Assembly (NCBI GenBank): GCA_949295025.1
Contig: CASFJK010000010.1
Location: 1-54,229, forward strand
Length of the DNA: 54,229 bases
Source of the DNA: an uncultured Pseudomonadota bacterium
GTDB lineage: Bacteria; Pseudomonadota; Alphaproteobacteria; RF32; CAG-239
Direction of reading: 5' to 3'
Below are positions 1-54,229 of the stretch, in pieces. How positions within the stretch are numbered: position 1 is the stretch's first letter; every line of letters begins with the position of its first letter. The notes beneath the pieces were generated by a model. The model saw nothing but the letters and a program-made list of their open reading frames with translations. It made no database searches and was not told the origin of the DNA. The translations under genes were made by a program, and so were the position numbers.

Positions 1-60
1 AGACCGTCACTTTATTTTAGCAAAGGAGTTTTTTATCTGTAAAGCTGTAAGCTCTTTGGA

Positions 61-86
61 ACTACCGGCCTAGCCGGTAGTTTTCT
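61..86 (+). terminator. Rho-independent terminator of a gene lying left of the window
   Basis: A perfect 9-bp GC-rich stem (61-69 pairs with 73-81, loop CTA) is followed by TTTTCTTGTT. It faces right, so it ends a plus-strand transcript that began before the window. Confidence 0.75.
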
Positions 87-96
87 TGTTACAAAA

Positions 97-128
97 AAAA
101 GCTGTTTGATTTCAGTCAAACAGCTTTT
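97..128 (-). terminator. Terminator of the M29 aminopeptidase unit
   Basis: A 13-bp stem (97-109 with 116-128, loop of 6) has a run of A on its left, which reads as a U tract on the minus strand. It lies just past the stop codon of the minus-strand peptidase gene. Confidence 0.8.
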
Positions 129-137
129 ATTTTCCCT

Positions 138-1265
138 TTATTTCAACTTATCTGCATTTAATCCTTGCAATTCTTTAGGAAGGAATATTCCGTCCTTTCT
201 AATGAGCTTATCATCAAACCAAATCTCTCCGCCGCCTTTTTCAGCTGTTTGTATCAGCACCAAATCCCAATGAATGGCTGAGCGGTTACCATTGAATGTT
301 TCATCGCTATAAGAATTTCCTATCGCCATGTGAAGTGAGCCGGATATTTTCTCATCAAACAAAATATCGAGCATCGGTTTGGTGATATAAGGGTTTACAC
401 CGAGCGCAAATTCTCCCATATACCGGCTTCCGGCATCAAGATTAAGAAGTTTTTGGAATTTATCATTATTGGCCATTGAAGTACCTTTAACAATCTTTCC
501 ATCTTTGAATTCCAAACGGATATTAGAGAAATACTCCCCTTCATAAACCGTATCGGTATTAAACTGAATAACGCCGTTGATTGAATCTTTAACCGGAGCT
601 GTATAAACTTCACCGTCAGGCAAATTCACCTCTCCAGCACTGGAAATAGCTTTAAGCCCTTTGATAGAAAATTCCAAATGCGTATTAGGTGCAATAATTT
701 TTACTTTATCTGTCTTATCCATCAGTTTTTTCAAAGGCTGCATGGCTTTTGCCATTTTGGCATAGTCCACCAAACAAGCATTGAAATAAAAATCTTCAAA
801 AGACTTGGTCGACATACGAGAAAGAGCCGACATTGTATTGTTAGGATAACGCATAACCACCCAACGTGTTTTGGGAATTCTCACATCAAAATGTACCGGC
901 GTATAAAATTCATGTTGATAAAGCTCCATTTGTTTTTCGGAAACATCAGAAAGCTGAAACATATCATCATAACCTCTGATACCGATATACGCGGCGCACT
1001 GTTTCATAATTTCGGCGTGCATTTTGCCAAACTCTTGCATTTGTTCTTTCGAAGCTTTTTCTGCAAAACTTTTAATAAATGCATTGTCGTTAAAATACCA
1101 AAATGGTACCCCGCCGGCTTTCACCACTTGTTTAATCACTTCATCAAACAAAGTTTTTACCGATTCGCTAAATCCCTCAATAAAGACCTTCTCTCCCTTT
1201 TTGACCTTAATAGATTTTTTGACAATCTGTTCTGCCATTTTGATTAGTCTGTCATCAACTTGCAT
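138..1265 (-). CDS. M29 family aminopeptidase (AmpS/AmpT/PepS type)
   Basis: This is probably a cytosolic metallo-aminopeptidase of peptidase family M29, which removes N-terminal residues from peptides using two divalent metal ions. The 375-residue length is a little below the roughly 400-410 usual for the family. All six metal-ligand motifs are visible in order: E219 in DGEV, E285 in GEFALG, H312 in SLHMAIG, Y319, and H332 and D334 in AIHWD. The N-terminal half carries the expected alpha/beta region with a KKGEKVFIEG-type strand. Its start overlaps the stop of the upstream gene by 22 bases, so the two are probably translated together. A strong terminator follows. The family assignment is firm; the exact substrate range cannot be read from the sequence. 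Confidence 0.9.
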   Translation of the reverse strand: MQVDDRLIKMAEQIVKKSIKVKKGEKVFIEGFSESVKTLFDEVIKQVVKAGGVPFWYFNDNAFIKSFAEKASKEQMQEFGKMHAEIMKQCAAYIGIRGYDDMFQLSDVSEKQMELYQHEFYTPVHFDVRIPKTRWVVMRYPNNTMSALSRMSTKSFEDFYFNACLVDYAKMAKAMQPLKKLMDKTDKVKIIAPNTHLEFSIKGLKAISSAGEVNLPDGEVYTAPVKDSINGVIQFNTDTVYEGEYFSNIRLEFKDGKIVKGTSMANNDKFQKLLNLDAGSRYMGEFALGVNPYITKPMLDILFDEKISGSLHMAIGNSYSDETFNGNRSAIHWDLVLIQTAEKGGGEIWFDDKLIRKDGIFLPKELQGLNADKLK

Positions 1266-1921
1266 TTTTCCCTCACAGTATTGTTTATCACATATTCAAT
1301 CATTTCATCTTCACTTTCCAAATTTGGAATAAATTCATCACCGATTACATTTTTTCCAATAAGCCCGATCCGAGGTTTATCATCTTTACATATTGCCCAA
1401 AATTTAAAAAGCGCAATTAACATAAAAGCGGCATTGTTCTGAGTAGCACACAAAATTTGAGCATTATCTCCTTCATGCCATTTGACAATAATTTGTTGTT
1501 TTAAATAATCCTCTTCAACATTCAAACCTAAATAGCCCAAGCGTTTTATATCGGCGTAAGCTTCTTTTTCTTCCATCCGCAAAAGATCTCGCATATAACG
1601 AATAGCATTAGTTACAGCTGAAAAACATCCATAATTTTCTATTGCTTTTCTGCTATCAGAAACTTCAAACACCACCGTTTCTAAATTGGTTTTATCTTCA
1701 TAACTTTCAATACTAAAAACCAGAGTCAACAAATACAACTTCATCATTGGTAAACTCTTAATTTTTAGAACTCTTTCTTGTGCAAACTCCATTAGCAAAT
1801 TTTGAACCCAACCTCTCATTTGCTTGATTGAGGTTAATTTTTTTTCATCACACTCTATCAACGGACAATCTTGCCCCAAAAAAGAGGCTGATTTGCTTTC
1901 ATCAAACACAATCTCTATCAT
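1244..1921 (-). CDS. Unknown protein translationally coupled to the aminopeptidase
   Basis: This is a 225-residue soluble protein that I do not recognise. The frame extends upstream to 1990, but the start at 1921 is preferred because AAAGGAG lies about six bases before that ATG, and the extra N-terminal residues are an unlikely hydrophobic leader. The protein is acidic to neutral, with no signal peptide or obvious membrane segment. It begins MIEIVFDESKS and has a short hydrophobic helix near residue 170 (AAFMLIALFKFWA). Its stop lies inside the aminopeptidase start region (22-base overlap), so the two probably form an operon. No catalytic motif was identified. Confidence 0.7.
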   Translation of the reverse strand: MIEIVFDESKSASFLGQDCPLIECDEKKLTSIKQMRGWVQNLLMEFAQERVLKIKSLPMMKLYLLTLVFSIESYEDKTNLETVVFEVSDSRKAIENYGCFSAVTNAIRYMRDLLRMEEKEAYADIKRLGYLGLNVEEDYLKQQIIVKWHEGDNAQILCATQNNAAFMLIALFKFWAICKDDKPRIGLIGKNVIGDEFIPNLESEDEMIEYVINNTVREKCKLMTD

Positions 1922-1999
1922 GCAAAACTCCTTTAAAAGAAATATAATCTCCAAAAGATAAAAAAACATATAATAAAGAGTGCAAAACAAAAAAAATAT

Positions 2000-2028
2000 T
2001 AGACATAATATATGATATAAAATATGAT
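2000..2028 (+). promoter_or_regulatory. Sigma-70-type promoter for the HNH nuclease gene
   Basis: TAGACA (2000-2005) and TATGAT (2023-2028) are separated by 17 bases and lie 35 bases before the start codon. The same TAGACA box with a 17-base spacer precedes the gene at 13463. Confidence 0.6.
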
Positions 2029-2063
2029 TTATTTGAAAACATCAAAATGAAGCGGAGAAAAAT

Positions 2064-3266
2064 ATGATAGAAAGTACACCGCCTGGAATTGAACTCAACT
2101 TAGGCAAAGAATTAGCTTATATAATTATTTTGCCCAAAGCGCTGGACGCTATCTCCCAAAAGCAGCGGCGACGTAACAAATCCAACTCCAGTGCCTTATA
2201 TGAAAAGCTTCTTGGCATAAAAAACTCTCTTGATGACCTTTTTATCACAACCTTTCACAGAAACACAGAAGAATACCGACATCAGCTTTATAAAAAAATT
2301 ATTACCGAAAAACTCATCCTAAATATTGCCTGTGGCAAAACATCTGAAATCAAACAAAATATTGAACAAATAATGAAAGAAGAAAATCTTCACTTTGTGG
2401 AACGTGAAGAGAGCCAAATCTCAGCAGAAGAAAAGTTCCTTATCAAAACAGATTTTCAAGGCTTATCACATTATCCTTCTCAAGAACAATTTTCTCCTTT
2501 TTTTCAAAAATATATCAAAAATCACAACCACGACAAAAACAAACCTCATCTTTCTCCCAATGATTATAATTTAGAAAAAATTCCAGCATGGAAATACTTC
2601 AAACAATTTCCTTCTTTTGTTGAAAGATCTCAAACATTCAAATTGGCATTGGCAGAATTTAACATCCCTAAACAAGATATTAAAAATTTAAATTCTTATG
2701 ATTTGATAGCCATTCTAAAAAATTATTCCGTCAAACACAAATTACCTCCTTTTGAAAACTCCAAAATGAAATTTATCAAATTTTTCATTAAGCATCATGA
2801 ACAAGAACTACGTGACTATTATCAAATCAACAAACTCGTCATCATCCAAGCATATCGAAACAAAGGCCTTAATTTTAATTTTGATGAAAACCCTAATGCC
2901 TATCAAGATTTTGTTGAAAAGAGCATCTATCAAATGAAAGAATTTGGTTATGTTCCACCACTATTTAACATCCACCACAAATATCCTGTCAAAGATTGCA
3001 AAAGTGAAAAAGATTTAAGTCTTGCCAATGCTCCTTCAAACTTGTGCCTGATTTTACAATCTCCATACCATCAAATGATGCACTTATTTGATACCAACAT
3101 TTTGGGGAAATCGATTTTTAACAGAAAAGTAAAACGGGTTGAACTTCCGCAAGACCTAATCTTTTTTGGCGGATTTGATAAAAACTTCCAAATTTATCAC
3201 AAGCCAAAAGAAGAATATAAGACAACCATTTTAACCTTCATCAAACAAAAGAAACAAAGAAATTAA
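2064..3266 (+). CDS. HNH-type nuclease, probable toxin
   Basis: This 400-residue protein carries a C-terminal HNH-like zinc-finger nuclease motif: FNIHHKYPV at 301-309 (H304, H305), then N326-L in PSNLCLI, then H336 and H340 in YHQMMH. This HH-x(n)-N-L-x(n)-H-x3-H layout is typical of the treble-clef HNH families found in bacterial polymorphic toxins. The first 290 residues are lysine-rich, helical-looking and unrecognised. There is no signal peptide or known trafficking domain. GGAG sits about ten bases before the ATG. The next gene starts three bases after the stop and encodes a SUKH/YrhA-like protein, the usual immunity partner of nuclease toxins. That pairing supports a toxin role, but a restriction or DNA-repair nuclease remains possible. 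How it would be delivered is unknown. Confidence 0.65.
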   Translation: MIESTPPGIELNLGKELAYIIILPKALDAISQKQRRRNKSNSSALYEKLLGIKNSLDDLFITTFHRNTEEYRHQLYKKIITEKLILNIACGKTSEIKQNIEQIMKEENLHFVEREESQISAEEKFLIKTDFQGLSHYPSQEQFSPFFQKYIKNHNHDKNKPHLSPNDYNLEKIPAWKYFKQFPSFVERSQTFKLALAEFNIPKQDIKNLNSYDLIAILKNYSVKHKLPPFENSKMKFIKFFIKHHEQELRDYYQINKLVIIQAYRNKGLNFNFDENPNAYQDFVEKSIYQMKEFGYVPPLFNIHHKYPVKDCKSEKDLSLANAPSNLCLILQSPYHQMMHLFDTNILGKSIFNRKVKRVELPQDLIFFGGFDKNFQIYHKPKEEYKTTILTFIKQKKQRN

Positions 3267-3269
3267 AAA

Positions 3270-3698
3270 ATGCAAGAACTGATACAAAAACTAAAAAATC
3301 TTCCCCTAATGTTAACAGCTCGTCCGGTATCTACCGAACAAGTTATCCATACGCAGCAAGATCTAAAAATTAATAATATTGCCGCCATTCCTTTAGACTT
3401 TATTGAATTGATGCATCACATAAACACATTAGAATTTGACGGAACTTATCTTTTGGGCATCAATCCCCGTTCCTATTATCTAGATATTTTTGCCGAGAAT
3501 GAAATGCTCAATTTACCAAATAAAGAAAATTTGCTCATTCTGGGATATGATGAATTTGAATATTTAACATACAATCAAACTACTCAATGCTATCAAATAA
3601 TTGACAAAGACACATTAGAAGTGCTACAAACATTCTCAGATTTAGTTAAAGCCATCAAATATTTATTTAAGATAGACAATGACGAAGAATATTTTTGA
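3270..3698 (+). CDS. SUKH/YrhA-like protein, probable immunity partner of the HNH nuclease
   Basis: This 142-residue acidic cytosolic protein has the layout of the SMI1/KNR4 (SUKH) superfamily, closest in appearance to YrhA-type members: an N-terminal helix, an IPLDFIELMHHIN segment (compare the P-x-D/E-Y-x-x-F/L motif of SUKH), a GINPRSYYLDIF strand, then LLILGYDEFEYLTYN and a C-terminal helix (DLVKAIKYLF). SUKH proteins commonly neutralise nuclease toxins encoded just upstream, which is the arrangement here. There is no clear Shine-Dalgarno site, and the start is three bases from the nuclease stop, so translation is probably coupled. Its 3' end overlaps the tsaC start by 20 bases. The family call is by eye and moderately secure; the immunity role is inferred from position. 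Confidence 0.6.
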   Translation: MQELIQKLKNLPLMLTARPVSTEQVIHTQQDLKINNIAAIPLDFIELMHHINTLEFDGTYLLGINPRSYYLDIFAENEMLNLPNKENLLILGYDEFEYLTYNQTTQCYQIIDKDTLEVLQTFSDLVKAIKYLFKIDNDEEYF

Positions 3699-4629
3699 AT
3701 ATAGCAAAGAAAATATGCAAAAAGCTGCCGAAACAATTAAAAACGGTGGCTTAGTTGCTTTTCCAACCGATACGGTCTATGGTTTGGGAGCAGATGTTTA
3801 CAACCCTAAAGCGGTTGCCAATATTTTTGAAACCAAACAAAGACCAACTTTTGATCCTTTAATCTCGCATATTGCAGATATAGATTTCTTGCCCGAATAT
3901 GCACAAACAGACAGTCGTGTCATGGATTTGGCGCGCCATTTTTGGCCTGGGCCGTTAACTTTTGTCTTAAAAAGAAAAGATAAAAACCATGCTCTTGATC
4001 TTGTTTGCTCCGGCTTGCCTAATATTGCTGTAAGAATGCCCAATCATCCGATTGCATTAGAGCTCATCCGTTTATCGGGAACACCTATCGCAGCCCCTTC
4101 TGCCAACAAATTCAAAAGCATTTCTCCAACCACGGCTCACCATGTTTATAACAGCCTAGGCGATAAAGTAGATATGATTTTGGATGGCGGGCGTTGCACG
4201 GTCGGTGTTGAAACCACAATCATTGATTTAACCACCAAAGATATAGTCATGTTAAGAGCCGGTGGTATGAGCAAAGAAGAGTTGGAAGAATATACCGGAG
4301 AAAAAATTATCATTTCTCATGGCGATCCAAATAAACCCAGCGCTCCGGGACAACTTTTAAAACATTATGCCCCTGGAAAGACCTTGCGTATTAATGTCAC
4401 CGAACCTCAAGCTGACGAGTTTTATATTGGTTTTGGAAACACACCGCAAGCCCACCTCAATTTAAGTCCTAAAGGCGATTTGAGAGAAGCTGCCGCAAAT
4501 CTGTTTGCATACTTACGTTTTGCTGATACACAAACCAATTTCAAAGGCATTGCCATGGCTCCAATTCCTGAAAACGATTTGGGATTGGCAATCAATGACC
4601 GAATTAAAAGAGCCTCTTACAAAGAATAA
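3679..4629 (+). CDS. tsaC: L-threonylcarbamoyladenylate synthase, Sua5 type
   Basis: This enzyme makes threonylcarbamoyl-AMP from threonine, bicarbonate and ATP, the first step of the t6A37 tRNA modification. The 316 residues match the two-domain Sua5 form rather than the short YrdC form. A YrdC-like domain (about 12-205) contains GGLVAFPTDTVYGLGA, KQRPTFDPLI, FWPGPLTFVL and a SANKFKSISPT motif. A C-terminal Sua5 domain (about 235-316) begins after the linker motif SAPGQLLKHYAPG. The chosen ATG lies inside the end of the SUKH gene; a second ATG at 3715 is possible, but the Shine-Dalgarno signal is weak for both. Transcription probably comes from the nuclease promoter, which ties a housekeeping enzyme to an accessory pair. 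A terminator follows directly. Confidence 0.93.
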   Translation: MTKNIFEYSKENMQKAAETIKNGGLVAFPTDTVYGLGADVYNPKAVANIFETKQRPTFDPLISHIADIDFLPEYAQTDSRVMDLARHFWPGPLTFVLKRKDKNHALDLVCSGLPNIAVRMPNHPIALELIRLSGTPIAAPSANKFKSISPTTAHHVYNSLGDKVDMILDGGRCTVGVETTIIDLTTKDIVMLRAGGMSKEELEEYTGEKIIISHGDPNKPSAPGQLLKHYAPGKTLRINVTEPQADEFYIGFGNTPQAHLNLSPKGDLREAAANLFAYLRFADTQTNFKGIAMAPIPENDLGLAINDRIKRASYKE

Positions 4630-4630
4630 A

Positions 4631-4656
4631 AAAATGCGGAATGTTCCGCATTTTTT
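4631..4656. terminator. Bidirectional terminator between tsaC and the HAD gene
   Basis: The hairpin AAAAATGCGGA-ATGT-TCCGCATTTTT has A and T flanks that serve both converging genes. Confidence 0.85.
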
Positions 4657-5501
4657 TATAAAGTTTTTATAATATAATCAGGAATAATCTGAACTTCACC
4701 ACAATATTGCCCGATTGATGAAAAACCTTCAACTTCCATATTTTCTTTTGCGATTCCGGTCATGGTCAAAGCCGTTTTTATACCATAGCTTTTTCCGCCT
4801 AAAATATCTGTTTCTAAAGTATCTCCAATCATAATAATACGATTATCGGGAGCATCAATATTTTTTAACGCAAAATCAAAAATAAGAGGATATGGTTTTC
4901 CAAAATACTCAACTTCCCCACCTAAATCTTCATAAAAGCGAGCCACGCTTCCTTGTCTGACAACCGTATCTTCATATTGTCCGGCCGGAGAACGCAAATC
5001 AGGATTAGCACAAATCAAAGGTAAACCTAATTTATAAAATTTTCTTAATTCTGCCTCAAAAGGAGTTATGTTAACCACATCTTTCCAAATACCATTTTCT
5101 AAAATCTGAGGTTCCCCGATATAAATAAAATCAGCATCTTCGGGATTACCAACCTCTTGATACTTTGTATTTGCAAATAAATTTTTATTGGCATGCCCAA
5201 ACTGATAGAACTTAAGTTTTCTGTTATCTGAAGAAAAAACATCATATGCCAAATCACCTGATGTCACAACTTCATCATAATGTACACCTTTTATAAATCC
5301 TCGTTGAGCATAAATTTGTTCAGCCTCAATCGAAGAGCGAACGCTATTAGAAAGAAAAATCATTTTTTTCTTTTCTTTATGCAAAGCAGACAAATGTTCT
5401 GTCACACCTTCAATCTGGTTTTTACCGTCCCATACCACACCAAAAAAGTCCAAAATAAAAACATCAAATTTATCTTTTAAACTCAAAATATTATCTAGCA
5501 T
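4656..5501 (-). CDS. HAD-superfamily class IIA hydrolase (NagD-like)
   Basis: This is a 281-residue putative phosphatase of the HAD-IIA group, with a Rossmann-like core and a C2 cap. Motif I is LDFFGVVWDG: the nucleophile D18 is present, but the usual second aspartate is F20, a pattern I recall from alphaproteobacterial HAD-IIA proteins with D-x-W/F-G-V. Motif II is FLSNS (S51), motif III is FGKPYP (K202), and motif IV is MIGDTLETD (D227, D232). Without the acid/base aspartate, normal phosphatase turnover is uncertain. It is divergent from the methyltransferase gene, with a 59-base shared upstream region, and it converges on tsaC. The substrate is unknown. Confidence 0.85.
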   Translation of the reverse strand: MLDNILSLKDKFDVFILDFFGVVWDGKNQIEGVTEHLSALHKEKKKMIFLSNSVRSSIEAEQIYAQRGFIKGVHYDEVVTSGDLAYDVFSSDNRKLKFYQFGHANKNLFANTKYQEVGNPEDADFIYIGEPQILENGIWKDVVNITPFEAELRKFYKLGLPLICANPDLRSPAGQYEDTVVRQGSVARFYEDLGGEVEYFGKPYPLIFDFALKNIDAPDNRIIMIGDTLETDILGGKSYGIKTALTMTGIAKENMEVEGFSSIGQYCGEVQIIPDYIIKTL

Positions 5502-5560
5502 TTTTTCATTTTCCCGTTTAAGATAACCTCACTCAAACATTAAGACGAGGTGATTGATTT

Positions 5561-6304
5561 ATGGATAATTATAGCCACGATTATTTATTAGACAAGAGGG
5601 TTAAAATTTTTCAACCAATAAACGGATATCGAGCTTCTACCGATGCCGTAATTTTGTCTTCGATGATTAGTAAAATAAAAAAAGGAGAAAATATTTTAGA
5701 CGTTGGTTCCGGAACCGGCGCAATATCTCTATGTCTGGCTTCTCGTTTTGCTGAGCAAAAACCTTCTATCACTGGTCTTGAAGTTCAACCTGATTTAGCC
5801 GATTTATCCAATCAAAGCGCTCTGGCTAATGGTTTTGAAACATTTTTAAAATATATCAATTGTAATATAAAAAACAAACCGCAAGAAATAAAAAATTGCA
5901 GCTTCAATCATGTTATTACCAACCCGCCATATTCAGAAAGCGACATGCCCTCACCCAACAAAAGCAAGGCGCTTGCCCATAATCATGACAATTTTTCTTT
6001 AAGAGAATGGATAGAATTTTGCATCAAAATGATTGCACCTCTCGGCCATTTTTATATGATTAACAGAGCTGAAGCTCTTGATGAAATTTTAGCATCCATT
6101 CATGGAAAGCTCGGTCATATTGAAGTAATTCCTCTATTTTCAAAGATGGGGCAAAATGCCAAAAGAGTTGTTGTCAGAGCACAAAAAGACAATCACACTC
6201 CAACCAAAATATACTCTGGTTTAGTCATTCATGAAAATAACGGAGAATATACGCAAGCTTCGCATAAAATACTGCGCTTAGGACAAAGCTTTGACGAACT
6301 CTAA
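5561..6304 (+). CDS. TrmN6/YfiC-like N6-adenine methyltransferase
   Basis: This is a 247-residue SAM-dependent class I methyltransferase. Residues 10-32 (DKRVKIFQPINGYRASTDAV) match the N-terminal signature of the YfiC/TrmN6 group. The SAM-binding glycine loop is LDVGSGTG (46-53), and the catalytic motif NPPY is at 121-124, which is diagnostic of N6-adenine methylation. The E. coli member methylates A37 of tRNA1(Val). Whether this copy has that substrate is inference. A good GAGGTGA Shine-Dalgarno site lies about nine bases before the ATG. The stop overlaps the stop of the converging gene by four bases, with no terminator between them. Confidence 0.85.
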   Translation: MDNYSHDYLLDKRVKIFQPINGYRASTDAVILSSMISKIKKGENILDVGSGTGAISLCLASRFAEQKPSITGLEVQPDLADLSNQSALANGFETFLKYINCNIKNKPQEIKNCSFNHVITNPPYSESDMPSPNKSKALAHNHDNFSLREWIEFCIKMIAPLGHFYMINRAEALDEILASIHGKLGHIEVIPLFSKMGQNAKRVVVRAQKDNHTPTKIYSGLVIHENNGEYTQASHKILRLGQSFDEL

Positions 6305-7428
6305 ACTTTTTTATATTTTACTGCAGTACGAATGGCATCAATAGCTGTTTCAATCAGCTTATTGGCTGTTTTTGCATTGTTTGGATAAATACTATAACCA
6401 AAACTGGTCATAATATTATAATCCATATAGTTGCCAACAACTGGTTCATCAAAAATGGCTTTAATTTTTTCTAATTCCACTTCTAAATCATGCTCATTAT
6501 TAAAATCATTAATCAACAACCAGAACGGATACTTTAATCCGCGCGCAACCGTATAACTTTTTTTCAAGCGGAAAACTAATTTTGAGGCCAATTTTTTCAA
6601 TACAAAGTCAACCATATTAGCTTCTTTAAGCTCTTCAATATTATCAATAGAAACACCCAAAACCGCCATCATATTTTTACGTTGGCGCATATCTTTATAT
6701 TTTTCATTATTTACGGCAATTTGAACACGATCTTCAAAAAGATAAAAGTTTGGCAGACCTGTTACGGCATCATACAATCCGGCACCTGGATTATATTTAA
6801 TTTTTCTATCCCCCACCAAAGCAAAAGTAAAATGCTCTGCATCATCAATATACATTGCTTGTAGGTTAATTTTATAAATTCTTTCTTTAGAAGTTTTCAA
6901 GCGTGTTTGAATAATTTTTTCATTAGTCAACATTGCGCCGATATTTTGAGCCAGCATTTCCCAATCTTGTTTATCAACATAATTCCAAAAACTATGGTTC
7001 AGAATATCATTTTCATTTTGAACTTCTAATATAGCCAAAGCAGTATTATTAATATAAGCCACTTTATCATCACGAATAATAATAAAAGGTCTGTCAGAAA
7101 GTTCAAAAATTTTCAAAATTGCATCAGGCATAGATAAAGAAAAAGTGCCCCACTCATTTTTGAGTCTGACACTTTTCGGAGTATTTTGATTAGCTGAATC
7201 GGCAACACTAACAACCACGGGCGCAACGGAAGAAGCTTTGCTGCTGTTTGGAACCTCTAAAACATCTTCCAAACTTTCCATTCCATCCAAATTAACACTA
7301 AAGTCAGAAGCATTTTTCAGAATCCCGATATCCGTTTGCTCTACAGTCGGATCATCAAGTTCTTCTAAATAAGCTAAATTATCAACGCCAAAATTAATTT
7401 TATTATTAATGCCCATTTCAACAACCAT
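6301..7428 (-). CDS. PAS protein with degenerate GGDEF domain
   Basis: This is a 375-residue cytosolic protein. Residues 1-100 are acidic and low-complexity. A PAS-like domain spans about 103-205 (AILKIFELSDRPFIIIRDDKVAYINNTA style). A GGDEF-fold domain spans about 218-373, introduced by YDAVTGLPNFYLFEDR, which closely matches the D-x-L-T-G-L-P-N-R entry motif of diguanylate cyclases. The active-site GG[DE]EF turn is absent: LKYPFW (298-303) stands in its place, so it should not make cyclic-di-GMP. It may bind a nucleotide or act as a partner or sensor. No clear Shine-Dalgarno site was found; an ATG four codons inside is an alternative start. It diverges from the pseudokinase gene. Confidence 0.8.
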   Translation of the reverse strand: MVVEMGINNKINFGVDNLAYLEELDDPTVEQTDIGILKNASDFSVNLDGMESLEDVLEVPNSSKASSVAPVVVSVADSANQNTPKSVRLKNEWGTFSLSMPDAILKIFELSDRPFIIIRDDKVAYINNTALAILEVQNENDILNHSFWNYVDKQDWEMLAQNIGAMLTNEKIIQTRLKTSKERIYKINLQAMYIDDAEHFTFALVGDRKIKYNPGAGLYDAVTGLPNFYLFEDRVQIAVNNEKYKDMRQRKNMMAVLGVSIDNIEELKEANMVDFVLKKLASKLVFRLKKSYTVARGLKYPFWLLINDFNNEHDLEVELEKIKAIFDEPVVGNYMDYNIMTSFGYSIYPNNAKTANKLIETAIDAIRTAVKYKKV

Positions 7429-7551
7429 AATATGAGTTAAACTAATATAACTATATATATAAAAAAATTTTTTCTCAATTTATTTGTTCTTTATTAACAT
7501 ATATATATTAAAATAAATTCAAAAAATAGGAAAATATGAGAGAAAAATGAG

Positions 7552-9594
7552 ATGACAGAAGAAAACAGCACAGAACAACTCCCGGAAGAAATCCAGGAAC
7601 CGATTCTGGAGTCGCAACCGGAAAAGGAAAAAGCTAAAAGCATTCTTCTAAAAGAAAGATATGACATTAACTTCAATCTTCCGTTAGAAAATCTCAATTC
7701 TAACGGAGCTTTAGCATATAAAGTTAATGATAGGATTGACTCTCGACGAGAATTGTTTGCTTTGATTTGCAATGAAGAAACCTGTCCCCGATCATCAATT
7801 TTACCATATTTAAAATCATTAGATCATCCTAATGTTATGAAACTAATTGAATATGGAATCATAAAAAATCCACTTACACATGGTAATAGTATTGCTCTCA
7901 TATATATTGTTCCTCAAGGTGGAAAAGTCATTGACCAACTTGAAAATCTTAATTTGAAAATTAATTTAGGCAAATTAAAACACATCATTTTCAGTTTAAT
8001 TTCTGCTGCCGAAGCTCTAAAAGGATATGGCATCACCCACCGTTCAATTCGTCCCGACAATCTATATTTCAAAAACAAAGAACTGACAGAAATTGTTGTA
8101 GGTGATTGTGCGGCTTCTTTTCCGGCATACCATCAACCCGGTGCATATGAAACCATAGAAAGCTTAATGTCTATGCCTGCCGGTCGCGGTAATGGTACTG
8201 AAAAAAATGATATGTACGCTATCGGAACAACATGTTTGCGCCTTATAAGTTCTCAAGAGCCTCTCGAAAACTTAAGTACGGCAGAAATAATCCGCTTAAA
8301 AATTAAAAAAGGCTCATTCAATGCTTTATCCGCAGATGAAAAAATACCAACCGGTTTGGTCCCTGTTTTTAAAGGTATGCTTACCGATGATAAAAATCTA
8401 CGCTGGAACTTTATCCAAACTTATAATTTTCTTGAAGGAAAAACACCTTATTTATCAAATTCTCCGTTACAAGAAAAATTAAAACGCTCTCTTACGATCA
8501 GTGGAGAAAAATGTTATTCTGCCAAAGAAGTTGCATACAATCTTTTCCTTCATCCTAATGATAGCTGGGATATCATTAAATCGGGCAAATTATTAGAATG
8601 GATTAAAAACGGTCTTGAGAGTGAAGATATTTACCATAATATTGAAAAAATAACTTCTCAGATAGATGAAAGTGCCAGTCACGATATCATCATCGCTCAA
8701 ATTTGCATTTTATTAGATCCGGCAGCTCCTATTCACATTCATGATATTTCTGTTTTTCCTGACGGAGTTTCAAAAGCTATCTATTATTGCATGCAACACA
8801 AAATTCCGCTGAACAATTTTCAAGAATTATTTACGACGGATCTTATTCGCAACTGGTATCTGGAACAACCGGATGTACGTTCTCCCATAAATTTATCTGA
8901 GTTAAAGATTAACATCAATCGTAAAGATATTGGCTATGGATTGGAGCGTATTATATACGACTTGGATGAGGATCTTCCATGTTTGAGCCCCTTACTTGGT
9001 AAAGAATATGTAAACAATGCGCCTCGTCTACTCAAGGCTCTTGATGCCAATTATCCCAATATCAAAGGAGAAATTCGTCCTTATGATAAAAATATTGTTG
9101 CTTTTTTAAGAAGCAAACTCGGCAAAAAAATTGATGGTATTATTCTTGATTTAAATGCCAACAAAGATAGTTTGCAAATATCTGCCATCATTCGTTTATA
9201 TGCCGACATTCAAAAGAAATATGGTCCAGCTCAGTTAAGTAATTTAGGTCAATGGTTATGTTTAATATCCAAACCCGTTATTGAAAGTTATCATAACTTA
9301 AAAATTCAAAAAGACATAAAAAAAGACTTGGCCAAAATATCAAAAAGTGGAAAAATCATAGAAATTTTCCAAGTTTTGGAAGATGCTGAGATAAAAGAAA
9401 AAGATAACAATATGTATAAAAAAATCCAAAAAGAGATTATTCTCTTATTGGCAGAAAAAAACAAACTGACGACTCAAAGCAACCGCATCATCGATGAGGC
9501 AAAAGAAAATGCTATCAAATTTGCCAGCATTTTGGCGGTTATGACTATGATTGCATCATTCACATTCAATTTAATTCAATGGATTTCACAATGA
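7552..9594 (+). CDS. Membrane-anchored protein with a degenerate Ser/Thr kinase domain
   Basis: This is a 680-residue protein. Residues about 55-300 follow the protein-kinase fold: a P-loop-poor N lobe, LDHPNVMKLIEYG (90-102), a catalytic-loop equivalent HRSIRPDN (163-170), a subdomain IX-like NDMYAIGTTCLRL (219-231), and an LRW motif near 282. Key catalytic residues are missing: the HRD aspartate is S165, the beta-3 lysine is not seen (FALIC), and the DFG position reads GDC. It is therefore most likely a pseudokinase, although an atypical active site cannot be excluded. Residues 300-650 are helical and unrecognised. A single C-terminal membrane helix (about 653-676) would leave the kinase-like domain in the cytosol. 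It overlaps the next membrane-protein gene, suggesting a joint complex. Confidence 0.75.
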   Translation: MTEENSTEQLPEEIQEPILESQPEKEKAKSILLKERYDINFNLPLENLNSNGALAYKVNDRIDSRRELFALICNEETCPRSSILPYLKSLDHPNVMKLIEYGIIKNPLTHGNSIALIYIVPQGGKVIDQLENLNLKINLGKLKHIIFSLISAAEALKGYGITHRSIRPDNLYFKNKELTEIVVGDCAASFPAYHQPGAYETIESLMSMPAGRGNGTEKNDMYAIGTTCLRLISSQEPLENLSTAEIIRLKIKKGSFNALSADEKIPTGLVPVFKGMLTDDKNLRWNFIQTYNFLEGKTPYLSNSPLQEKLKRSLTISGEKCYSAKEVAYNLFLHPNDSWDIIKSGKLLEWIKNGLESEDIYHNIEKITSQIDESASHDIIIAQICILLDPAAPIHIHDISVFPDGVSKAIYYCMQHKIPLNNFQELFTTDLIRNWYLEQPDVRSPINLSELKININRKDIGYGLERIIYDLDEDLPCLSPLLGKEYVNNAPRLLKALDANYPNIKGEIRPYDKNIVAFLRSKLGKKIDGIILDLNANKDSLQISAIIRLYADIQKKYGPAQLSNLGQWLCLISKPVIESYHNLKIQKDIKKDLAKISKSGKIIEIFQVLEDAEIKEKDNNMYKKIQKEIILLLAEKNKLTTQSNRIIDEAKENAIKFASILAVMTMIASFTFNLIQWISQ

Positions 9595-10085
9595 AAAAAA
9601 TAACCAAAAAGAAAAATGCTGATTTTAAAAAATCATTCAAATCATTGTCGACAGCCAGAAAAAGTTTATTATTCATTTTTTTGGCTCTGATGGCATCATC
9701 TATATTGCCCGCCATTATTGTCATTCTGATTGGTTTATTACCCACTTTAACCATTCTTTTTGTTGATCCTAAAAATTCAGCAAAATTAGTCATTGTCGGT
9801 TGTTTCAATTTATCCGGACTTTTTGTTTATTTAATCAACTTAATCAACCGCTTTAATATGGACGGAGCTTTTTCCATATTAGGCGATGTTTTTAATATGA
9901 TAATTATGTTAGGATCAGCAGCTCTCGGCTTTTTGGTTTATTATGAAATGCCAAATTTATTTGCTTATGTTGCCAAAAATTTTGCTCAAAGAAGATTGGT
10001 TCGCATTGATAAAGAATTAACAAAAATCACCGAAGATTGGGGTGATAATATTATAAATGAACAAATCAATAAAATTGGTAAATAA
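9591..10085 (+). CDS. Small membrane protein coupled to the pseudokinase
   Basis: This is a 164-residue protein with a basic N terminus (MKKITKKK), three or four hydrophobic segments (about 24-58, 63-84, 98-117) and a charged C-terminal tail that looks cytosolic. I do not recognise the family. Two starts are possible: 9579, and 9591, which makes an ATGA overlap with the pseudokinase stop. The latter is preferred as a classic coupling arrangement, with a weak GGA seven bases upstream. The gene ends five bases before the stop of the converging rpoH. Its position suggests that it works with the C-terminally anchored pseudokinase. Confidence 0.7.
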   Translation: MKKITKKKNADFKKSFKSLSTARKSLLFIFLALMASSILPAIIVILIGLLPTLTILFVDPKNSAKLVIVGCFNLSGLFVYLINLINRFNMDGAFSILGDVFNMIIMLGSAALGFLVYYEMPNLFAYVAKNFAQRRLVRIDKELTKITEDWGDNIINEQINKIGK

Positions 10086-10089
10086 ATTT

Positions 10090-10962
10090 TTATTTTGAAT
10101 AGATATAATTCTGCAATTTTTTAACAGAGTTTAGCTCAATTTGCCGAACTCTTTCTTTGGAAATATGATAATATTGGCTCAACTCATCCAATGTCACAGC
10201 TTTTTCTTCTAATCTTCTTTTAAATAAAATATCTTTTTCACGATTATTAAGACACTTAAAAGAAGACAAAAGCTTTTGATGTTGTATTCGATATTGTTCT
10301 CTTTGCCCTAACCTATCTTCTTGATTAGGTTTAGAATCCGCAACAAAATCCATCCATTCCCGTCCCTTATCTTCATCATGCGTAATCAAAGCATTTAAGG
10401 ATCCATCATGAGCTTTCATTCTCTCATTCATAGAAACCACATCTTTATGAGACACATCTAAACGCTGAGCAATGTCGGCAATAATATCATCTGTTAAATC
10501 AGTATCATTTACCAAATTCATTCTATCTTTAATTCTTCTTAAGTTGAAAAAAAGTTTTTTCTGTGCGGCTGTTGTACCAATTTTTACCAAAGACCAAGAA
10601 TTCAAAATATATTTTTGAACAGAAGCCTTTATCCACCACATGGCATATGTTGAAAATCGAAATCCTTTATCTGGATTAAATTTCTCAACGGCAGTTAACA
10701 ATCCCATATTTCCTTCAGCAATTAAATCGGCAATAGGCAATCCGTAACCTTTAAATTGAGCCACAATTTTTACCACCAATCGCAAATGCGAGGTTATCAG
10801 TTTATACGAAAGTTGAGGATTTTTTGTTTTTATATATTCTTGAGCAATGGAAAATTCTTCTTCGTAAGACAATATTGGAAACTGTTGAACACTGCGCAAA
10901 TAACGCGTTAAATTAATTTCGGGAGAAAAATCGAAACCGTTTATATCTTTTTTTCCAATCAT
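10090..10962 (-). CDS. rpoH: RNA polymerase heat-shock sigma factor (sigma-32)
   Basis: This alternative sigma factor of 290 residues directs heat-shock transcription. Region 2 includes NLRLVV-like SHLRLVVKIVAQF and the DLIAEGNMGLLTAVEKF and GFRFSTYAMWWIKASVQ segments (about 58-118). The RpoH box, which separates it from other group 2 sigmas, is QKKLFFNLR at 134-142. Region 4.2 (about 245-287) contains TLDELSQYYHISKERVRQIE. GAGGTG lies about seven bases before the ATG. It lies 125 bases downstream of rluD on the same strand, an order common in alphaproteobacteria. No convincing promoter was identified in that gap. RpoH in this group is often controlled at the translation level, which cannot be judged here. 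Confidence 0.97.
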   Translation of the reverse strand: MIGKKDINGFDFSPEINLTRYLRSVQQFPILSYEEEFSIAQEYIKTKNPQLSYKLITSHLRLVVKIVAQFKGYGLPIADLIAEGNMGLLTAVEKFNPDKGFRFSTYAMWWIKASVQKYILNSWSLVKIGTTAAQKKLFFNLRRIKDRMNLVNDTDLTDDIIADIAQRLDVSHKDVVSMNERMKAHDGSLNALITHDEDKGREWMDFVADSKPNQEDRLGQREQYRIQHQKLLSSFKCLNNREKDILFKRRLEEKAVTLDELSQYYHISKERVRQIELNSVKKLQNYIYSK

Positions 10963-11087
10963 AAAGCACCTCAGTCTAAACTTGTTAAAACCATGCTCTG
11001 ATAGGAAACATCTTAACTTAAAGTTGCAATAATAATAGTTCTTTATTTTCGATATCTGCTAACTAAAAAAGCCACAACCATAAAATA

Positions 11088-12065
11088 TTATATATTTTTC
11101 AACACATTATGTAATGTTTCAAAATCATTTGGAAATGAGGAACTAAAATTAACCCATGTTTGGCTTCTCGGATGGATAAAACCCAACGTTGTAGCGTGAA
11201 GAGCTTGTCTGGGAAATGTGTTTATATATTCTTTTGTTTCTTCTGAAAGCCCTTTTATTGTCGTTTTTTTACTTTTTACATAGGTCTGGTCTCCAATTAA
11301 ATTACAGCCGATTGAAGCCATATGAACCCTAATTTGATGAGTACGTCCAGTTTCTAAATTGCATTTAATCAAAGCCGCTATATTTTTAAAATTTTCTATA
11401 GTTTGATAATGCGTTACGGCATGTTTGCCACCATTGGAAAGTATGGTCATTTTCTTACGATCATACGGACTTCGTCCTATATTTCCCTCTATTTTTCCAT
11501 TTAATGGATTGGGAACACCATAAACCAAAGCATAATAAGTTCTTTCTATGGAGTGAGCAAAAAATTGTTCACTCAAGCACCGATGAGCAACATCATTTTT
11601 TGCAACCACCAACAACCCACTTGTATCTTTATCAATACGATGCACAATTCCCGGACGTTTTACCCCTCCCACACCGGATAAACTATCTCCGCAATGAAAT
11701 AAAAGTGCATTAACTAATGTTCCGTGTGTAGCTCCCGGAGCCGGATGCACAGTCATCCCTGCCGGTTTATTAACCACCACAATATCTTCATCTTCAAAAA
11801 CAATATCAAGAGGTATATTTTCCGGCTGCGGATCAGCTTCTACGGCCGGAGGAACAAAAACCTGATAAACATCTTCTTCTCGAACCTTAAACGAATTATC
11901 GGCAATAATATCATCATCACACGAAACATTGCCGTTTTTAATCAAACGCTGCAATTGAGAACGAGACATCTCTGGGAAAGAAAGTGCCAAGAACTTATCT
12001 ATCCGCAAACCTTTATAATCTTTATTAACTATTTGTGAGTTATATATAGTATTATCTTTTATCAT
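11088..12065 (-). CDS. rluD: 23S rRNA pseudouridine synthase RluD family
   Basis: This 325-residue enzyme isomerises uridines in 23S rRNA (positions 1911, 1915 and 1917 in E. coli). An N-terminal S4 RNA-binding domain (about 18-75, RIDKFLALSFPEMSRSQLQRLIKNG) is followed by the RluA-type catalytic domain. The catalytic aspartate is D145 in HRIDKDTSG (142-150), and the supporting GRTHQIRVH motif is near residue 235. The length matches the family. The start is preceded only by AT-rich sequence. It lies upstream of rpoH and is divergent from the DUF6476-like gene. RluC or another RluA-type specificity cannot be excluded, but the S4 domain and the rpoH neighbourhood favour RluD. Confidence 0.92.
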   Translation of the reverse strand: MIKDNTIYNSQIVNKDYKGLRIDKFLALSFPEMSRSQLQRLIKNGNVSCDDDIIADNSFKVREEDVYQVFVPPAVEADPQPENIPLDIVFEDEDIVVVNKPAGMTVHPAPGATHGTLVNALLFHCGDSLSGVGGVKRPGIVHRIDKDTSGLLVVAKNDVAHRCLSEQFFAHSIERTYYALVYGVPNPLNGKIEGNIGRSPYDRKKMTILSNGGKHAVTHYQTIENFKNIAALIKCNLETGRTHQIRVHMASIGCNLIGDQTYVKSKKTTIKGLSEETKEYINTFPRQALHATTLGFIHPRSQTWVNFSSSFPNDFETLHNVLKNI

Positions 12066-12159
12066 ATTTATCTATATGCTATTGTTATTCTTATCTACAA
12101 AATACAGAGAAATAATAATTTTGCAATAAAGATATTAAACAAAAACAACCGAGGGACAT

Positions 12160-12444
12160 ATGAACAAATTAAAACTCATAAGATTTATAGTTTTTGTACT
12201 AACATTTTTATTAATCTTTGGTACATTAACAATTCTTGGGCTGCTATACCAAAAGACACATAATAAAGCACCCGAAAATGCTCCTCTGATTAGCCTGAAA
12301 CAACCTCTCGGAAGTTATGTAAAAGAATTTCGTAGTGATGGTGAAAAGTTATATATTCTCACCGTTGGCGGTGGGCAAGAAGATCGCATCGTTATATATG
12401 ATGTTCAAAACAACCAAATTCTTTCTACCATAAAAATGAATTAG
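12160..12444 (+). CDS. DUF6476-like small membrane protein
   Basis: This is a 94-residue protein with one N-terminal membrane helix (about 8-31) and a short exported or periplasmic domain that ends in a beta-hairpin-like segment (LYILTVGGGQEDRIVIYDVQ). It resembles the DUF6476 family, small alphaproteobacterial proteins that I recall beside rluD. The Shine-Dalgarno GAGGGA is about five bases before the ATG. It ends ten bases before the next gene, so it may be the first gene of the locus that follows, or an independent gene that happens to be co-directional. Function unknown. Confidence 0.7.
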   Translation: MNKLKLIRFIVFVLTFLLIFGTLTILGLLYQKTHNKAPENAPLISLKQPLGSYVKEFRSDGEKLYILTVGGGQEDRIVIYDVQNNQILSTIKMN

Positions 12445-12454
12445 GGATAATAAC

Positions 12455-13384
12455 ATGAGTAATGCAATTTTAGAAGAAAAACCTCAAAATACTGAAGTTG
12501 AATCTCTATTTAATGATGATGACGATGCTGAGTTTGAAAAACTTTTGCAAGAATTTATTTCTTCTGAAATAACTGATGAAGACACTGAAACCATGGCTTC
12601 TGACTATAAAGAAGCACATAAACAAGAAGAAGCAGAGAAACTCTCTTTATCTGAAGAAATTGATGATATTCCTGTTGACGCATCCTCGTCCTCAAGCAAA
12701 CTGTACGAAGAAGAAAAAAACTTATTTGATGCCCACGAAAATTTTAGCAATGCCATTTTTCAAATTGCAGATAAAAACAATATAAAACGTCCTTCATTCA
12801 AAATTACAGAAGATTTATTATATCCGCGTTATAAACCTTATCTTGGTGAAAAATTCGGCTACGATTCTCTTGCTGGTTGGGATGTAATGATAAAAGCCTA
12901 CCCTACCAGAATTATGAATATTAACCCCGGAGCCAAAGATGAAGAACTTTTGGAATATGCGGAAAAAACAACCGATGAAGACTTACAAATGGCAATCATT
13001 TCTTATGTTGAAATTTTGATTGAATTGGAAAGTTGCGAAATAGCCTATGAAAAAAGAAGACTCAAAGCCAAAAGAAGAAAAATTGAAAAAGAAGTGATTG
13101 AAGAACATCAACGACGCATTGATAAAATGAAAAAATATATTTCAGCCATTGAAGAGAAAAAATTTCCTATAGATGCCGAAAAATTGATAAAAAACTACTT
13201 CAAAACCTCACGCAAAGATGCCGATGGTGCTTTCAAAGTTTTAACAAACAATCCGGCAACTTTTGCTCCAATTGAAACCAGTAAAATCAAAGACCGCTTT
13301 TTTGGACTCATTAAAGCCAAACCTGAAGATGGTATAAGAATCAATAAGGAATTAGGACTTTTCCTAAAAAAACTGAAAGTTTAA
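12455..13384 (+). CDS. Unknown acidic cytosolic protein of the coupling-ATPase locus
   Basis: This is a 309-residue protein with no signal or membrane segment. The first 90 residues are strongly acidic and probably disordered (runs such as NDDDDAEFEKL and a serine stretch near 76-80). The remainder looks helical, with a basic coiled-coil candidate at about 197-235 (EKRRLKAKRRKIEKEVIEEHQRRID). A good AGGGAT Shine-Dalgarno precedes the start. I do not recognise the family. It is followed after 78 bases by a promoter and the 660-residue gene. By position it could be an adaptor or chaperone-like partner of the VirD4-type ATPase four genes downstream; that is inference only. Confidence 0.65.
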   Translation: MSNAILEEKPQNTEVESLFNDDDDAEFEKLLQEFISSEITDEDTETMASDYKEAHKQEEAEKLSLSEEIDDIPVDASSSSSKLYEEEKNLFDAHENFSNAIFQIADKNNIKRPSFKITEDLLYPRYKPYLGEKFGYDSLAGWDVMIKAYPTRIMNINPGAKDEELLEYAEKTTDEDLQMAIISYVEILIELESCEIAYEKRRLKAKRRKIEKEVIEEHQRRIDKMKKYISAIEEKKFPIDAEKLIKNYFKTSRKDADGAFKVLTNNPATFAPIETSKIKDRFFGLIKAKPEDGIRINKELGLFLKKLKV

Positions 13385-13399
13385 TTTTAGAGAAAAATA

Positions 13400-13428
13400 T
13401 AGACAAAATATAAAAATAATGTTATATT
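13400..13428 (+). promoter_or_regulatory. Sigma-70-type promoter for the 13463 gene
   Basis: TAGACA (13400-13405) and TATATT (13423-13428) are spaced by 17 bases, 34 bases before the start codon. This suggests that the genes from 13463 to the terminator at 19575 form their own transcription unit. Confidence 0.65.
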
Positions 13429-13462
13429 TAAACCAAATGTAAAACAATTAAGGGTTAAAACC

Positions 13463-15445
13463 ATGTCAACCGCAGATGATATCAGAAAAATGACACAAAA
13501 TTTTGTTGAAAATAAAAGCCAAAGCAATCTCCAAAATATGAGTTTGGAAGTTTTATCTCAAAATTGGGCTTCTGCCAAAAAAGAACCTGATTTCGAACAA
13601 CAAAAACAAAATTTGTCTCAGAGCCTTTCTGATGAAATATTGCAAAACAAAATCAGCGAATATATGACCAATTTGGAATATGGACGTTTTTCTCCTGCCG
13701 ACTTTCCAAATATCACAGAATTCTGCGAAGAATTTGGTTATAAAAATGCCAATACTGATTTGAAATCCAAAATAGACAATTTAAAAGAAACCATGGAAAC
13801 ATGCCGCTTAAACATGCCTAAAGAGCTCACCGTCAAATTTGATGATCAACTGAAAGCTGGTTTTCCTCTTCCGCATTTGGATCAAGTTACAATCAGCGGC
13901 AATGTAGAGCAACTCAAAAACTTAGAAGATAAAAAATCATTAGTTGGTAAAAATTTTACTTTCACTGATGATAACAAAAATTTAATTGGCGGTGTTGAGT
14001 ATGATGACAAAAACAATGCTCACATTCTTTGTACAAATAGCGAAGGAAATGTTGTAGAATATAAGCTTTCTCCTGAAAATAAACTTTATCGCGTTAATGA
14101 TGATAAAACCGAACAAGAAATCAATCTAGAAAACAAAGAAGCTCTTTCAACACAAGATATTCGCGCTTATAACATTGCAAAATCGTCTCAAAAAGTTTGG
14201 AAAAAATTTATCAACAAAGAGCTTGATAAAAACATTCAAAAACCAACAACAAAATTCAATGAAGGTGGCATAAAAACGACTAAAGTCAATGAAGGTGAAG
14301 CAGAAGAAAATATACCTGCAGCCACAAAATTTGATGAAGGTGAAAGCAAGAAAAAAGAAGAAGGTGAATTAGGCAATGAAGATGCCAATCGCCACGCCTT
14401 CCCTAACAATGATTTTCAATGGAAAGAAGATGATATCATTAAAGTAATGTTCCAAGATTGGTTTTTGGCAGCAGCCAATAGTGCTACCAATTTTGCCTTA
14501 AACCATATTGAATATGCTGCAGCCGGAATTTGGGATACTATACAATCTTCATACAGAAATAGAAAATCTGATGATGATACTCCGAAAAAAGAAGAGAAAA
14601 AACCAGATATCACCCACCAGTTTTTTAACGGTATTGAAGATATTTCTCAACAAAGCATCACCAATCTTCAAACTGCGCATGATAATCAAGCAATCGTTGA
14701 TCAGGTCAAGGGCGGAAACGTCAAAGACACAGTCATCCAAAATGATTTATTACGCGACTTTGCTCAACAAACCGGAGTTGATGTTGAAGGTCTGTTAAAA
14801 CAAGGAGAGCCCGAAAAAACAGTTCCATTGTTAACAACAATGGCTGCTTTATATGCAAAATATACAGACACATATGCCAAAGCATCTATTCTGGATGAAA
14901 AAATGCATGATCATCATAGTTTTGAAAATGTAAACCCAGATGATTTATATGCACAAAAAAGAACAGAAGGCGGAAAAATTTTAAAAAGAATATTATATGA
15001 AGGTCTTAAAGAGAATCCGGAAAATAATAGTTTAAAATTTTTCCAAAAAACGCTTGAAAAAGCCAATAAAGACATGGATAGTGCTTATAAAACAAGTCTT
15101 AAAGATTATGACAAAGAAAACTATAGTGAGCATGGAAAAACTCCCAAAGACAACACAGTTTTACATGCTTATCAAGAAAATTTGAACAAACAAGAACCAA
15201 CAAGTTTATATGATTTTGCACGCGAACAATCTGACATAATCCGCAATAGAGATTATATCACCCAAGGCTTCAATATGGAAAAATCCGAATTAGACGCTGC
15301 AGAACAAAGCAACTTTATCAAACGTCAAAATCTTAAAAGAACTAAAGATTTTATCACCAAAGGTTTAGACCCGAACAAGAAAAAAGACATGATAAATATA
15401 ACCGATGGTATGATTGTACCACTCCGTCCACAAGGAAGAGAATAA
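13463..15445 (+). CDS. Unknown 660-residue protein of the coupling-ATPase locus
   Basis: This is a large hydrophilic protein with no signal peptide and no family I recognise. Its N-terminal third is helical and acidic. Residues about 160-215 look beta-rich (KNFTFTDDNKNLIGGVEYDD). A short degenerate repeat lies at 262-295: TTKFNEGG, TTKVNEGE, ATKFDEGE, then a lysine/glutamate spacer, like a flexible hinge. Residues 331-358 are moderately hydrophobic and alanine-rich. The C-terminal half is lysine-rich and helical. AAGGG precedes the ATG. It could be a substrate, an effector-like protein or a structural component of the locus; the sequence does not decide between these. Codon use is AT-rich, unlike the ATPase gene downstream. 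Confidence 0.65.
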   Translation: MSTADDIRKMTQNFVENKSQSNLQNMSLEVLSQNWASAKKEPDFEQQKQNLSQSLSDEILQNKISEYMTNLEYGRFSPADFPNITEFCEEFGYKNANTDLKSKIDNLKETMETCRLNMPKELTVKFDDQLKAGFPLPHLDQVTISGNVEQLKNLEDKKSLVGKNFTFTDDNKNLIGGVEYDDKNNAHILCTNSEGNVVEYKLSPENKLYRVNDDKTEQEINLENKEALSTQDIRAYNIAKSSQKVWKKFINKELDKNIQKPTTKFNEGGIKTTKVNEGEAEENIPAATKFDEGESKKKEEGELGNEDANRHAFPNNDFQWKEDDIIKVMFQDWFLAAANSATNFALNHIEYAAAGIWDTIQSSYRNRKSDDDTPKKEEKKPDITHQFFNGIEDISQQSITNLQTAHDNQAIVDQVKGGNVKDTVIQNDLLRDFAQQTGVDVEGLLKQGEPEKTVPLLTTMAALYAKYTDTYAKASILDEKMHDHHSFENVNPDDLYAQKRTEGGKILKRILYEGLKENPENNSLKFFQKTLEKANKDMDSAYKTSLKDYDKENYSEHGKTPKDNTVLHAYQENLNKQEPTSLYDFAREQSDIIRNRDYITQGFNMEKSELDAAEQSNFIKRQNLKRTKDFITKGLDPNKKKDMINITDGMIVPLRPQGRE

Positions 15446-15458
15446 CGTTTAGAAACAC

Positions 15459-15947
15459 ATGAAAAAAATATTAAAATACATAAGAACTACTATATCTCTA
15501 GGCATCTGGACATATCTTTATATGCTAATTTCCGGAAGTCTTTATATTTTTATATGGAATTTTAATATTTTTTCAGCAGATAATTGGAACATTGTCTATC
15601 GCTATTGGGAAAGCGGTGGTGTCATCCACACATGGAAAGATTATCTCCTACTGCTTTTCTTAATTGCCTATATTCCTTTTTGGTACATTGGTTGGAAATA
15701 TTTTCATAAATTAAACTTTTTGCAAATTTTATTGTGGCCGATTAATAAATATAATCAACACATGATTGAAAAATATGGTGCAGATTCCAATCATATTGTT
15801 TTAAAATATATGGGCACAGGCGGCATAAAGATTGAAGAAGAAATAGAAATAAAATCAAAACCCAAAACCAAAATAGAAACCGATGCCGAAGTAAACAAAA
15901 TTCGCTCAGCAATAGCTGAAAAAATAAATTCTGTAAAACATAAATAA
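15459..15947 (+). CDS. Membrane protein, paralogue of the next gene
   Basis: This is a 162-residue protein with two predicted membrane segments (about 11-34 and 62-80) and a charged cytosolic tail (residues 95-162, lysine/glutamate-rich). Its first 100 residues align with the first 105 of the gene at 16019: an N-W-x-F-x-I-F-type start, then x-W-x(6)-W-x-S-G-x-x-I, a K before the second helix, and I-P-x-W-x-x-G-W at its end. The start is 13 bases after the previous stop, with no clear Shine-Dalgarno. The family is unknown to me. It appears to be the short member of a tandem duplication that lacks the C-terminal domain of its neighbour. Confidence 0.7.
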   Translation: MKKILKYIRTTISLGIWTYLYMLISGSLYIFIWNFNIFSADNWNIVYRYWESGGVIHTWKDYLLLLFLIAYIPFWYIGWKYFHKLNFLQILLWPINKYNQHMIEKYGADSNHIVLKYMGTGGIKIEEEIEIKSKPKTKIETDAEVNKIRSAIAEKINSVKHK

Positions 15948-16018
15948 AAAGATAAACACTTTTTAATAAATGAGATATAAAATAAAGGAAGGTCTGCAAA
16001 GATCATAAGGAGTAAAAC

Positions 16019-17320
16019 TTGAAACCTATACTGATATTGATGCGCATAATCTTTGTTGGTATTTTCTGGAGCATTTTCTTTCTGGAAGGTATTCGGGTTA
16101 TTATGCTCAAAAACTGGAGATTTGATATATTCCGCAAAGAACATTGGGAATATGCATGGGATTTATGGCTCTCTGGATGGATCATTGCCGATGCAAAGGA
16201 ATGGGCTTTTGTCTTAATAATATTAACATTCATCCCCTTATGGCTAACCGGCTGGGCAGCGCTAAGTGTCATTGTTTGGGAAAAAGTTTTTCTTTCCATT
16301 GTTAAATTTCCAGTTACCCTGTTTAAAAAATTGTTCTTCCAACAAGTTAAAATTATTGCTGCCACAACAGGTGTAAAGAAAATTAAAAAGAAAAAATCAT
16401 ATAAAGAGATTCGTCCAAAGAGCATTCGTCCTCCTCTCGATGACCATATGTTTGAAACAGCCTCGTCTGCTCAAGCTAAAGCACCTATTTCAACCGCTCC
16501 GGTTATTGAGCCTTTGTCACCAATGATTTCTGTGCAACCATCACAAAATTCAGCAACAAGTGAAAATAAATTTGACCACTCTTTGTTCAAATTTGATGAA
16601 GATGAAGATTTTGACTTTGATTTTGATGCTTTTGACGATGATAAAAAATCTGAAAAAGAAGATACTCAGTCTTCTGCTACCGATGAAGAAGAAGCTCCTG
16701 TTGTAGAAAAAGCTCCCAAAGCAAATAAAAAAGAAAAATCGCCGAAAAAAGATTTACCTGCCTCAAGAGACAACAGCAACAAACAGCCAAAGAACAAAAA
16801 CAACAATAACAACAAAGGTAATGGCAATTCTACTTTGGACATTATCAAACAAAAAGGCTATGAAGTTATCACCGGTGTCACTATCAAAAATAATTTAATT
16901 GACTTTATTGGTGTTGCCGCCAACCAAATTTGCATCTGTTTAATTGATAAAGAACCGGGAGATTGGCTTGCTGATGAAGAGCGTTTCAACGATGAAGAAC
17001 CACTATGGTTCTCAGAAAGTTCACACCGCATTTCACCTGTACGCAAAGTAGATTTGGCTAGACAACATGTAATTGATAAATTAGAAAATGCAGACTTCCA
17101 TTTTGATGTAAAAGCTTATGTTATTGAACAAATCGGTAACATTATCAATGCTGAAGATATGTTTGAAATTTGGGATGATATAGGGGTAAATGTTACCAGA
17201 ATTGATCGTGGAACACCAAAAGAATTAAAATTATTCTCAAAAACTCTTGATGAAGCAATTGAAAGCATTGACAAAGACAAGCTTGAAAAGATAAAAAAAT
17301 TAATAAGAAATATATCATAA
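16019..17320 (+). CDS. Two-helix membrane protein with acidic linker and C-terminal domain, upstream of the coupling ATPase
   Basis: This is a 433-residue protein. The TTG start is set by AAGGAG six bases upstream; an ATG seven codons inside is less well placed. Two membrane helices (about 5-28 and 60-90) match the paralogue at 15459. Residues 120-285 form a low-complexity linker with an acidic block (about 185-215, DEDEDFDFDFDAFDDD) and an asparagine/lysine-rich block (about 255-275). A compact C-terminal domain (about 280-430) starts QKGYEVITGVTIKNNLIDFIGV and contains alternating beta and alpha segments. The opening resembles restriction-like nuclease folds, but no catalytic set is clear. 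The gene ends 22 bases before the VirD4-like gene, so the proteins probably work together at the inner membrane. Confidence 0.7.
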   Translation: MKPILILMRIIFVGIFWSIFFLEGIRVIMLKNWRFDIFRKEHWEYAWDLWLSGWIIADAKEWAFVLIILTFIPLWLTGWAALSVIVWEKVFLSIVKFPVTLFKKLFFQQVKIIAATTGVKKIKKKKSYKEIRPKSIRPPLDDHMFETASSAQAKAPISTAPVIEPLSPMISVQPSQNSATSENKFDHSLFKFDEDEDFDFDFDAFDDDKKSEKEDTQSSATDEEEAPVVEKAPKANKKEKSPKKDLPASRDNSNKQPKNKNNNNNKGNGNSTLDIIKQKGYEVITGVTIKNNLIDFIGVAANQICICLIDKEPGDWLADEERFNDEEPLWFSESSHRISPVRKVDLARQHVIDKLENADFHFDVKAYVIEQIGNIINAEDMFEIWDDIGVNVTRIDRGTPKELKLFSKTLDEAIESIDKDKLEKIKKLIRNIS

Positions 17321-17342
17321 AGTCATAACTTAAGGAAAGAAC

Positions 17343-19562
17343 ATGGCGATAGAAAAAAAAGGCGAAGAATGGGAAGAATATAACAGCGCCGTTAAATGGA
17401 TGACCATTACCGTTTTAACGGCCATCGGTGTTACAATTTTTCTGGCAATCGTATCCATGCCGTTAGGTTATCTTATCGGCACTGGTATTTCTAAACAATC
17501 AATCAGCGATGTTGGCAAATTCATCTCTATTATTTTCAGTAATCCTGATTATTTGTTTTCACGCTATTGGAGCTGGATAAAACAACTTTCCAGCTATAAT
17601 GGAAGTTTTTCTTTCAGCCTGTGGCTTCCGATTCTCCCTTTCCTCAGCTTACCCATAATTTTGGTTGTTGGCATTATCACCAACCCCTATCGCTTTCAAT
17701 CAAACATTCATGGTTCTGCCCGTTTGGCTGAATTAAGCGATATTAAGAAAATGGGCTTGCTTAATGGTTTCTGCCAAGTTGTTGGTCGCTATAAAGGCCA
17801 TTTGCTGAAAATGAACGAAACATTATCCACTTTGTGCTGCGCACCTCCGGGTACCGGTAAAACTGTTGGTGTGGTTATGCCAACTATTTTCCACTCTCCC
17901 GGAATGAGTATCGTTGTAAACGATCCAAAACCTGAATTGTGCTTTAAAACAACCGGTGCACGTGCCAAGGTCGGACCTGTATTTGTCATCAACTGGGGTG
18001 CAGAAGACAATCCGGCTGAAGGTATATATTACCCAAGTTGGAACCCTCTGTCTCCAACCGCCATTCCGGCCCCTGGTCCGGACCGCGATATGTACATCGA
18101 CTCCATGTGCAACGTTTTGGTTGAAGATCCTAAAGGAGGTGCAGACCCACACTGGTCTAAAACCGGTCGTGCTGCCTTAACCGGCTTTTTACACTTTATC
18201 GCTTTTAAATGTGAAAAAGCTCGCGCCAACGACTACTTCATCGGCCGCATTTATGAAGGTAAATTAGATGAAGAAGATAAAAAAGTCTTAGAAGGCTACT
18301 ACCTTGAAATGAACGACCCAATGGCTGCCCGCGCCGTTGCCAACTTGCGTTCAGGAAACCTGACAATTGATAACTATTTACCGATTGGTACGTGGAACTT
18401 GTTACCGGAACGTTGGGTCGGTCGCGAAGCTTGTATTGCTATGATTTTGGAATGGATTACCGAAGCCCAAATCAAACAATCTCAAGACATTAAGCGCCGC
18501 TTGGAAGAAGGTGATCAAATGGCTGCTATGGCAGACCCAATGCGCGATTTGTTGGAAGAAGCTATTACCGAGGCAAGAAAATTTGGTTATTCTCAACGTT
18601 GTATCGTTGAATTGAGCCAATTAAGCTCAATGCCGGATAAAGAGCGTGGTTCTGTGCTTTCAACCGGTTTCTCTGGTATTGGTATTTTCAAAAACTCCGC
18701 TGTGGTTGCTCGAACCAGCTTCAGTGATATTAACTTTAAAGATTTGCGCGGTATGAAAGACCCAATTACCGGTGAATGGAAACCAATTTCCGTTTACTTG
18801 TCAGTTAACCAAGTTGATGCTAAAGCTTTGAGCGTGATTTCCGGTACCTTTATTGACTTAATGTCAAACTACCTGATTGCAAACCCGCCAAACTTTGTTA
18901 ACAAAAGTGATGGTAAAATGGGTCCTTTCCCGACCTTATTCGTGCTCGACGAGTTTCCGACCATGCCGAAATTAAGTGCTATTATTGAAGGTCCGGCGGT
19001 CGGACGTGGTCAAAAAGTTTCTTATCTGCTTATCGGACAAGACTTAGGTCAAATTTCCGGTAAATATGGTAAAGATGACTTGGAAACCGTTATTTCTACC
19101 ACCGCCTGCAAAGTTATTTTGTCTCAAAACAACGAGGTAACCGCGCAACGTTTCTCTAAGATGATTGGTAACAAAACAGTTCAAACCTCATCATACTCTA
19201 AAACCGAAGGTGGTTTGGGTATGGCTAAAGGACAAAACCCATTCTCTAAAAACGTTAGCTACCAACTTCAAGGAGCTCCGGTTATCAGTACGACCCAATT
19301 ATTGAGCTTGCCAACACTTAAACAAGTTGTTTTGATGCAAGGCTTTATTGATCGTCCGATTATGGCTGATGCTCCTCGTTGGTTCTTAGATAAGCACATG
19401 ACAGCATTGGCAAAACTTCCCGCCTCACCTAACGTTCCAGATTGGATTGTGGCTCAGCGTGAAGATGTCAACGATGACATGCTTGCCAAACTGGGAATTG
19501 ATTATGATCCGAATGAAGATACCGGTGAAGAAGAATTCTCAGATGAAGAATTGGCAAAATAA
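17343..19562 (+). CDS. VirD4/TraG-family type IV coupling protein (ATPase)
   Basis: This is a 739-residue inner-membrane ATPase of the type that recruits substrates to type IV secretion or conjugation channels. Two N-terminal membrane segments (about 18-48 and 92-112) precede the soluble part. Family landmarks are NIHGSARLAEL (121-131), Walker A APPGTGKT (167-174), the DPKPEL strand (194-199), Walker B LFVLDEFP (532-539), then GPAVGRGQKVSYLLIGQDL (550-568) with the motif 3 glutamine. A roughly 100-residue insertion (about 300-410) and an acidic C-terminal tail are present. AAGGAAAG precedes the start. No VirB or Dot/Icm partner lies in the window. Codons are visibly richer in GGT, CGT, ACC and AAC than in the upstream genes, as in strongly expressed genes. 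The family is firm; the system it serves is unknown. Confidence 0.93.
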   Translation: MAIEKKGEEWEEYNSAVKWMTITVLTAIGVTIFLAIVSMPLGYLIGTGISKQSISDVGKFISIIFSNPDYLFSRYWSWIKQLSSYNGSFSFSLWLPILPFLSLPIILVVGIITNPYRFQSNIHGSARLAELSDIKKMGLLNGFCQVVGRYKGHLLKMNETLSTLCCAPPGTGKTVGVVMPTIFHSPGMSIVVNDPKPELCFKTTGARAKVGPVFVINWGAEDNPAEGIYYPSWNPLSPTAIPAPGPDRDMYIDSMCNVLVEDPKGGADPHWSKTGRAALTGFLHFIAFKCEKARANDYFIGRIYEGKLDEEDKKVLEGYYLEMNDPMAARAVANLRSGNLTIDNYLPIGTWNLLPERWVGREACIAMILEWITEAQIKQSQDIKRRLEEGDQMAAMADPMRDLLEEAITEARKFGYSQRCIVELSQLSSMPDKERGSVLSTGFSGIGIFKNSAVVARTSFSDINFKDLRGMKDPITGEWKPISVYLSVNQVDAKALSVISGTFIDLMSNYLIANPPNFVNKSDGKMGPFPTLFVLDEFPTMPKLSAIIEGPAVGRGQKVSYLLIGQDLGQISGKYGKDDLETVISTTACKVILSQNNEVTAQRFSKMIGNKTVQTSSYSKTEGGLGMAKGQNPFSKNVSYQLQGAPVISTTQLLSLPTLKQVVLMQGFIDRPIMADAPRWFLDKHMTALAKLPASPNVPDWIVAQREDVNDDMLAKLGIDYDPNEDTGEEEFSDEELAK

Positions 19563-19574
19563 TCTGATTATACG

Positions 19575-19610
19575 AAAAAAAGCTGATATCTTTTGATATC
19601 AGCTTTTTTT
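19575..19610. terminator. Bidirectional terminator after the coupling-ATPase gene
   Basis: A 16-bp perfect stem (19575-19590 with 19595-19610, loop TTTT) ends in T/A runs on both sides and serves both converging units. Confidence 0.9.
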
Positions 19611-19621
19611 TGATTAAAACG

Positions 19622-20497
19622 TTAATTGCGATATTTATCACGCAATTCGTTTTGCCATTCCTTAAGAGCGAGCCTCATTGCCAATTTTATATGGTTCTTG
19701 TTCTTTAAAATAGAACAGTAAACCCAAATAAACTGCCATATTCCGCTAAAACAAAACATATTTATCTTCAACGGATATTTCTTTGCCAAACGCAATGCAG
19801 CTTCAGCCGTTTCTTTGGTAATGTCAAAATTCAAAGGCTTTTGCAATTCTCCGGCATATCGATAGGTTCTATCATAAATGGAAGCTATTTCAGAAAACAA
19901 CATTGTCCCTTTACAAAGCCCTTTACAATTATAGACTTGCATCATGTCTTCAACCTTTTCATCAGGAACATAATAAAAAGTTGAAGCCACAACCTTCGCA
20001 AGAGAAACTTCACTTACCTTATCGGGATATTGATGATCCAGATATTCAAAGGTTTGTTTCAAACGCAAAGACAAACGCTTTGTCACACACATAATCGCCT
20101 TTTTATCTTTGTTAAACAGCTCGCTGTAAATATCTAAACAATTCAAGCCGGTATTTGTACCCTTATCAAGCACAATAACATGAGAAGAAAGAGCGCCAAG
20201 TGTTTCACAAACGCGTGCAAGTTTCCGTCCTTCAGATTCACCTTTTGCATTGGTATATTTAGACAATGGCCCAACACCACCAACACATAAAATAATCGGA
20301 TAATATCCATAAGTCTGATAAATTTGATAATACATATCAGTTGCATAAAACGCTGATGTAATATCATCGTCAATACAAACCAAATATTCAGCTTGTACAA
20401 CTTTTCCCTTACCATCAAAACAATTTGTTTTTACACTCAACTGAGCCAAAACAATTTCAGCATCAGTAAAATCTTGTTTACAAAAAAACTTTTCCAT
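19622..20497 (-). CDS. DUF218/YdcF-like protein
   Basis: This 291-residue protein is soluble apart from one hydrophobic stretch (about 247-263). The central region fits the DUF218 (YdcF/SanA-like) alpha/beta fold: YYPIILCVGGVGPLSKYT, then SEGRKLARVCETLGALSSHVIVLDKGTNTGLN, where the T-N-T motif and following helix match the conserved E/D-x-x-S/T-x-N-T of this family, then KAIMCVTKRLSLRLKQTF. The biochemical role of cytosolic DUF218 proteins is not settled. No convincing Shine-Dalgarno was seen. It stands alone between two terminators. Confidence 0.7.
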   Translation of the reverse strand: MEKFFCKQDFTDAEIVLAQLSVKTNCFDGKGKVVQAEYLVCIDDDITSAFYATDMYYQIYQTYGYYPIILCVGGVGPLSKYTNAKGESEGRKLARVCETLGALSSHVIVLDKGTNTGLNCLDIYSELFNKDKKAIMCVTKRLSLRLKQTFEYLDHQYPDKVSEVSLAKVVASTFYYVPDEKVEDMMQVYNCKGLCKGTMLFSEIASIYDRTYRYAGELQKPLNFDITKETAEAALRLAKKYPLKINMFCFSGIWQFIWVYCSILKNKNHIKLAMRLALKEWQNELRDKYRN

Positions 20498-20561
20498 ATA
20501 CTTAAATTTAATAATAAAAAATACATTGCAAATATATCTTTTTAGACAAAAAAGTCAATAT

Positions 20562-20591
20562 AAAAAAAAGCGACTTTTTTATAAAGTCGCT
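20562..20591 (-). terminator. Terminator of the MIF-like gene
   Basis: The stem AGCGACTTT/AAAGTCGCT (20569-20577 with 20583-20591) is followed on the minus strand by eight U. Confidence 0.85.
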
Positions 20592-20619
20592 CACTAAAAT
20601 TTTAAGTTTTAAATTTAAC

Positions 20620-20958
20620 TTAGCCGAGTAAATTGCCGCCAATAGATAAATCTTTTGCGGGCATGTCTATAAAATGAATGTTGACATAATCAGCATCGGC
20701 ATTCAATGTTTTAGCCAAAAAATCCGTTAAATTTTTAGCCAAAGTTTTTTTATCGGCAAAACCAATAGACTTCATCTCCACCAATGCACTGTTGATATCT
20801 TGATTTCCGCCAAAAATCATCTGTGGCTGATAATCAAAAGTTACAATTACATATGAAATAGGCTTATGCAACTCAGATGCAACAAATTGAGCAGCATCTT
20901 GTAAAAAAATTTCTGTATTTTCTGGTTTACAATTAGAATGAATTGTTAAAAAAGGCAT
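20620..20958 (-). CDS. MIF/tautomerase-superfamily protein
   Basis: This is a 112-residue protein of the macrophage-migration-inhibitory-factor fold. The catalytic proline that follows the initiator methionine is present (MPFLTIHSN). HKPISYVIVTFDYQPQMIFGG (about 31-51) and the MKSIG segment near 63-67 match family positions, and the C-terminal half has the expected second beta-alpha-beta unit with VNIHFIDMP. Such proteins are usually trimers with phenylpyruvate or related tautomerase activity. The family lysine at position 33 of MIF is close to K32 here. AAGGGG precedes the ATG. It is a monocistronic unit with its own terminator. The physiological substrate is unknown; the family is reasonably sure. 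Confidence 0.85.
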   Translation of the reverse strand: MPFLTIHSNCKPENTEIFLQDAAQFVASELHKPISYVIVTFDYQPQMIFGGNQDINSALVEMKSIGFADKKTLAKNLTDFLAKTLNADADYVNIHFIDMPAKDLSIGGNLLG

Positions 20959-21027
20959 CTTTTTCCCCTTCTATAATGATAATATCAACAGCTTAAACAA
21001 ATATATCAAATTATCAAGCTAAAAAAA

Positions 21028-21055
21028 AGAGGCATGATAAAAATATCATACCTCT
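21028..21055 (-). terminator. Terminator of the 21068 gene
   Basis: A 12-bp stem with one mismatch (AGAGG-CATGATA with TATCATA-CCTCT) is followed on the minus strand by eight U. Confidence 0.85.
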
Positions 21056-21067
21056 CTACATCAAAAA

Positions 21068-21685
21068 CTATTTTTTGGGTTTGATTTTAATTGAACCTCT
21101 ATCTTGAACCAAAACCACATTGTAAACAACCTGTTTACCATTAAGGTTCAAATGAGTCATCACATTTTCCGGCATAATCCATGTTCCCTGCTCAATATTA
21201 AAAGCTTTTATAAAGCCTTTCTTTTCAGAATAAAATACCCAAGCAAAAAACATTTCATTACCAACACCGATATATTCAAATTTACCGACCACATTTCCCA
21301 AATGAGCTTCAAATCTTCCGGCTTCTTGCACCTTTGCCACATCTAAATGCCAACAAGGCAAAACCAGCATATTTCCTTGCACATCATAAGAAAGTGTATA
21401 CATATTGCTATTTCTGGCAATGAAATTGTCCACTTCTTCGACACTACAACAACCTTGCTCTATTTCCTCTGGAGTTCCATCAATTCGACAAGCAAAATAG
21501 CATTTTTTACCCTGTTTTTCAAAATCACCTGACCACAAGTAATAAGCTTCATCTTGAGCAAAAGACGCAATATCTTTGTCAAAAATAGTACAACCAAATC
21601 GAAATGTGATTGAATCAACTTCCTCGGTTTTAAGTTCAAACTTTTTAACCAAAAACTCTCTTAATGTTTTTTCTGACAATATCAT
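21068..21685 (-). CDS. Unknown soluble protein
   Basis: This is a 205-residue protein I do not recognise. The frame runs back to an ATG at 21775, but that codon lies inside the terminator stem of the upstream operon, so the start at 21685 (MILSEKTLREF) is preferred even though no Shine-Dalgarno is obvious. It has no membrane segment, mixed alpha/beta character and several cysteines (including a CC pair near residue 79). The strand-rich middle contains GNMLVLPCWHLDVAKVQ and GKFEYIGVGNEMFFAWVFY. It stands alone between two terminators. Confidence 0.65.
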   Translation of the reverse strand: MILSEKTLREFLVKKFELKTEEVDSITFRFGCTIFDKDIASFAQDEAYYLWSGDFEKQGKKCYFACRIDGTPEEIEQGCCSVEEVDNFIARNSNMYTLSYDVQGNMLVLPCWHLDVAKVQEAGRFEAHLGNVVGKFEYIGVGNEMFFAWVFYSEKKGFIKAFNIEQGTWIMPENVMTHLNLNGKQVVYNVVLVQDRGSIKIKPKK

Positions 21686-21764
21686 AATGATAAAAATTAA
21701 AAATGAATAATAAGGTTTTCTGTTCGTATATTTAGTTCTTTTTTTACGATATTGCAATGAAAAA

Positions 21765-21796
21765 AATGTCCCCAACCATCATAGGCCGAGGACATT
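21765..21796 (-). terminator. Terminator of the arsR-permease-thioredoxin operon
   Basis: On the minus strand a 13-bp stem with G-U wobbles (21784-21796 with 21765-21777, loop TATGAT) is followed by a run of T. It sits 26 bases past the thioredoxin stop. Confidence 0.8.
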
Positions 21797-21822
21797 ACTT
21801 TATAAAGGAAACTTATCTAAAC

Positions 21823-22083
21823 TTATTTACAACAACAGGTAGAGCCGGATGAAGCAAACCAATTTTCAACTTGTTCTTTAGAAGGCACACCACCGACAAA
21901 AGCAACCTTACCGTCAATCACAACAGCCGGCGTTGACATCACGCCATAAGAAATAATAGCAGTTATATCTTCCACCTTTTCAATTGTTCCGGAAAATCCA
22001 TGCGCTTTAGCCACTTCTTCAACCACCTCAAAAGTTGCTTTGTACTTAGGGCACCCCATTCCCAAAACCTTTATTTCTTTCAT
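21823..22083 (-). CDS. Small thioredoxin-fold protein with an incomplete CxxC
   Basis: This is an 86-residue protein of the redox-active-disulfide-protein-2/MTH895 type. The active-site region reads GMGCPKYKA: C11 is kept, but the second cysteine of the usual GCPKCKA is Y14 (TAC, one base from TGC). The cis-proline loop STPAVVIDGKV (50-60) is intact. The C terminus ends with three cysteines (83-85), which may take over metal or thiol chemistry. It is the last gene of an ArsR-type operon with a DUF318 permease, a combination often linked to metal or metalloid handling. Since the permease beside it is frameshifted, the missing cysteine may reflect decay of the operon. Confidence 0.8.
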   Translation of the reverse strand: MKEIKVLGMGCPKYKATFEVVEEVAKAHGFSGTIEKVEDITAIISYGVMSTPAVVIDGKVAFVGGVPSKEQVENWFASSGSTCCCK

Positions 22084-22092
22084 ATTTTTCTC

Positions 22093-23054
22093 CTACAACA
22101 TATTAAGTAAATATCCGGTAGCCATAAAGGCCACCAACAAATAACCAATAAACATCATCAATAGTTTTAAGCTAAATACTTTTTTGAGCATCATCATCTC
22201 GGGCAAAGAAATTGTTGCAATACTCATAAATGCTACTAATGCCGTACCAACAGGAACACCTTTCATCAATAACACTTGAACTAATGGAACAATACCGGCC
22301 TGAGAAGCATAAATCGGAATACCAACCACAGCGGCAAAAGGCACAGCCCAAATATTTTCCGCCCCCATATATTCTACAAAAAATTCTTGCGGAATATAAC
22401 CATGCATATACGCACCGATTACCAATCCGATTAAAATATATAGACAAAGTGATTTTACCAAATTCCATGAAAATTCATGGGCATATTTCACTAAAGCAAC
22501 TGCTTTTTCTCTCATACTTGAACAAGCGCAAACAGTCAGGGTAACTTTTGGAATATTGAGCGCCAAATATTTTTCCACATGAAACTTATCTGCCAAATAT
22601 CCGGCTAAGACGGAGATAATTGTTCCCGAAATAATATAAACTGAAACAATGTAAGCTCCATAACTTCCCATACTAAGCAACATAATTGCTGCGATTTCGC
22701 TAATTAATGGTGAACTCACCAAAAAAGCCACACTCACGCCAAACGGAACACCTGCCGCAATAAATCCCATAAACAGTGGAATGGAAGAGCAAGAGCAAAA
22801 TGGTGTACCCCCCCTAAAAATACCGCTAAAAAATAACCACTCCAGCGCGATTTTCCGGATAAATAATTCCTCACCTTTTCAGGACTCAGTTGAGAACGAA
22901 ACAATGAGATGATAAATATCAATAAATACAAAAGCACAAAAATCTTTGTACTATCTTCAATAAAGAAATGAACAGCTGAACCTAAATGAGTTTCTTTAGA
23001 AAGCCCCATCTGCAAAATAGACCAATCAGCCAAATGCGTAAAAATCGCTAACAA
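22093..23054 (-). pseudogene. DUF318/ArsP-type permease, split by a frameshift in a G tract
   Basis: Two adjoining frames together make one permease. The first (22734-23054) covers membrane helices and ends its homology at GYFLAVFLGG. The second (22093-22770) resumes with FMGFIAAGVPFGVSVAFLVSSPLI and runs to the C terminus. The family core motif TPFCSCSSIPL is encoded across the junction but is split between frames. On the minus strand the break lies at a run of seven G (plus-strand C at 22808-22814); eight would restore one continuous protein of about 320 residues, near the usual length. Members export or transport metalloid compounds or are of unknown substrate. Either the gene is inactivated or switching, or the base is a sequencing error. 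It starts seven bases inside the arsR gene. Confidence 0.85.
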
Positions 23055-23353
23055 TTACAACCTCCGTTACAACAATCTGTCAGTAAAAATTTTGTAATTT
23101 GCTTAATCAGGCAACAATTCGGCTTATAAAAAATCTGTTTTCCTTGTTTTTCGGAAGAACACAGCCCGACATTTACCATCAAACTCAAATGAAAAGACAA
23201 TGTATTTCTTGGAAAATCGTTCATCAAATCTGAAATTTCCGTTGGTGTAATTCCGTCTTTGCTATGCTCTACTAAAATTCTAAAAATCTGCAAGCGGGTT
23301 TCATTGCTCAAAGCATCAAACACCGCGGCAATATCTGTTAAATTATTTGTCAT
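23048..23353 (-). CDS. ArsR/SmtB-family transcriptional repressor
   Basis: This is a 101-residue winged-helix protein. The core includes FDALSNETRLQIFRILVEH (12-30), recognition-helix region RNTLSFHLSLMVNVGL (49-64) and wing GKQIFYKPN (71-79). Cysteines at 65, 80, 81, 94, 95, 99 and 101 give it a metal- or metalloid-binding C terminus; the ELCVCDL-type site of classic ArsR is absent. AAGGAA precedes the ATG. A 30-bp perfect palindrome lies 11 bases before the start, overlapping a promoter, which fits autorepression. It overlaps the permease gene by seven bases and heads the operon. The inducer cannot be told from sequence. Confidence 0.92.
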   Translation of the reverse strand: MTNNLTDIAAVFDALSNETRLQIFRILVEHSKDGITPTEISDLMNDFPRNTLSFHLSLMVNVGLCSSEKQGKQIFYKPNCCLIKQITKFLLTDCCNGGCNC

Positions 23354-23364
23354 CTCTGATTCCT

Positions 23365-23394
23365 TATTTCTACATTTCTAGAAATGTAGAAATA
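23365..23394 (-). promoter_or_regulatory. Palindromic operator overlapping the arsR promoter
   Basis: A perfect 30-bp inverted repeat is centred at 23379/23380; the half-site is TATTTCTACATTTCT. On the minus strand TTGACT (plus-strand 23403-23408) is followed after 16 bases by TACATT, which lies inside the palindrome, so a dimer bound here would block the polymerase. Confidence 0.75.
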
Positions 23395-23422
23395 TTATTT
23401 TAAAAGTCAAGACACAAAAAAA

Positions 23423-23450
23423 AGCAGTCGGAAAAATAAATCCGACTGCT
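23423..23450 (-). terminator. Terminator of the 23463 gene
   Basis: The 10-bp stem AGCAGTCGGA/TCCGACTGCT has a U run on the minus strand. Confidence 0.85.
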
Positions 23451-23462
23451 AAAAAAGAAAAT

Positions 23463-24269
23463 TTATTTACCCAAACGATAAATAAAACCATACTTATCGG
23501 CTTTTACACTGTTTGAGCCAATATGCACCATCGCTTGCCCTGAAGAAATCGGCGCCATAGAAGCATCATCAGCCAACAAATTCCAAGATATAAAATCTTG
23601 TTTCAACACATCAAAAAACAAATCAACATATTGTTTTTTACCAAGTCTGCGACGAATGAGCCACACAATATGCCTCTCCTTTCGATTACTGATAAAACGC
23701 CCTCGAATATTATAATCCAACAACGTTCCACCTTTTTGTTTAACAGCAAAATCTAAAACTTTTGCTTTGTTCAAAGACCAAGGCTCTATCAAGCTCTGCA
23801 TACCGTCATTAACATCGACAAAAAGCTGAAATGTCTTTTCTTCCGGTGTATCAAAAGAGATAGAAGAAACATAAACAACCGATTCGTTCGCATAAGGAAA
23901 AACATCTATAGGAACCATGAAATAAGTTTTCTCCATAGGTTCTTTTTCTAAAATTTGCGGCATTGCCGTAAACCAACGCGTAATTCCTAAAAGGATATCC
24001 GAATACTCAACAATCCAGAGTTTATATTCCTTGCCTTTTTGATAAATCAAACGACCATGTTCAACATAATCTTGATAACAACGCACTCTTTTTAAACGCA
24101 AGCGCCTTATACCCTGCCCCAAATGAGAGTTACGACCGACTTGCTCTAAAATTTGTTTTTCGGAAAAATTCAAATAATACATAAGCCAATATTTTTTTAG
24201 GTTATACATAAAATAATTTCTGATAAAAAAGGGAGATAAAAATTCTAAGCCATAAGCAAAGAAAATCAT
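23463..24269 (-). CDS. Unknown 268-residue protein
   Basis: I do not recognise this protein. The start at 24269 is supported by a very strong GGAGGGG Shine-Dalgarno about five bases upstream. The N terminus is hydrophobic and aromatic (MIFFAYGLEFLSPFF), not a clean signal peptide. A basic stretch follows (GIRRLRLKRVR, about 52-62). The rest is mixed alpha/beta with a repeated arginine-rich segment (VWLIRRRLGKK, about 203-213). There is no catalytic motif I can name. It is a single-gene unit with its own terminator, upstream of the arsR operon and in the same orientation. Confidence 0.65.
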   Translation of the reverse strand: MIFFAYGLEFLSPFFIRNYFMYNLKKYWLMYYLNFSEKQILEQVGRNSHLGQGIRRLRLKRVRCYQDYVEHGRLIYQKGKEYKLWIVEYSDILLGITRWFTAMPQILEKEPMEKTYFMVPIDVFPYANESVVYVSSISFDTPEEKTFQLFVDVNDGMQSLIEPWSLNKAKVLDFAVKQKGGTLLDYNIRGRFISNRKERHIVWLIRRRLGKKQYVDLFFDVLKQDFISWNLLADDASMAPISSGQAMVHIGSNSVKADKYGFIYRLGK

Positions 24270-24467
24270 CTCCCCTCCACAAATTTGCCATTTGCCTCTC
24301 GGTTTCGGTTAAAGTTAATATAAAATGGGACTATAACTTATTGTGACAGCAAATACCGAAAAGCACAGATTCACATCTCTCTCAAATGCAAATTTGTATA
24401 TAAATAAGTTCTGAATAATATAAAAACTGTTCCATATAATAATCTCTGTAAAAAAAATTGCAACAAA

Positions 24468-24500
24468 AAAGACTCTCAAACATTCTGCTTGAGAGTCTTT
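24468..24500 (-). terminator. Terminator of gyrA
   Basis: The 12-bp stem AAAGACTCTCAA/TTGAGAGTCTTT with a nine-base loop lies 21 bases past the gyrA stop. The 198 bases between it and the start of the 23463 gene hold no feature I can support. Confidence 0.85.
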
Positions 24501-24520
24501 GTATTTTTTATAACTTCAGA

Positions 24521-27364
24521 CTATTCATCATCCGAATTATTTTCAACTTCGGGTTCACTTACGCCACTGTCTTCTTCTGTGTCAGCAACGCTTTCGCCCA
24601 AAATTTCACTTCCGGTTTCATCTTCAAGTTCTTCCTCATCATCAGCATCGGCATCAAGCCATGTAACGGAAACTACTTTTTCGTCCTCTGCTGTTCTGAA
24701 CAAGATAACACCTTGAGTCTTACGTCCGGCGATGCGAATGTCGGAAACCGGCATACGAATAAGCTTACCACCATCGGTAACCATCATAATTTGGTTATCA
24801 TCTTCAATCGGGAATGAGCTTACAATTTCTTTGTTACGAGCAGACATTTCCATATTGGCAATACCCTGACCGCCACGACCTGTAACTCGATATTCGTAAG
24901 AAGATGTGCGTTTACCATAACCAGTAGATGTAACAGAAAGAATGAACTGTTCATTTTCTTTCATCTTCAAATATTTTTCTTCTGAAAGAACATCCAAATC
25001 AATACCGGTATCAGCCAAAGCAATTTCATCTTCACTAACATTTCTTTCTGCCATCAAGCGTTTAACAGCAGAACGAACACGAGCATATTCATCACGTTCT
25101 TCGGTTGTGGCGTCGCTATGGTTCAAAATAGACATGGAGATAACTTCATCACCATCGGCAAGCTTGATACCACGAACACCTGTAGAGTTACGACCGACAA
25201 AGACACGAACTTCGGTTACAGGGAAACGGATACATTTACCGCTACGAGCAGCGAGCATAATATCGTTGTCTTCATGGCAGATACGAACGTTAATAAGTTT
25301 GTCACCTTCATCAAGCTTCATCGCAATCTTACCGTTTGATTGAACATTGACAAAGTCCATCAAAGAGTTACGACGAACATTACCTTGTGCTGTGGCAAAC
25401 ATAATGGACATATTCTCGCATTCTGCCTCATTCTCCGGCAATTTCATAATTGTGGTGATTGTTTCTCCGGCATCCAAAGGCAAGAGGTTGATAAAGGGCT
25501 TACCTTTAGAGGTTGGAGAACCCAAAGGCAATTTGTAAACCTTCATCTTATATACCAAACCTTTAGAAGAGAAGAAGAGTACCGGTGTGTGGGTTGAAGC
25601 CACAAACAGACGAGATACAAAATCTTCTTCTTTGGTAGCCATTCCAGACTTACCTTTACCGCCTCGTTTTTGTGCTTTGTAAGCATTCAACGGAACGCGT
25701 TTAATATAACCTGCATCGGTAACCGTAACCACCATTTCTTCACGTTGAATAAGAGATTCAATATCTGTATCATATTCAATATCTTCAATCTTAGAACGAC
25801 GCGGTGTTGCATATTCATCTTTAATGGCAACAAATTCATCACGCATAATGCCATAGAGCTTTTCACGCGATGCCAAAATAGAAAGATATTCTTTAATATC
25901 TTCACCGATACCGGTCAATTCTTCATGAATTTTGTCTCTTTCCAAACCGGTCAAGCGTTGCAATTTCAAATCAAGAATAGCTTTAGCTTGAGCTTCAGAA
26001 AGACGATATGTTCCGTTTTCTACCTTTCTGTCCGGTTCATCAATGAGTTTAACCAAAGGTTCAACATCGCCGGCCGGCCAAGCTTTGGCAAGCAAAGCAT
26101 CCTTAGCTTCTTGCGGGTTGGAAGATGTACGGATGAGGTCAATTACGGGGTCAATATTTTCAACGGCAATTGCCAAACCAACCAAAACGTGAGCTCTGTC
26201 ACGTGCTTTGTTGAGTAAGAAGATGGTACGACGACGAATAACTTCTTCACGGAAAGAAACAAAGGCAGAAATAATGTCTTTGAGGTTCATCATCATCGGA
26301 CGACCGCCGTTAATGGCAAGCATATTCATACCAAAGCTGGTTTGCAATTGAGTGAATTTATAAAGTTGGTTCAAAACCACATCGGCTTGAAAATCTTTTT
26401 TGATTTCGATAACCACGCGAACACCTTGACGGTCAGATTCATCGCGGATATCAGAAATACCGTCAATTTTCTTTTCTTTAACAAGCTCGGCAATTTTGGT
26501 TACGAGCATTGACTTGTTAACCTGATACGGCACTTCATGCACGATGATGGCTTCTTTATCTTTTCTAAGCTCTTCAATAGTGCATTTGGCGCGCATAACA
26601 ACCGAGCCACGACCGGTCAAATAAGCAGATTTTGCACCGCTGTAACCTAAAATCAAACCGCCGGTCGGGAAATCCGGTCCCGGAACAATGCGGATTAAAT
26701 CTTCAATTGAAATGAGCGGATCATCAATATAAGCGCAACAAGCATCCAACACCTCGCCCAAGTTATGCGGTGGAATATTGGTTGCCATACCAACGGCAAT
26801 ACCGTTTGCACCATTGACAAGCAAGTTTGGATAAGCAGCAGGCAAAACTGTCGGCTCTTGCAAACTTTCATCATAGTTCGGCATAAAGTCAACGGTATCT
26901 TTTTCAATATCATCAATAAGGGCGTGAGCAACTTTAGCTAAACGAGCCTCGGTATAACGCATAGCCGCAGCGCTATCACCATCCATAGAACCGAAGTTAC
27001 CTTGACCATCAATCAAAGGAACGCGCATGGAGAAAGGTTGCGCCATACGAACCATGGCTTCATAAACCGAGCTATCGCCATGCGGGTGATATTTACCCAA
27101 AACATCACCGACAATACGAGCCGATTTTCTGAACGGACGGTTATAATCATAACCATTTTCATAAGCAGAATAAATAATACGACGATGCACCGGCTTCAAA
27201 CCATCGCGCACATCAGGCAAAGCACGGGAAACGATAACGCTCATGGCATAGTCAAGATAAGAGCGTCTCATTTCATCACAAATGCCGATAGGAGAAATAT
27301 CCTGACCGCTGTTCGGATTTACAGCCTCGGCAACAGTGTCTAATTTTTCGTTTTCTTCACTCAC
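24521..27364 (-). CDS. gyrA: DNA gyrase subunit A
   Basis: This is the breakage-reunion subunit of gyrase, 947 residues, longer than E. coli GyrA because of an extended acidic tail. Landmarks are the N-terminal [29 protein letters not shown] start, the quinolone region [15 protein letters not shown] (90-104), catalytic tyrosine Y137 in [10 protein letters not shown], and the C-terminal GyrA box QKRGGKG that separates it from ParC. The residue equal to E. coli S83 is S98; the equivalent of D87 is E102. The start is GTG, with AAGGA seven bases upstream. The last 50 residues are almost all acidic ([13 protein letters not shown]), as in some other bacterial GyrA tails. Single-gene unit. Confidence 0.98.
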
Positions 27365-27559
27365 TTTTTTATCCTTTTTTCAATTACAAACTGGCAAAAA
27401 TATAGCAAAAATATCTTTACCCCTCCAGCAAATATTGGAACTTACACACATAAAAAAGCATAAATTCCTCTCTAGCGCCAAAAAAACAGCCTTATTTTTG
27501 ATGAGACTAGAAAATAAAAACAAAAAAGTTAACAAGAAAGCGCTGTAAAGACAAAAAAA

Positions 27560-27589
27560 GCGCCTTTAGAAGCAATTTTCTAAAAGCGC
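27560..27589 (-). terminator. Terminator of the W-repeat gene
   Basis: The 12-bp stem GCGCCTTTAGAA/TTCTAAAAGCGC has one mismatch, and a U run follows on the minus strand. Confidence 0.8.
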
Positions 27590-27600
27590 AAAAAAATAGA

Positions 27601-28164
27601 TTATTTCATAAAACATCGCATAAATGCATAAGCGACAACGGCTTTTCTTGGCACAACATCATAGCAGCCGGCAGACAAAAGTTCAAACCAACGAGAATGA
27701 TTTATCAACAGCGGCCATTGGTGATATTCAACCAAAACATCCCATTTTTTATGCTTGATCAATACATCCCACTTTTCGTGCTCGGCTAAAACTTCCCATT
27801 GTTTATATTCCACCAAAACATCCCATTGTTCTTTTTCTGCCAAAAAATCCCATTTTTGAGCTTCAGCCAATGCATTCCAATTATTTTTTTGAGCTAAAAA
27901 CTCCCATCTATGGGCATATAAAAGAATAGATAAGGATGCATCATAAAATTTTTCATATCCAAGTTCAGCCTGAATTGCCAATGGCGATAGCAGCCCTATT
28001 CCTCGAGCATATTCCAATACATCAGAAGAAAAAGCACCAAACTTTGCATACATTTTAAAAATTCTGATTGCAACGGCTTTGTTATCACCGCCTTTGATAA
28101 ACAATGTTTTAATAATCTCAATCATAATGGCATCTGAAGCCATTTTTCGTTCATTTTTTTCCAT
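27601..28164 (-). CDS. Unknown protein with nine tandem 9-residue tryptophan repeats
   Basis: This is a 187-residue protein. The frame extends to 28230, but a good promoter (28199-28226) lies inside that extension, so the start at 28164 (MEKNERKMASD) is preferred; its Shine-Dalgarno is weak. Residues 1-85 are helical. From residue 86 the protein is a perfect-phase repeat: tryptophans at 87, 96, 105, 114, 123, 132, 141, 150 and 159, exactly nine apart, with consensus K/Q-W-D/E-V/F-L-A/V-E-x-x. This predicts a compact helical solenoid with shorter units than TPR, ankyrin or HEAT. The tail (CYDVVPRKAVVAYAFMRCF) is hydrophobic. No signal peptide. I know no family with this unit. It is divergent from the 28300 gene. 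Confidence 0.75.
   Translation of the reverse strand: MEKNERKMASDAIMIEIIKTLFIKGGDNKAVAIRIFKMYAKFGAFSSDVLEYARGIGLLSPLAIQAELGYEKFYDASLSILLYAHRWEFLAQKNNWNALAEAQKWDFLAEKEQWDVLVEYKQWEVLAEHEKWDVLIKHKKWDVLVEYHQWPLLINHSRWFELLSAGCYDVVPRKAVVAYAFMRCFMK
27667..27909 (-). repeat. Nine tandem 27-bp coding repeats (9-residue W repeat)
   Basis: The repeats encode the nine units described for the gene at 27601. The tryptophan codon appears as CCA on the plus strand every 27 bases from 27904-27906 down. DNA copies are diverged while the protein phase is exact, so the array is old and under selection at the protein level, not a recent slippage product. Confidence 0.85.
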
Positions 28165-28198
28165 AAGCTTAAAATTAATAATAAATAATAGACGCCGT

Positions 28199-28226
28199 AT
28201 AATAGGAAAAAACAAAACTTTGTCAA
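28199..28226 (-). promoter_or_regulatory. Sigma-70-type promoter of the W-repeat gene
   Basis: On the minus strand, TTGACA (28226-28221) and TATTAT (28204-28199) are spaced by 16 bases, about 35 bases before the preferred ATG at 28164. Confidence 0.65.
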
Positions 28227-28299
28227 ACAAAAATTTATGTAGAATTAAGCCCGAAAATGTGTTATCATCCGATTTATCATATTATCAAAGGCTACAAAC

Positions 28300-29076
28300 A
28301 TGACTGATAACAAACAACAACTCATCGATGATGCCATTAACAAAATTATTGAAAAAAATTGCAATCAGCAAATTCAATCTGACATTGCCTTAGACGAAGA
28401 GCAATTAGAGTTGTTGCATCAGTTAAACATCTTTAGCGTCAAACAAGTTTTAGATGACTTTGAAGTCAAAAGAGACCCGCGCAAAATTGCCTATATGGCA
28501 AACAAAGAACTCAAAGTTGCTTTGGTCGCCCTATGCTTGAGCCGCTCTCTGATGAACCCGCGCGCCCCCAAGAGCTATAACAAAGAATATTTTGAAGAAA
28601 ATATCAATATTGAAACAATTGACGGCAACATCAAAAACATCACCTTCAAAAACATTTCGGAAAAAGAAGTTGACAAAGCCTTGAACATTGAGCTTGTTTG
28701 CGATTGGATGATTTATCGGGACAAAGACGGTAAAGGTATCCGCGCTTTGATGGATGCAAAAACCTTTCATCAAGATTTGGAAGATTATCAAAAAGGCGGA
28801 CACCCCGTTTATGAATTTGCCCGTTTTGAACGTAAGTTCTATGAACATAAACAAGGCAAAGACGTTGCCAATAAAGAAAGTGCGCAAGAAGCTTTTCGCA
28901 ACGCCATTGTCAAAGAAACCGCCGCAGAAATTGCACGCCAACAAATCGCCTCCGGCAAAAACCCCATGGAATTGGTCAACTTGCTTTTTGCCCCGCAAGA
29001 TTATAATTACGCCATTCAAAAAATGCTCGATACACCTACCCCCACCCCACTGATTGAAAACAAAAAGAAAAAATAA
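28300..29076 (+). CDS. Unknown cytosolic protein
   Basis: This is a 258-residue hydrophilic protein I do not recognise. It has no membrane segment or signal. AAAGG sits about nine bases before the ATG. Segments of note are DFEVKRDPRKIAYMANKELKVALVALCLSRSLMN (about 53-86), which looks like a long amphipathic helix, and a VCDWMIYRDKDGKGIRALMD beta-turn region (about 132-151). The C-terminal tail is proline/threonine-rich, then lysine-rich. The composition is richer in GC than its neighbours. It is divergent from the W-repeat gene, with a 135-base shared upstream region. Confidence 0.65.
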   Translation: MTDNKQQLIDDAINKIIEKNCNQQIQSDIALDEEQLELLHQLNIFSVKQVLDDFEVKRDPRKIAYMANKELKVALVALCLSRSLMNPRAPKSYNKEYFEENINIETIDGNIKNITFKNISEKEVDKALNIELVCDWMIYRDKDGKGIRALMDAKTFHQDLEDYQKGGHPVYEFARFERKFYEHKQGKDVANKESAQEAFRNAIVKETAAEIARQQIASGKNPMELVNLLFAPQDYNYAIQKMLDTPTPTPLIENKKKK

Positions 29077-29134
29077 TATCGCAACAAAATTTTCGCAATT
29101 TTGTCTATTTACACATCTTTTCTAATATGATATA

Positions 29135-29173
29135 AACATAACCGAGAGAAATAAGGTTATGTTTTATTATTTT
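29135..29173 (+). terminator. Possible terminator downstream of the 28300 gene
   Basis: The 9-bp AT-rich stem AACATAACC/GGTTATGTT (29135-29143 with 29155-29163) is followed by TTATTATTTT. A weaker hairpin (29085-29103) precedes it. Energetically modest, so uncertain. Confidence 0.4.
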
Positions 29174-29262
29174 AGAAGTTTGAATTTTTTGAGGGAACTC
29201 AGAGAATAATAATTTTTCTGAAGAGTAAGCATAATTAATGTCTAACCCAAAAAAACAAAAAA

Positions 29263-29784
29263 ATGAAACTAAACATTGAAAATGACGCTGCCAGAGAAGT
29301 GATTTGTAAAAGAGTGGAAAATGGAAATTATTTTCCTAATGGCAATTTGGTCCAGGCCGGAAAGAAATACCATCTAGTCAAGATGGAAGTTCACCCATGG
29401 TATACCGATGTATACTTGAAGGAATTCCCAGGGAAGAACTTTAACTCTGTCCAATTTGCGGAGGTTTTTCCAAAAGAAACAGATGTCCTCAAGTTGGTAA
29501 AAGCCAATGAACGCAAAGGCAAGCTCATTGCAACATTCACAGGTAACAACCTTCCCAAAATTGTACTTAGCAAGACTATGGTATTAGACTTGTCTACTTA
29601 CAAAAAGGAAATTATGTTGCTAAACGTGGGAGATGCATTCACAATTGGCAGAAATACCGAGTGTGAAGTTATCTTAAAAGATGACTCTAATTTCTCACGT
29701 ATACATTGCTATATTGGCAAAACAAATAGTGGGAAATATGGATTGGTTGACTGCTCTCTCAATGGTACTTACGTATCATTATAA
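29263..29784 (+). CDS. Small FHA-domain protein, possibly acquired from Bacteroidota
   Basis: This is a 173-residue protein. Residues about 118-173 form a forkhead-associated phosphothreonine-binding domain with the key residues in order: GR (129-130) in FTIGRNTECEV, S145 and H148 in FSRIH, and NGT (167-169). The protein stops four residues after NGTY, so the last beta strands are short or missing. The N-terminal half (YHLVKMEVHPWYTDVYLKEF, PGKNFNSVQF) resembles small proteins I associate with gut Bacteroidota. The start has no Shine-Dalgarno; it is preceded by an A-rich stretch, as is usual in Bacteroidota and unlike most genes here. A phosphopeptide-reading role follows from the family, while the partner kinase is unknown. 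Confidence 0.75.
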   Translation: MKLNIENDAAREVICKRVENGNYFPNGNLVQAGKKYHLVKMEVHPWYTDVYLKEFPGKNFNSVQFAEVFPKETDVLKLVKANERKGKLIATFTGNNLPKIVLSKTMVLDLSTYKKEIMLLNVGDAFTIGRNTECEVILKDDSNFSRIHCYIGKTNSGKYGLVDCSLNGTYVSL

Positions 29785-29806
29785 ATAAAAGAGCACCCTC
29801 AAAACA

Positions 29807-29844
29807 AAAAAAAGAGAAAAGCTTGCACGCTTTTCTCTTTTTTT
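29807..29844. terminator. Bidirectional terminator between the FHA gene and ssb
   Basis: A 16-bp perfect stem (29807-29822 with 29829-29844, loop TTGCAC) has A and T runs at its base. Confidence 0.9.
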
Positions 29845-29860
29845 GTGTTTATTTCATACC

Positions 29861-30325
29861 TTAAAACGGAATATCATCATCCAAATCGGCAGCAGGCGCT
29901 GCAGAAGCCGAATCCCAACTGGAAGAAGCAGAACCGGAGAAAACATCGTTGCCACCAGCCGGAACACCATCACCACGACCATCTAACAATACCAATGTAC
30001 CGGCATAGTTTTGCAATACAATTTCGGTTGTATAACGTTCTTGTCCGTTTCCGTCTTCCCATTTACGGGTTTGGAGCTGACCTTCCAAATAAACCTTAGA
30101 ACCTTTGCGCAAATATCTTTCGGCAATATCGGCCAATTGAGTGTTAAAAATAACCACACGGTGCCACTCTGTTCTTTCTTTGCGTTCACCGGAAGCTTTA
30201 TCTTTCCAAACATCGGAAGTTGCAATATTTAAATTGACAATTTTGGTGCCGTTTGCTGTGTTGCTCACTTTCGGATCTGCACCCAAATTACCAACCAAAA
30301 TCACTTTATTAATGCTACTGACCAT
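29861..30325 (-). CDS. ssb: Single-stranded DNA-binding protein
   Basis: This 154-residue protein coats single-stranded DNA in replication, recombination and repair. An OB fold (about 5-112) opens with [17 protein letters not shown] and contains [24 protein letters not shown] and [20 protein letters not shown] glycine/alanine/serine linker leads to the acidic tip DLDDDIPF, the conserved docking site for partner proteins. AAGGTGAT lies about six bases before the ATG. It is a single-gene unit in the window. Length and all motifs are typical. Confidence 0.97.
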
Positions 30326-30404
30326 AATATCACCTTACTTTAACAAATAAATTAAAAAAAACTGCTATTGATTATATAGAGAAAAAACGAGAATAAAACA
30401 AAAA

Positions 30405-31523
30405 TCAATAAACCTGTGTATATTCCCCGTCATTAAGATGATAAATACTATAATTTACAGGAGATTTCGGCATTCCGTTAACAAAAGTTTCCTCTCCCCA
30501 TGCCGTATTAAATGTCATATTTTTTGCCAAAGCAGACAATTTATCAAATTTGTAAGAATCTGCCTTTTCTACCATATCTGCCCAAAGTTTCACTGCCGAA
30601 TAAGAATAAACACTCAAACCTTGTGGTTCAATCCCAAGCAAACGCATTTTCACAAGCGTTTCTGTAAACTCTGTATTTTCTTTTAACGTTGGCAAAGAGA
30701 GAAAATAAGTTCCATTGGCATATTTACCCATTTTTTTGCCATAATAACCTTCTATTTGATATCTGTTTACAAAAACAGCCACATTTTCATCTTCCGACTT
30801 CAATTCCTTTGCCAGTTTTGTCACTTCTTTATGGTCACCCAAAACCAAAACAACTTTACTTTTTTCTTTCAATATATCTTCTGCAAGCTGTTCATAATCT
30901 CCGTCATAAGAAGTAAAATTATAGCTTTTAAAATCGAGCATTTTACCGGCTTTGAAAAACTCTTCTTGCAATGCAGAAGCCACACCGACAATCTCTTTAT
31001 TGGCACCATTATAAACCAAAGCCATTTTCTGCAGATCAAAATTTTTAAGATAATATGTAAAGAAAGCCAGACTTTGTTGCTCACTGTTGCCCACCAAAGC
31101 AATCGTACTATTTGGTTTATTGAGCAATTCATATCCACTGATGGAGGTTGGTACAATTTGCAAAATCTTTGCTTTTGCATAAATTGAAGCCACATCTTTC
31201 AAAGCATTTTGGCAATATGGTCCTATCACTAAATTCATCTTATCTTTAGGAGAAGAATTTACGGCAATCATCTGCGCCGTAGAAACAGCCAAACTATCAT
31301 TACATTGGTCATCAACCACAACGAGGTTTACTTTTTCGCCATTTAAACCACCATGACGATTTATCTCATTCACGGCTATACGAGCGCCACTTACCAACTC
31401 CTTACCCAATTTTTCATAATCTCCAGCCAATGGAGCCACTACGGCAATATTCACATCTGCCAGAGTCAAGCTTGGAAAGAAAAGCCCGCTGCACAAAAGT
31501 ATTTTGTTCCAAAGTTTAAACAT
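30405..31523 (-). CDS. Periplasmic ligand-binding protein (branched-chain amino acid ABC transporter type)
   Basis: This is a 372-residue exported protein of the Leu/Ile/Val-binding (Peripla_BP_6) family. A signal peptide is clear, with probable cleavage after LTLA at residue 22. The mature start VNIAVVAPLAGDYEKLGKELVSGARIAVNEIN and the following NLVVVDDQCNDSLAV and IGPYCQNALKDVASIY segments match the first lobe of the family. No permease or ATPase genes are nearby, so it may act with a transporter elsewhere or as a sensor component such as LpoA- or AmiC-like proteins. It is not a lipoprotein by its leader. It is about 80 bases downstream of the AspA-like gene, in the same orientation, without a terminator between. 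Confidence 0.85.
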   Translation of the reverse strand: MFKLWNKILLCSGLFFPSLTLADVNIAVVAPLAGDYEKLGKELVSGARIAVNEINRHGGLNGEKVNLVVVDDQCNDSLAVSTAQMIAVNSSPKDKMNLVIGPYCQNALKDVASIYAKAKILQIVPTSISGYELLNKPNSTIALVGNSEQQSLAFFTYYLKNFDLQKMALVYNGANKEIVGVASALQEEFFKAGKMLDFKSYNFTSYDGDYEQLAEDILKEKSKVVLVLGDHKEVTKLAKELKSEDENVAVFVNRYQIEGYYGKKMGKYANGTYFLSLPTLKENTEFTETLVKMRLLGIEPQGLSVYSYSAVKLWADMVEKADSYKFDKLSALAKNMTFNTAWGEETFVNGMPKSPVNYSIYHLNDGEYTQVY

Positions 31524-31601
31524 ATAATTCTTGAATAGTTTGGTTTCAACACAACCTTTTATAATAATTTCTTTTTCTTTTTTTGCAAGTCTTTATTTTA
31601 G

Positions 31602-32552
31602 CTAAGGAATCAAACGCAAATCTTCATCAGGAACAATCTCTGCTACAACATCTCCTTCCCAAAGGATATGACCGGCTGTCAGCACTTGCAACACACCATC
31701 CATTGGCGCTTTAACCTCAATCATCTCTGCCAAATTGGAAGCATCGGCAATAAGACCTATAACTTCTCCTTGCTTAACTTTACCGCCCAATTCTTTTTCA
31801 GGCTTAAACAAGCCGCATACTGGAGAAAAAATTTTGCTTCTTTTTTCAAAACGATAGATAGGAGATTGTAAAGTTTTTGTTAGAGATTTTTCAACCAGAT
31901 TCAATTCTGCCAAAATAGAACAAATACCATTGAAAACAGCGGTAATTTTGTTTTCATCATATTCATTGTGACCACCACATTCAATGGTAATGTTAGCAAC
32001 ACCGGCTCTGTCTAAAGCCGCATTGAACGTGCCATGCAAAGATGGAATGCCGGCATCATCGGAATATTGATTGTACGGCAAACCGCAAGCTTTGACCAAC
32101 GGCTCATATTCAAACTTGGTATAAATGACAAACGGATTAGAGCTTTTTGAGGTGTGCAAATCCAAAACAAAATCGGCTTTGCTTGCCAAATCAAAAATAG
32201 CGGCACAAAGACGAGCATTGACATCTCCGTCTTTCTTTCCGGGAAAGCAACGGTTAAAATCTTTGCCGTCAAGCAAGCTGAATTTGCCGAAAGTGGAAAA
32301 ATAGGTACGTTGCATCCACGCCATTGGGTTGGCATAAGGTACAATATGAACCTCACCGCATTTGAGATTATTCATTAAAAAAGAATGGAGCTGATACAAA
32401 ACCCATTGTGAAGTTTCGCCACCATGCAAGCCAGATTGAATATACAAAACTTTCCCTGCTTCAGGTGCTTTATAAATAAACTCATTTAGGCTAAGCTCTG
32501 TTGCACCGCCGGCAGTTAAAATTTTGTGTTTTTTTATTGAATAATCAATCAT
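31602..32552 (-). CDS. AspA/AstE-family (M14-type) zinc hydrolase
   Basis: This is a 316-residue protein of the succinylglutamate desuccinylase/aspartoacylase group. Zinc ligands are H43 and E46 in GLHGGET and H133 in DLHTS; DFNRCFPG (98-105) supplies the substrate-binding NR pair, and E191 in ECGGH is the likely catalytic glutamate. The C-terminal 75 residues form a small beta domain (KVKQGEVIGLI, then APMDGVLQVL) like a biotinyl/lipoyl fold, as in family relatives. The ATG at 32552 is chosen because GGTGGA lies eight bases upstream; a GTG four codons earlier overlaps this site. Its start overlaps the ATP-grasp gene by eight bases. Family members cleave an amide or acyl bond; the substrate here is unknown. 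Confidence 0.88.
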   Translation of the reverse strand: MIDYSIKKHKILTAGGATELSLNEFIYKAPEAGKVLYIQSGLHGGETSQWVLYQLHSFLMNNLKCGEVHIVPYANPMAWMQRTYFSTFGKFSLLDGKDFNRCFPGKKDGDVNARLCAAIFDLASKADFVLDLHTSKSSNPFVIYTKFEYEPLVKACGLPYNQYSDDAGIPSLHGTFNAALDRAGVANITIECGGHNEYDENKITAVFNGICSILAELNLVEKSLTKTLQSPIYRFEKRSKIFSPVCGLFKPEKELGGKVKQGEVIGLIADASNLAEMIEVKAPMDGVLQVLTAGHILWEGDVVAEIVPDEDLRLIP

Positions 32553-34236
32553 TTGTCTTTCCACCGTTAAAGTTTGTCATCAAAATTTGTTTATTGTAGT
32601 CTTTACCAAATAAAGATGTATACAAACTATTAACGATTGGCAACCATTTTTTATTCAATACCACTTTGTTGTCTGAAATCATAAACGGAGAAGAGCCGTT
32701 TTTAGCCTTACCGACAATACGCAAAATTTGCGCCCCGCTCGGCACTTGTTGACCTTTTTTCAAACTGATACCGGCTAAACCGGCATAAATCCGCGGTTGA
32801 GATAAATCAATATTGTTACCGGATTCATAATTTTTAGAAAAATCCCATTTCCAGGAACCATCGGCCTGTTTATCAAGAGCATAAATTCCGGGGTTAAGAT
32901 CAATAACCGAAGTTGCCGTACCTTTTTGCTTACCCATCATTTTGATGTAGAATGTGCCGTCACTTTGCAAAGATTGACGATACAAAGTATCAGAATTATC
33001 TTTCACTTCTCTAAACACTTCCATCACTTCAGGCTTGGTGCAATCGGCATAACTTGCCAAGAAAGCCAAACGGTGAATACCAACCAAACCGGAATGTTCG
33101 GCATCCAAGCTCAATTGTTCGGTCGGACCTTGCTGACGGTCGTTAACTTCGTTGATGTAGATATGGTTGTTTTTATCAATAATCAAATCAGCACCACACA
33201 AACCGACTTTACCACATTTTGCCATTAATGAACCGAGTTTTTGGGCAATTTCACCAACTTTGGCATTAATTTCTTCCGGGAAATCATATCCCAAAGAGTT
33301 ACCGACACCATTTGATGGACTACGAGTTAAATTCTTATCACCAATGGCTTTTAAGGAAGCACGAGCAGCTAGAACAACCGTATTGTCATCATTAATGCCG
33401 AGTTCTTGACCTTTGGTAAGCAAAGAATAAATAGTATCGGGATTAAAAGCATCATCTTTAGGTCCGAGCATACCTTTACTCATGCTTTTTGTTTTTTTGT
33501 CAGCTACCAAATTGCCAACAAACATAGACATATTGCTGCAAAAACCTTCAATACATTTGGCAATTTTCACACTGCCTTTTTGTTGAGCAAGATTTTGCTT
33601 AAATGCTTCAAAATCAGAAACAATACTGGTTCCTTTACCGCCGCCGCTTTCAAAGTTTTCGGCACCGCAAGATTGAATAACTATCTTGCCACTTTGACCT
33701 TGATATTTGGCATAAAGCTTATCCATATCTTGCTCGGACAAATCTTTCACATCCACCACTTCGGAAGGAATAAAACAATCTTGCAAACCGGCTTCAAACA
33801 AAATTTTCTGCAAATTTGTTTTTTCTTCAAAGAAAAGACGCAAATTTTGTTCATTAGAAGCCACAATATCAGCACCTTTAAGTTTGAGGTTGCCTGACCA
33901 ATATTTTCCGACCGGAGCCTCAACAAACAAAGCCACCTTTTTATCTTTAACAATTTCAGAAGGAATTGCACTGACAATTTCATGTATTTCTTTAGGAGTT
34001 TCACTAATACCCGTGGTATCAAAACCGGGGCTGTATTGAACAATGCCTTTAAAGAGCTGTTGCTTGGGAGCACCGCCGGCAATAATGGCTTTTCCGCCTT
34101 TTGCGACCACTTCTTCCAAAATTCCGCCACGTTGCGGATAGAAAGCCGGCATCACGAACAAAACATCATTTTTGCTCAAATTAGCAACAGTATCATCAAA
34201 CAAAACTTTAACTTTTTTACTCAAATCGGAAAACAT
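32545..34236 (-). CDS. ATP-grasp-type ligase-like protein
   Basis: This is a 563-residue protein. Features of an ATP-grasp enzyme are a glycine-rich loop ESGGGKGTSI (196-205) and a metal-binding C-terminal part GADLIIDKNNHIYINEVNDRQQG (about 348-370), with D350, E363 and N365 in the expected places. The first 170 residues form an unrecognised alpha/beta pre-domain, and the last 130 a beta-rich domain (GTATSVIDLNPGIYAL onward). GGAGGG about six bases before 34236 sets the start; an upstream TTG is less likely. It is translationally coupled to an AspA/AstE-like hydrolase. Ligase-hydrolase pairs of this sort (for example RimK-type ligases with AspA-like enzymes) act on peptide or amino-acid conjugates. 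The product is unknown. Confidence 0.78.
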   Translation of the reverse strand: MFSDLSKKVKVLFDDTVANLSKNDVLFVMPAFYPQRGGILEEVVAKGGKAIIAGGAPKQQLFKGIVQYSPGFDTTGISETPKEIHEIVSAIPSEIVKDKKVALFVEAPVGKYWSGNLKLKGADIVASNEQNLRLFFEEKTNLQKILFEAGLQDCFIPSEVVDVKDLSEQDMDKLYAKYQGQSGKIVIQSCGAENFESGGGKGTSIVSDFEAFKQNLAQQKGSVKIAKCIEGFCSNMSMFVGNLVADKKTKSMSKGMLGPKDDAFNPDTIYSLLTKGQELGINDDNTVVLAARASLKAIGDKNLTRSPSNGVGNSLGYDFPEEINAKVGEIAQKLGSLMAKCGKVGLCGADLIIDKNNHIYINEVNDRQQGPTEQLSLDAEHSGLVGIHRLAFLASYADCTKPEVMEVFREVKDNSDTLYRQSLQSDGTFYIKMMGKQKGTATSVIDLNPGIYALDKQADGSWKWDFSKNYESGNNIDLSQPRIYAGLAGISLKKGQQVPSGAQILRIVGKAKNGSSPFMISDNKVVLNKKWLPIVNSLYTSLFGKDYNKQILMTNFNGGKTND

Positions 34237-34539
34237 ATTTTCCCTCCACAAATCTAGGAACGCCGCCCCTCGCGGCTAAAAAACAAACATAAAAAACGGA
34301 TTAAAAAAAATTTAAAATAAAATAACAGCCCCCAAGGAGCGTCGGAGAGAAAGTCTTATAGACTCTATATGTAAAATCTCAATATTCATCATAGTGGCGA
34401 TTGTGTAACATATTCCATCTGTCTTGTCAATCATTTTGTCTAAAATCTATGAAAAAAATATGAGGATTCTTATTGCCATAAAAAAAATATGTGTTTATAT
34501 TATGCCAAAGAACAAAATAAAAACAAAATTGAGGGTAAG
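34237..34539. other. 303-base intergenic region between the ATP-grasp gene and uvrA
   Basis: The left part would form the leader of the minus-strand ATP-grasp mRNA. It holds a GC hairpin (GCCGC at 34262-34266 with GCGGC at 34272-34276) and a second small stem around 34350-34370 (AGTC/GACT). A minus-strand TTGACA (34430-34425) lacks a good -10 partner. The right part holds the uvrA promoter and a LexA-like site. No open reading frame of note or RNA gene was found. Confidence 0.5.
34473..34524 (+). promoter_or_regulatory. uvrA promoter with a LexA-like (SOS) box
   Basis: TTGCCA (34473-34478) and TATATT (34496-34501) are spaced by 17 bases. Directly downstream, at the expected transcription start, lies GAAC-N7-AAAC (34510-34524), one base from the inverted form of the alphaproteobacterial LexA site GTTC-N7-GTTC. 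uvrA is a standard SOS gene. Confidence 0.5.
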
Positions 34540-37362
34540 ATGGCAAACGATTTTATCGAAATCAAAGGCGGCAGAGAGCACAACTTAAAAAACATTGATG
34601 TCAAGATTCCCAAGAATCAGCTGACCGTTGTTACCGGGCTTTCCGGCTCGGGAAAATCTTCTTTGGCTTTTGACACCATCTATGCTGAAGGACAGCGCCG
34701 CTATGTTGAAAGTTTGTCTGCTTATGCCCGCCAATTTTTGGACTTGATGAAAAAACCGGATGTCGATTCGATAGAAGGTTTGTCCCCCTCCATTTCCATT
34801 GAACAAAAAACCACCTCGCACAACCCGCGTTCTACCGTTGGAACCGTCACTGAAATTTATGACTATATGCGTTTGTTGTGGGCTCGTGCCGGCACGCCAT
34901 ATTCTCCTGCAACCGGTCTGCCGATTGAATCACAAACCGTATCCCAAATGGTCGATAAAATTATCTCTTTCCCGCTCGGAACAAAATTAATGTTGTTGGC
35001 GCCGATTGCAAGAGGCAAAAAAGGCGAGTTTAAAAAAGAAATCGAGAGCTTGCAAAAACAAGGTTATCAACGCTTGAAAATCGACGGCGAAATTTATGAT
35101 ATTGAAGAAGTTCCTGAGTTAAACAAAAATCAAAAACATGATATTGAAGTTGTCGTTGACCGCTTGGTAGTTAAAGAAGAAATCTCCGAACGTTTGGCTC
35201 AGTCTTTGGAAACAGCTCTGAAATTAAGCGATGGTTTGGTCTATGCCGAAAATATGAGTGATAAAAGCCGCACCGTTTTTTCTTCCAAATTTGCTTGTCC
35301 GGTTTCAGGTTTCACCATTGAAGAAATTGAACCGCGCCTCTTTTCTTTTAACAACCCGCAAGGTGCTTGTCCGCACTGCGATGGTATCGGCGCTAAATTA
35401 TATATGGATCCCGAGTTAGTCGTTCCCAACCCTAATTTGTCTTTATCACAAGGCGCCATTGCCCCATGGGACAGTGGAAAATCAGCTTTTTATCGCCAAA
35501 CCGTAGAATCTTTAGCAGAATTTTTACATATTTCAGTGCATACCCCGTGGAAAGATTTGCCGGAAAGCGCACGCAAAGTCATTCTTTACGGTTCCGGCGA
35601 TGTCTGCGTACCGATGTATTATTCTCGCTTTGTCACCGAAAAACCTTTTGAAGGTGTCATTCCTAACATGGAACGCCGCTTTTTGGAAAGTGATTCGGAT
35701 TGGGTTAGAGAAGAGTTTTCCAAATATCAATCTGCCGCTCCTTGCGAATTTTGCCATGGCAAAAGATTAAAACCCGAGGCTTTAGCAGTTAAAATCGGCG
35801 GTTTAGATATTATGGACGCCTCCGAAATGTCCATTCAAAAAGCCCTCACTTGGTTTAGCGGTATTGAACCCACATTAAGTCCGAAAAAACAAGAGATTGC
35901 ACACAAGATTTTAAAAGAAATCATTGAAAGATTAACCTTCCTCAACAACGTTGGTTTGGATTATTTAACTTTGTCGCGCCAATCGGGAAGCTTGTCCGGT
36001 GGTGAAGCACAACGTATCCGTTTGGCCTCTCAAATTGGCTCAGGTTTAACCGGCGTTTTATATGTTTTGGATGAACCATCCATCGGTTTGCACCAAAGAG
36101 ATAATGACCGATTGCTTGCCACTCTCACCCGTTTGCGTGATATCGGCAATACCGTGATTGTGGTTGAACATGATGAAGATGCCATTCGCGCTGCCGACTA
36201 TCTGATAGATATGGGGCCCGGAGCAGGACAACTCGGTGGAAAAATCACCGCAGAAGGCACCGTCAAAGAAGTGTTGAAAAATCCCAACAGTTTGACTGCG
36301 CAATATTTAAATGGGGTCAGAGAGATTGAAGTTCCGACAACACGTCGCAAAGGCAACGGCAAACTTATCGGTGTTACCGGAGCCAGAACCAACAACCTTA
36401 AAAATGTTGACTTAAAAATACCTTTGGGAACACTGACTTGCGTCACGGGTGTATCCGGCGGCGGCAAATCTTCGCTCATATTGGAAACATTGTGCCAAGC
36501 CATCAACAAAGAGCTGAACGGAGCTCGCAACACCACTGGCAAATACGACAAACTGATTGGTCTGGAAAATATTGATAAAATCATTGAAATTGACCAATCA
36601 CCGATTGGTAGAACCCCTCGTTCCAATCCGGCAACTTATACCGGCTTGTTTACCAACATTCGTGATTGGTTTGCAGGGCTTCCTGAATCCAAAGCCAGAG
36701 GCTACAATGCCGGACGCTTCTCTTTCAACGTTGCCGGTGGTCGATGCGAGGCTTGCAAAGGCGATGGTGTTACCAAAATTGAAATGCACTTTTTACCTGA
36801 TGTTTATGTAGAATGTGATGTTTGTAAAGGCAAGCGCTTCAACCGTGAAACTTTAGAAATAAAATATAAAGGCAAGTCAATTGCCGATGTTTTAGATATG
36901 ACCGTAGATGAGGCATATGCCTTTTTTGAGAACATTCCGTCAATCAAAAATCGTCTGGAATTGTTGCGCAAAGTAGGTCTTGGCTACATTCATTTGGGAC
37001 AACAGGCAACCACCCTCTCCGGCGGAGAAGCTCAACGTATCAAGCTCTCTAAAGAGCTCTCCAAACGTGCTACCGGCAAAACACTTTATATTTTGGATGA
37101 ACCGACCACAGGTCTCCATTTTGAAGACATCAACAAACTTTTAAAAGTTTTGCAAACTTTGGTTGACCAAGGCAACTCCATCATTGTGATTGAGCATAAC
37201 TTAGATGTGATAAAAACCGCAGATTATATTGTTGATATTGGTCCCGAAGGTGGTGACGGCGGCGGACAAATCATTGCCCAAGGCACACCGGAAGAAGTGG
37301 CAAAATCTGAAATCAGTTACACGGCAAAATATCTGCGTGACAAGCTCGTCAAAAAAGCTTAA
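34540..37362 (+). CDS. uvrA: Excinuclease ABC subunit A
   Basis: This 940-residue protein is the damage-sensing ATPase of nucleotide excision repair, acting as a dimer with UvrB. It has two ABC modules: Walker [10 protein letters not shown] (33-41) with signature LSGGEAQRI and Walker B YVLDEPS in the first, and [10 protein letters not shown] (about 635-644) with a second LSGGEAQRI and [10 protein letters not shown] in the second. Zinc-finger cysteine pairs are visible (CPHCDG and [14 protein letters not shown] and CDVCKGKRF). The ATG at 34540 is chosen over an upstream one at 34489 because GAGGG lies five to nine bases before it and [18 protein letters not shown] is the family start. Its stop overlaps the converging gene's stop by four bases. 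Confidence 0.98.
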
Positions 37363-38399
37363 TCCCAGCGAGAATAACCAGCCTTGTACATGGGCTGAAC
37401 GGTTTTGTGTCTTGGTGTAACACCCTGAGGATGCGATTGATTATACACACGCTGAACAATTAAGCCTGTTTCATACAAACGTGCGTACAAACCGCCGGAA
37501 TTATGTCTTGTACCCAAAATTTTACGCAAATTTTTAACATCATTGGCATTATAATCAAAATCTTTCACAATATCGCAGAACATTGAAGCAATACTCTGAT
37601 GAAAACCAAGATTAGAACGCAACATTTTTTCATTTTTGATAGAAAAATTACGATAAGACTGCATTAACAGAGATACGGCTTTTTTATCAATTGCAGGGGC
37701 TTGAGCCACCGGCATTTGTGCATCAAACAACTGAGGCATTTTTTTTGCATCCATCGCAGATGTATTTTGCATCATAACAATAATAGGTTTTAAAGAAATT
37801 CCTTTATATTCACTATTCATAACCGCACTAAAATACACTTCTGCAAACTCACTCAAATTTTTGTATGAAGACGGACGCATTTGCTCTGCCATATTTTGCA
37901 AAAAAGGTTCAAATTTTTGAAAATCGCCAACAAATTCTGTTCTTTTTTTCTGTTTTTGAGCCAACAAAGTTTTCATTTTATGAAAAACATATTGCGCCCA
38001 CAATTTATTTTCTTGTTTTGAAAGATCTACTTCTGCAAGCTTCGAAAAAAATGAGTCATGAAAATGAGGATACACCTTGGTGGATAATAGATAGTTCATA
38101 TAACCTAATTTATCTTTATCACTTAAATCAAACGCTTTGATATTTGCATTTACAAGTGCAACCACTTCTTTTTGAAAAGGGGTTCTGTAATATTTTTTCA
38201 ATTTCCAGATAAAATTGCTATGAAACTTTTGTGTACTTTCCTGATTTTCACAAGGGGTGTGCAAAAAACTACGCACACTTTCATGCAATTCATAAACTTT
38301 TTTTTCTGAAAATAAACGAAAATTAGGATATTTGGCATAAAAATCCAACTTTTGTTCAATTTTATTAAGTGCATTTTCATGAAAGGAACTTATATACAT
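37359..38399 (-). CDS. Unknown 346-residue cytosolic protein
   Basis: I do not recognise this family. The protein is helical, lysine- and phenylalanine-rich and lacks a signal peptide or membrane segment. AAAGGA precedes the ATG by about nine bases. Runs such as [30 protein letters not shown] (about 289-318) suggest a helix-turn-helix-like helical pair, but this is not a confident call. The C-terminal tail is basic ([24 protein letters not shown]). The stop overlaps that of uvrA on the other strand, so no terminator separates the two. A role could not be inferred from neighbours. Confidence 0.65.
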
Positions 38400-38463
38400 A
38401 GGAAAATCCTTTTTTGTCTATTTTCTCAATTATACATAATTTGATATGAAATGCAAATAAAAA

Positions 38464-38495
38464 AAAACTCCCAAAATTTGGGAGTTTTCTTTTTT
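38464..38495 (-). terminator. Terminator of the DsbA-like gene
   Basis: The inverted repeat centred on CTCCCAAAATTTGGGAG (38468-38484), within flanking A and T runs, lies 19 bases past the DsbA-like stop. Confidence 0.8.
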
Positions 38496-38513
38496 TATAA
38501 TAAACAATTTTGT

Positions 38514-39242
38514 TTATTTTGCTTTAGCGGCATCAATTTCAGATTGGATAACAGCTTCATCCAATGTTTGAACCATTTTTCCGTTAATAACCAAAGCCGG
38601 AACACCGTTAACTTGGATTTTGCCTGCCAATTCTGATGTTTCTCTCAAAATTTGAGCAACTTTTTCAGAATTCATATCAGCTTTCATTTGTTCCAAATCA
38701 ACACCAGCTTTTACAGCCAATTCATCTACTTTAGTTTCAGACAAAGCACCTTGATTTGTCATCAAAGCATCCAAAACTTCAGCATATTTTCCTTGCATAT
38801 TGGCAGCCAAAGCAGCTTTTGCGGCATAAGAAGAAACCGGGGCAACGAAGGTCATTTCTTTGAAAACATATTTAACATCCGGGTTTTTATCCATAACTTT
38901 TTTCAAATTTGGGTACAAAGCATGGCAATAATGACAAGAGAAGTCAAAGAATTCTACAACAGTAACTTTTGCCTCTTTATCGCCAATAGTCGGAGAATCC
39001 GGATTGTTATTCAAAGCTTCAATATTTTCATTAATGAGTTTTTGAGCATTAGCTTGTCTTTCAGCTTGTTGTTTCAACTCATAATTTTTCAAAGCATTGA
39101 TTACGATTTCAGGATTATTATTCAATGTTTCTTCAACACTAAGTGTTTTTTCTGTCTTGTTGCAAGTCATGTTCATTGCCAATGCAACAGCGGCAACAAT
39201 CAATGCAACAATAGAAATAATAAGAGAACTGTATTTTTTCAT
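38514..39242 (-). CDS. DsbA-family thiol oxidoreductase, membrane-anchored or exported
   Basis: This is a 242-residue extracytoplasmic thioredoxin-fold protein of the DsbA/BdbD/Com1 type, which forms or shuffles disulfides. An N-terminal hydrophobic segment (about 5-25) anchors or exports it. A helical region (about 40-85) precedes the DSBA domain. The active site is C103-H-Y-C106 in FFDFSCHYCHALYP, and the cis-proline loop is NGVPALVING. The start at 39242 is chosen because AAGGAAAA lies about seven bases upstream; the longer frame to 39320 lacks such a site. CHYC matches Com1-like proteins of alphaproteobacteria. A partner DsbB is not in the window. Confidence 0.9.
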   Translation of the reverse strand: MKKYSSLIISIVALIVAAVALAMNMTCNKTEKTLSVEETLNNNPEIVINALKNYELKQQAERQANAQKLINENIEALNNNPDSPTIGDKEAKVTVVEFFDFSCHYCHALYPNLKKVMDKNPDVKYVFKEMTFVAPVSSYAAKAALAANMQGKYAEVLDALMTNQGALSETKVDELAVKAGVDLEQMKADMNSEKVAQILRETSELAGKIQVNGVPALVINGKMVQTLDEAVIQSEIDAAKAK

Positions 39243-39395
39243 GATATTTTCCTTAAGGTTTAATACAATTACGAGAAACCATAAAGATTCCTCGCTATCA
39301 ACATAAGAATATGATAGCAAATATTTAAAATTGCTTTAATTATAAAAAATTTTTTTATATGATGTAAAAAATAAAAAAAACTCAAAGAGGAAAAA

Positions 39396-40055
39396 ATGTT
39401 TCAATTAAAAATCTCATTATTTGCTCAAACTAAAGCACTTGAAAATAAAATCGATCTTTTTCATGACAAAATAATTGATGTCGCCATGACGTTCAAAAAA
39501 GCCATTGCCGTATTTTTGCAAGAAAAAAGGAGTGAAACTTACCGAAAATTATGTAAACAAATCAAAAATATTGAGCATGATGCAGATGGATTACGCCGAG
39601 ATATTGAAAACAAATTATATTCACACAACTTAATTCCGGACTTAAGAGCCGACGTATTGGAATTGGTAGAAAATTTAGATAGTATCCTCAATCGTTTTGA
39701 TGAAGTGGCCTATAAATTCTATATTGAGCAACCGGAGTTTCCCGAAGAATACCATGCTCGCATGAAAGAACTATGCGAACAAGTGAGCGACTGTGCCGAA
39801 AATATGGCGATTGCCTCAAGAGCTTTTTTCAGAGACATCAGTACTGTAAGAGATTATTCTCAAAAAGTTTACTTTATTGAATCTGAAAGTGATTTAACCT
39901 CTGGCAAAATGAAAGAAGCCATTTTCGATTCGGACATGCCTTTAGCTAACAAATTGCAACTTAGTGGCATTATCAGCGAGGTTGCCGATATTGCCGATAT
40001 TGCCGAAGATTGCATTGATGAACTCCTGATCTTTACAATTAAAAGAGACATTTAA
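39396..40055 (+). CDS. DUF47/PhoU-like protein
   Basis: This is a 219-residue, fully helical cytosolic protein of the DUF47 (TIGR00153) family, distant relatives of PhoU. Typical segments are IKNIEHDADGLRRDIENKLY (about 56-75), with the conserved E-H-x-A/G-D motif, and a long central helix around residue 100 (NLDSILNRFDEVAYKF). AGAGGAAAA precedes the ATG. Its stop TAA overlaps the start of the PiT transporter gene by one base (TAATG), the usual pairing for this family, where the protein is thought to regulate phosphate transport. Confidence 0.92.
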   Translation: MFQLKISLFAQTKALENKIDLFHDKIIDVAMTFKKAIAVFLQEKRSETYRKLCKQIKNIEHDADGLRRDIENKLYSHNLIPDLRADVLELVENLDSILNRFDEVAYKFYIEQPEFPEEYHARMKELCEQVSDCAENMAIASRAFFRDISTVRDYSQKVYFIESESDLTSGKMKEAIFDSDMPLANKLQLSGIISEVADIADIAEDCIDELLIFTIKRDI

Positions 40056-41104
40056 TGGATTTAAGTTATTTCATTTTTTTAAGCAGTGGTCTGTTTTTAG
40101 GTTGGTCTCTGGGAGCTAACGATGCTGCCAATGTCTTTGGTACTGCCGTGGGCACCAAAATGTTGCGCTTTAAAACAGCGGCAACCATAGCCTCTGTTTG
40201 CATCATTCTCGGTGCTGTTTTTGGTGGTGCCGGAACCAGCCGAACTTTAGTCGAACTTGGTGCCGTAAATGAACTGGCCGGAGCTTTCATGGTGGCCTTA
40301 TCTGCAGCCTTAGCTGTTTATTGGATGGTTAATAACGGAACACCTGTTTCCACCACACAAGCCATCGTTGGAAGTATTGTCGGTTGGAACTTTTATAGTA
40401 ACCACACAACCGATTCTACTATTTTGGCCAAAATTGTCAGCACATGGATCATTTGTCCAGTCTTATCCGGCTGCATCGCTGTTGGCCTGTACCTATTAAT
40501 CCGAAGATATATAAAACACACCAAGACACACATCATCCGCCAAGACTTATACACTCGCATCGGTTTAATTGCTGCATGCGCTTTCGGTGCCTATGCCTTG
40601 GGAGCAAACAACATAGCCAATGTGATGGGGGTTTTTGTAGATGCAGCTCCTTTTCATGGAATAAATATTGGCAATATAAATTTCAGCGGCACACAAATCT
40701 TATTTTTCATCGGGGGATTAGCCATTAGTTGCGGTGTATTTACATATTCTCAAAAAGTCATAAAAACTATTGGAAATGATGTTATGTCCATGTCTCCGAT
40801 TATTGCATGGATAGTGGTTATATCACAATCTCTTGTTTTGTTTTTATTTGCTTCTCAAGAGTTAAAAACATTTCTTGATATGCACAATCTTCCCTCCTTA
40901 CCTCTGGTTCCTGTTTCCAGTTCTCAAGCCGTAATCGGTGCCGTAATTGGCATCGGCATAGCCAAGGGAGGAAGAGGTATACGTTGGTCATTATTAGGAA
41001 AAGTTGCTTTAGGTTGGATTACCACTCCAATTATATCTGCACTCTTCTGTTTTATTTTTCTTTTTGTGTTAGAAAATGTATTCAATTTAGTTGTCTACCA
41101 CTAA
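40055..41104 (+). CDS. pit: PiT-family inorganic phosphate transporter
   Basis: This is a 349-residue inner-membrane proton/phosphate symporter. Two inverted PD001131-type signature repeats are present: GANDAAN (20-26) and GANNIAN (183-189). About ten membrane helices can be drawn, and the paired motifs PVSTTQAIVGSIVGW (about 104-118) and PVSSSQAVIGAVIGIG (about 288-303) are characteristic. It is coupled to the DUF47 gene by a one-base overlap. The terminator that follows marks the end of the two-gene operon. Length is at the short end for the family because the central cytosolic loop is small. Low-affinity phosphate, possibly as a metal-phosphate complex, is the expected substrate. Confidence 0.93.
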   Translation: MDLSYFIFLSSGLFLGWSLGANDAANVFGTAVGTKMLRFKTAATIASVCIILGAVFGGAGTSRTLVELGAVNELAGAFMVALSAALAVYWMVNNGTPVSTTQAIVGSIVGWNFYSNHTTDSTILAKIVSTWIICPVLSGCIAVGLYLLIRRYIKHTKTHIIRQDLYTRIGLIAACAFGAYALGANNIANVMGVFVDAAPFHGINIGNINFSGTQILFFIGGLAISCGVFTYSQKVIKTIGNDVMSMSPIIAWIVVISQSLVLFLFASQELKTFLDMHNLPSLPLVPVSSSQAVIGAVIGIGIAKGGRGIRWSLLGKVALGWITTPIISALFCFIFLFVLENVFNLVVYH

Positions 41105-41132
41105 AAAAAGCCGTCATAATGACGGCTTTTTT
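41104..41132. terminator. Bidirectional terminator after the PiT gene
   Basis: The 13-bp stem AAAAAAGCCGTCA/TGACGGCTTTTTT with a three-base loop serves both converging genes. Confidence 0.9.
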
Positions 41133-41143
41133 TTATCTTTTAA

Positions 41144-41929
41144 CTAAAATCCCAAATTCAAATTATTCCAACCTTGAGATTCTGATTTTTCCGTGTTTTT
41201 TTCTTCAGACTTTTTAACTTCCCAATTTTTAATTGCTTTAGGTTTTTTGCTTACGAGTTCACGTTGCTCTTTAGTTTGAGGGACCCCAACCGGAAGCAAT
41301 TGATTCAACAAAGCCGGAGATACAAAATCAACATTATTTTTATCCAAAGTATTAATCAATGTATCAATAATTTTGGCAGCTGGTTTGGCATTAAATACAT
41401 TTACAGATCCAGGATAATAAACCGTAAAAGAATAACAAGGAGACGATAACAAAACATCTGTTGCATCAATCCCTTTAACAAAACGCAAAACAATACGTGG
41501 GCGGATAACACATTCCTCCCTTACGTTAAACAACACATTTTTATTATTCATAAACAGCTGAGAAAGAACTTGCTCTTTGATTTCACTTTTAATAACGCCG
41601 CAAAAACCTGTTACAGCCATTGAATCTAACGTATAACCACTATAATCATCTGGTCTGATATCAACTTCATAACAAAAAATCTTTTCTGCATGGGCAATGT
41701 TATCCCAAGCAACAGGACCTATAGCATTTTTTATCTCTGCAAGCACTTGTTTGGGCTGCGCATCAGGAGTTGCTAACTTTTCTTGTGTCGTTTGTCTGCG
41801 CCAAGCATCATTATCTTGCTGGAAAGAAGTCACACCTTCGTTTGCAAAAATACTATCATCGGCTAAAGCGGAATCAAAGCTGATACAGCCTGCTATACAC
41901 ACTAACGTCGTTAATATTTTTCTTATCAT
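41144..41929 (-). CDS. Unknown exported protein, possible lipoprotein
   Basis: This is a 261-residue protein. The start at 41929 is chosen because GAGGAG lies about nine bases upstream and the following residues are a clean signal sequence; the longer frame to 42007 has no support. The leader (MIRKILTTLVCIAGCISFDS) has an IAGC lipobox at 12-15, so either lipidation at C15 or cleavage after the ALA at 22-24 is possible. The mature protein has three or four further cysteines (FCYEVDI, FCGVIK, EECVIR, SPCYSF), suggesting disulfides. The C terminus is charged. It neighbours a DsbA-like gene and a pilin-like operon, but the family and role are unknown to me. Confidence 0.7.
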   Translation of the reverse strand: MIRKILTTLVCIAGCISFDSALADDSIFANEGVTSFQQDNDAWRRQTTQEKLATPDAQPKQVLAEIKNAIGPVAWDNIAHAEKIFCYEVDIRPDDYSGYTLDSMAVTGFCGVIKSEIKEQVLSQLFMNNKNVLFNVREECVIRPRIVLRFVKGIDATDVLLSSPCYSFTVYYPGSVNVFNAKPAAKIIDTLINTLDKNNVDFVSPALLNQLLPVGVPQTKEQRELVSKKPKAIKNWEVKKSEEKNTEKSESQGWNNLNLGF

Positions 41930-42171
41930 CAGTTCAAACTCCTCATGTAATAAAAATATCATATAATTGAATATTACAGAAGCCAATATAAAAAAATATT
42001 TAAACAATAAGTTTTTTTATAAAAACGTATGTAAATAATATTCCAAAAGGATATTTCTCAAAATTAATACATTTTTGTTTCAAAATTGTGAATTTTTAAC
42101 ATATTTGAGTGTATTTTCTATGAAAATGTGATTATCTATGATATGATAAAGTGAAAGGAAAAGGCAAATAA

Positions 42172-42942
42172 ATGTATATATGGGTGATATTAGCAACATT
42201 TTTAGTAGCATTATACTCATTCAACTTAACATATCGATCTGATTTAAGGTCTATAGAAGTTGAGCCTGTTGCTCGTGCCCTCATCTCAAAATTAGTTATA
42301 AAACAACAAGCTGCTGGTCGCTATATGAGAGGAAATACTCCTCCTTTTGCTCACACGGTTGATGGTGAAGGAAATACAATTGCTTCCGATACCATCACTT
42401 ATGCTCCGGGAATTATAACTACTGAACTTTTACGCCCAAGTGAAGGTGTTACATACCTTCCATATGGTTTTAATGACGATAATACAGTAACATCTGAAGT
42501 CTACTGCATAGATAAAGATAATCATAAGCAAGCAATGGACTGTAATGAACAAAATGCAATTCGTTATTTGGTAACATATATGCCCATACCACAAAGATGG
42601 CTTAACGTTAAGACCGGTCTGCCCAATAACGACCTGAACGCTGCCATGAAAGAATTAATTGGTTACGATTCTGGTTTTGGATATCCTGTCTGTAAAAAAT
42701 ATGTTGAAGACACGGCAACTGGAACAAAAAAATGCGAACAATTAGTCATTCGCAGCCGCGAAGGTGTATATATGAGCGGATTCGATGACGATGAAAACAC
42801 TGAAATAACAGACCAATTTATTTATGAAATTCCATACTATATTGCAAAAAATGGTGGCTTTGCCGATACTTGCAATAATGAAAGTAACAAACAATTATGC
42901 CTGATGTACATTTATGAATATAAAGCCAAATATTATAATTAA
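42172..42942 (+). CDS. PilM-like pilus protein (tentative)
   Basis: This is a 256-residue protein with one N-terminal hydrophobic helix (about 2-18, MYIWVILATFLVALYSF) directly at the start and an extracytoplasmic domain. The opening, a very short N terminus, a hydrophobic helix and then an R-S-D-type region (LTYRSDLRSIEVEPVARALISKLVIKQQ), recalls PilM of conjugative thin-pilus systems such as R64. Six cysteines occur in the second half. It is longer than typical PilM (about 145 residues). AAGGAAAAGG precedes the ATG. The next gene, 21 bases on, encodes a large prepilin with PilV-like layout, which strengthens the pilus context. This assignment is inference and needs a profile search. Confidence 0.5.
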   Translation: MYIWVILATFLVALYSFNLTYRSDLRSIEVEPVARALISKLVIKQQAAGRYMRGNTPPFAHTVDGEGNTIASDTITYAPGIITTELLRPSEGVTYLPYGFNDDNTVTSEVYCIDKDNHKQAMDCNEQNAIRYLVTYMPIPQRWLNVKTGLPNNDLNAAMKELIGYDSGFGYPVCKKYVEDTATGTKKCEQLVIRSREGVYMSGFDDDENTEITDQFIYEIPYYIAKNGGFADTCNNESNKQLCLMYIYEYKAKYYN

Positions 42943-42962
42943 AGAGATCAAGGAGAGAAGCT

Positions 42963-45941
42963 ATGCTAAGTAAAATCAACAAATTACGGAGCCAGAAAGG
43001 TAGCATGATGGTAGAAGCCATTGCCATGCTTGGTCTTATTGCAATGGTTACTCCTGTTATCTATAAAAAAGCAGCAGAAAGAACAAATGAAATGCAAGAT
43101 ATTAATGCTGCCAGCCAAGTAAGAACAATCGTAAATGCCATAGACAACTACTTAAGAGACAATTACATCACCATTACGTCTGGTGGTACCGTCACATCAA
43201 ACTCGGCAACTGCGCACCAATCCGTCAACTATGGTTCCTACGATTTTGGCGCCGGAGCATCTGATACTTCCGTAAAAACAACTGCTCCAATTAACATTGA
43301 ACACTTCCGCGATTATTTACCTTTAGGTTTTAAATCAGACGGAAAAGTTTTTAATGATTTTCAAGTAATAATCAAACAAACAAGAGATCCGTCTGGCGAA
43401 AGGAAAGCCCTCACCTCGATTATGGTGGCCAAACCCAATGATAAAAATCCGGATATGTCCAGAATTAGATCATCACGCATTGCATCAATGATTGGAACGA
43501 ATGGTGGTTTCTTTGATGGAAACAAAGCAACTGGTGTGCAAGGTGTTTGGGAAATTCCTAAAGCTGATTTACCAAACAGCAGTTCAATCAAAGATGGAAG
43601 CATTGTTGCAACCTCTGTTGAATCCGTTTCTGACGGAACTGGTAGCAGCAGCAATGTATTGCACAGAATAGAAGTTCCGGGTCGTCCAGAATATAATACC
43701 ATGGAAGTCACTTTGCATATGGGAGGATACCCCATTGATCAACTTCAAGATTTAATAGCTTCCGAAGCCAATTCAAACACAATCAATATAAGAGCACAAA
43801 CCGGTAGCGATAATGCAACCTTGCATGTTGATGGTCAGGGCTTGATTGACTCAACACTTAAAGCTGCTGGAGAAAACTTTATTGTTGAAGCTGGTTATGC
43901 TCAACATAAAGAAGCTTTATATGTTGGTACCGGAAATACTCCTGAAGATGCCAAATTTATGGTAACCGGTGATACCGGTAGCATCAAAGCTTTGGAAGGG
44001 AAATTCAACGTTGATTTAAGTGGTTCAAACCCATATATGGAACTCTCTGGAGCTGCAGGAAATACCGTATTAAATGCCAATGAAAATCTTGTTTCTTTTA
44101 TGGATCAAAATGTTATGATTTCTCCTGACGGAAACACCGATATTGCTGGATACACCCATATTACAGGAGATATTTCCGCTGCTGATGGCAAATTTACGGC
44201 CAATGATACAGAAGCTCATTTTTATAATAACACATTAAATATATTAGATACAAGAAACGTCAATATCGGTACTGCAGATAATATAGCAAACTTACGTGTC
44301 TATGGTTCTGCTTCAATTGATGATTTGAATGTTGAAAACAACTTCAAAGCAGGAAACATTAATGGTTCTGGTAAATATGGTTTCAATGTTGCTGCAACCA
44401 GTGGTGATATAACCATAAATTCTAATGTGGTTGCCAATAATTCCGGTGGTGACAAAATTTTTGATATCGGCGATACCAAAGCTAACACGACATATGCCAA
44501 ACAACTCATAGCTGGTGGTTACGACTCTAGCAGAGGTGGAATTGGTTTAGTTGCTGATGAAAGTGGAGCCACCGTCCGTTTCAAAGATGGTAGTAGCTCA
44601 TTTTTGGTAAAAGATACAGCAGATAACAACCAATTAGAAATGACACCTGGTGAAACAATAATTTCTTCAGGAACATCTCAAATTGCAACATTCAATAGTA
44701 ATACCAGTGGGGCAACTCAAGCAAAATTCACTGCAGACGTTGCTGTTTATGATGGTACAGGAACTGGTTCAGGAAATGTTTTAACCATCAGTCAAAATAA
44801 TGCCGATGGGACTAACATGGAAAATGGTCGTGGTTCAGTTCATATTCGCCGTGGTGTAATTGAATTAGACCGAAACGCTGACAGTGCTGACAACCAAGCA
44901 AATCCCAGAAGTTATGTAAAAGCAGACCGTTTTATCAGCAATGTTTCCGACAGCAGTGCAGATAAGACCAATAGCCTTGATTCTGCTGAAACATATGATT
45001 TTGAAGTAAACCCTGCTTATACCTCTATGATGAATGATATCAAATTAGCATCTCGAGGTGGTGCTCGACTAAGTGATATTTTGCCTGATTTCATTAACAA
45101 AGGTATATATGTTCTGGACAACACCTACACCGGAAGTTCCGACTGGTCTACAGCCTCTGTTGGTGCAGACTTAACTTTAACAGGGCTTTCTGAATGTAGC
45201 AGTATAGACTGTGATACATCTCCATGGCTTGGTTTTATTCCGACCCCAAACTGTCCTCCAGGATATTCTCAAGTGGCAACTATTACACCTATTCGTTTTG
45301 CCATGGCTCAAACGGGTGTCCCCGAAACAGATAGTTCTGTTGAGAACAAAGAATATAGAAAAATGAGTTATCGTTTTGATCCTCGTGGTGACCAAGTTTC
45401 TGTCGGTCCGACAAGTGATGACGCAAGCTCTTATAACAAAATTTCATCGCCATTGGTCATTGTATCAGATAACGATCCTTCATCACCAACCGGAGGATAT
45501 AGCTTTGCCATCAATGGAGCAAAACAGAGTAAAACGCCATATTGGGCTGATATGTTAAATACACCATATACATTCCAAATCAATACGTGGCTTAATACAA
45601 CCCTTAAAGCCTACTATCATGACGGAAGATTCCAAGGATGGCATGGTATTATGGGATTTATCTATCCGGCATTATCGTATGAAGCCTACGCCAAAGACAT
45701 TGGAGTGCTTACGGGAACTGTTACAAACAATACGATTATTTGGAACCTTTTCCCGGTAAGAAAAGAAGAGCTATCAGCAATTGCAACCATTTATTGCTAT
45801 TTCAATCGCGGAAACTTTAGCGATACTTATGTTGATAAATACTTGCCGCACGCTCAAACAATAGGAAATATTCGTTATCAAGAGAAACCAAGTGGTCCGG
45901 ATTACAATGATCCTAACTTAAATTACAATGGTGTTTGGTAA
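42963..45941 (+). CDS. Giant type IV prepilin-like protein (PilV-like tip adhesin)
   Basis: This is a 992-residue secreted or pilus-assembled protein. The N terminus has a class III (prepilin) signal: basic leader, cleavage site after G13, then SMMVE with the invariant glutamate at mature +5 (E18) and a 20-residue hydrophobic helix (AIAMLGLIAMVTPVIYKK). A 100-residue pilin-like helix and beta region follow. Residues about 240-720 are rich in G, N, D, S and T, with repeated strand-turn patterns (IDDLNVENNFKAGNINGS; ISAADGKFTANDT) like beta-helix or fibre shafts. From about 757 a separate C-terminal domain begins TPNCPPGYSQVATITP. The layout matches PilV-type minor pilins with an exchangeable tip. 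AAGGAGAG precedes the ATG. No prepilin peptidase or pilus ATPase is in the window. Confidence 0.75.
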   Translation: MLSKINKLRSQKGSMMVEAIAMLGLIAMVTPVIYKKAAERTNEMQDINAASQVRTIVNAIDNYLRDNYITITSGGTVTSNSATAHQSVNYGSYDFGAGASDTSVKTTAPINIEHFRDYLPLGFKSDGKVFNDFQVIIKQTRDPSGERKALTSIMVAKPNDKNPDMSRIRSSRIASMIGTNGGFFDGNKATGVQGVWEIPKADLPNSSSIKDGSIVATSVESVSDGTGSSSNVLHRIEVPGRPEYNTMEVTLHMGGYPIDQLQDLIASEANSNTINIRAQTGSDNATLHVDGQGLIDSTLKAAGENFIVEAGYAQHKEALYVGTGNTPEDAKFMVTGDTGSIKALEGKFNVDLSGSNPYMELSGAAGNTVLNANENLVSFMDQNVMISPDGNTDIAGYTHITGDISAADGKFTANDTEAHFYNNTLNILDTRNVNIGTADNIANLRVYGSASIDDLNVENNFKAGNINGSGKYGFNVAATSGDITINSNVVANNSGGDKIFDIGDTKANTTYAKQLIAGGYDSSRGGIGLVADESGATVRFKDGSSSFLVKDTADNNQLEMTPGETIISSGTSQIATFNSNTSGATQAKFTADVAVYDGTGTGSGNVLTISQNNADGTNMENGRGSVHIRRGVIELDRNADSADNQANPRSYVKADRFISNVSDSSADKTNSLDSAETYDFEVNPAYTSMMNDIKLASRGGARLSDILPDFINKGIYVLDNTYTGSSDWSTASVGADLTLTGLSECSSIDCDTSPWLGFIPTPNCPPGYSQVATITPIRFAMAQTGVPETDSSVENKEYRKMSYRFDPRGDQVSVGPTSDDASSYNKISSPLVIVSDNDPSSPTGGYSFAINGAKQSKTPYWADMLNTPYTFQINTWLNTTLKAYYHDGRFQGWHGIMGFIYPALSYEAYAKDIGVLTGTVTNNTIIWNLFPVRKEELSAIATIYCYFNRGNFSDTYVDKYLPHAQTIGNIRYQEKPSGPDYNDPNLNYNGVW

Positions 45942-45959
45942 CGCTCTTTCCAAGTCTCT

Positions 45960-45989
45960 AGCCCTTTCATCTTTGAAAGGGCTTTTTTT
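45960..45989 (+). terminator. Terminator of the pilin-like operon
   Basis: The perfect 10-bp stem AGCCCTTTCA/TGAAAGGGCT with loop TCTT is followed by a run of T. Confidence 0.92.
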
Positions 45990-45990
45990 G

Positions 45991-46031
45991 TTAATAAACG
46001 TTTAATAAATATAAAATTAACGTTTATTTAT
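45991..46031 (+). promoter_or_regulatory. Paired CtrA-like sites upstream of fliL
   Basis: TTAA-N7-TTAA (45991-46005) is a full match to the CtrA consensus. A second near match TTAA-N7-TTAT lies at 46017-46031. The same stretch contains a perfect 10-bp inverted repeat AATAAACGTT/AACGTTTATT (45993-46002 with 46019-46028). It lies about 65-105 bases before the fliL start. Confidence 0.4.
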
Positions 46032-46095
46032 AAAATAAATAATATAGAATGTAGGAAGATTAATCGAAAAAAAATAAAAGCATCCGGAGCATTTT

Positions 46096-46611
46096 ATGGC
46101 AGAATTTGATGATTTTGACAAATTAGATGACGATGAAGAACATACAGAAGTCAATAAGAAAAAGATTCTGTTGTTTTTATTACCTGCTTTGATAGCAATT
46201 GGTATTGCTGTCGGTCTATATCATACATTTGAAAGTTCATATAACGACGTTAAAGGTTTGCCATACAAAATCTTAGAACAAAATGAAGAAAATAAACAAA
46301 ACATCATCTTTTATGATTTGCCTGAAATAACAGCTGTTCTCAGAAATTCAGAAGGCAAAAATGACTTAGTCAGTTTTAAAATCAGTATAGAACTAAATAA
46401 TAAAGAAGATATTCAAAAGATAGAAGTTTTATTACCTCGTTTTTATGATACAATTTTGGCGCATACCAGAGAACTCAGAACCGAAGAAGTCAGCGGAACA
46501 AATGGTCTATATTGGCTCAAAGAAGAACTTCTATATCGTTTAAAATTAGTTGCCAATCCAATAAAAATTACGGATATAAACTTCAAAAGCTTTGATATTC
46601 AAAAGAAATAA
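46096..46611 (+). CDS. fliL: Flagellar basal-body protein FliL
   Basis: This is a 171-residue single-pass inner-membrane protein that associates with the flagellar stators. A short acidic cytosolic N terminus (MAEFDDFDKLDDDEE) is followed by one membrane helix (about 24-44) and a periplasmic FliL domain with FYDLPEITAVLRNSEGKNDLVSFKISIEL and the C-terminal VANPIKITDINFKSFDIQ ending typical of the family. GGAG lies eight bases before the ATG. It is the first gene of a five-gene flagellar unit, and its end overlaps the possible longer start of fliM. Identification also rests on fliM directly downstream, the standard order. Confidence 0.93.
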   Translation: MAEFDDFDKLDDDEEHTEVNKKKILLFLLPALIAIGIAVGLYHTFESSYNDVKGLPYKILEQNEENKQNIIFYDLPEITAVLRNSEGKNDLVSFKISIELNNKEDIQKIEVLLPRFYDTILAHTRELRTEEVSGTNGLYWLKEELLYRLKLVANPIKITDINFKSFDIQKK

Positions 46612-46621
46612 TAAAGGAAGT

Positions 46622-47695
46622 ATGGTCGTGGTTGAAGGAAATCAAAAAACACAAGCTACCGAAAATTCTAATTGGGCAGATAAAATTGAAGTCTCGGAAA
46701 AAGCTTCAACGACAACAGATTCTGCTGCTGAAAGCAAAATTTTAAACCAAGAAGAGATCGATTCTCTTTTGGGCTATCACAATGACGATGATTCTGAATA
46801 TCGTAGCATGAAAACCGGCGTTAGAGCTATTTTAAACAGCTCCATGGTTTCATATGAACGTCTTCCTATGCTCGAAATTGTTTTTGACCGCCTCATTCGT
46901 TTAATGGCCACTTCTTTAAGAAACTTTACCCAAGACAACGTTGAGGTTTCTTTAGAAAGCATTGAATCAATGCGTTTTGGTGAATATATTGATGCCTTAA
47001 CGCTCCCCACATTACTTACCGTCTTCAAAGCTGAAGAGTGGGATAATTATGGTTTAATTTCTTTAGATAGTTCTTTGGTTTATTCTATTGTAGATGTTTT
47101 GCTCGGAGGACGTCGCGGTACTGCAGCCATGCGTATTGAGGGACGCCCATATACCACAATAGAATTAAACCTTATCAAAGATATGATTCAACTGGTTCTC
47201 AGTGATTTGTCTACCGCTTTTGACCCAATAACAACCGTAAACTTTGTTTACGATCGAACAGAAACCAATCCACGCTTTGCCACCATTTCTCGTATGTCAA
47301 ACGCAGTGATTGTTGCTCGCCTTCGTATTGATATGGAAGACCGCGGCGGTAAAATAGACTTAATGATTCCTTATGCAACATTAGAACCAATCAGAGAACT
47401 TTTGTTACAAATGTTTATGGGTGAACGTTTCGGAAGAGACGCCATTTGGGAAAACCACCTTATGGAACAACTATGGGATACAGACATTGAACTCAATGCC
47501 GTTATGAAAGATGTTGAAGTAAAATTTGGCGAAATATCTAATTGGAAAGCAGGTTCTTTCCTCCCCTTAGATATGGCTCCACATGATGATATCACATTAT
47601 TATGCGGCGATGTTCCCCTCCTAACCGGTTCCATGGGAAGAAAAGGTAAAAAAGTAGTCATTCGCATTAAAGGAAAGGCTGAAAAAAATGGATAA
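46622..47695 (+). CDS. fliM: Flagellar motor switch protein FliM
   Basis: This is a 357-residue C-ring protein that binds phospho-CheY and sets the rotation direction. The CheY-binding peptide is present as LNQEEIDSLLG (about 41-51), here pushed inward by a 40-residue N-terminal extension. The middle domain (about 75-260) carries SMRFGEYIDALTLPTLLTVFKAEEWDN and LLGGRRG; the C-terminal SpoA domain (about 285-350) includes DVEVKFGEI and LLCGDVPLLTGSMGRKGKKVVIRI. The start at 46622 has AAAGGAAG close upstream; an in-frame ATG at 46592 inside fliL is less well supported. It overlaps the DUF6468 gene by eight bases. Confidence 0.95.
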   Translation: MVVVEGNQKTQATENSNWADKIEVSEKASTTTDSAAESKILNQEEIDSLLGYHNDDDSEYRSMKTGVRAILNSSMVSYERLPMLEIVFDRLIRLMATSLRNFTQDNVEVSLESIESMRFGEYIDALTLPTLLTVFKAEEWDNYGLISLDSSLVYSIVDVLLGGRRGTAAMRIEGRPYTTIELNLIKDMIQLVLSDLSTAFDPITTVNFVYDRTETNPRFATISRMSNAVIVARLRIDMEDRGGKIDLMIPYATLEPIRELLLQMFMGERFGRDAIWENHLMEQLWDTDIELNAVMKDVEVKFGEISNWKAGSFLPLDMAPHDDITLLCGDVPLLTGSMGRKGKKVVIRIKGKAEKNG

Positions 47696-48149
47696 TATTG
47701 ATTTATTCATCAATTTGTTGGTTATCATATTGCTCGTACCAGCTATTATCTATGTATATAAGCTGGATAAAAATTTGACGCTCATGCGCCAAAACCAAGA
47801 TGCCTTAATGAAACTGATTGAAGCCCTGAATGACGCTACTTACAAAGCAGAAAACAGTATTCCGAAACTAAAATCTGTAACAGAAAGTTCCAGCAACGAT
47901 TTAAAAGAAGTTGTTGATAATGCCAAAGAATTAAAAGATGACCTTCTCTTTATCAACGAACGAGCAGACAATTTGGCTGACCGTTTGGAAGACGCAATAA
48001 AAAACAGTCGTCAAATGAAAGAAACTCAACATCCGATTGAACACAAACTTCAGCCGGAGCCGGCCAACACTCCAGAACCTTCCTCAGAAGAAATTTCTCG
48101 TTCGGAAGCTGAATTGGAATTGCTTAAAGCGTTAAGAGCAATAAAATAA
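47688..48149 (+). CDS. DUF6468-like membrane protein of the flagellar operon
   Basis: This is a 153-residue protein with an N-terminal membrane helix (about 5-24), a coiled-coil-like helix (about 30-110, with ALNDATYKAENSIPKLKSVTE) and a proline/glutamate-rich stretch before a final short helix ending ELLKALRAIK. This matches DUF6468, an alphaproteobacterial family found between fliM and motE. The start overlaps fliM by eight bases. Its role is unknown; the operon position and inner-membrane topology suggest a stator- or switch-associated factor. Confidence 0.8.
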   Translation: MDNIDLFINLLVIILLVPAIIYVYKLDKNLTLMRQNQDALMKLIEALNDATYKAENSIPKLKSVTESSSNDLKEVVDNAKELKDDLLFINERADNLADRLEDAIKNSRQMKETQHPIEHKLQPEPANTPEPSSEEISRSEAELELLKALRAIK

Positions 48150-48166
48150 ATAAAAAAGGACTGCAA

Positions 48167-48814
48167 ATGAAAAATATAAAAATTCGCTTTCGGCTTTTAC
48201 CTGTTTTTATCTTTGTGGCTGTCTTATCTTTAACCATAAAAATAAACAGTCTTTATGATATCATTGTAAATAAAGAGCTGCCAAAAATAAGCATCTCTCA
48301 AAATAAAGCTCGCGCAGAAGAAAAAATCAATCAAGAAACGGCTCGTCTCACCCAGATTTTGGCAGATAGCGACGCTGGTTCAACAATGCCCAACAACATG
48401 CCGACAGATAATACCTTTACAAAGTCAGAAATTGCCATTCTGCAAGAGTTAGCAGAAAGAAGAGAAGCTTTAGATATGCGCTCTAAAGAAATTGATAAAA
48501 AAGCAATCCAACTCAAAGTCGCTGAAGAAGAAATTGATAAAAAGCTGGCTCAATTAAAAACATATGAAGAAAAACTCAAAAAACTCATATATAAATATAA
48601 TGAACAAGAAAAAGCCCAATTAGCTTCTTTGGTAAAAATGTATTCTACCATGAAACCTAAAGATGCAGCACGCATTTTCAACACTTTTGATTTAGATATT
48701 TTGGTTGCAATTTTAAAAGAAATGAAACCATCGTCATCTTCTGCAATTTTATCGCAGATGGATGCTCTCAAAGCAAAAGAAGTAACAACTGCTCTTATCA
48801 GTCGGAATATATAG
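48167..48814 (+). CDS. motE: MotE-like flagellar protein with MgtE-N domain
   Basis: This is a 215-residue protein with an N-terminal membrane helix or signal anchor (about 8-27), a long coiled coil (about 85-145, RREALDMRSKEIDKKAIQLK) and a C-terminal MgtE intracellular-N-type domain (about 150-213, SLVKMYSTMKPKDAARIFNTFD, ILKEMKPSSSSAILSQMD). In rhizobia, MotE is a periplasmic chaperone for the motor protein MotC. AAAAGGA precedes the start. The place directly after DUF6468 and before the TPR gene is the common alphaproteobacterial order. The protein fold is clear; the exact MotE function here is by analogy. Confidence 0.82.
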   Translation: MKNIKIRFRLLPVFIFVAVLSLTIKINSLYDIIVNKELPKISISQNKARAEEKINQETARLTQILADSDAGSTMPNNMPTDNTFTKSEIAILQELAERREALDMRSKEIDKKAIQLKVAEEEIDKKLAQLKTYEEKLKKLIYKYNEQEKAQLASLVKMYSTMKPKDAARIFNTFDLDILVAILKEMKPSSSSAILSQMDALKAKEVTTALISRNI

Positions 48815-48823
48815 TGAGCAAAA

Positions 48824-51800
48824 ATGTTTACAATAACTAAAAAACATATCAAAACAATCGGTAAACAAACAATAATTGCTTTATTATTGTTGTTTTTTGG
48901 TATTGTAAAATATTCACTTGCTTCGGAAGGACCTCTATACGCACAAACACCGCAAAAAGCAGAAATTAATTTAACCTTGCCGGTAAGCACCGACTACAGA
49001 ATTGAAAATCAGCAAAATACGTTGTCTTTATCTTTTTCTAAGCCTATTGCAGAGCAATTAAATTTGGCAAAAGAAAAGCTAGATTTATATATTCAAGATC
49101 AAAAAATTTCAAAAGATAAAAATAAAATTGATATCACAATCAAATTCCCTTATTTACTCAAAACCAAATACAAAGACGGCATTTTAAAAATTGAAATTCG
49201 CCGTACCGAAGAAAATAAGCAAAAAACAAATGGAAAAAATATTACTGTTGAATTGCAACCTAAAAAAGATGTTGAACGCTTAGTTTTTTCATACCAAAGC
49301 AAACCTAAATTCTCGGTAATTGCTAACCAAAATTCGACAACGATATCTTTTCTGCAGCCATTAACATTTAATTGGGATAAACTTAAAAACACCCCGTTTT
49401 ATTCCACAATAGAACAATCAACCAACAAATTAGGTGGAATTGATATTTTTGTGCCTCAAAAATTAGTAAAAAGCATTGAAAAAAATCAACAAATTATTTT
49501 GACATTTCCACAAGACAAGGAAAATCAGAACGATGTGGCAATGCTAAAAAGCAACAATCGTATCAATAAACAAGAAACAATAGCCAATACTCATAATGAC
49601 AACACTACACTTTCAACCCCAAATAAAGTTGTCAGCATGGCCTTTCCATGGAATATGGAAGTTGGTGCCAGCATATTCAAGCGTGGAGAATATATTTGGA
49701 TAGCCTTTGATCACACGCGCAGTTTAGATTTAGATGAGTTACGAAATCAAAGTCGCGATGTTGTAGAGCAAATCATTCAACTTCCGCATAGCAAAGCCAC
49801 AATCTTGCGTGTAACCCCCAAACAAAATGTAAAAGTTGGCTTACGTCAAGAAGGTTTTCTCTGGATTGTAGACTTCTATACCCACAATGTAGATTATAAA
49901 ATAAAAGAGTTACCCATATATGTTCAATATAACAGTATGAAACAGTCCTATTTATATATACCGACAGATAGCGGTGGTAATTCTCTTTCTATTATTGATC
50001 CAGAAATTGGTGATGTTATCTTGATTGGAACCGAAACCAATTTAGGTTTTGCAATTGATGAAAACTACAATTACCCTGACTTGGAAATTCTGCCGGCCAA
50101 ACAAGGTTTTGCAATCATTCCCAATACATCAGACATTGTTTTAACCAAAGGAAACACGGGCTTCAGCATCAGTGGCAGCAATCGCGGACTGAATATCTCG
50201 GATAATATCGAAAATCTAAAAAGACAACAACAAATGTTGGTAGAAACATCAGATGTTTTTGACTTAAAAATTCCGGCTCAGTTGCTTAAACTTGATTTTA
50301 ATACCGCTGAAAAACAGTTAAAAGAAAGTATTAATAAATCAGCTCCGGAACAAAAAAGCAAAGCTAAACTTCTGCTCATAAAATATTATTTGGGAATGGG
50401 CTTGGGAACAGAAGCTCTTCGAACAATAAAACAACTTACCGAAACCGATAAGCAACAAATTTCCCCTGAAACCATTGCCGCTTTGACAGGAATAGCTGAC
50501 TTTTTATTATATCGATATGATGAAGCTCTGGATAATTTTTCTTATCAAGGTCTGCAAAACAACAATGAAGCCATTTTTTGGAGAACATTAACAGACAGTG
50601 CTATCAACTTCAAAAAAGAAAATGATATTGTCTTGTTAACTTTTATTTCAGTTATCAGAGATTATCCGCAAGAATTAAAAGAACGAATTGCTTTGGTGGC
50701 GGCAGATACAGCTATAAAATCATATAATGATATTTCTACGCAAAACTTTATGGATATTCTGAAAAATTCTCAAGATAATGATGCCAGACGTGCTCATATT
50801 TTATATCTCAACGCCCAAAAATTTGAGTATCAAGGCTATCATAACAATGCCATACAAGAATATGGCTATGCCACCATGCACAAATCTCAAAAATATGCGG
50901 CTTTGGCTCGATTTGCACGCATTAACTTAGAACTTAAACTAAATTTGATCAAACCTTCAAGAGCTATTCCCGAATTAGAACGCTTACGTTTTGCTTGGGG
51001 CGAAAACAGCTTCAAATATACTCTTCTGCAAAAGCTGGCTGAAGTTTATATTCTGGATAAAAATTACAATAAAGCAATGCAAACCTATTATGAAAGCTTA
51101 AGCTTTGCGCAAACACCAACGCAAAAAGAAGATGTTTTGAATAAAATGTTAGCTCTTTTCGAAGATTTATACATGAATGGACGTGCCGATGAAATGCAAG
51201 CTGTGAAGGCCATTGCCTTGTATAAAGACTATGAATGGTTAGCACCACGTAGCCAATATTACACTAACATGGTTCAAAAATTAGCTGACCGCATGGTTGC
51301 TGTAGATTTGTTAACCAGCGCCAAAGATATATTAGATGCGCAATTACGACTTGTTGTATTAAACCCTGAACAAAAAGCGCAAATTGGCGTTCGCTTAGCG
51401 CTTATCTATCTATTTGAGCAAGACAGTGTAGCCGCTCTAGATATATTAAAGAAAACTGACGCACCTAATTTAAGCGAAACGCAGCAAAATTTCCGCAAAA
51501 TCATTATGGCGCGTGCTCTTTCCAATTTAAAAAGAAACGAAGAAGCATTAGATCTCTTAAAAGATGATTATAGCAAGAATGCTCTTCTTCTAAAGACTGA
51601 TATTTATTGGAAATCTTCTCAATGGGACAAAGCTGCAGACACAATCAAATATCTGATAGAAAAACCTCAAAAGGGAAAAGCTCTTTCATCAGAACAAATT
51701 TCATATATTTTAGATTGGATTACCGCTCTAAAAAAAGCCAATCGTAACACAGTCATATTCCGCATCCGGAATACATTTTTGCCTTACTTTGAAAAGACGT

Positions 51801-51967
51801 CCTACTTCAGCACGTTTAATGTACTGACAAACAATCTAGAAGTAAATCGTGTTGATATGAATGCCATTGACAAAGCCGTGAGCGACATTTCTGCTTATAG
51901 CAATTTCTCCAAAATTTACGATGAATCATTGCTTCAAGCAATGCCGGAACAACCGGAAAATAATTAA
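48824..51967 (+). CDS. Large exported TPR protein of the flagellar operon
   Basis: This is a 1047-residue protein with a signal peptide (hydrophobic core about 18-30, probable cleavage near SLASE). Residues 40-420 form a beta-rich region made of repeated strand pairs (YRIENQQNTLSLSFSKPI; PKFSVIANQNSTTISFLQPL; GASIFKRGEYIWIAFDH) that look like AMIN-type beta modules. From about 490 to 1000 the protein is an array of TPR-like helical pairs (ALRTIKQLTETDKQQIS; YDEALDNFSYQGLQ; NYNKAMQTYYESLSFAQ). It is a periplasmic protein of unknown role that follows motE in many alphaproteobacterial flagellar clusters. The start has only a weak Shine-Dalgarno. uvrB starts 13 bases after its stop. Confidence 0.8.
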   Translation: MFTITKKHIKTIGKQTIIALLLLFFGIVKYSLASEGPLYAQTPQKAEINLTLPVSTDYRIENQQNTLSLSFSKPIAEQLNLAKEKLDLYIQDQKISKDKNKIDITIKFPYLLKTKYKDGILKIEIRRTEENKQKTNGKNITVELQPKKDVERLVFSYQSKPKFSVIANQNSTTISFLQPLTFNWDKLKNTPFYSTIEQSTNKLGGIDIFVPQKLVKSIEKNQQIILTFPQDKENQNDVAMLKSNNRINKQETIANTHNDNTTLSTPNKVVSMAFPWNMEVGASIFKRGEYIWIAFDHTRSLDLDELRNQSRDVVEQIIQLPHSKATILRVTPKQNVKVGLRQEGFLWIVDFYTHNVDYKIKELPIYVQYNSMKQSYLYIPTDSGGNSLSIIDPEIGDVILIGTETNLGFAIDENYNYPDLEILPAKQGFAIIPNTSDIVLTKGNTGFSISGSNRGLNISDNIENLKRQQQMLVETSDVFDLKIPAQLLKLDFNTAEKQLKESINKSAPEQKSKAKLLLIKYYLGMGLGTEALRTIKQLTETDKQQISPETIAALTGIADFLLYRYDEALDNFSYQGLQNNNEAIFWRTLTDSAINFKKENDIVLLTFISVIRDYPQELKERIALVAADTAIKSYNDISTQNFMDILKNSQDNDARRAHILYLNAQKFEYQGYHNNAIQEYGYATMHKSQKYAALARFARINLELKLNLIKPSRAIPELERLRFAWGENSFKYTLLQKLAEVYILDKNYNKAMQTYYESLSFAQTPTQKEDVLNKMLALFEDLYMNGRADEMQAVKAIALYKDYEWLAPRSQYYTNMVQKLADRMVAVDLLTSAKDILDAQLRLVVLNPEQKAQIGVRLALIYLFEQDSVAALDILKKTDAPNLSETQQNFRKIIMARALSNLKRNEEALDLLKDDYSKNALLLKTDIYWKSSQWDKAADTIKYLIEKPQKGKALSSEQISYILDWITALKKANRNTVIFRIRNTFLPYFEKTSYFSTFNVLTNNLEVNRVDMNAIDKAVSDISAYSNFSKIYDESLLQAMPEQPENN

Positions 51968-51979
51968 GGACAAAAGCTA

Positions 51980-53959
51980 ATGAAATTCAAAATTCATTCT
52001 CCTTTTGCTCCGGCCGGTGACCAGCCTCAAGCAATCAAAGAACTTTGCGAAGGAATTAATCGTGGTGAAGCATCTCAAGTTTTGCTAGGTGTAACAGGAT
52101 CGGGCAAAACTTTTACCATGGCCAAAATCATTGAGCAAACACAAAGACCTGCGTTAATTATGGCTCCCAATAAAATTTTGGCAGCCCAACTATACTCAGA
52201 AATGAAAGAGTTTTTCCCCGACAATCACGTCGAATATTTTGTATCTTACTATGATTATTATCAGCCGGAAGCCTACATTCCCAAAACTGATACCTATATT
52301 GAAAAAGATTCTGCCTTAAACGAGCAAATCGACCGTATGCGAAACGCTGCCACTCGTAGCATTTTGGAAAGCCGAGATGTAATTATTGTCGCCTCAGTGT
52401 CTTGTATTTATGGTTTGGGTGATGTTGAATCCTATTCTGCCATGACTTTTCCTTTAACGGTTGGCGATAGTGTTGACATCAAAGATGTGTGCCGTCATTT
52501 GGCAGAGTTGCAATACGAGCGCAACCAACAAAACTTTATTCGTAGTTCTTTCCGTGTCAATGGCGATATCTTAGATATTTTTCCAGCGCACTATGAAGAT
52601 AGAGCTTGGCGAATATCCTTTTTTGGCGATGAAATAGAAAGCATCCATGAATTTGATTCTTTAACCGGTAAAAAAACCGCTAGTTTAAACTCTGTTACCA
52701 TTTATCCGGCCAACCACTATGTAACCCCTCGTCCCGCCATATCTCAAGCAATTGTCCATATCAAAGAAGAATTGGCGGATACGATTGAAGATTTTAAGAG
52801 CAAAGGCAAACTTCTAGAAGCGCAAAGAATTGAACAACGTACCCGTTTTGATTTAGAAATGCTAGAAACGACTGGTAGCTGCAAAGGTATTGAAAACTAT
52901 TCAAGACATTTAACAGGAAGAAAAGCCGGAGATCCACCACCGACGTTATTTGAATATCTACCGCCGGATGCTCTGGTCTTTATTGATGAGAGCCATATTT
53001 CCGTACCGCAAATCGGCGGCATGTATAAAGGCGACTATAGCCGCAAACATACGCTGGCTGAATTTGGGTTTCGCCTTCCCTCATGTGTTGACAACCGCCC
53101 TTTAAAATTTGCCGAGTGGGACCATATGCGCGGCCAAACCATCTTTGTTTCCGCCACCCCCGGAGATTGGGAGTTAGAACAAAGCAAGGGAGTTTTCGTA
53201 GAGCAAGTCATTCGTCCGACCGGTTTGTCAGATCCTTTATGTATTGTGCGTCCGATTGAAGACCAAATTGATGACTTGATGCACGAATGCAGAAAGACTG
53301 CAGAGAAAGGTGAACGCGTCTTGGTTACAACTTTAACCAAGAAAATGGCGGAAGATTTAACCGAATATCTGAACGAAAACGGTATCAAAGTACGTTATTT
53401 ACATTCAGATATTGATACGCTGGAACGTATCGAAATCATCCGTGATTTGCGATTAGGCGTTTTTGATGTTTTAGTCGGTATTAACCTCCTTCGCGAAGGT
53501 TTGGATATTCCGGAATGCTCGCTTGTTGCCATTTTAGATGCCGATAAAGAAGGTTTCCTACGTTCCACTCGTTCACTCATTCAAACTATCGGACGCGCTG
53601 CGCGCAACGCCGAAGGTAGAGTTATTTTATATGCAGATAAAATGACGGATTCACTTAAAGCAGCATTAGATGAAACATCTCGTCGCCGCGACAAGCAAAT
53701 CAAATACAACATTGAACATGGCATCACCCCACAAACCATCAAGAAAAAGATTTCTAACGCTTTAGAAGAAATGACCAAGGGTGACTATGTTGAAGTAGCT
53801 AAAGACACACCAAATGTCAAAGACATTCAAAATATAGATAAGAAGATAAAAGACTTAACCAAAGCCATGAAAGAAGCCGCAGCTAATCTGGAATTTGAAC
53901 AAGCTATGGTCTATCGTGATGAAATCAAAAAACTTGAAGAAATGTATTTGAAAAATTAA
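51980..53959 (+). CDS. uvrB: Excinuclease ABC subunit B
   Basis: This is the 659-residue helicase-like damage-verification subunit of nucleotide excision repair. Walker A is GVTGSGKT (37-44); the beta-hairpin that pries DNA strands has [11 protein letters not shown] (about 90-100); helicase motif II is FIDESH; motif VI is QTIGRAARN. The C-terminal UVR motif, which binds UvrC, lies at about 622-656 ([30 protein letters not shown]). AAGGA precedes the ATG. It follows the flagellar TPR gene with a 12-base gap and no terminator or promoter between, so it appears to be read from the flagellar operon unless an internal promoter exists. Confidence 0.98.
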
Positions 53960-54068
53960 CAAGCTGAAGCCAGCCGGACCGAAAAACTTTAATTGCCTCT
54001 CTGCAAATCCCCTAAAACTGAAATGCTTTTACCATTCTTGGCAAAAAAATACCTTGTTCAGAAAAAAT

Positions 54069-54097
54069 AAAAGCTCTGGATTTATTCCAGAGCTTTT
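54069..54097 (+). terminator. Terminator after uvrB
   Basis: The 12-bp stem AAAAGCTCTGGA/TCCAGAGCTTTT with loop TTTAT lies about 110 bases past uvrB. Between uvrB and this hairpin I see no gene. Confidence 0.85.
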
Positions 54098-54211
54098 ATT
54101 TGCATAACAACACAAAATTTTATATACGCATTCACATTTTGGTTGCAAAAAAAAAAAATGGTTTATCATAAATAGTATAGGCTTTAATTCTATTATTCAT
54201 GGAGGCGTATT

Positions 54212-54229
54212 ATGATAAAATCTGTGTTA
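54212..54229 (+). CDS. Start of a gene cut by the window edge
   Basis: ATG at 54212 is followed by five codons (MIKSVL) to the end of the window. GGAGG (54201-54205) lies six bases before it, an ideal Shine-Dalgarno. A run of twelve A and AT-rich promoter-like sequence precede it. Nothing can be said of its function. Confidence 0.55.

Follow-up and report, generated by a model that had tools for sequence, protein, structure and literature searches.

A conserved five-gene block carrying a VirD4-family coupling ATPase in gut Alphaproteobacteria, and its possible role beside VirB genes on another contig

Gene content and conservation of the block

We detected five co-directional open reading frames, P309, P660, TM162, TM433 and VirD4, in the window (the whole stretch of 54,229 nucleotides that was analysed), at the positions given in the preliminary description (Table 1). 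They are separated by gaps of only 78, 13, 71 and 22 bases, and TM433 starts at a TTG codon. The last gene encodes a complete member of the VirD4/TraG family, with Pfam matches to T4SS-DNA_transf (1.8e-57) and TraG-D_C (7.5e-23) and scores of 195.7, 81.3 and 62.9 bits for PF02534, PF12696 and PF10412 (cut-offs 20.1, 22 and 20.5). Its Walker A (APPGTGKT, residues 167-174) and Walker B (LFVLDE, 532-537) motifs lie where they had been described, hydropathy peaks at residues 20-38 and 95-113 mark N-terminal membrane helices, and the protein ends 48 residues past the PF02534 match. The other four proteins, which the preliminary description could not place, have no Pfam or NCBIfam match above cut-off in their window copies.

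Table 1. Positions of the block genes and of related features in the window
Feature	Position	Strand	Basis
400-aa protein, HNH-like motif near the C-terminus (by eye); possible toxin	2064..3266	+	A8 profile match at E 1.4e-5 (bias term large)
SUKH-like protein; possible immunity protein	3270..3698	+	phmmer with L248_b 3e-10; Pfam SUKH_6 0.013, below cut-off
DUF6476 protein, 94 aa	12160..12444	+	Pfam PF20082 35.6 bits (cut-off 24)
P309, acidic, without membrane helices	12455..13384	+	net charge -16; no helix above threshold
P660, fast-diverging, C-terminal GRE	13463..15445	+	dN; alignment; tail counts
TM162, paralogous to the membrane domain of TM433; NERD-like domain absent	15459..15947	+	HMM and hhalign
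TM433, 2-3 membrane helices, a linker that is acidic and variable by eye, and a NERD-like domain at the C-terminus (about 268-433)	16019..17320	+	
VirD4-family coupling ATPase, two membrane helices	17343..19562	+	Pfam; Walker motifs

The five genes are found together throughout the family, where the block is near-universal; the preliminary description had raised the opposite outcome, that they never occur together in related genomes. Among 80 named loci in gut Alphaproteobacteria, whose genomes are not independent of one another, VirD4 was found in 79, P660 in 76, P309 in 72 and TM162 in all 80 (the TM162 model also matches TM433, and a separate TM162 is listed for every locus, partial in L114). 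Genes that we named RluD-like and sigma-factor-like are conserved flanks in the stretches from families f1 and f2, as is the DUF6476 gene, a frequent upstream neighbour matched in 12 of 17 of these stretches. VirD4 was present in 19 of the 20 f1 and f2 genomes, and in the remaining one (G011) P309 and P660 run into a contig end. In a set of 23 genomes, P309 turned up in 8 and in none of the 15 outside f1 and f2, and its search also gave matches in G181, G202 and G405; its conservation is concentrated in the C-terminal half, its relatives gave only scattered Pfam matches, and no solved structure matched at E up to 1.

Depth of conservation differs among the products, with a dN of 0.271 for P660 vs 0.007 for VirD4; one short stretch of P660 near residues 320-345 appears better conserved by eye in the alignment. 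VirD4 is 99% identical to that of G001, with a fourfold-site identity of 0.69 (0.33-0.56 for the other genes compared). We rejected recent transfer as the cause, since fourfold-site identity is only 0.52 for G004 and 0.44 for G003, and strong purifying selection therefore explains most of the identity, though a recombination event involving VirD4 and G001 may have occurred.

Outside the block, the window also encodes an HNH-like and a SUKH-like protein (Table 1), and pairs of this kind lie downstream of VirD4 in many relatives. The HNH-like protein, which has no Pfam match above cut-off, is possibly a toxin distantly related to the family found after VirD4 in those relatives, and the SUKH-like protein is possibly an immunity protein related to the second gene after VirD4 elsewhere. 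Since the SUKH-like protein of the window is itself part of the A9 profile, the 8.7e-39 match of that profile is circular, and the independent evidence is the phmmer match.

TM433, TM162 and the NERD-like domain

As the preliminary description proposed, the two membrane proteins are paralogous: a TM162 HMM matches TM433 at about 1e-17 in the relatives, and hhalign of the two membrane domains gave E 3.5e-24. By these comparisons TM162 is a shortened paralogue of TM433; other families carry tandem full-length copies of a TM433-type gene (TM-NERD). Copying of the TM433 membrane domain from that of VirD4 was rejected (hhalign probability 0.3-0.5, no higher than the 0.9 and 1.4 of reversed controls). 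Homology of TM433 to DotM was also set aside as unlikely, since a PDB search with its profile, at E up to 1, brought up no DotM chain.

The C-terminal domain of TM433 resembles NERD (PF08378), with hhalign E values of 6.7e-5 and 1.1e-7 and a probability of 0.1-0.2 for each of five negative controls. The NERD alignment behind the first of these values kept 30 of 31 NERD loci (N161 gave no reading). The rule that picked the reading for each row is biased towards NERD motifs, one row evidently in the wrong frame was left in (N209), and two are identical (N195 and N196). At E up to 1, the Pfam NERD model matched 21 of 45 TM433 relatives, with a best value of 2.3e-4, and homologues in G021, G008 and G010 reached its curated cut-off of 22.1 bits; the window's own TM433 gave no NERD match and did not reach that cut-off. 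E-x-K is the hallmark of the NERD nuclease and is visible in most NERD rows of the alignment, but the aligned residues of TM433 are L308, I309 and D310, and D-x-K near the site was seen in only 1 of 22 homologues (D-D-K, first copy in G021). On profile similarity, then, the last domain of TM433 is NERD-like, a nuclease-type fold lacking the nuclease E-x-K. The stretches GDWLADEE, PLWFSE and SPV are invariant.

TM433 is the closest companion of VirD4. Among 16 stretches from other families, picked for holding a TM433 relative, all ten that show VirD4 have the TM-NERD gene upstream of it, and the two genes remain adjacent in families f64, f77, f108 and f125. VirD4 was not visible in the other six: three are short contigs or lie at or near contig ends (L249, L260 and L261), and in L254, L258 and L264 the TM433 relative is located away from VirD4. 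In the tree, VirD4 proteins accompanied by TM433 form one supported group (99/96), whose neighbours, from G029 and G033, sit inside clusters of the virB8-9-10-11-D4 type and have no TM433 match.

Channel genes and the C-terminal ending

The preliminary description called this VirD4 an orphan, which holds for the window and fails at the scale of the genome. None of the 148 window ORFs matched T4SS proteins from the source genome, G029 or G033, apart from VirD4 to its own paralogue, in agreement with the earlier finding of no VirB gene nearby. The search of the rest of the genome that had been proposed recovered VirB4 and most other VirB genes on contig C9, with matches above Pfam cut-offs for VirB2 (two of three), VirB4, VirB6 (one), VirB8 (two), VirB9, VirB10 and VirB11; VirB3, VirB5 and VirB7 were not identified among these channel genes. 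All 20 genomes tested for VirB4 have it. The set is like the VirB/D4 (type IVA) system in its VirB2, 4, 6, 8, 9, 10, 11 and VirD4 relatives, and unlike it in being split over at least two contigs with VirD4 in its own partner block, in the 1692 residues and beta-flower repeats of VirB10, and in the PilN-, PilO- and TcpQ-type genes that adjoin VirB2-VirB4. With VirB genes present on C9, we rejected a secretion system without a channel, and the earlier suggestion of a coupling-protein-based system of that kind is unsupported. The block's VirD4 lies apart from the VirB genes; its pairing with the channel rests on co-occurrence, from which we infer that the two probably work together.

A second VirD4 homologue, degenerate in Walker B, was found on contig C4 and is present in 15 of 20 f1 and f2 genomes. 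Pentapeptide proteins adjoin it, their gene preceding it much as P660 precedes the membrane genes and VirD4, and both share a C-terminal ending. This ending, [GS]R plus at most one residue, closes 44 of 77 P660 copies, drawn from non-independent relatives, vs 6 of 917 other ORFs, in ORF sets that were built mechanically and may include false ORFs; it is missing from the other 33 copies and present in 36 of 62 in a less redundant set. With relatives that depend on one another, the Fisher value for this comparison should not be taken as a fair probability. The ending also closes the pentapeptide proteins in 12 of 15 loci, counted on ORF sets built likewise, and occurs in HNH-like proteins with SUKH-like partners. 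Each of these three unrelated families is encoded beside a homologue of VirD4, in some lineages or in all, the HNH-like one outside the window's family.

Interpretation and comparison with known systems

We suggest, with a probability of roughly 0.65, that the block specifies a coupling (substrate-receptor) complex dedicated to a VirB/D4-type system on the chromosome, with the genes for the channel on a different contig, which fits the earlier proposal of a substrate-receptor module for a distant, divergent secretion system. VirD4 would be the ATPase that carries substrates to the channel, and TM433 with its shortened paralogue TM162 would form a membrane adaptor in physical complex with it. 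The NERD-like domain, with its nuclease residues absent, probably offers VirD4 or its substrates a surface to dock on in the cytoplasm. P309 may be a soluble accessory protein confined to part of the clade, and P660, which diverges like a secreted protein, is a candidate T4SS substrate or substrate-like docking protein. Together the partner proteins would probably help choose the exported cargo, predicted to be protein instead of DNA.

An alternative role for P660 has to be weighed: instead of a substrate it may be a cytoplasmic scaffold or chaperone that docks on VirD4 or TM433 through its Arg ending, a view to which we give a little less than an even chance. In 76 of 80 loci it is a single gene with a constant place ahead of the membrane genes, the pentapeptide protein holds the corresponding place, and adaptors accompany the coupling protein DotL (PMC7280309); however, divergence this fast is more usual in cargo, and in G202 contig C26 carries HNH-like array genes that have the ending, away from VirD4 on C9. 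Conjugation, with VirD4 linking a relaxosome to the VirB channel and DNA handled by the NERD-like protein, is unlikely. NERD has a nuclease-type fold, G021 holds a PF03432 relaxase along with relatives of the block's VirD4 and TM433, and the two best-covering plasmid matches to VirD4 lie within virB clusters on large plasmids from Alphaproteobacteria, those of Erythrobacter aureus (34.3% identical, with topB and Rad52-like genes nearby) and Microvirga sp. VF16 (32.4%, with a Rad52-like gene). Yet both plasmids are typed non-mobilizable, TM433 lacks E-x-K, the block is near-universal beside RluD-like and sigma-factor-like genes, and in f1 and f2 a search covering two relaxase classes found PF03432 in 0 of 9 genomes and PF08751 in 0 of 12. 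The two plasmids share the order virB8-9-10-11-D4, with two small genes ahead of D4 in Microvirga, but unlike the block their VirD4 adjoins the virB cluster, and a search of the plasmid collection with TM433 gave no match at E up to 0.01.

It is improbable that TM433 acts as a membrane nuclease, perhaps in defence or DNA uptake, with a secondary link to VirD4: NERD is its best recognisable relative, one homologue reads D-D-K and three relatives lie away from VirD4, but the residues aligned with E-x-K are L308, I309 and D310, and VirD4 is linked in every distant stretch that shows it and in 79 of the 80 named loci. Least credible is that the four partners are unrelated housekeeping genes and chance neighbours; the flanking RluD-like, sigma-factor-like and DUF6476 genes are conserved too, but conservation over 80 loci and the TM433-VirD4 linkage in distant families contradict it.

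In the Dot/Icm system, icmP and icmO are adjacent genes and DotN has an HNH-like fold. The Dot/Icm coupling complex (DotL-DotM-DotN-DotY-DotZ with IcmSW) is like the proposed coupling complex in joining a VirD4-family ATPase to a partner with membrane helices and a cytoplasmic domain, and it has several further adaptors (PMC7280309). DotM has three N-terminal helices followed by cytoplasmic residues 116-380, a domain that is all-alpha, and DotL has a C-terminus longer by about 200 residues (PMC5802825); the cytoplasmic domain of TM433 resembles NERD by profile match, and the block's VirD4 ends 48 residues past its Pfam match. NERD proteins themselves differ from TM433, which is membrane-anchored and tied to VirD4. 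In the antibacterial X-T4SS of Xanthomonas, VirD4 recognises effectors at the C-terminus (XVIPCD; PMC10025392); the HNH-like and SUKH-like pairs after VirD4 are similar, although the Arg ending is short compared with a domain of about 120 residues, and killing by the present system is hypothetical. A literature search returned no paper on secretion systems, including type IV, in RF32, CAG-239 or 'Azospirillum sp. CAG'. Papers found for NERD with type IV secretion, or for nuclease-related domain with VirD4, were unrelated by title and abstract opening, as were, by title, those among the matches listed for IcmJ and HNH.

More broadly, gut and other small-genome Alphaproteobacteria may share a VirB/D4 system in which a membrane-anchored pseudo-nuclease (TM-NERD) is the receptor partner of VirD4, the very short Gly/Ser-Arg ending is the export signal, and the cargo is fast-evolving proteins and nuclease toxins directed against neighbouring bacteria, a tentative picture that we consider doubtful as a whole. 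If these readings are true, nearly all of these little-studied gut bacteria would possess an export machine whose substrate receptor is of a distinct type, departing from the Dot/Icm and classical VirD4 models, and the C-terminal ending would offer a simple way to list its cargo. The partner proteins are few enough for joint expression and testing, and a coupling protein that looks orphan on a single contig can belong to a scattered system.

Composition and conservation of the VirD4 block

The five co-directional ORFs of the preliminary description were all recovered on the forward strand, encoding P309 (from 12455), P660 (13463), TM162 (15459), TM433 (16019), and VirD4 (17343), with gaps of 78, 13, 71, and 22 bases between successive ORFs. 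The last is a VirD4/TraG-family ATPase, as had been proposed (PF02534, 1.8e-57), with both Walker A and Walker B present, and the other four, previously described as unplaceable, do fall below every curated family cut-off. At 7552-10085 the window also encodes a kinase-like protein, which scores 32.5 bits against Pkinase (cut-off 31.7), and a small membrane protein; the kinase-like gene has a counterpart in 10 of 17 stretches from the window's own and sister families, and in another genome, G181.

The block genes were found together across related genomes, with VirD4 and TM433 matched in all 17 stretches of the two families, although VirD4 is split into two ORFs in one (L030). A genome-collection scan revealed 202 loci encoding a TM433 relative, and among the best 80 of these, whose sources are uncultured Alphaproteobacteria, several of them sampled from animal gut, and Azospirillum sp. 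CAG:239, we detected VirD4 in 79, TM162 in 80, P660 in 76, and P309 in 72. The single VirD4 miss is at a contig end, as are seven of the eight P309 misses, leaving L159 as a genuine one; P660 is missed four times, once at a contig end and three times where a gene-length gap remains. The order of these genomes is labelled RF32.

TM433 matches were present in 20 of 289 genomes of the class. Of 17 stretches taken beyond the family, L262 belongs to G011, a genome of the window's family, leaving 16. VirD4 was visible in ten of these, always with a TM433 relative upstream, directly adjoining in nine and separated by a 129-residue ORF in L259. Among the other six, none of which shows VirD4, L249, L260, and L261 come from short contigs or lie close to or at a contig end. 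L254, L258, and L264 carry a TM433 relative away from VirD4; in L254 and L264 this is an additional copy, the first one in each genome adjoining VirD4. Because tandem pairs of such genes with NERD-like domains occur in some other families, we read TM162, a paralogue lacking that domain, as a shortened second copy. P309 relatives also appeared in three distant stretches (L248, L250, L251); a direct P309 search was positive in 8 of 23 genomes, none outside the two families.

VirB channel genes elsewhere in the genome

The genome comprises 1.68 Mb in 43 contigs, of which the window is C10. The reported lack of VirB genes in the window holds for its 148 ORFs compared with type IV secretion proteins of this genome, G029, and G033, but the label of orphan does not survive at genome scale: VirB2, VirB4, VirB6, VirB8, VirB9, VirB10, and VirB11 genes were found on contig C9. 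Near VirB4 are three VirB2-like genes, two above the Pfam cut-off, and farther along lie two VirB8 genes, VirB9, VirB10, VirB11, and one VirB6; VirB3, VirB5, and VirB7 were not identified. One VirB6-like protein may include a wall-cutting enzyme, judging from its VgrG3-like domain match. VirB4 was present in 20 of 20 genomes tested, and VirD4 in 18 of 19 genomes of the window's family and the single sister-family genome, the sole miss being G011, whose P309 and P660 run into a contig end. Coupling protein and channel thus co-occur (19/20 and 20/20), though unlinked. FliL and FliM genes at window 46096-47695 indicate that the organism also has flagellar genes.

Features of the genome and its relatives, with locations
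Feature	Location	Basis or remark
PilO, secretin, and TcpQ genes beside VirB genes	L024:9-3659 and L025:12798-18530	Pfam
Two secretion-ATPase-like genes and pilin-like genes beside VirB genes	L024:9-3659 and L025:12798-18530	by eye
VirB10, 1692 residues	L026:7298-12376	many beta-flower repeat matches
1243-residue protein before VirB10, similar repeats	L026:3563-7294	by eye
Long membrane protein, VirB6-like by cross-hits	L027:470-3673	VgrG3-like C-terminal domain, 84.4 bits, cut-off 27
Second VirD4 homologue	L023:8718-11036 (G000:C4) and L047-L060	
Protein with HNH-like motif, then SUKH-like protein	window 2064-3698	more distant HNH-like/SUKH-like pair
HNH-like gene arrays, one beside a SUKH-like gene	L275 (G202:C26) and L276 (G202:C22)	genome has VirD4 block

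Candidate cargo proteins

P660 is the most divergent block protein, with dN between the window and genome G001 of 0.271, against 0.196 for TM162, 0.13 for P309, 0.088 for TM433, and 0.007 for VirD4 (for most of these genes dS is close to or past saturation), and identity of 61-63% to its three nearest relatives and 12-35% to the other 14. We found a C-terminal [GS]R followed by no more than one residue in 44 of 77 P660 copies, compared with 6 of 917 other ORFs at these loci; each of the other block families has 0 or 1 such copies. In a less redundant set the ending occurs in 36 of 62, versus 0-5 at ten upstream offsets. The Agrobacterium VirB/D4 system is known to use Arg-rich C-termini as signals, as described in PMC10025392. 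Counting against an export signal, 33 of the 77 copies lack the ending, and the last 20 residues have a mean net charge of 1.8, not above that of the preceding 20 (2.5). The ending occurs in 6 of 372 ORFs drawn from roughly one-third of the genome, versus 0-4 at seven internal offsets, so it is not specific alone; the six include P660 and a pentapeptide protein directly before a second VirD4 homologue. P660 is about equally likely to be cargo or a docking protein.

The second VirD4 homologue, detected in 15 of 20 genomes of the two families, looks like a pseudo-ATPase from its motifs: Walker B ends D-D or D-N rather than D-E in all 15 copies, and Walker A is altered too in L059 and L060. At 12 of 15 loci, the pentapeptide protein directly before it has the Arg ending; two others end in GGNER, and one locus has none listed. 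All 11 proteins tested from these loci contain pentapeptide repeats.

HNH-like and then SUKH-like genes follow VirD4 in ten other-family stretches and four family ones (L034-L037), and both follow it in 24 of 70 usable loci from the best 80 of 202, ten having been set aside with VirD4 missing or near an end. The HNH-like motif is degenerate in L259 and aligns with a non-significant match to pyocin AP41 (E 0.4, second in the PDB list). The SUKH-like proteins resemble SUKH immunity proteins below Pfam cut-offs, with a match at 0.0012 to PDB 2icg, a SUKH protein. The genome encodes such a pair of its own on contig C6 (L274), and the pair within the window is possibly a toxin with its immunity protein. 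Outside the family, HNH-like proteins often have the Arg ending and account for nine of the 14 such ORFs among 233; within it, 0 of 26 HNH-like proteins do. HNH toxin with SUKH immunity is an established pairing, according to a section of PMC3482391.

A proposed receptor complex centered on VirD4

TM433 combines two or three membrane helices with a variable acidic linker and a highly conserved C-terminal domain. Among 45 relatives, 21 matched Pfam NERD with E no higher than 1 (best 2.3e-4); the window's own TM433 did not match it, and homologues in G021, G008, and G010 exceed the curated cut-off. Aligning this domain with 30 NERD rows in hhalign gave E 6.7e-5 and probability 63.6, rising to 1.1e-7 and 94.2 with 22 more varied homologues (each E for one comparison), versus probabilities of 0.1-0.2 for five controls, one a reversed alignment and the rest different alignments. 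The NERD E-x-K aligns to L308, I309, and D310, and D-x-K lies near the site in 1 of 22 homologues. Our inference is that the domain serves for docking and is not an enzyme.

In a midpoint-rooted tree with long branches, TM433-associated VirD4s form one group (99/96) beside those of G029 and G033, which sit in ordinary virB clusters in genomes without a TM433 match. Plasmid VirD4s with the greatest query coverage also adjoin virB genes, and TM433 had no match in the plasmid collection. DNA transfer is a less likely role because two main relaxase families, those searched for, are missing (PF03432 in 0 of 9 and PF08751 in 0 of 12 genomes of the two families). The VirD4 complex may function as the Dot/Icm coupling complex does; however, this VirD4 lacks the long tail of DotL, and the DotM cytoplasmic domain is all-alpha (PMC5802825), whereas the NERD-like domain would not be, so we do not file the block under Dot/Icm. 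A literature search, mostly without subscription papers, returned nothing on this system.

The best-supported model is a VirD4-centered receptor complex serving a VirB channel encoded elsewhere. TM433, together with TM162 and, in some of the clade, also P309, would present cargo to VirD4, which would hand it on to that channel.
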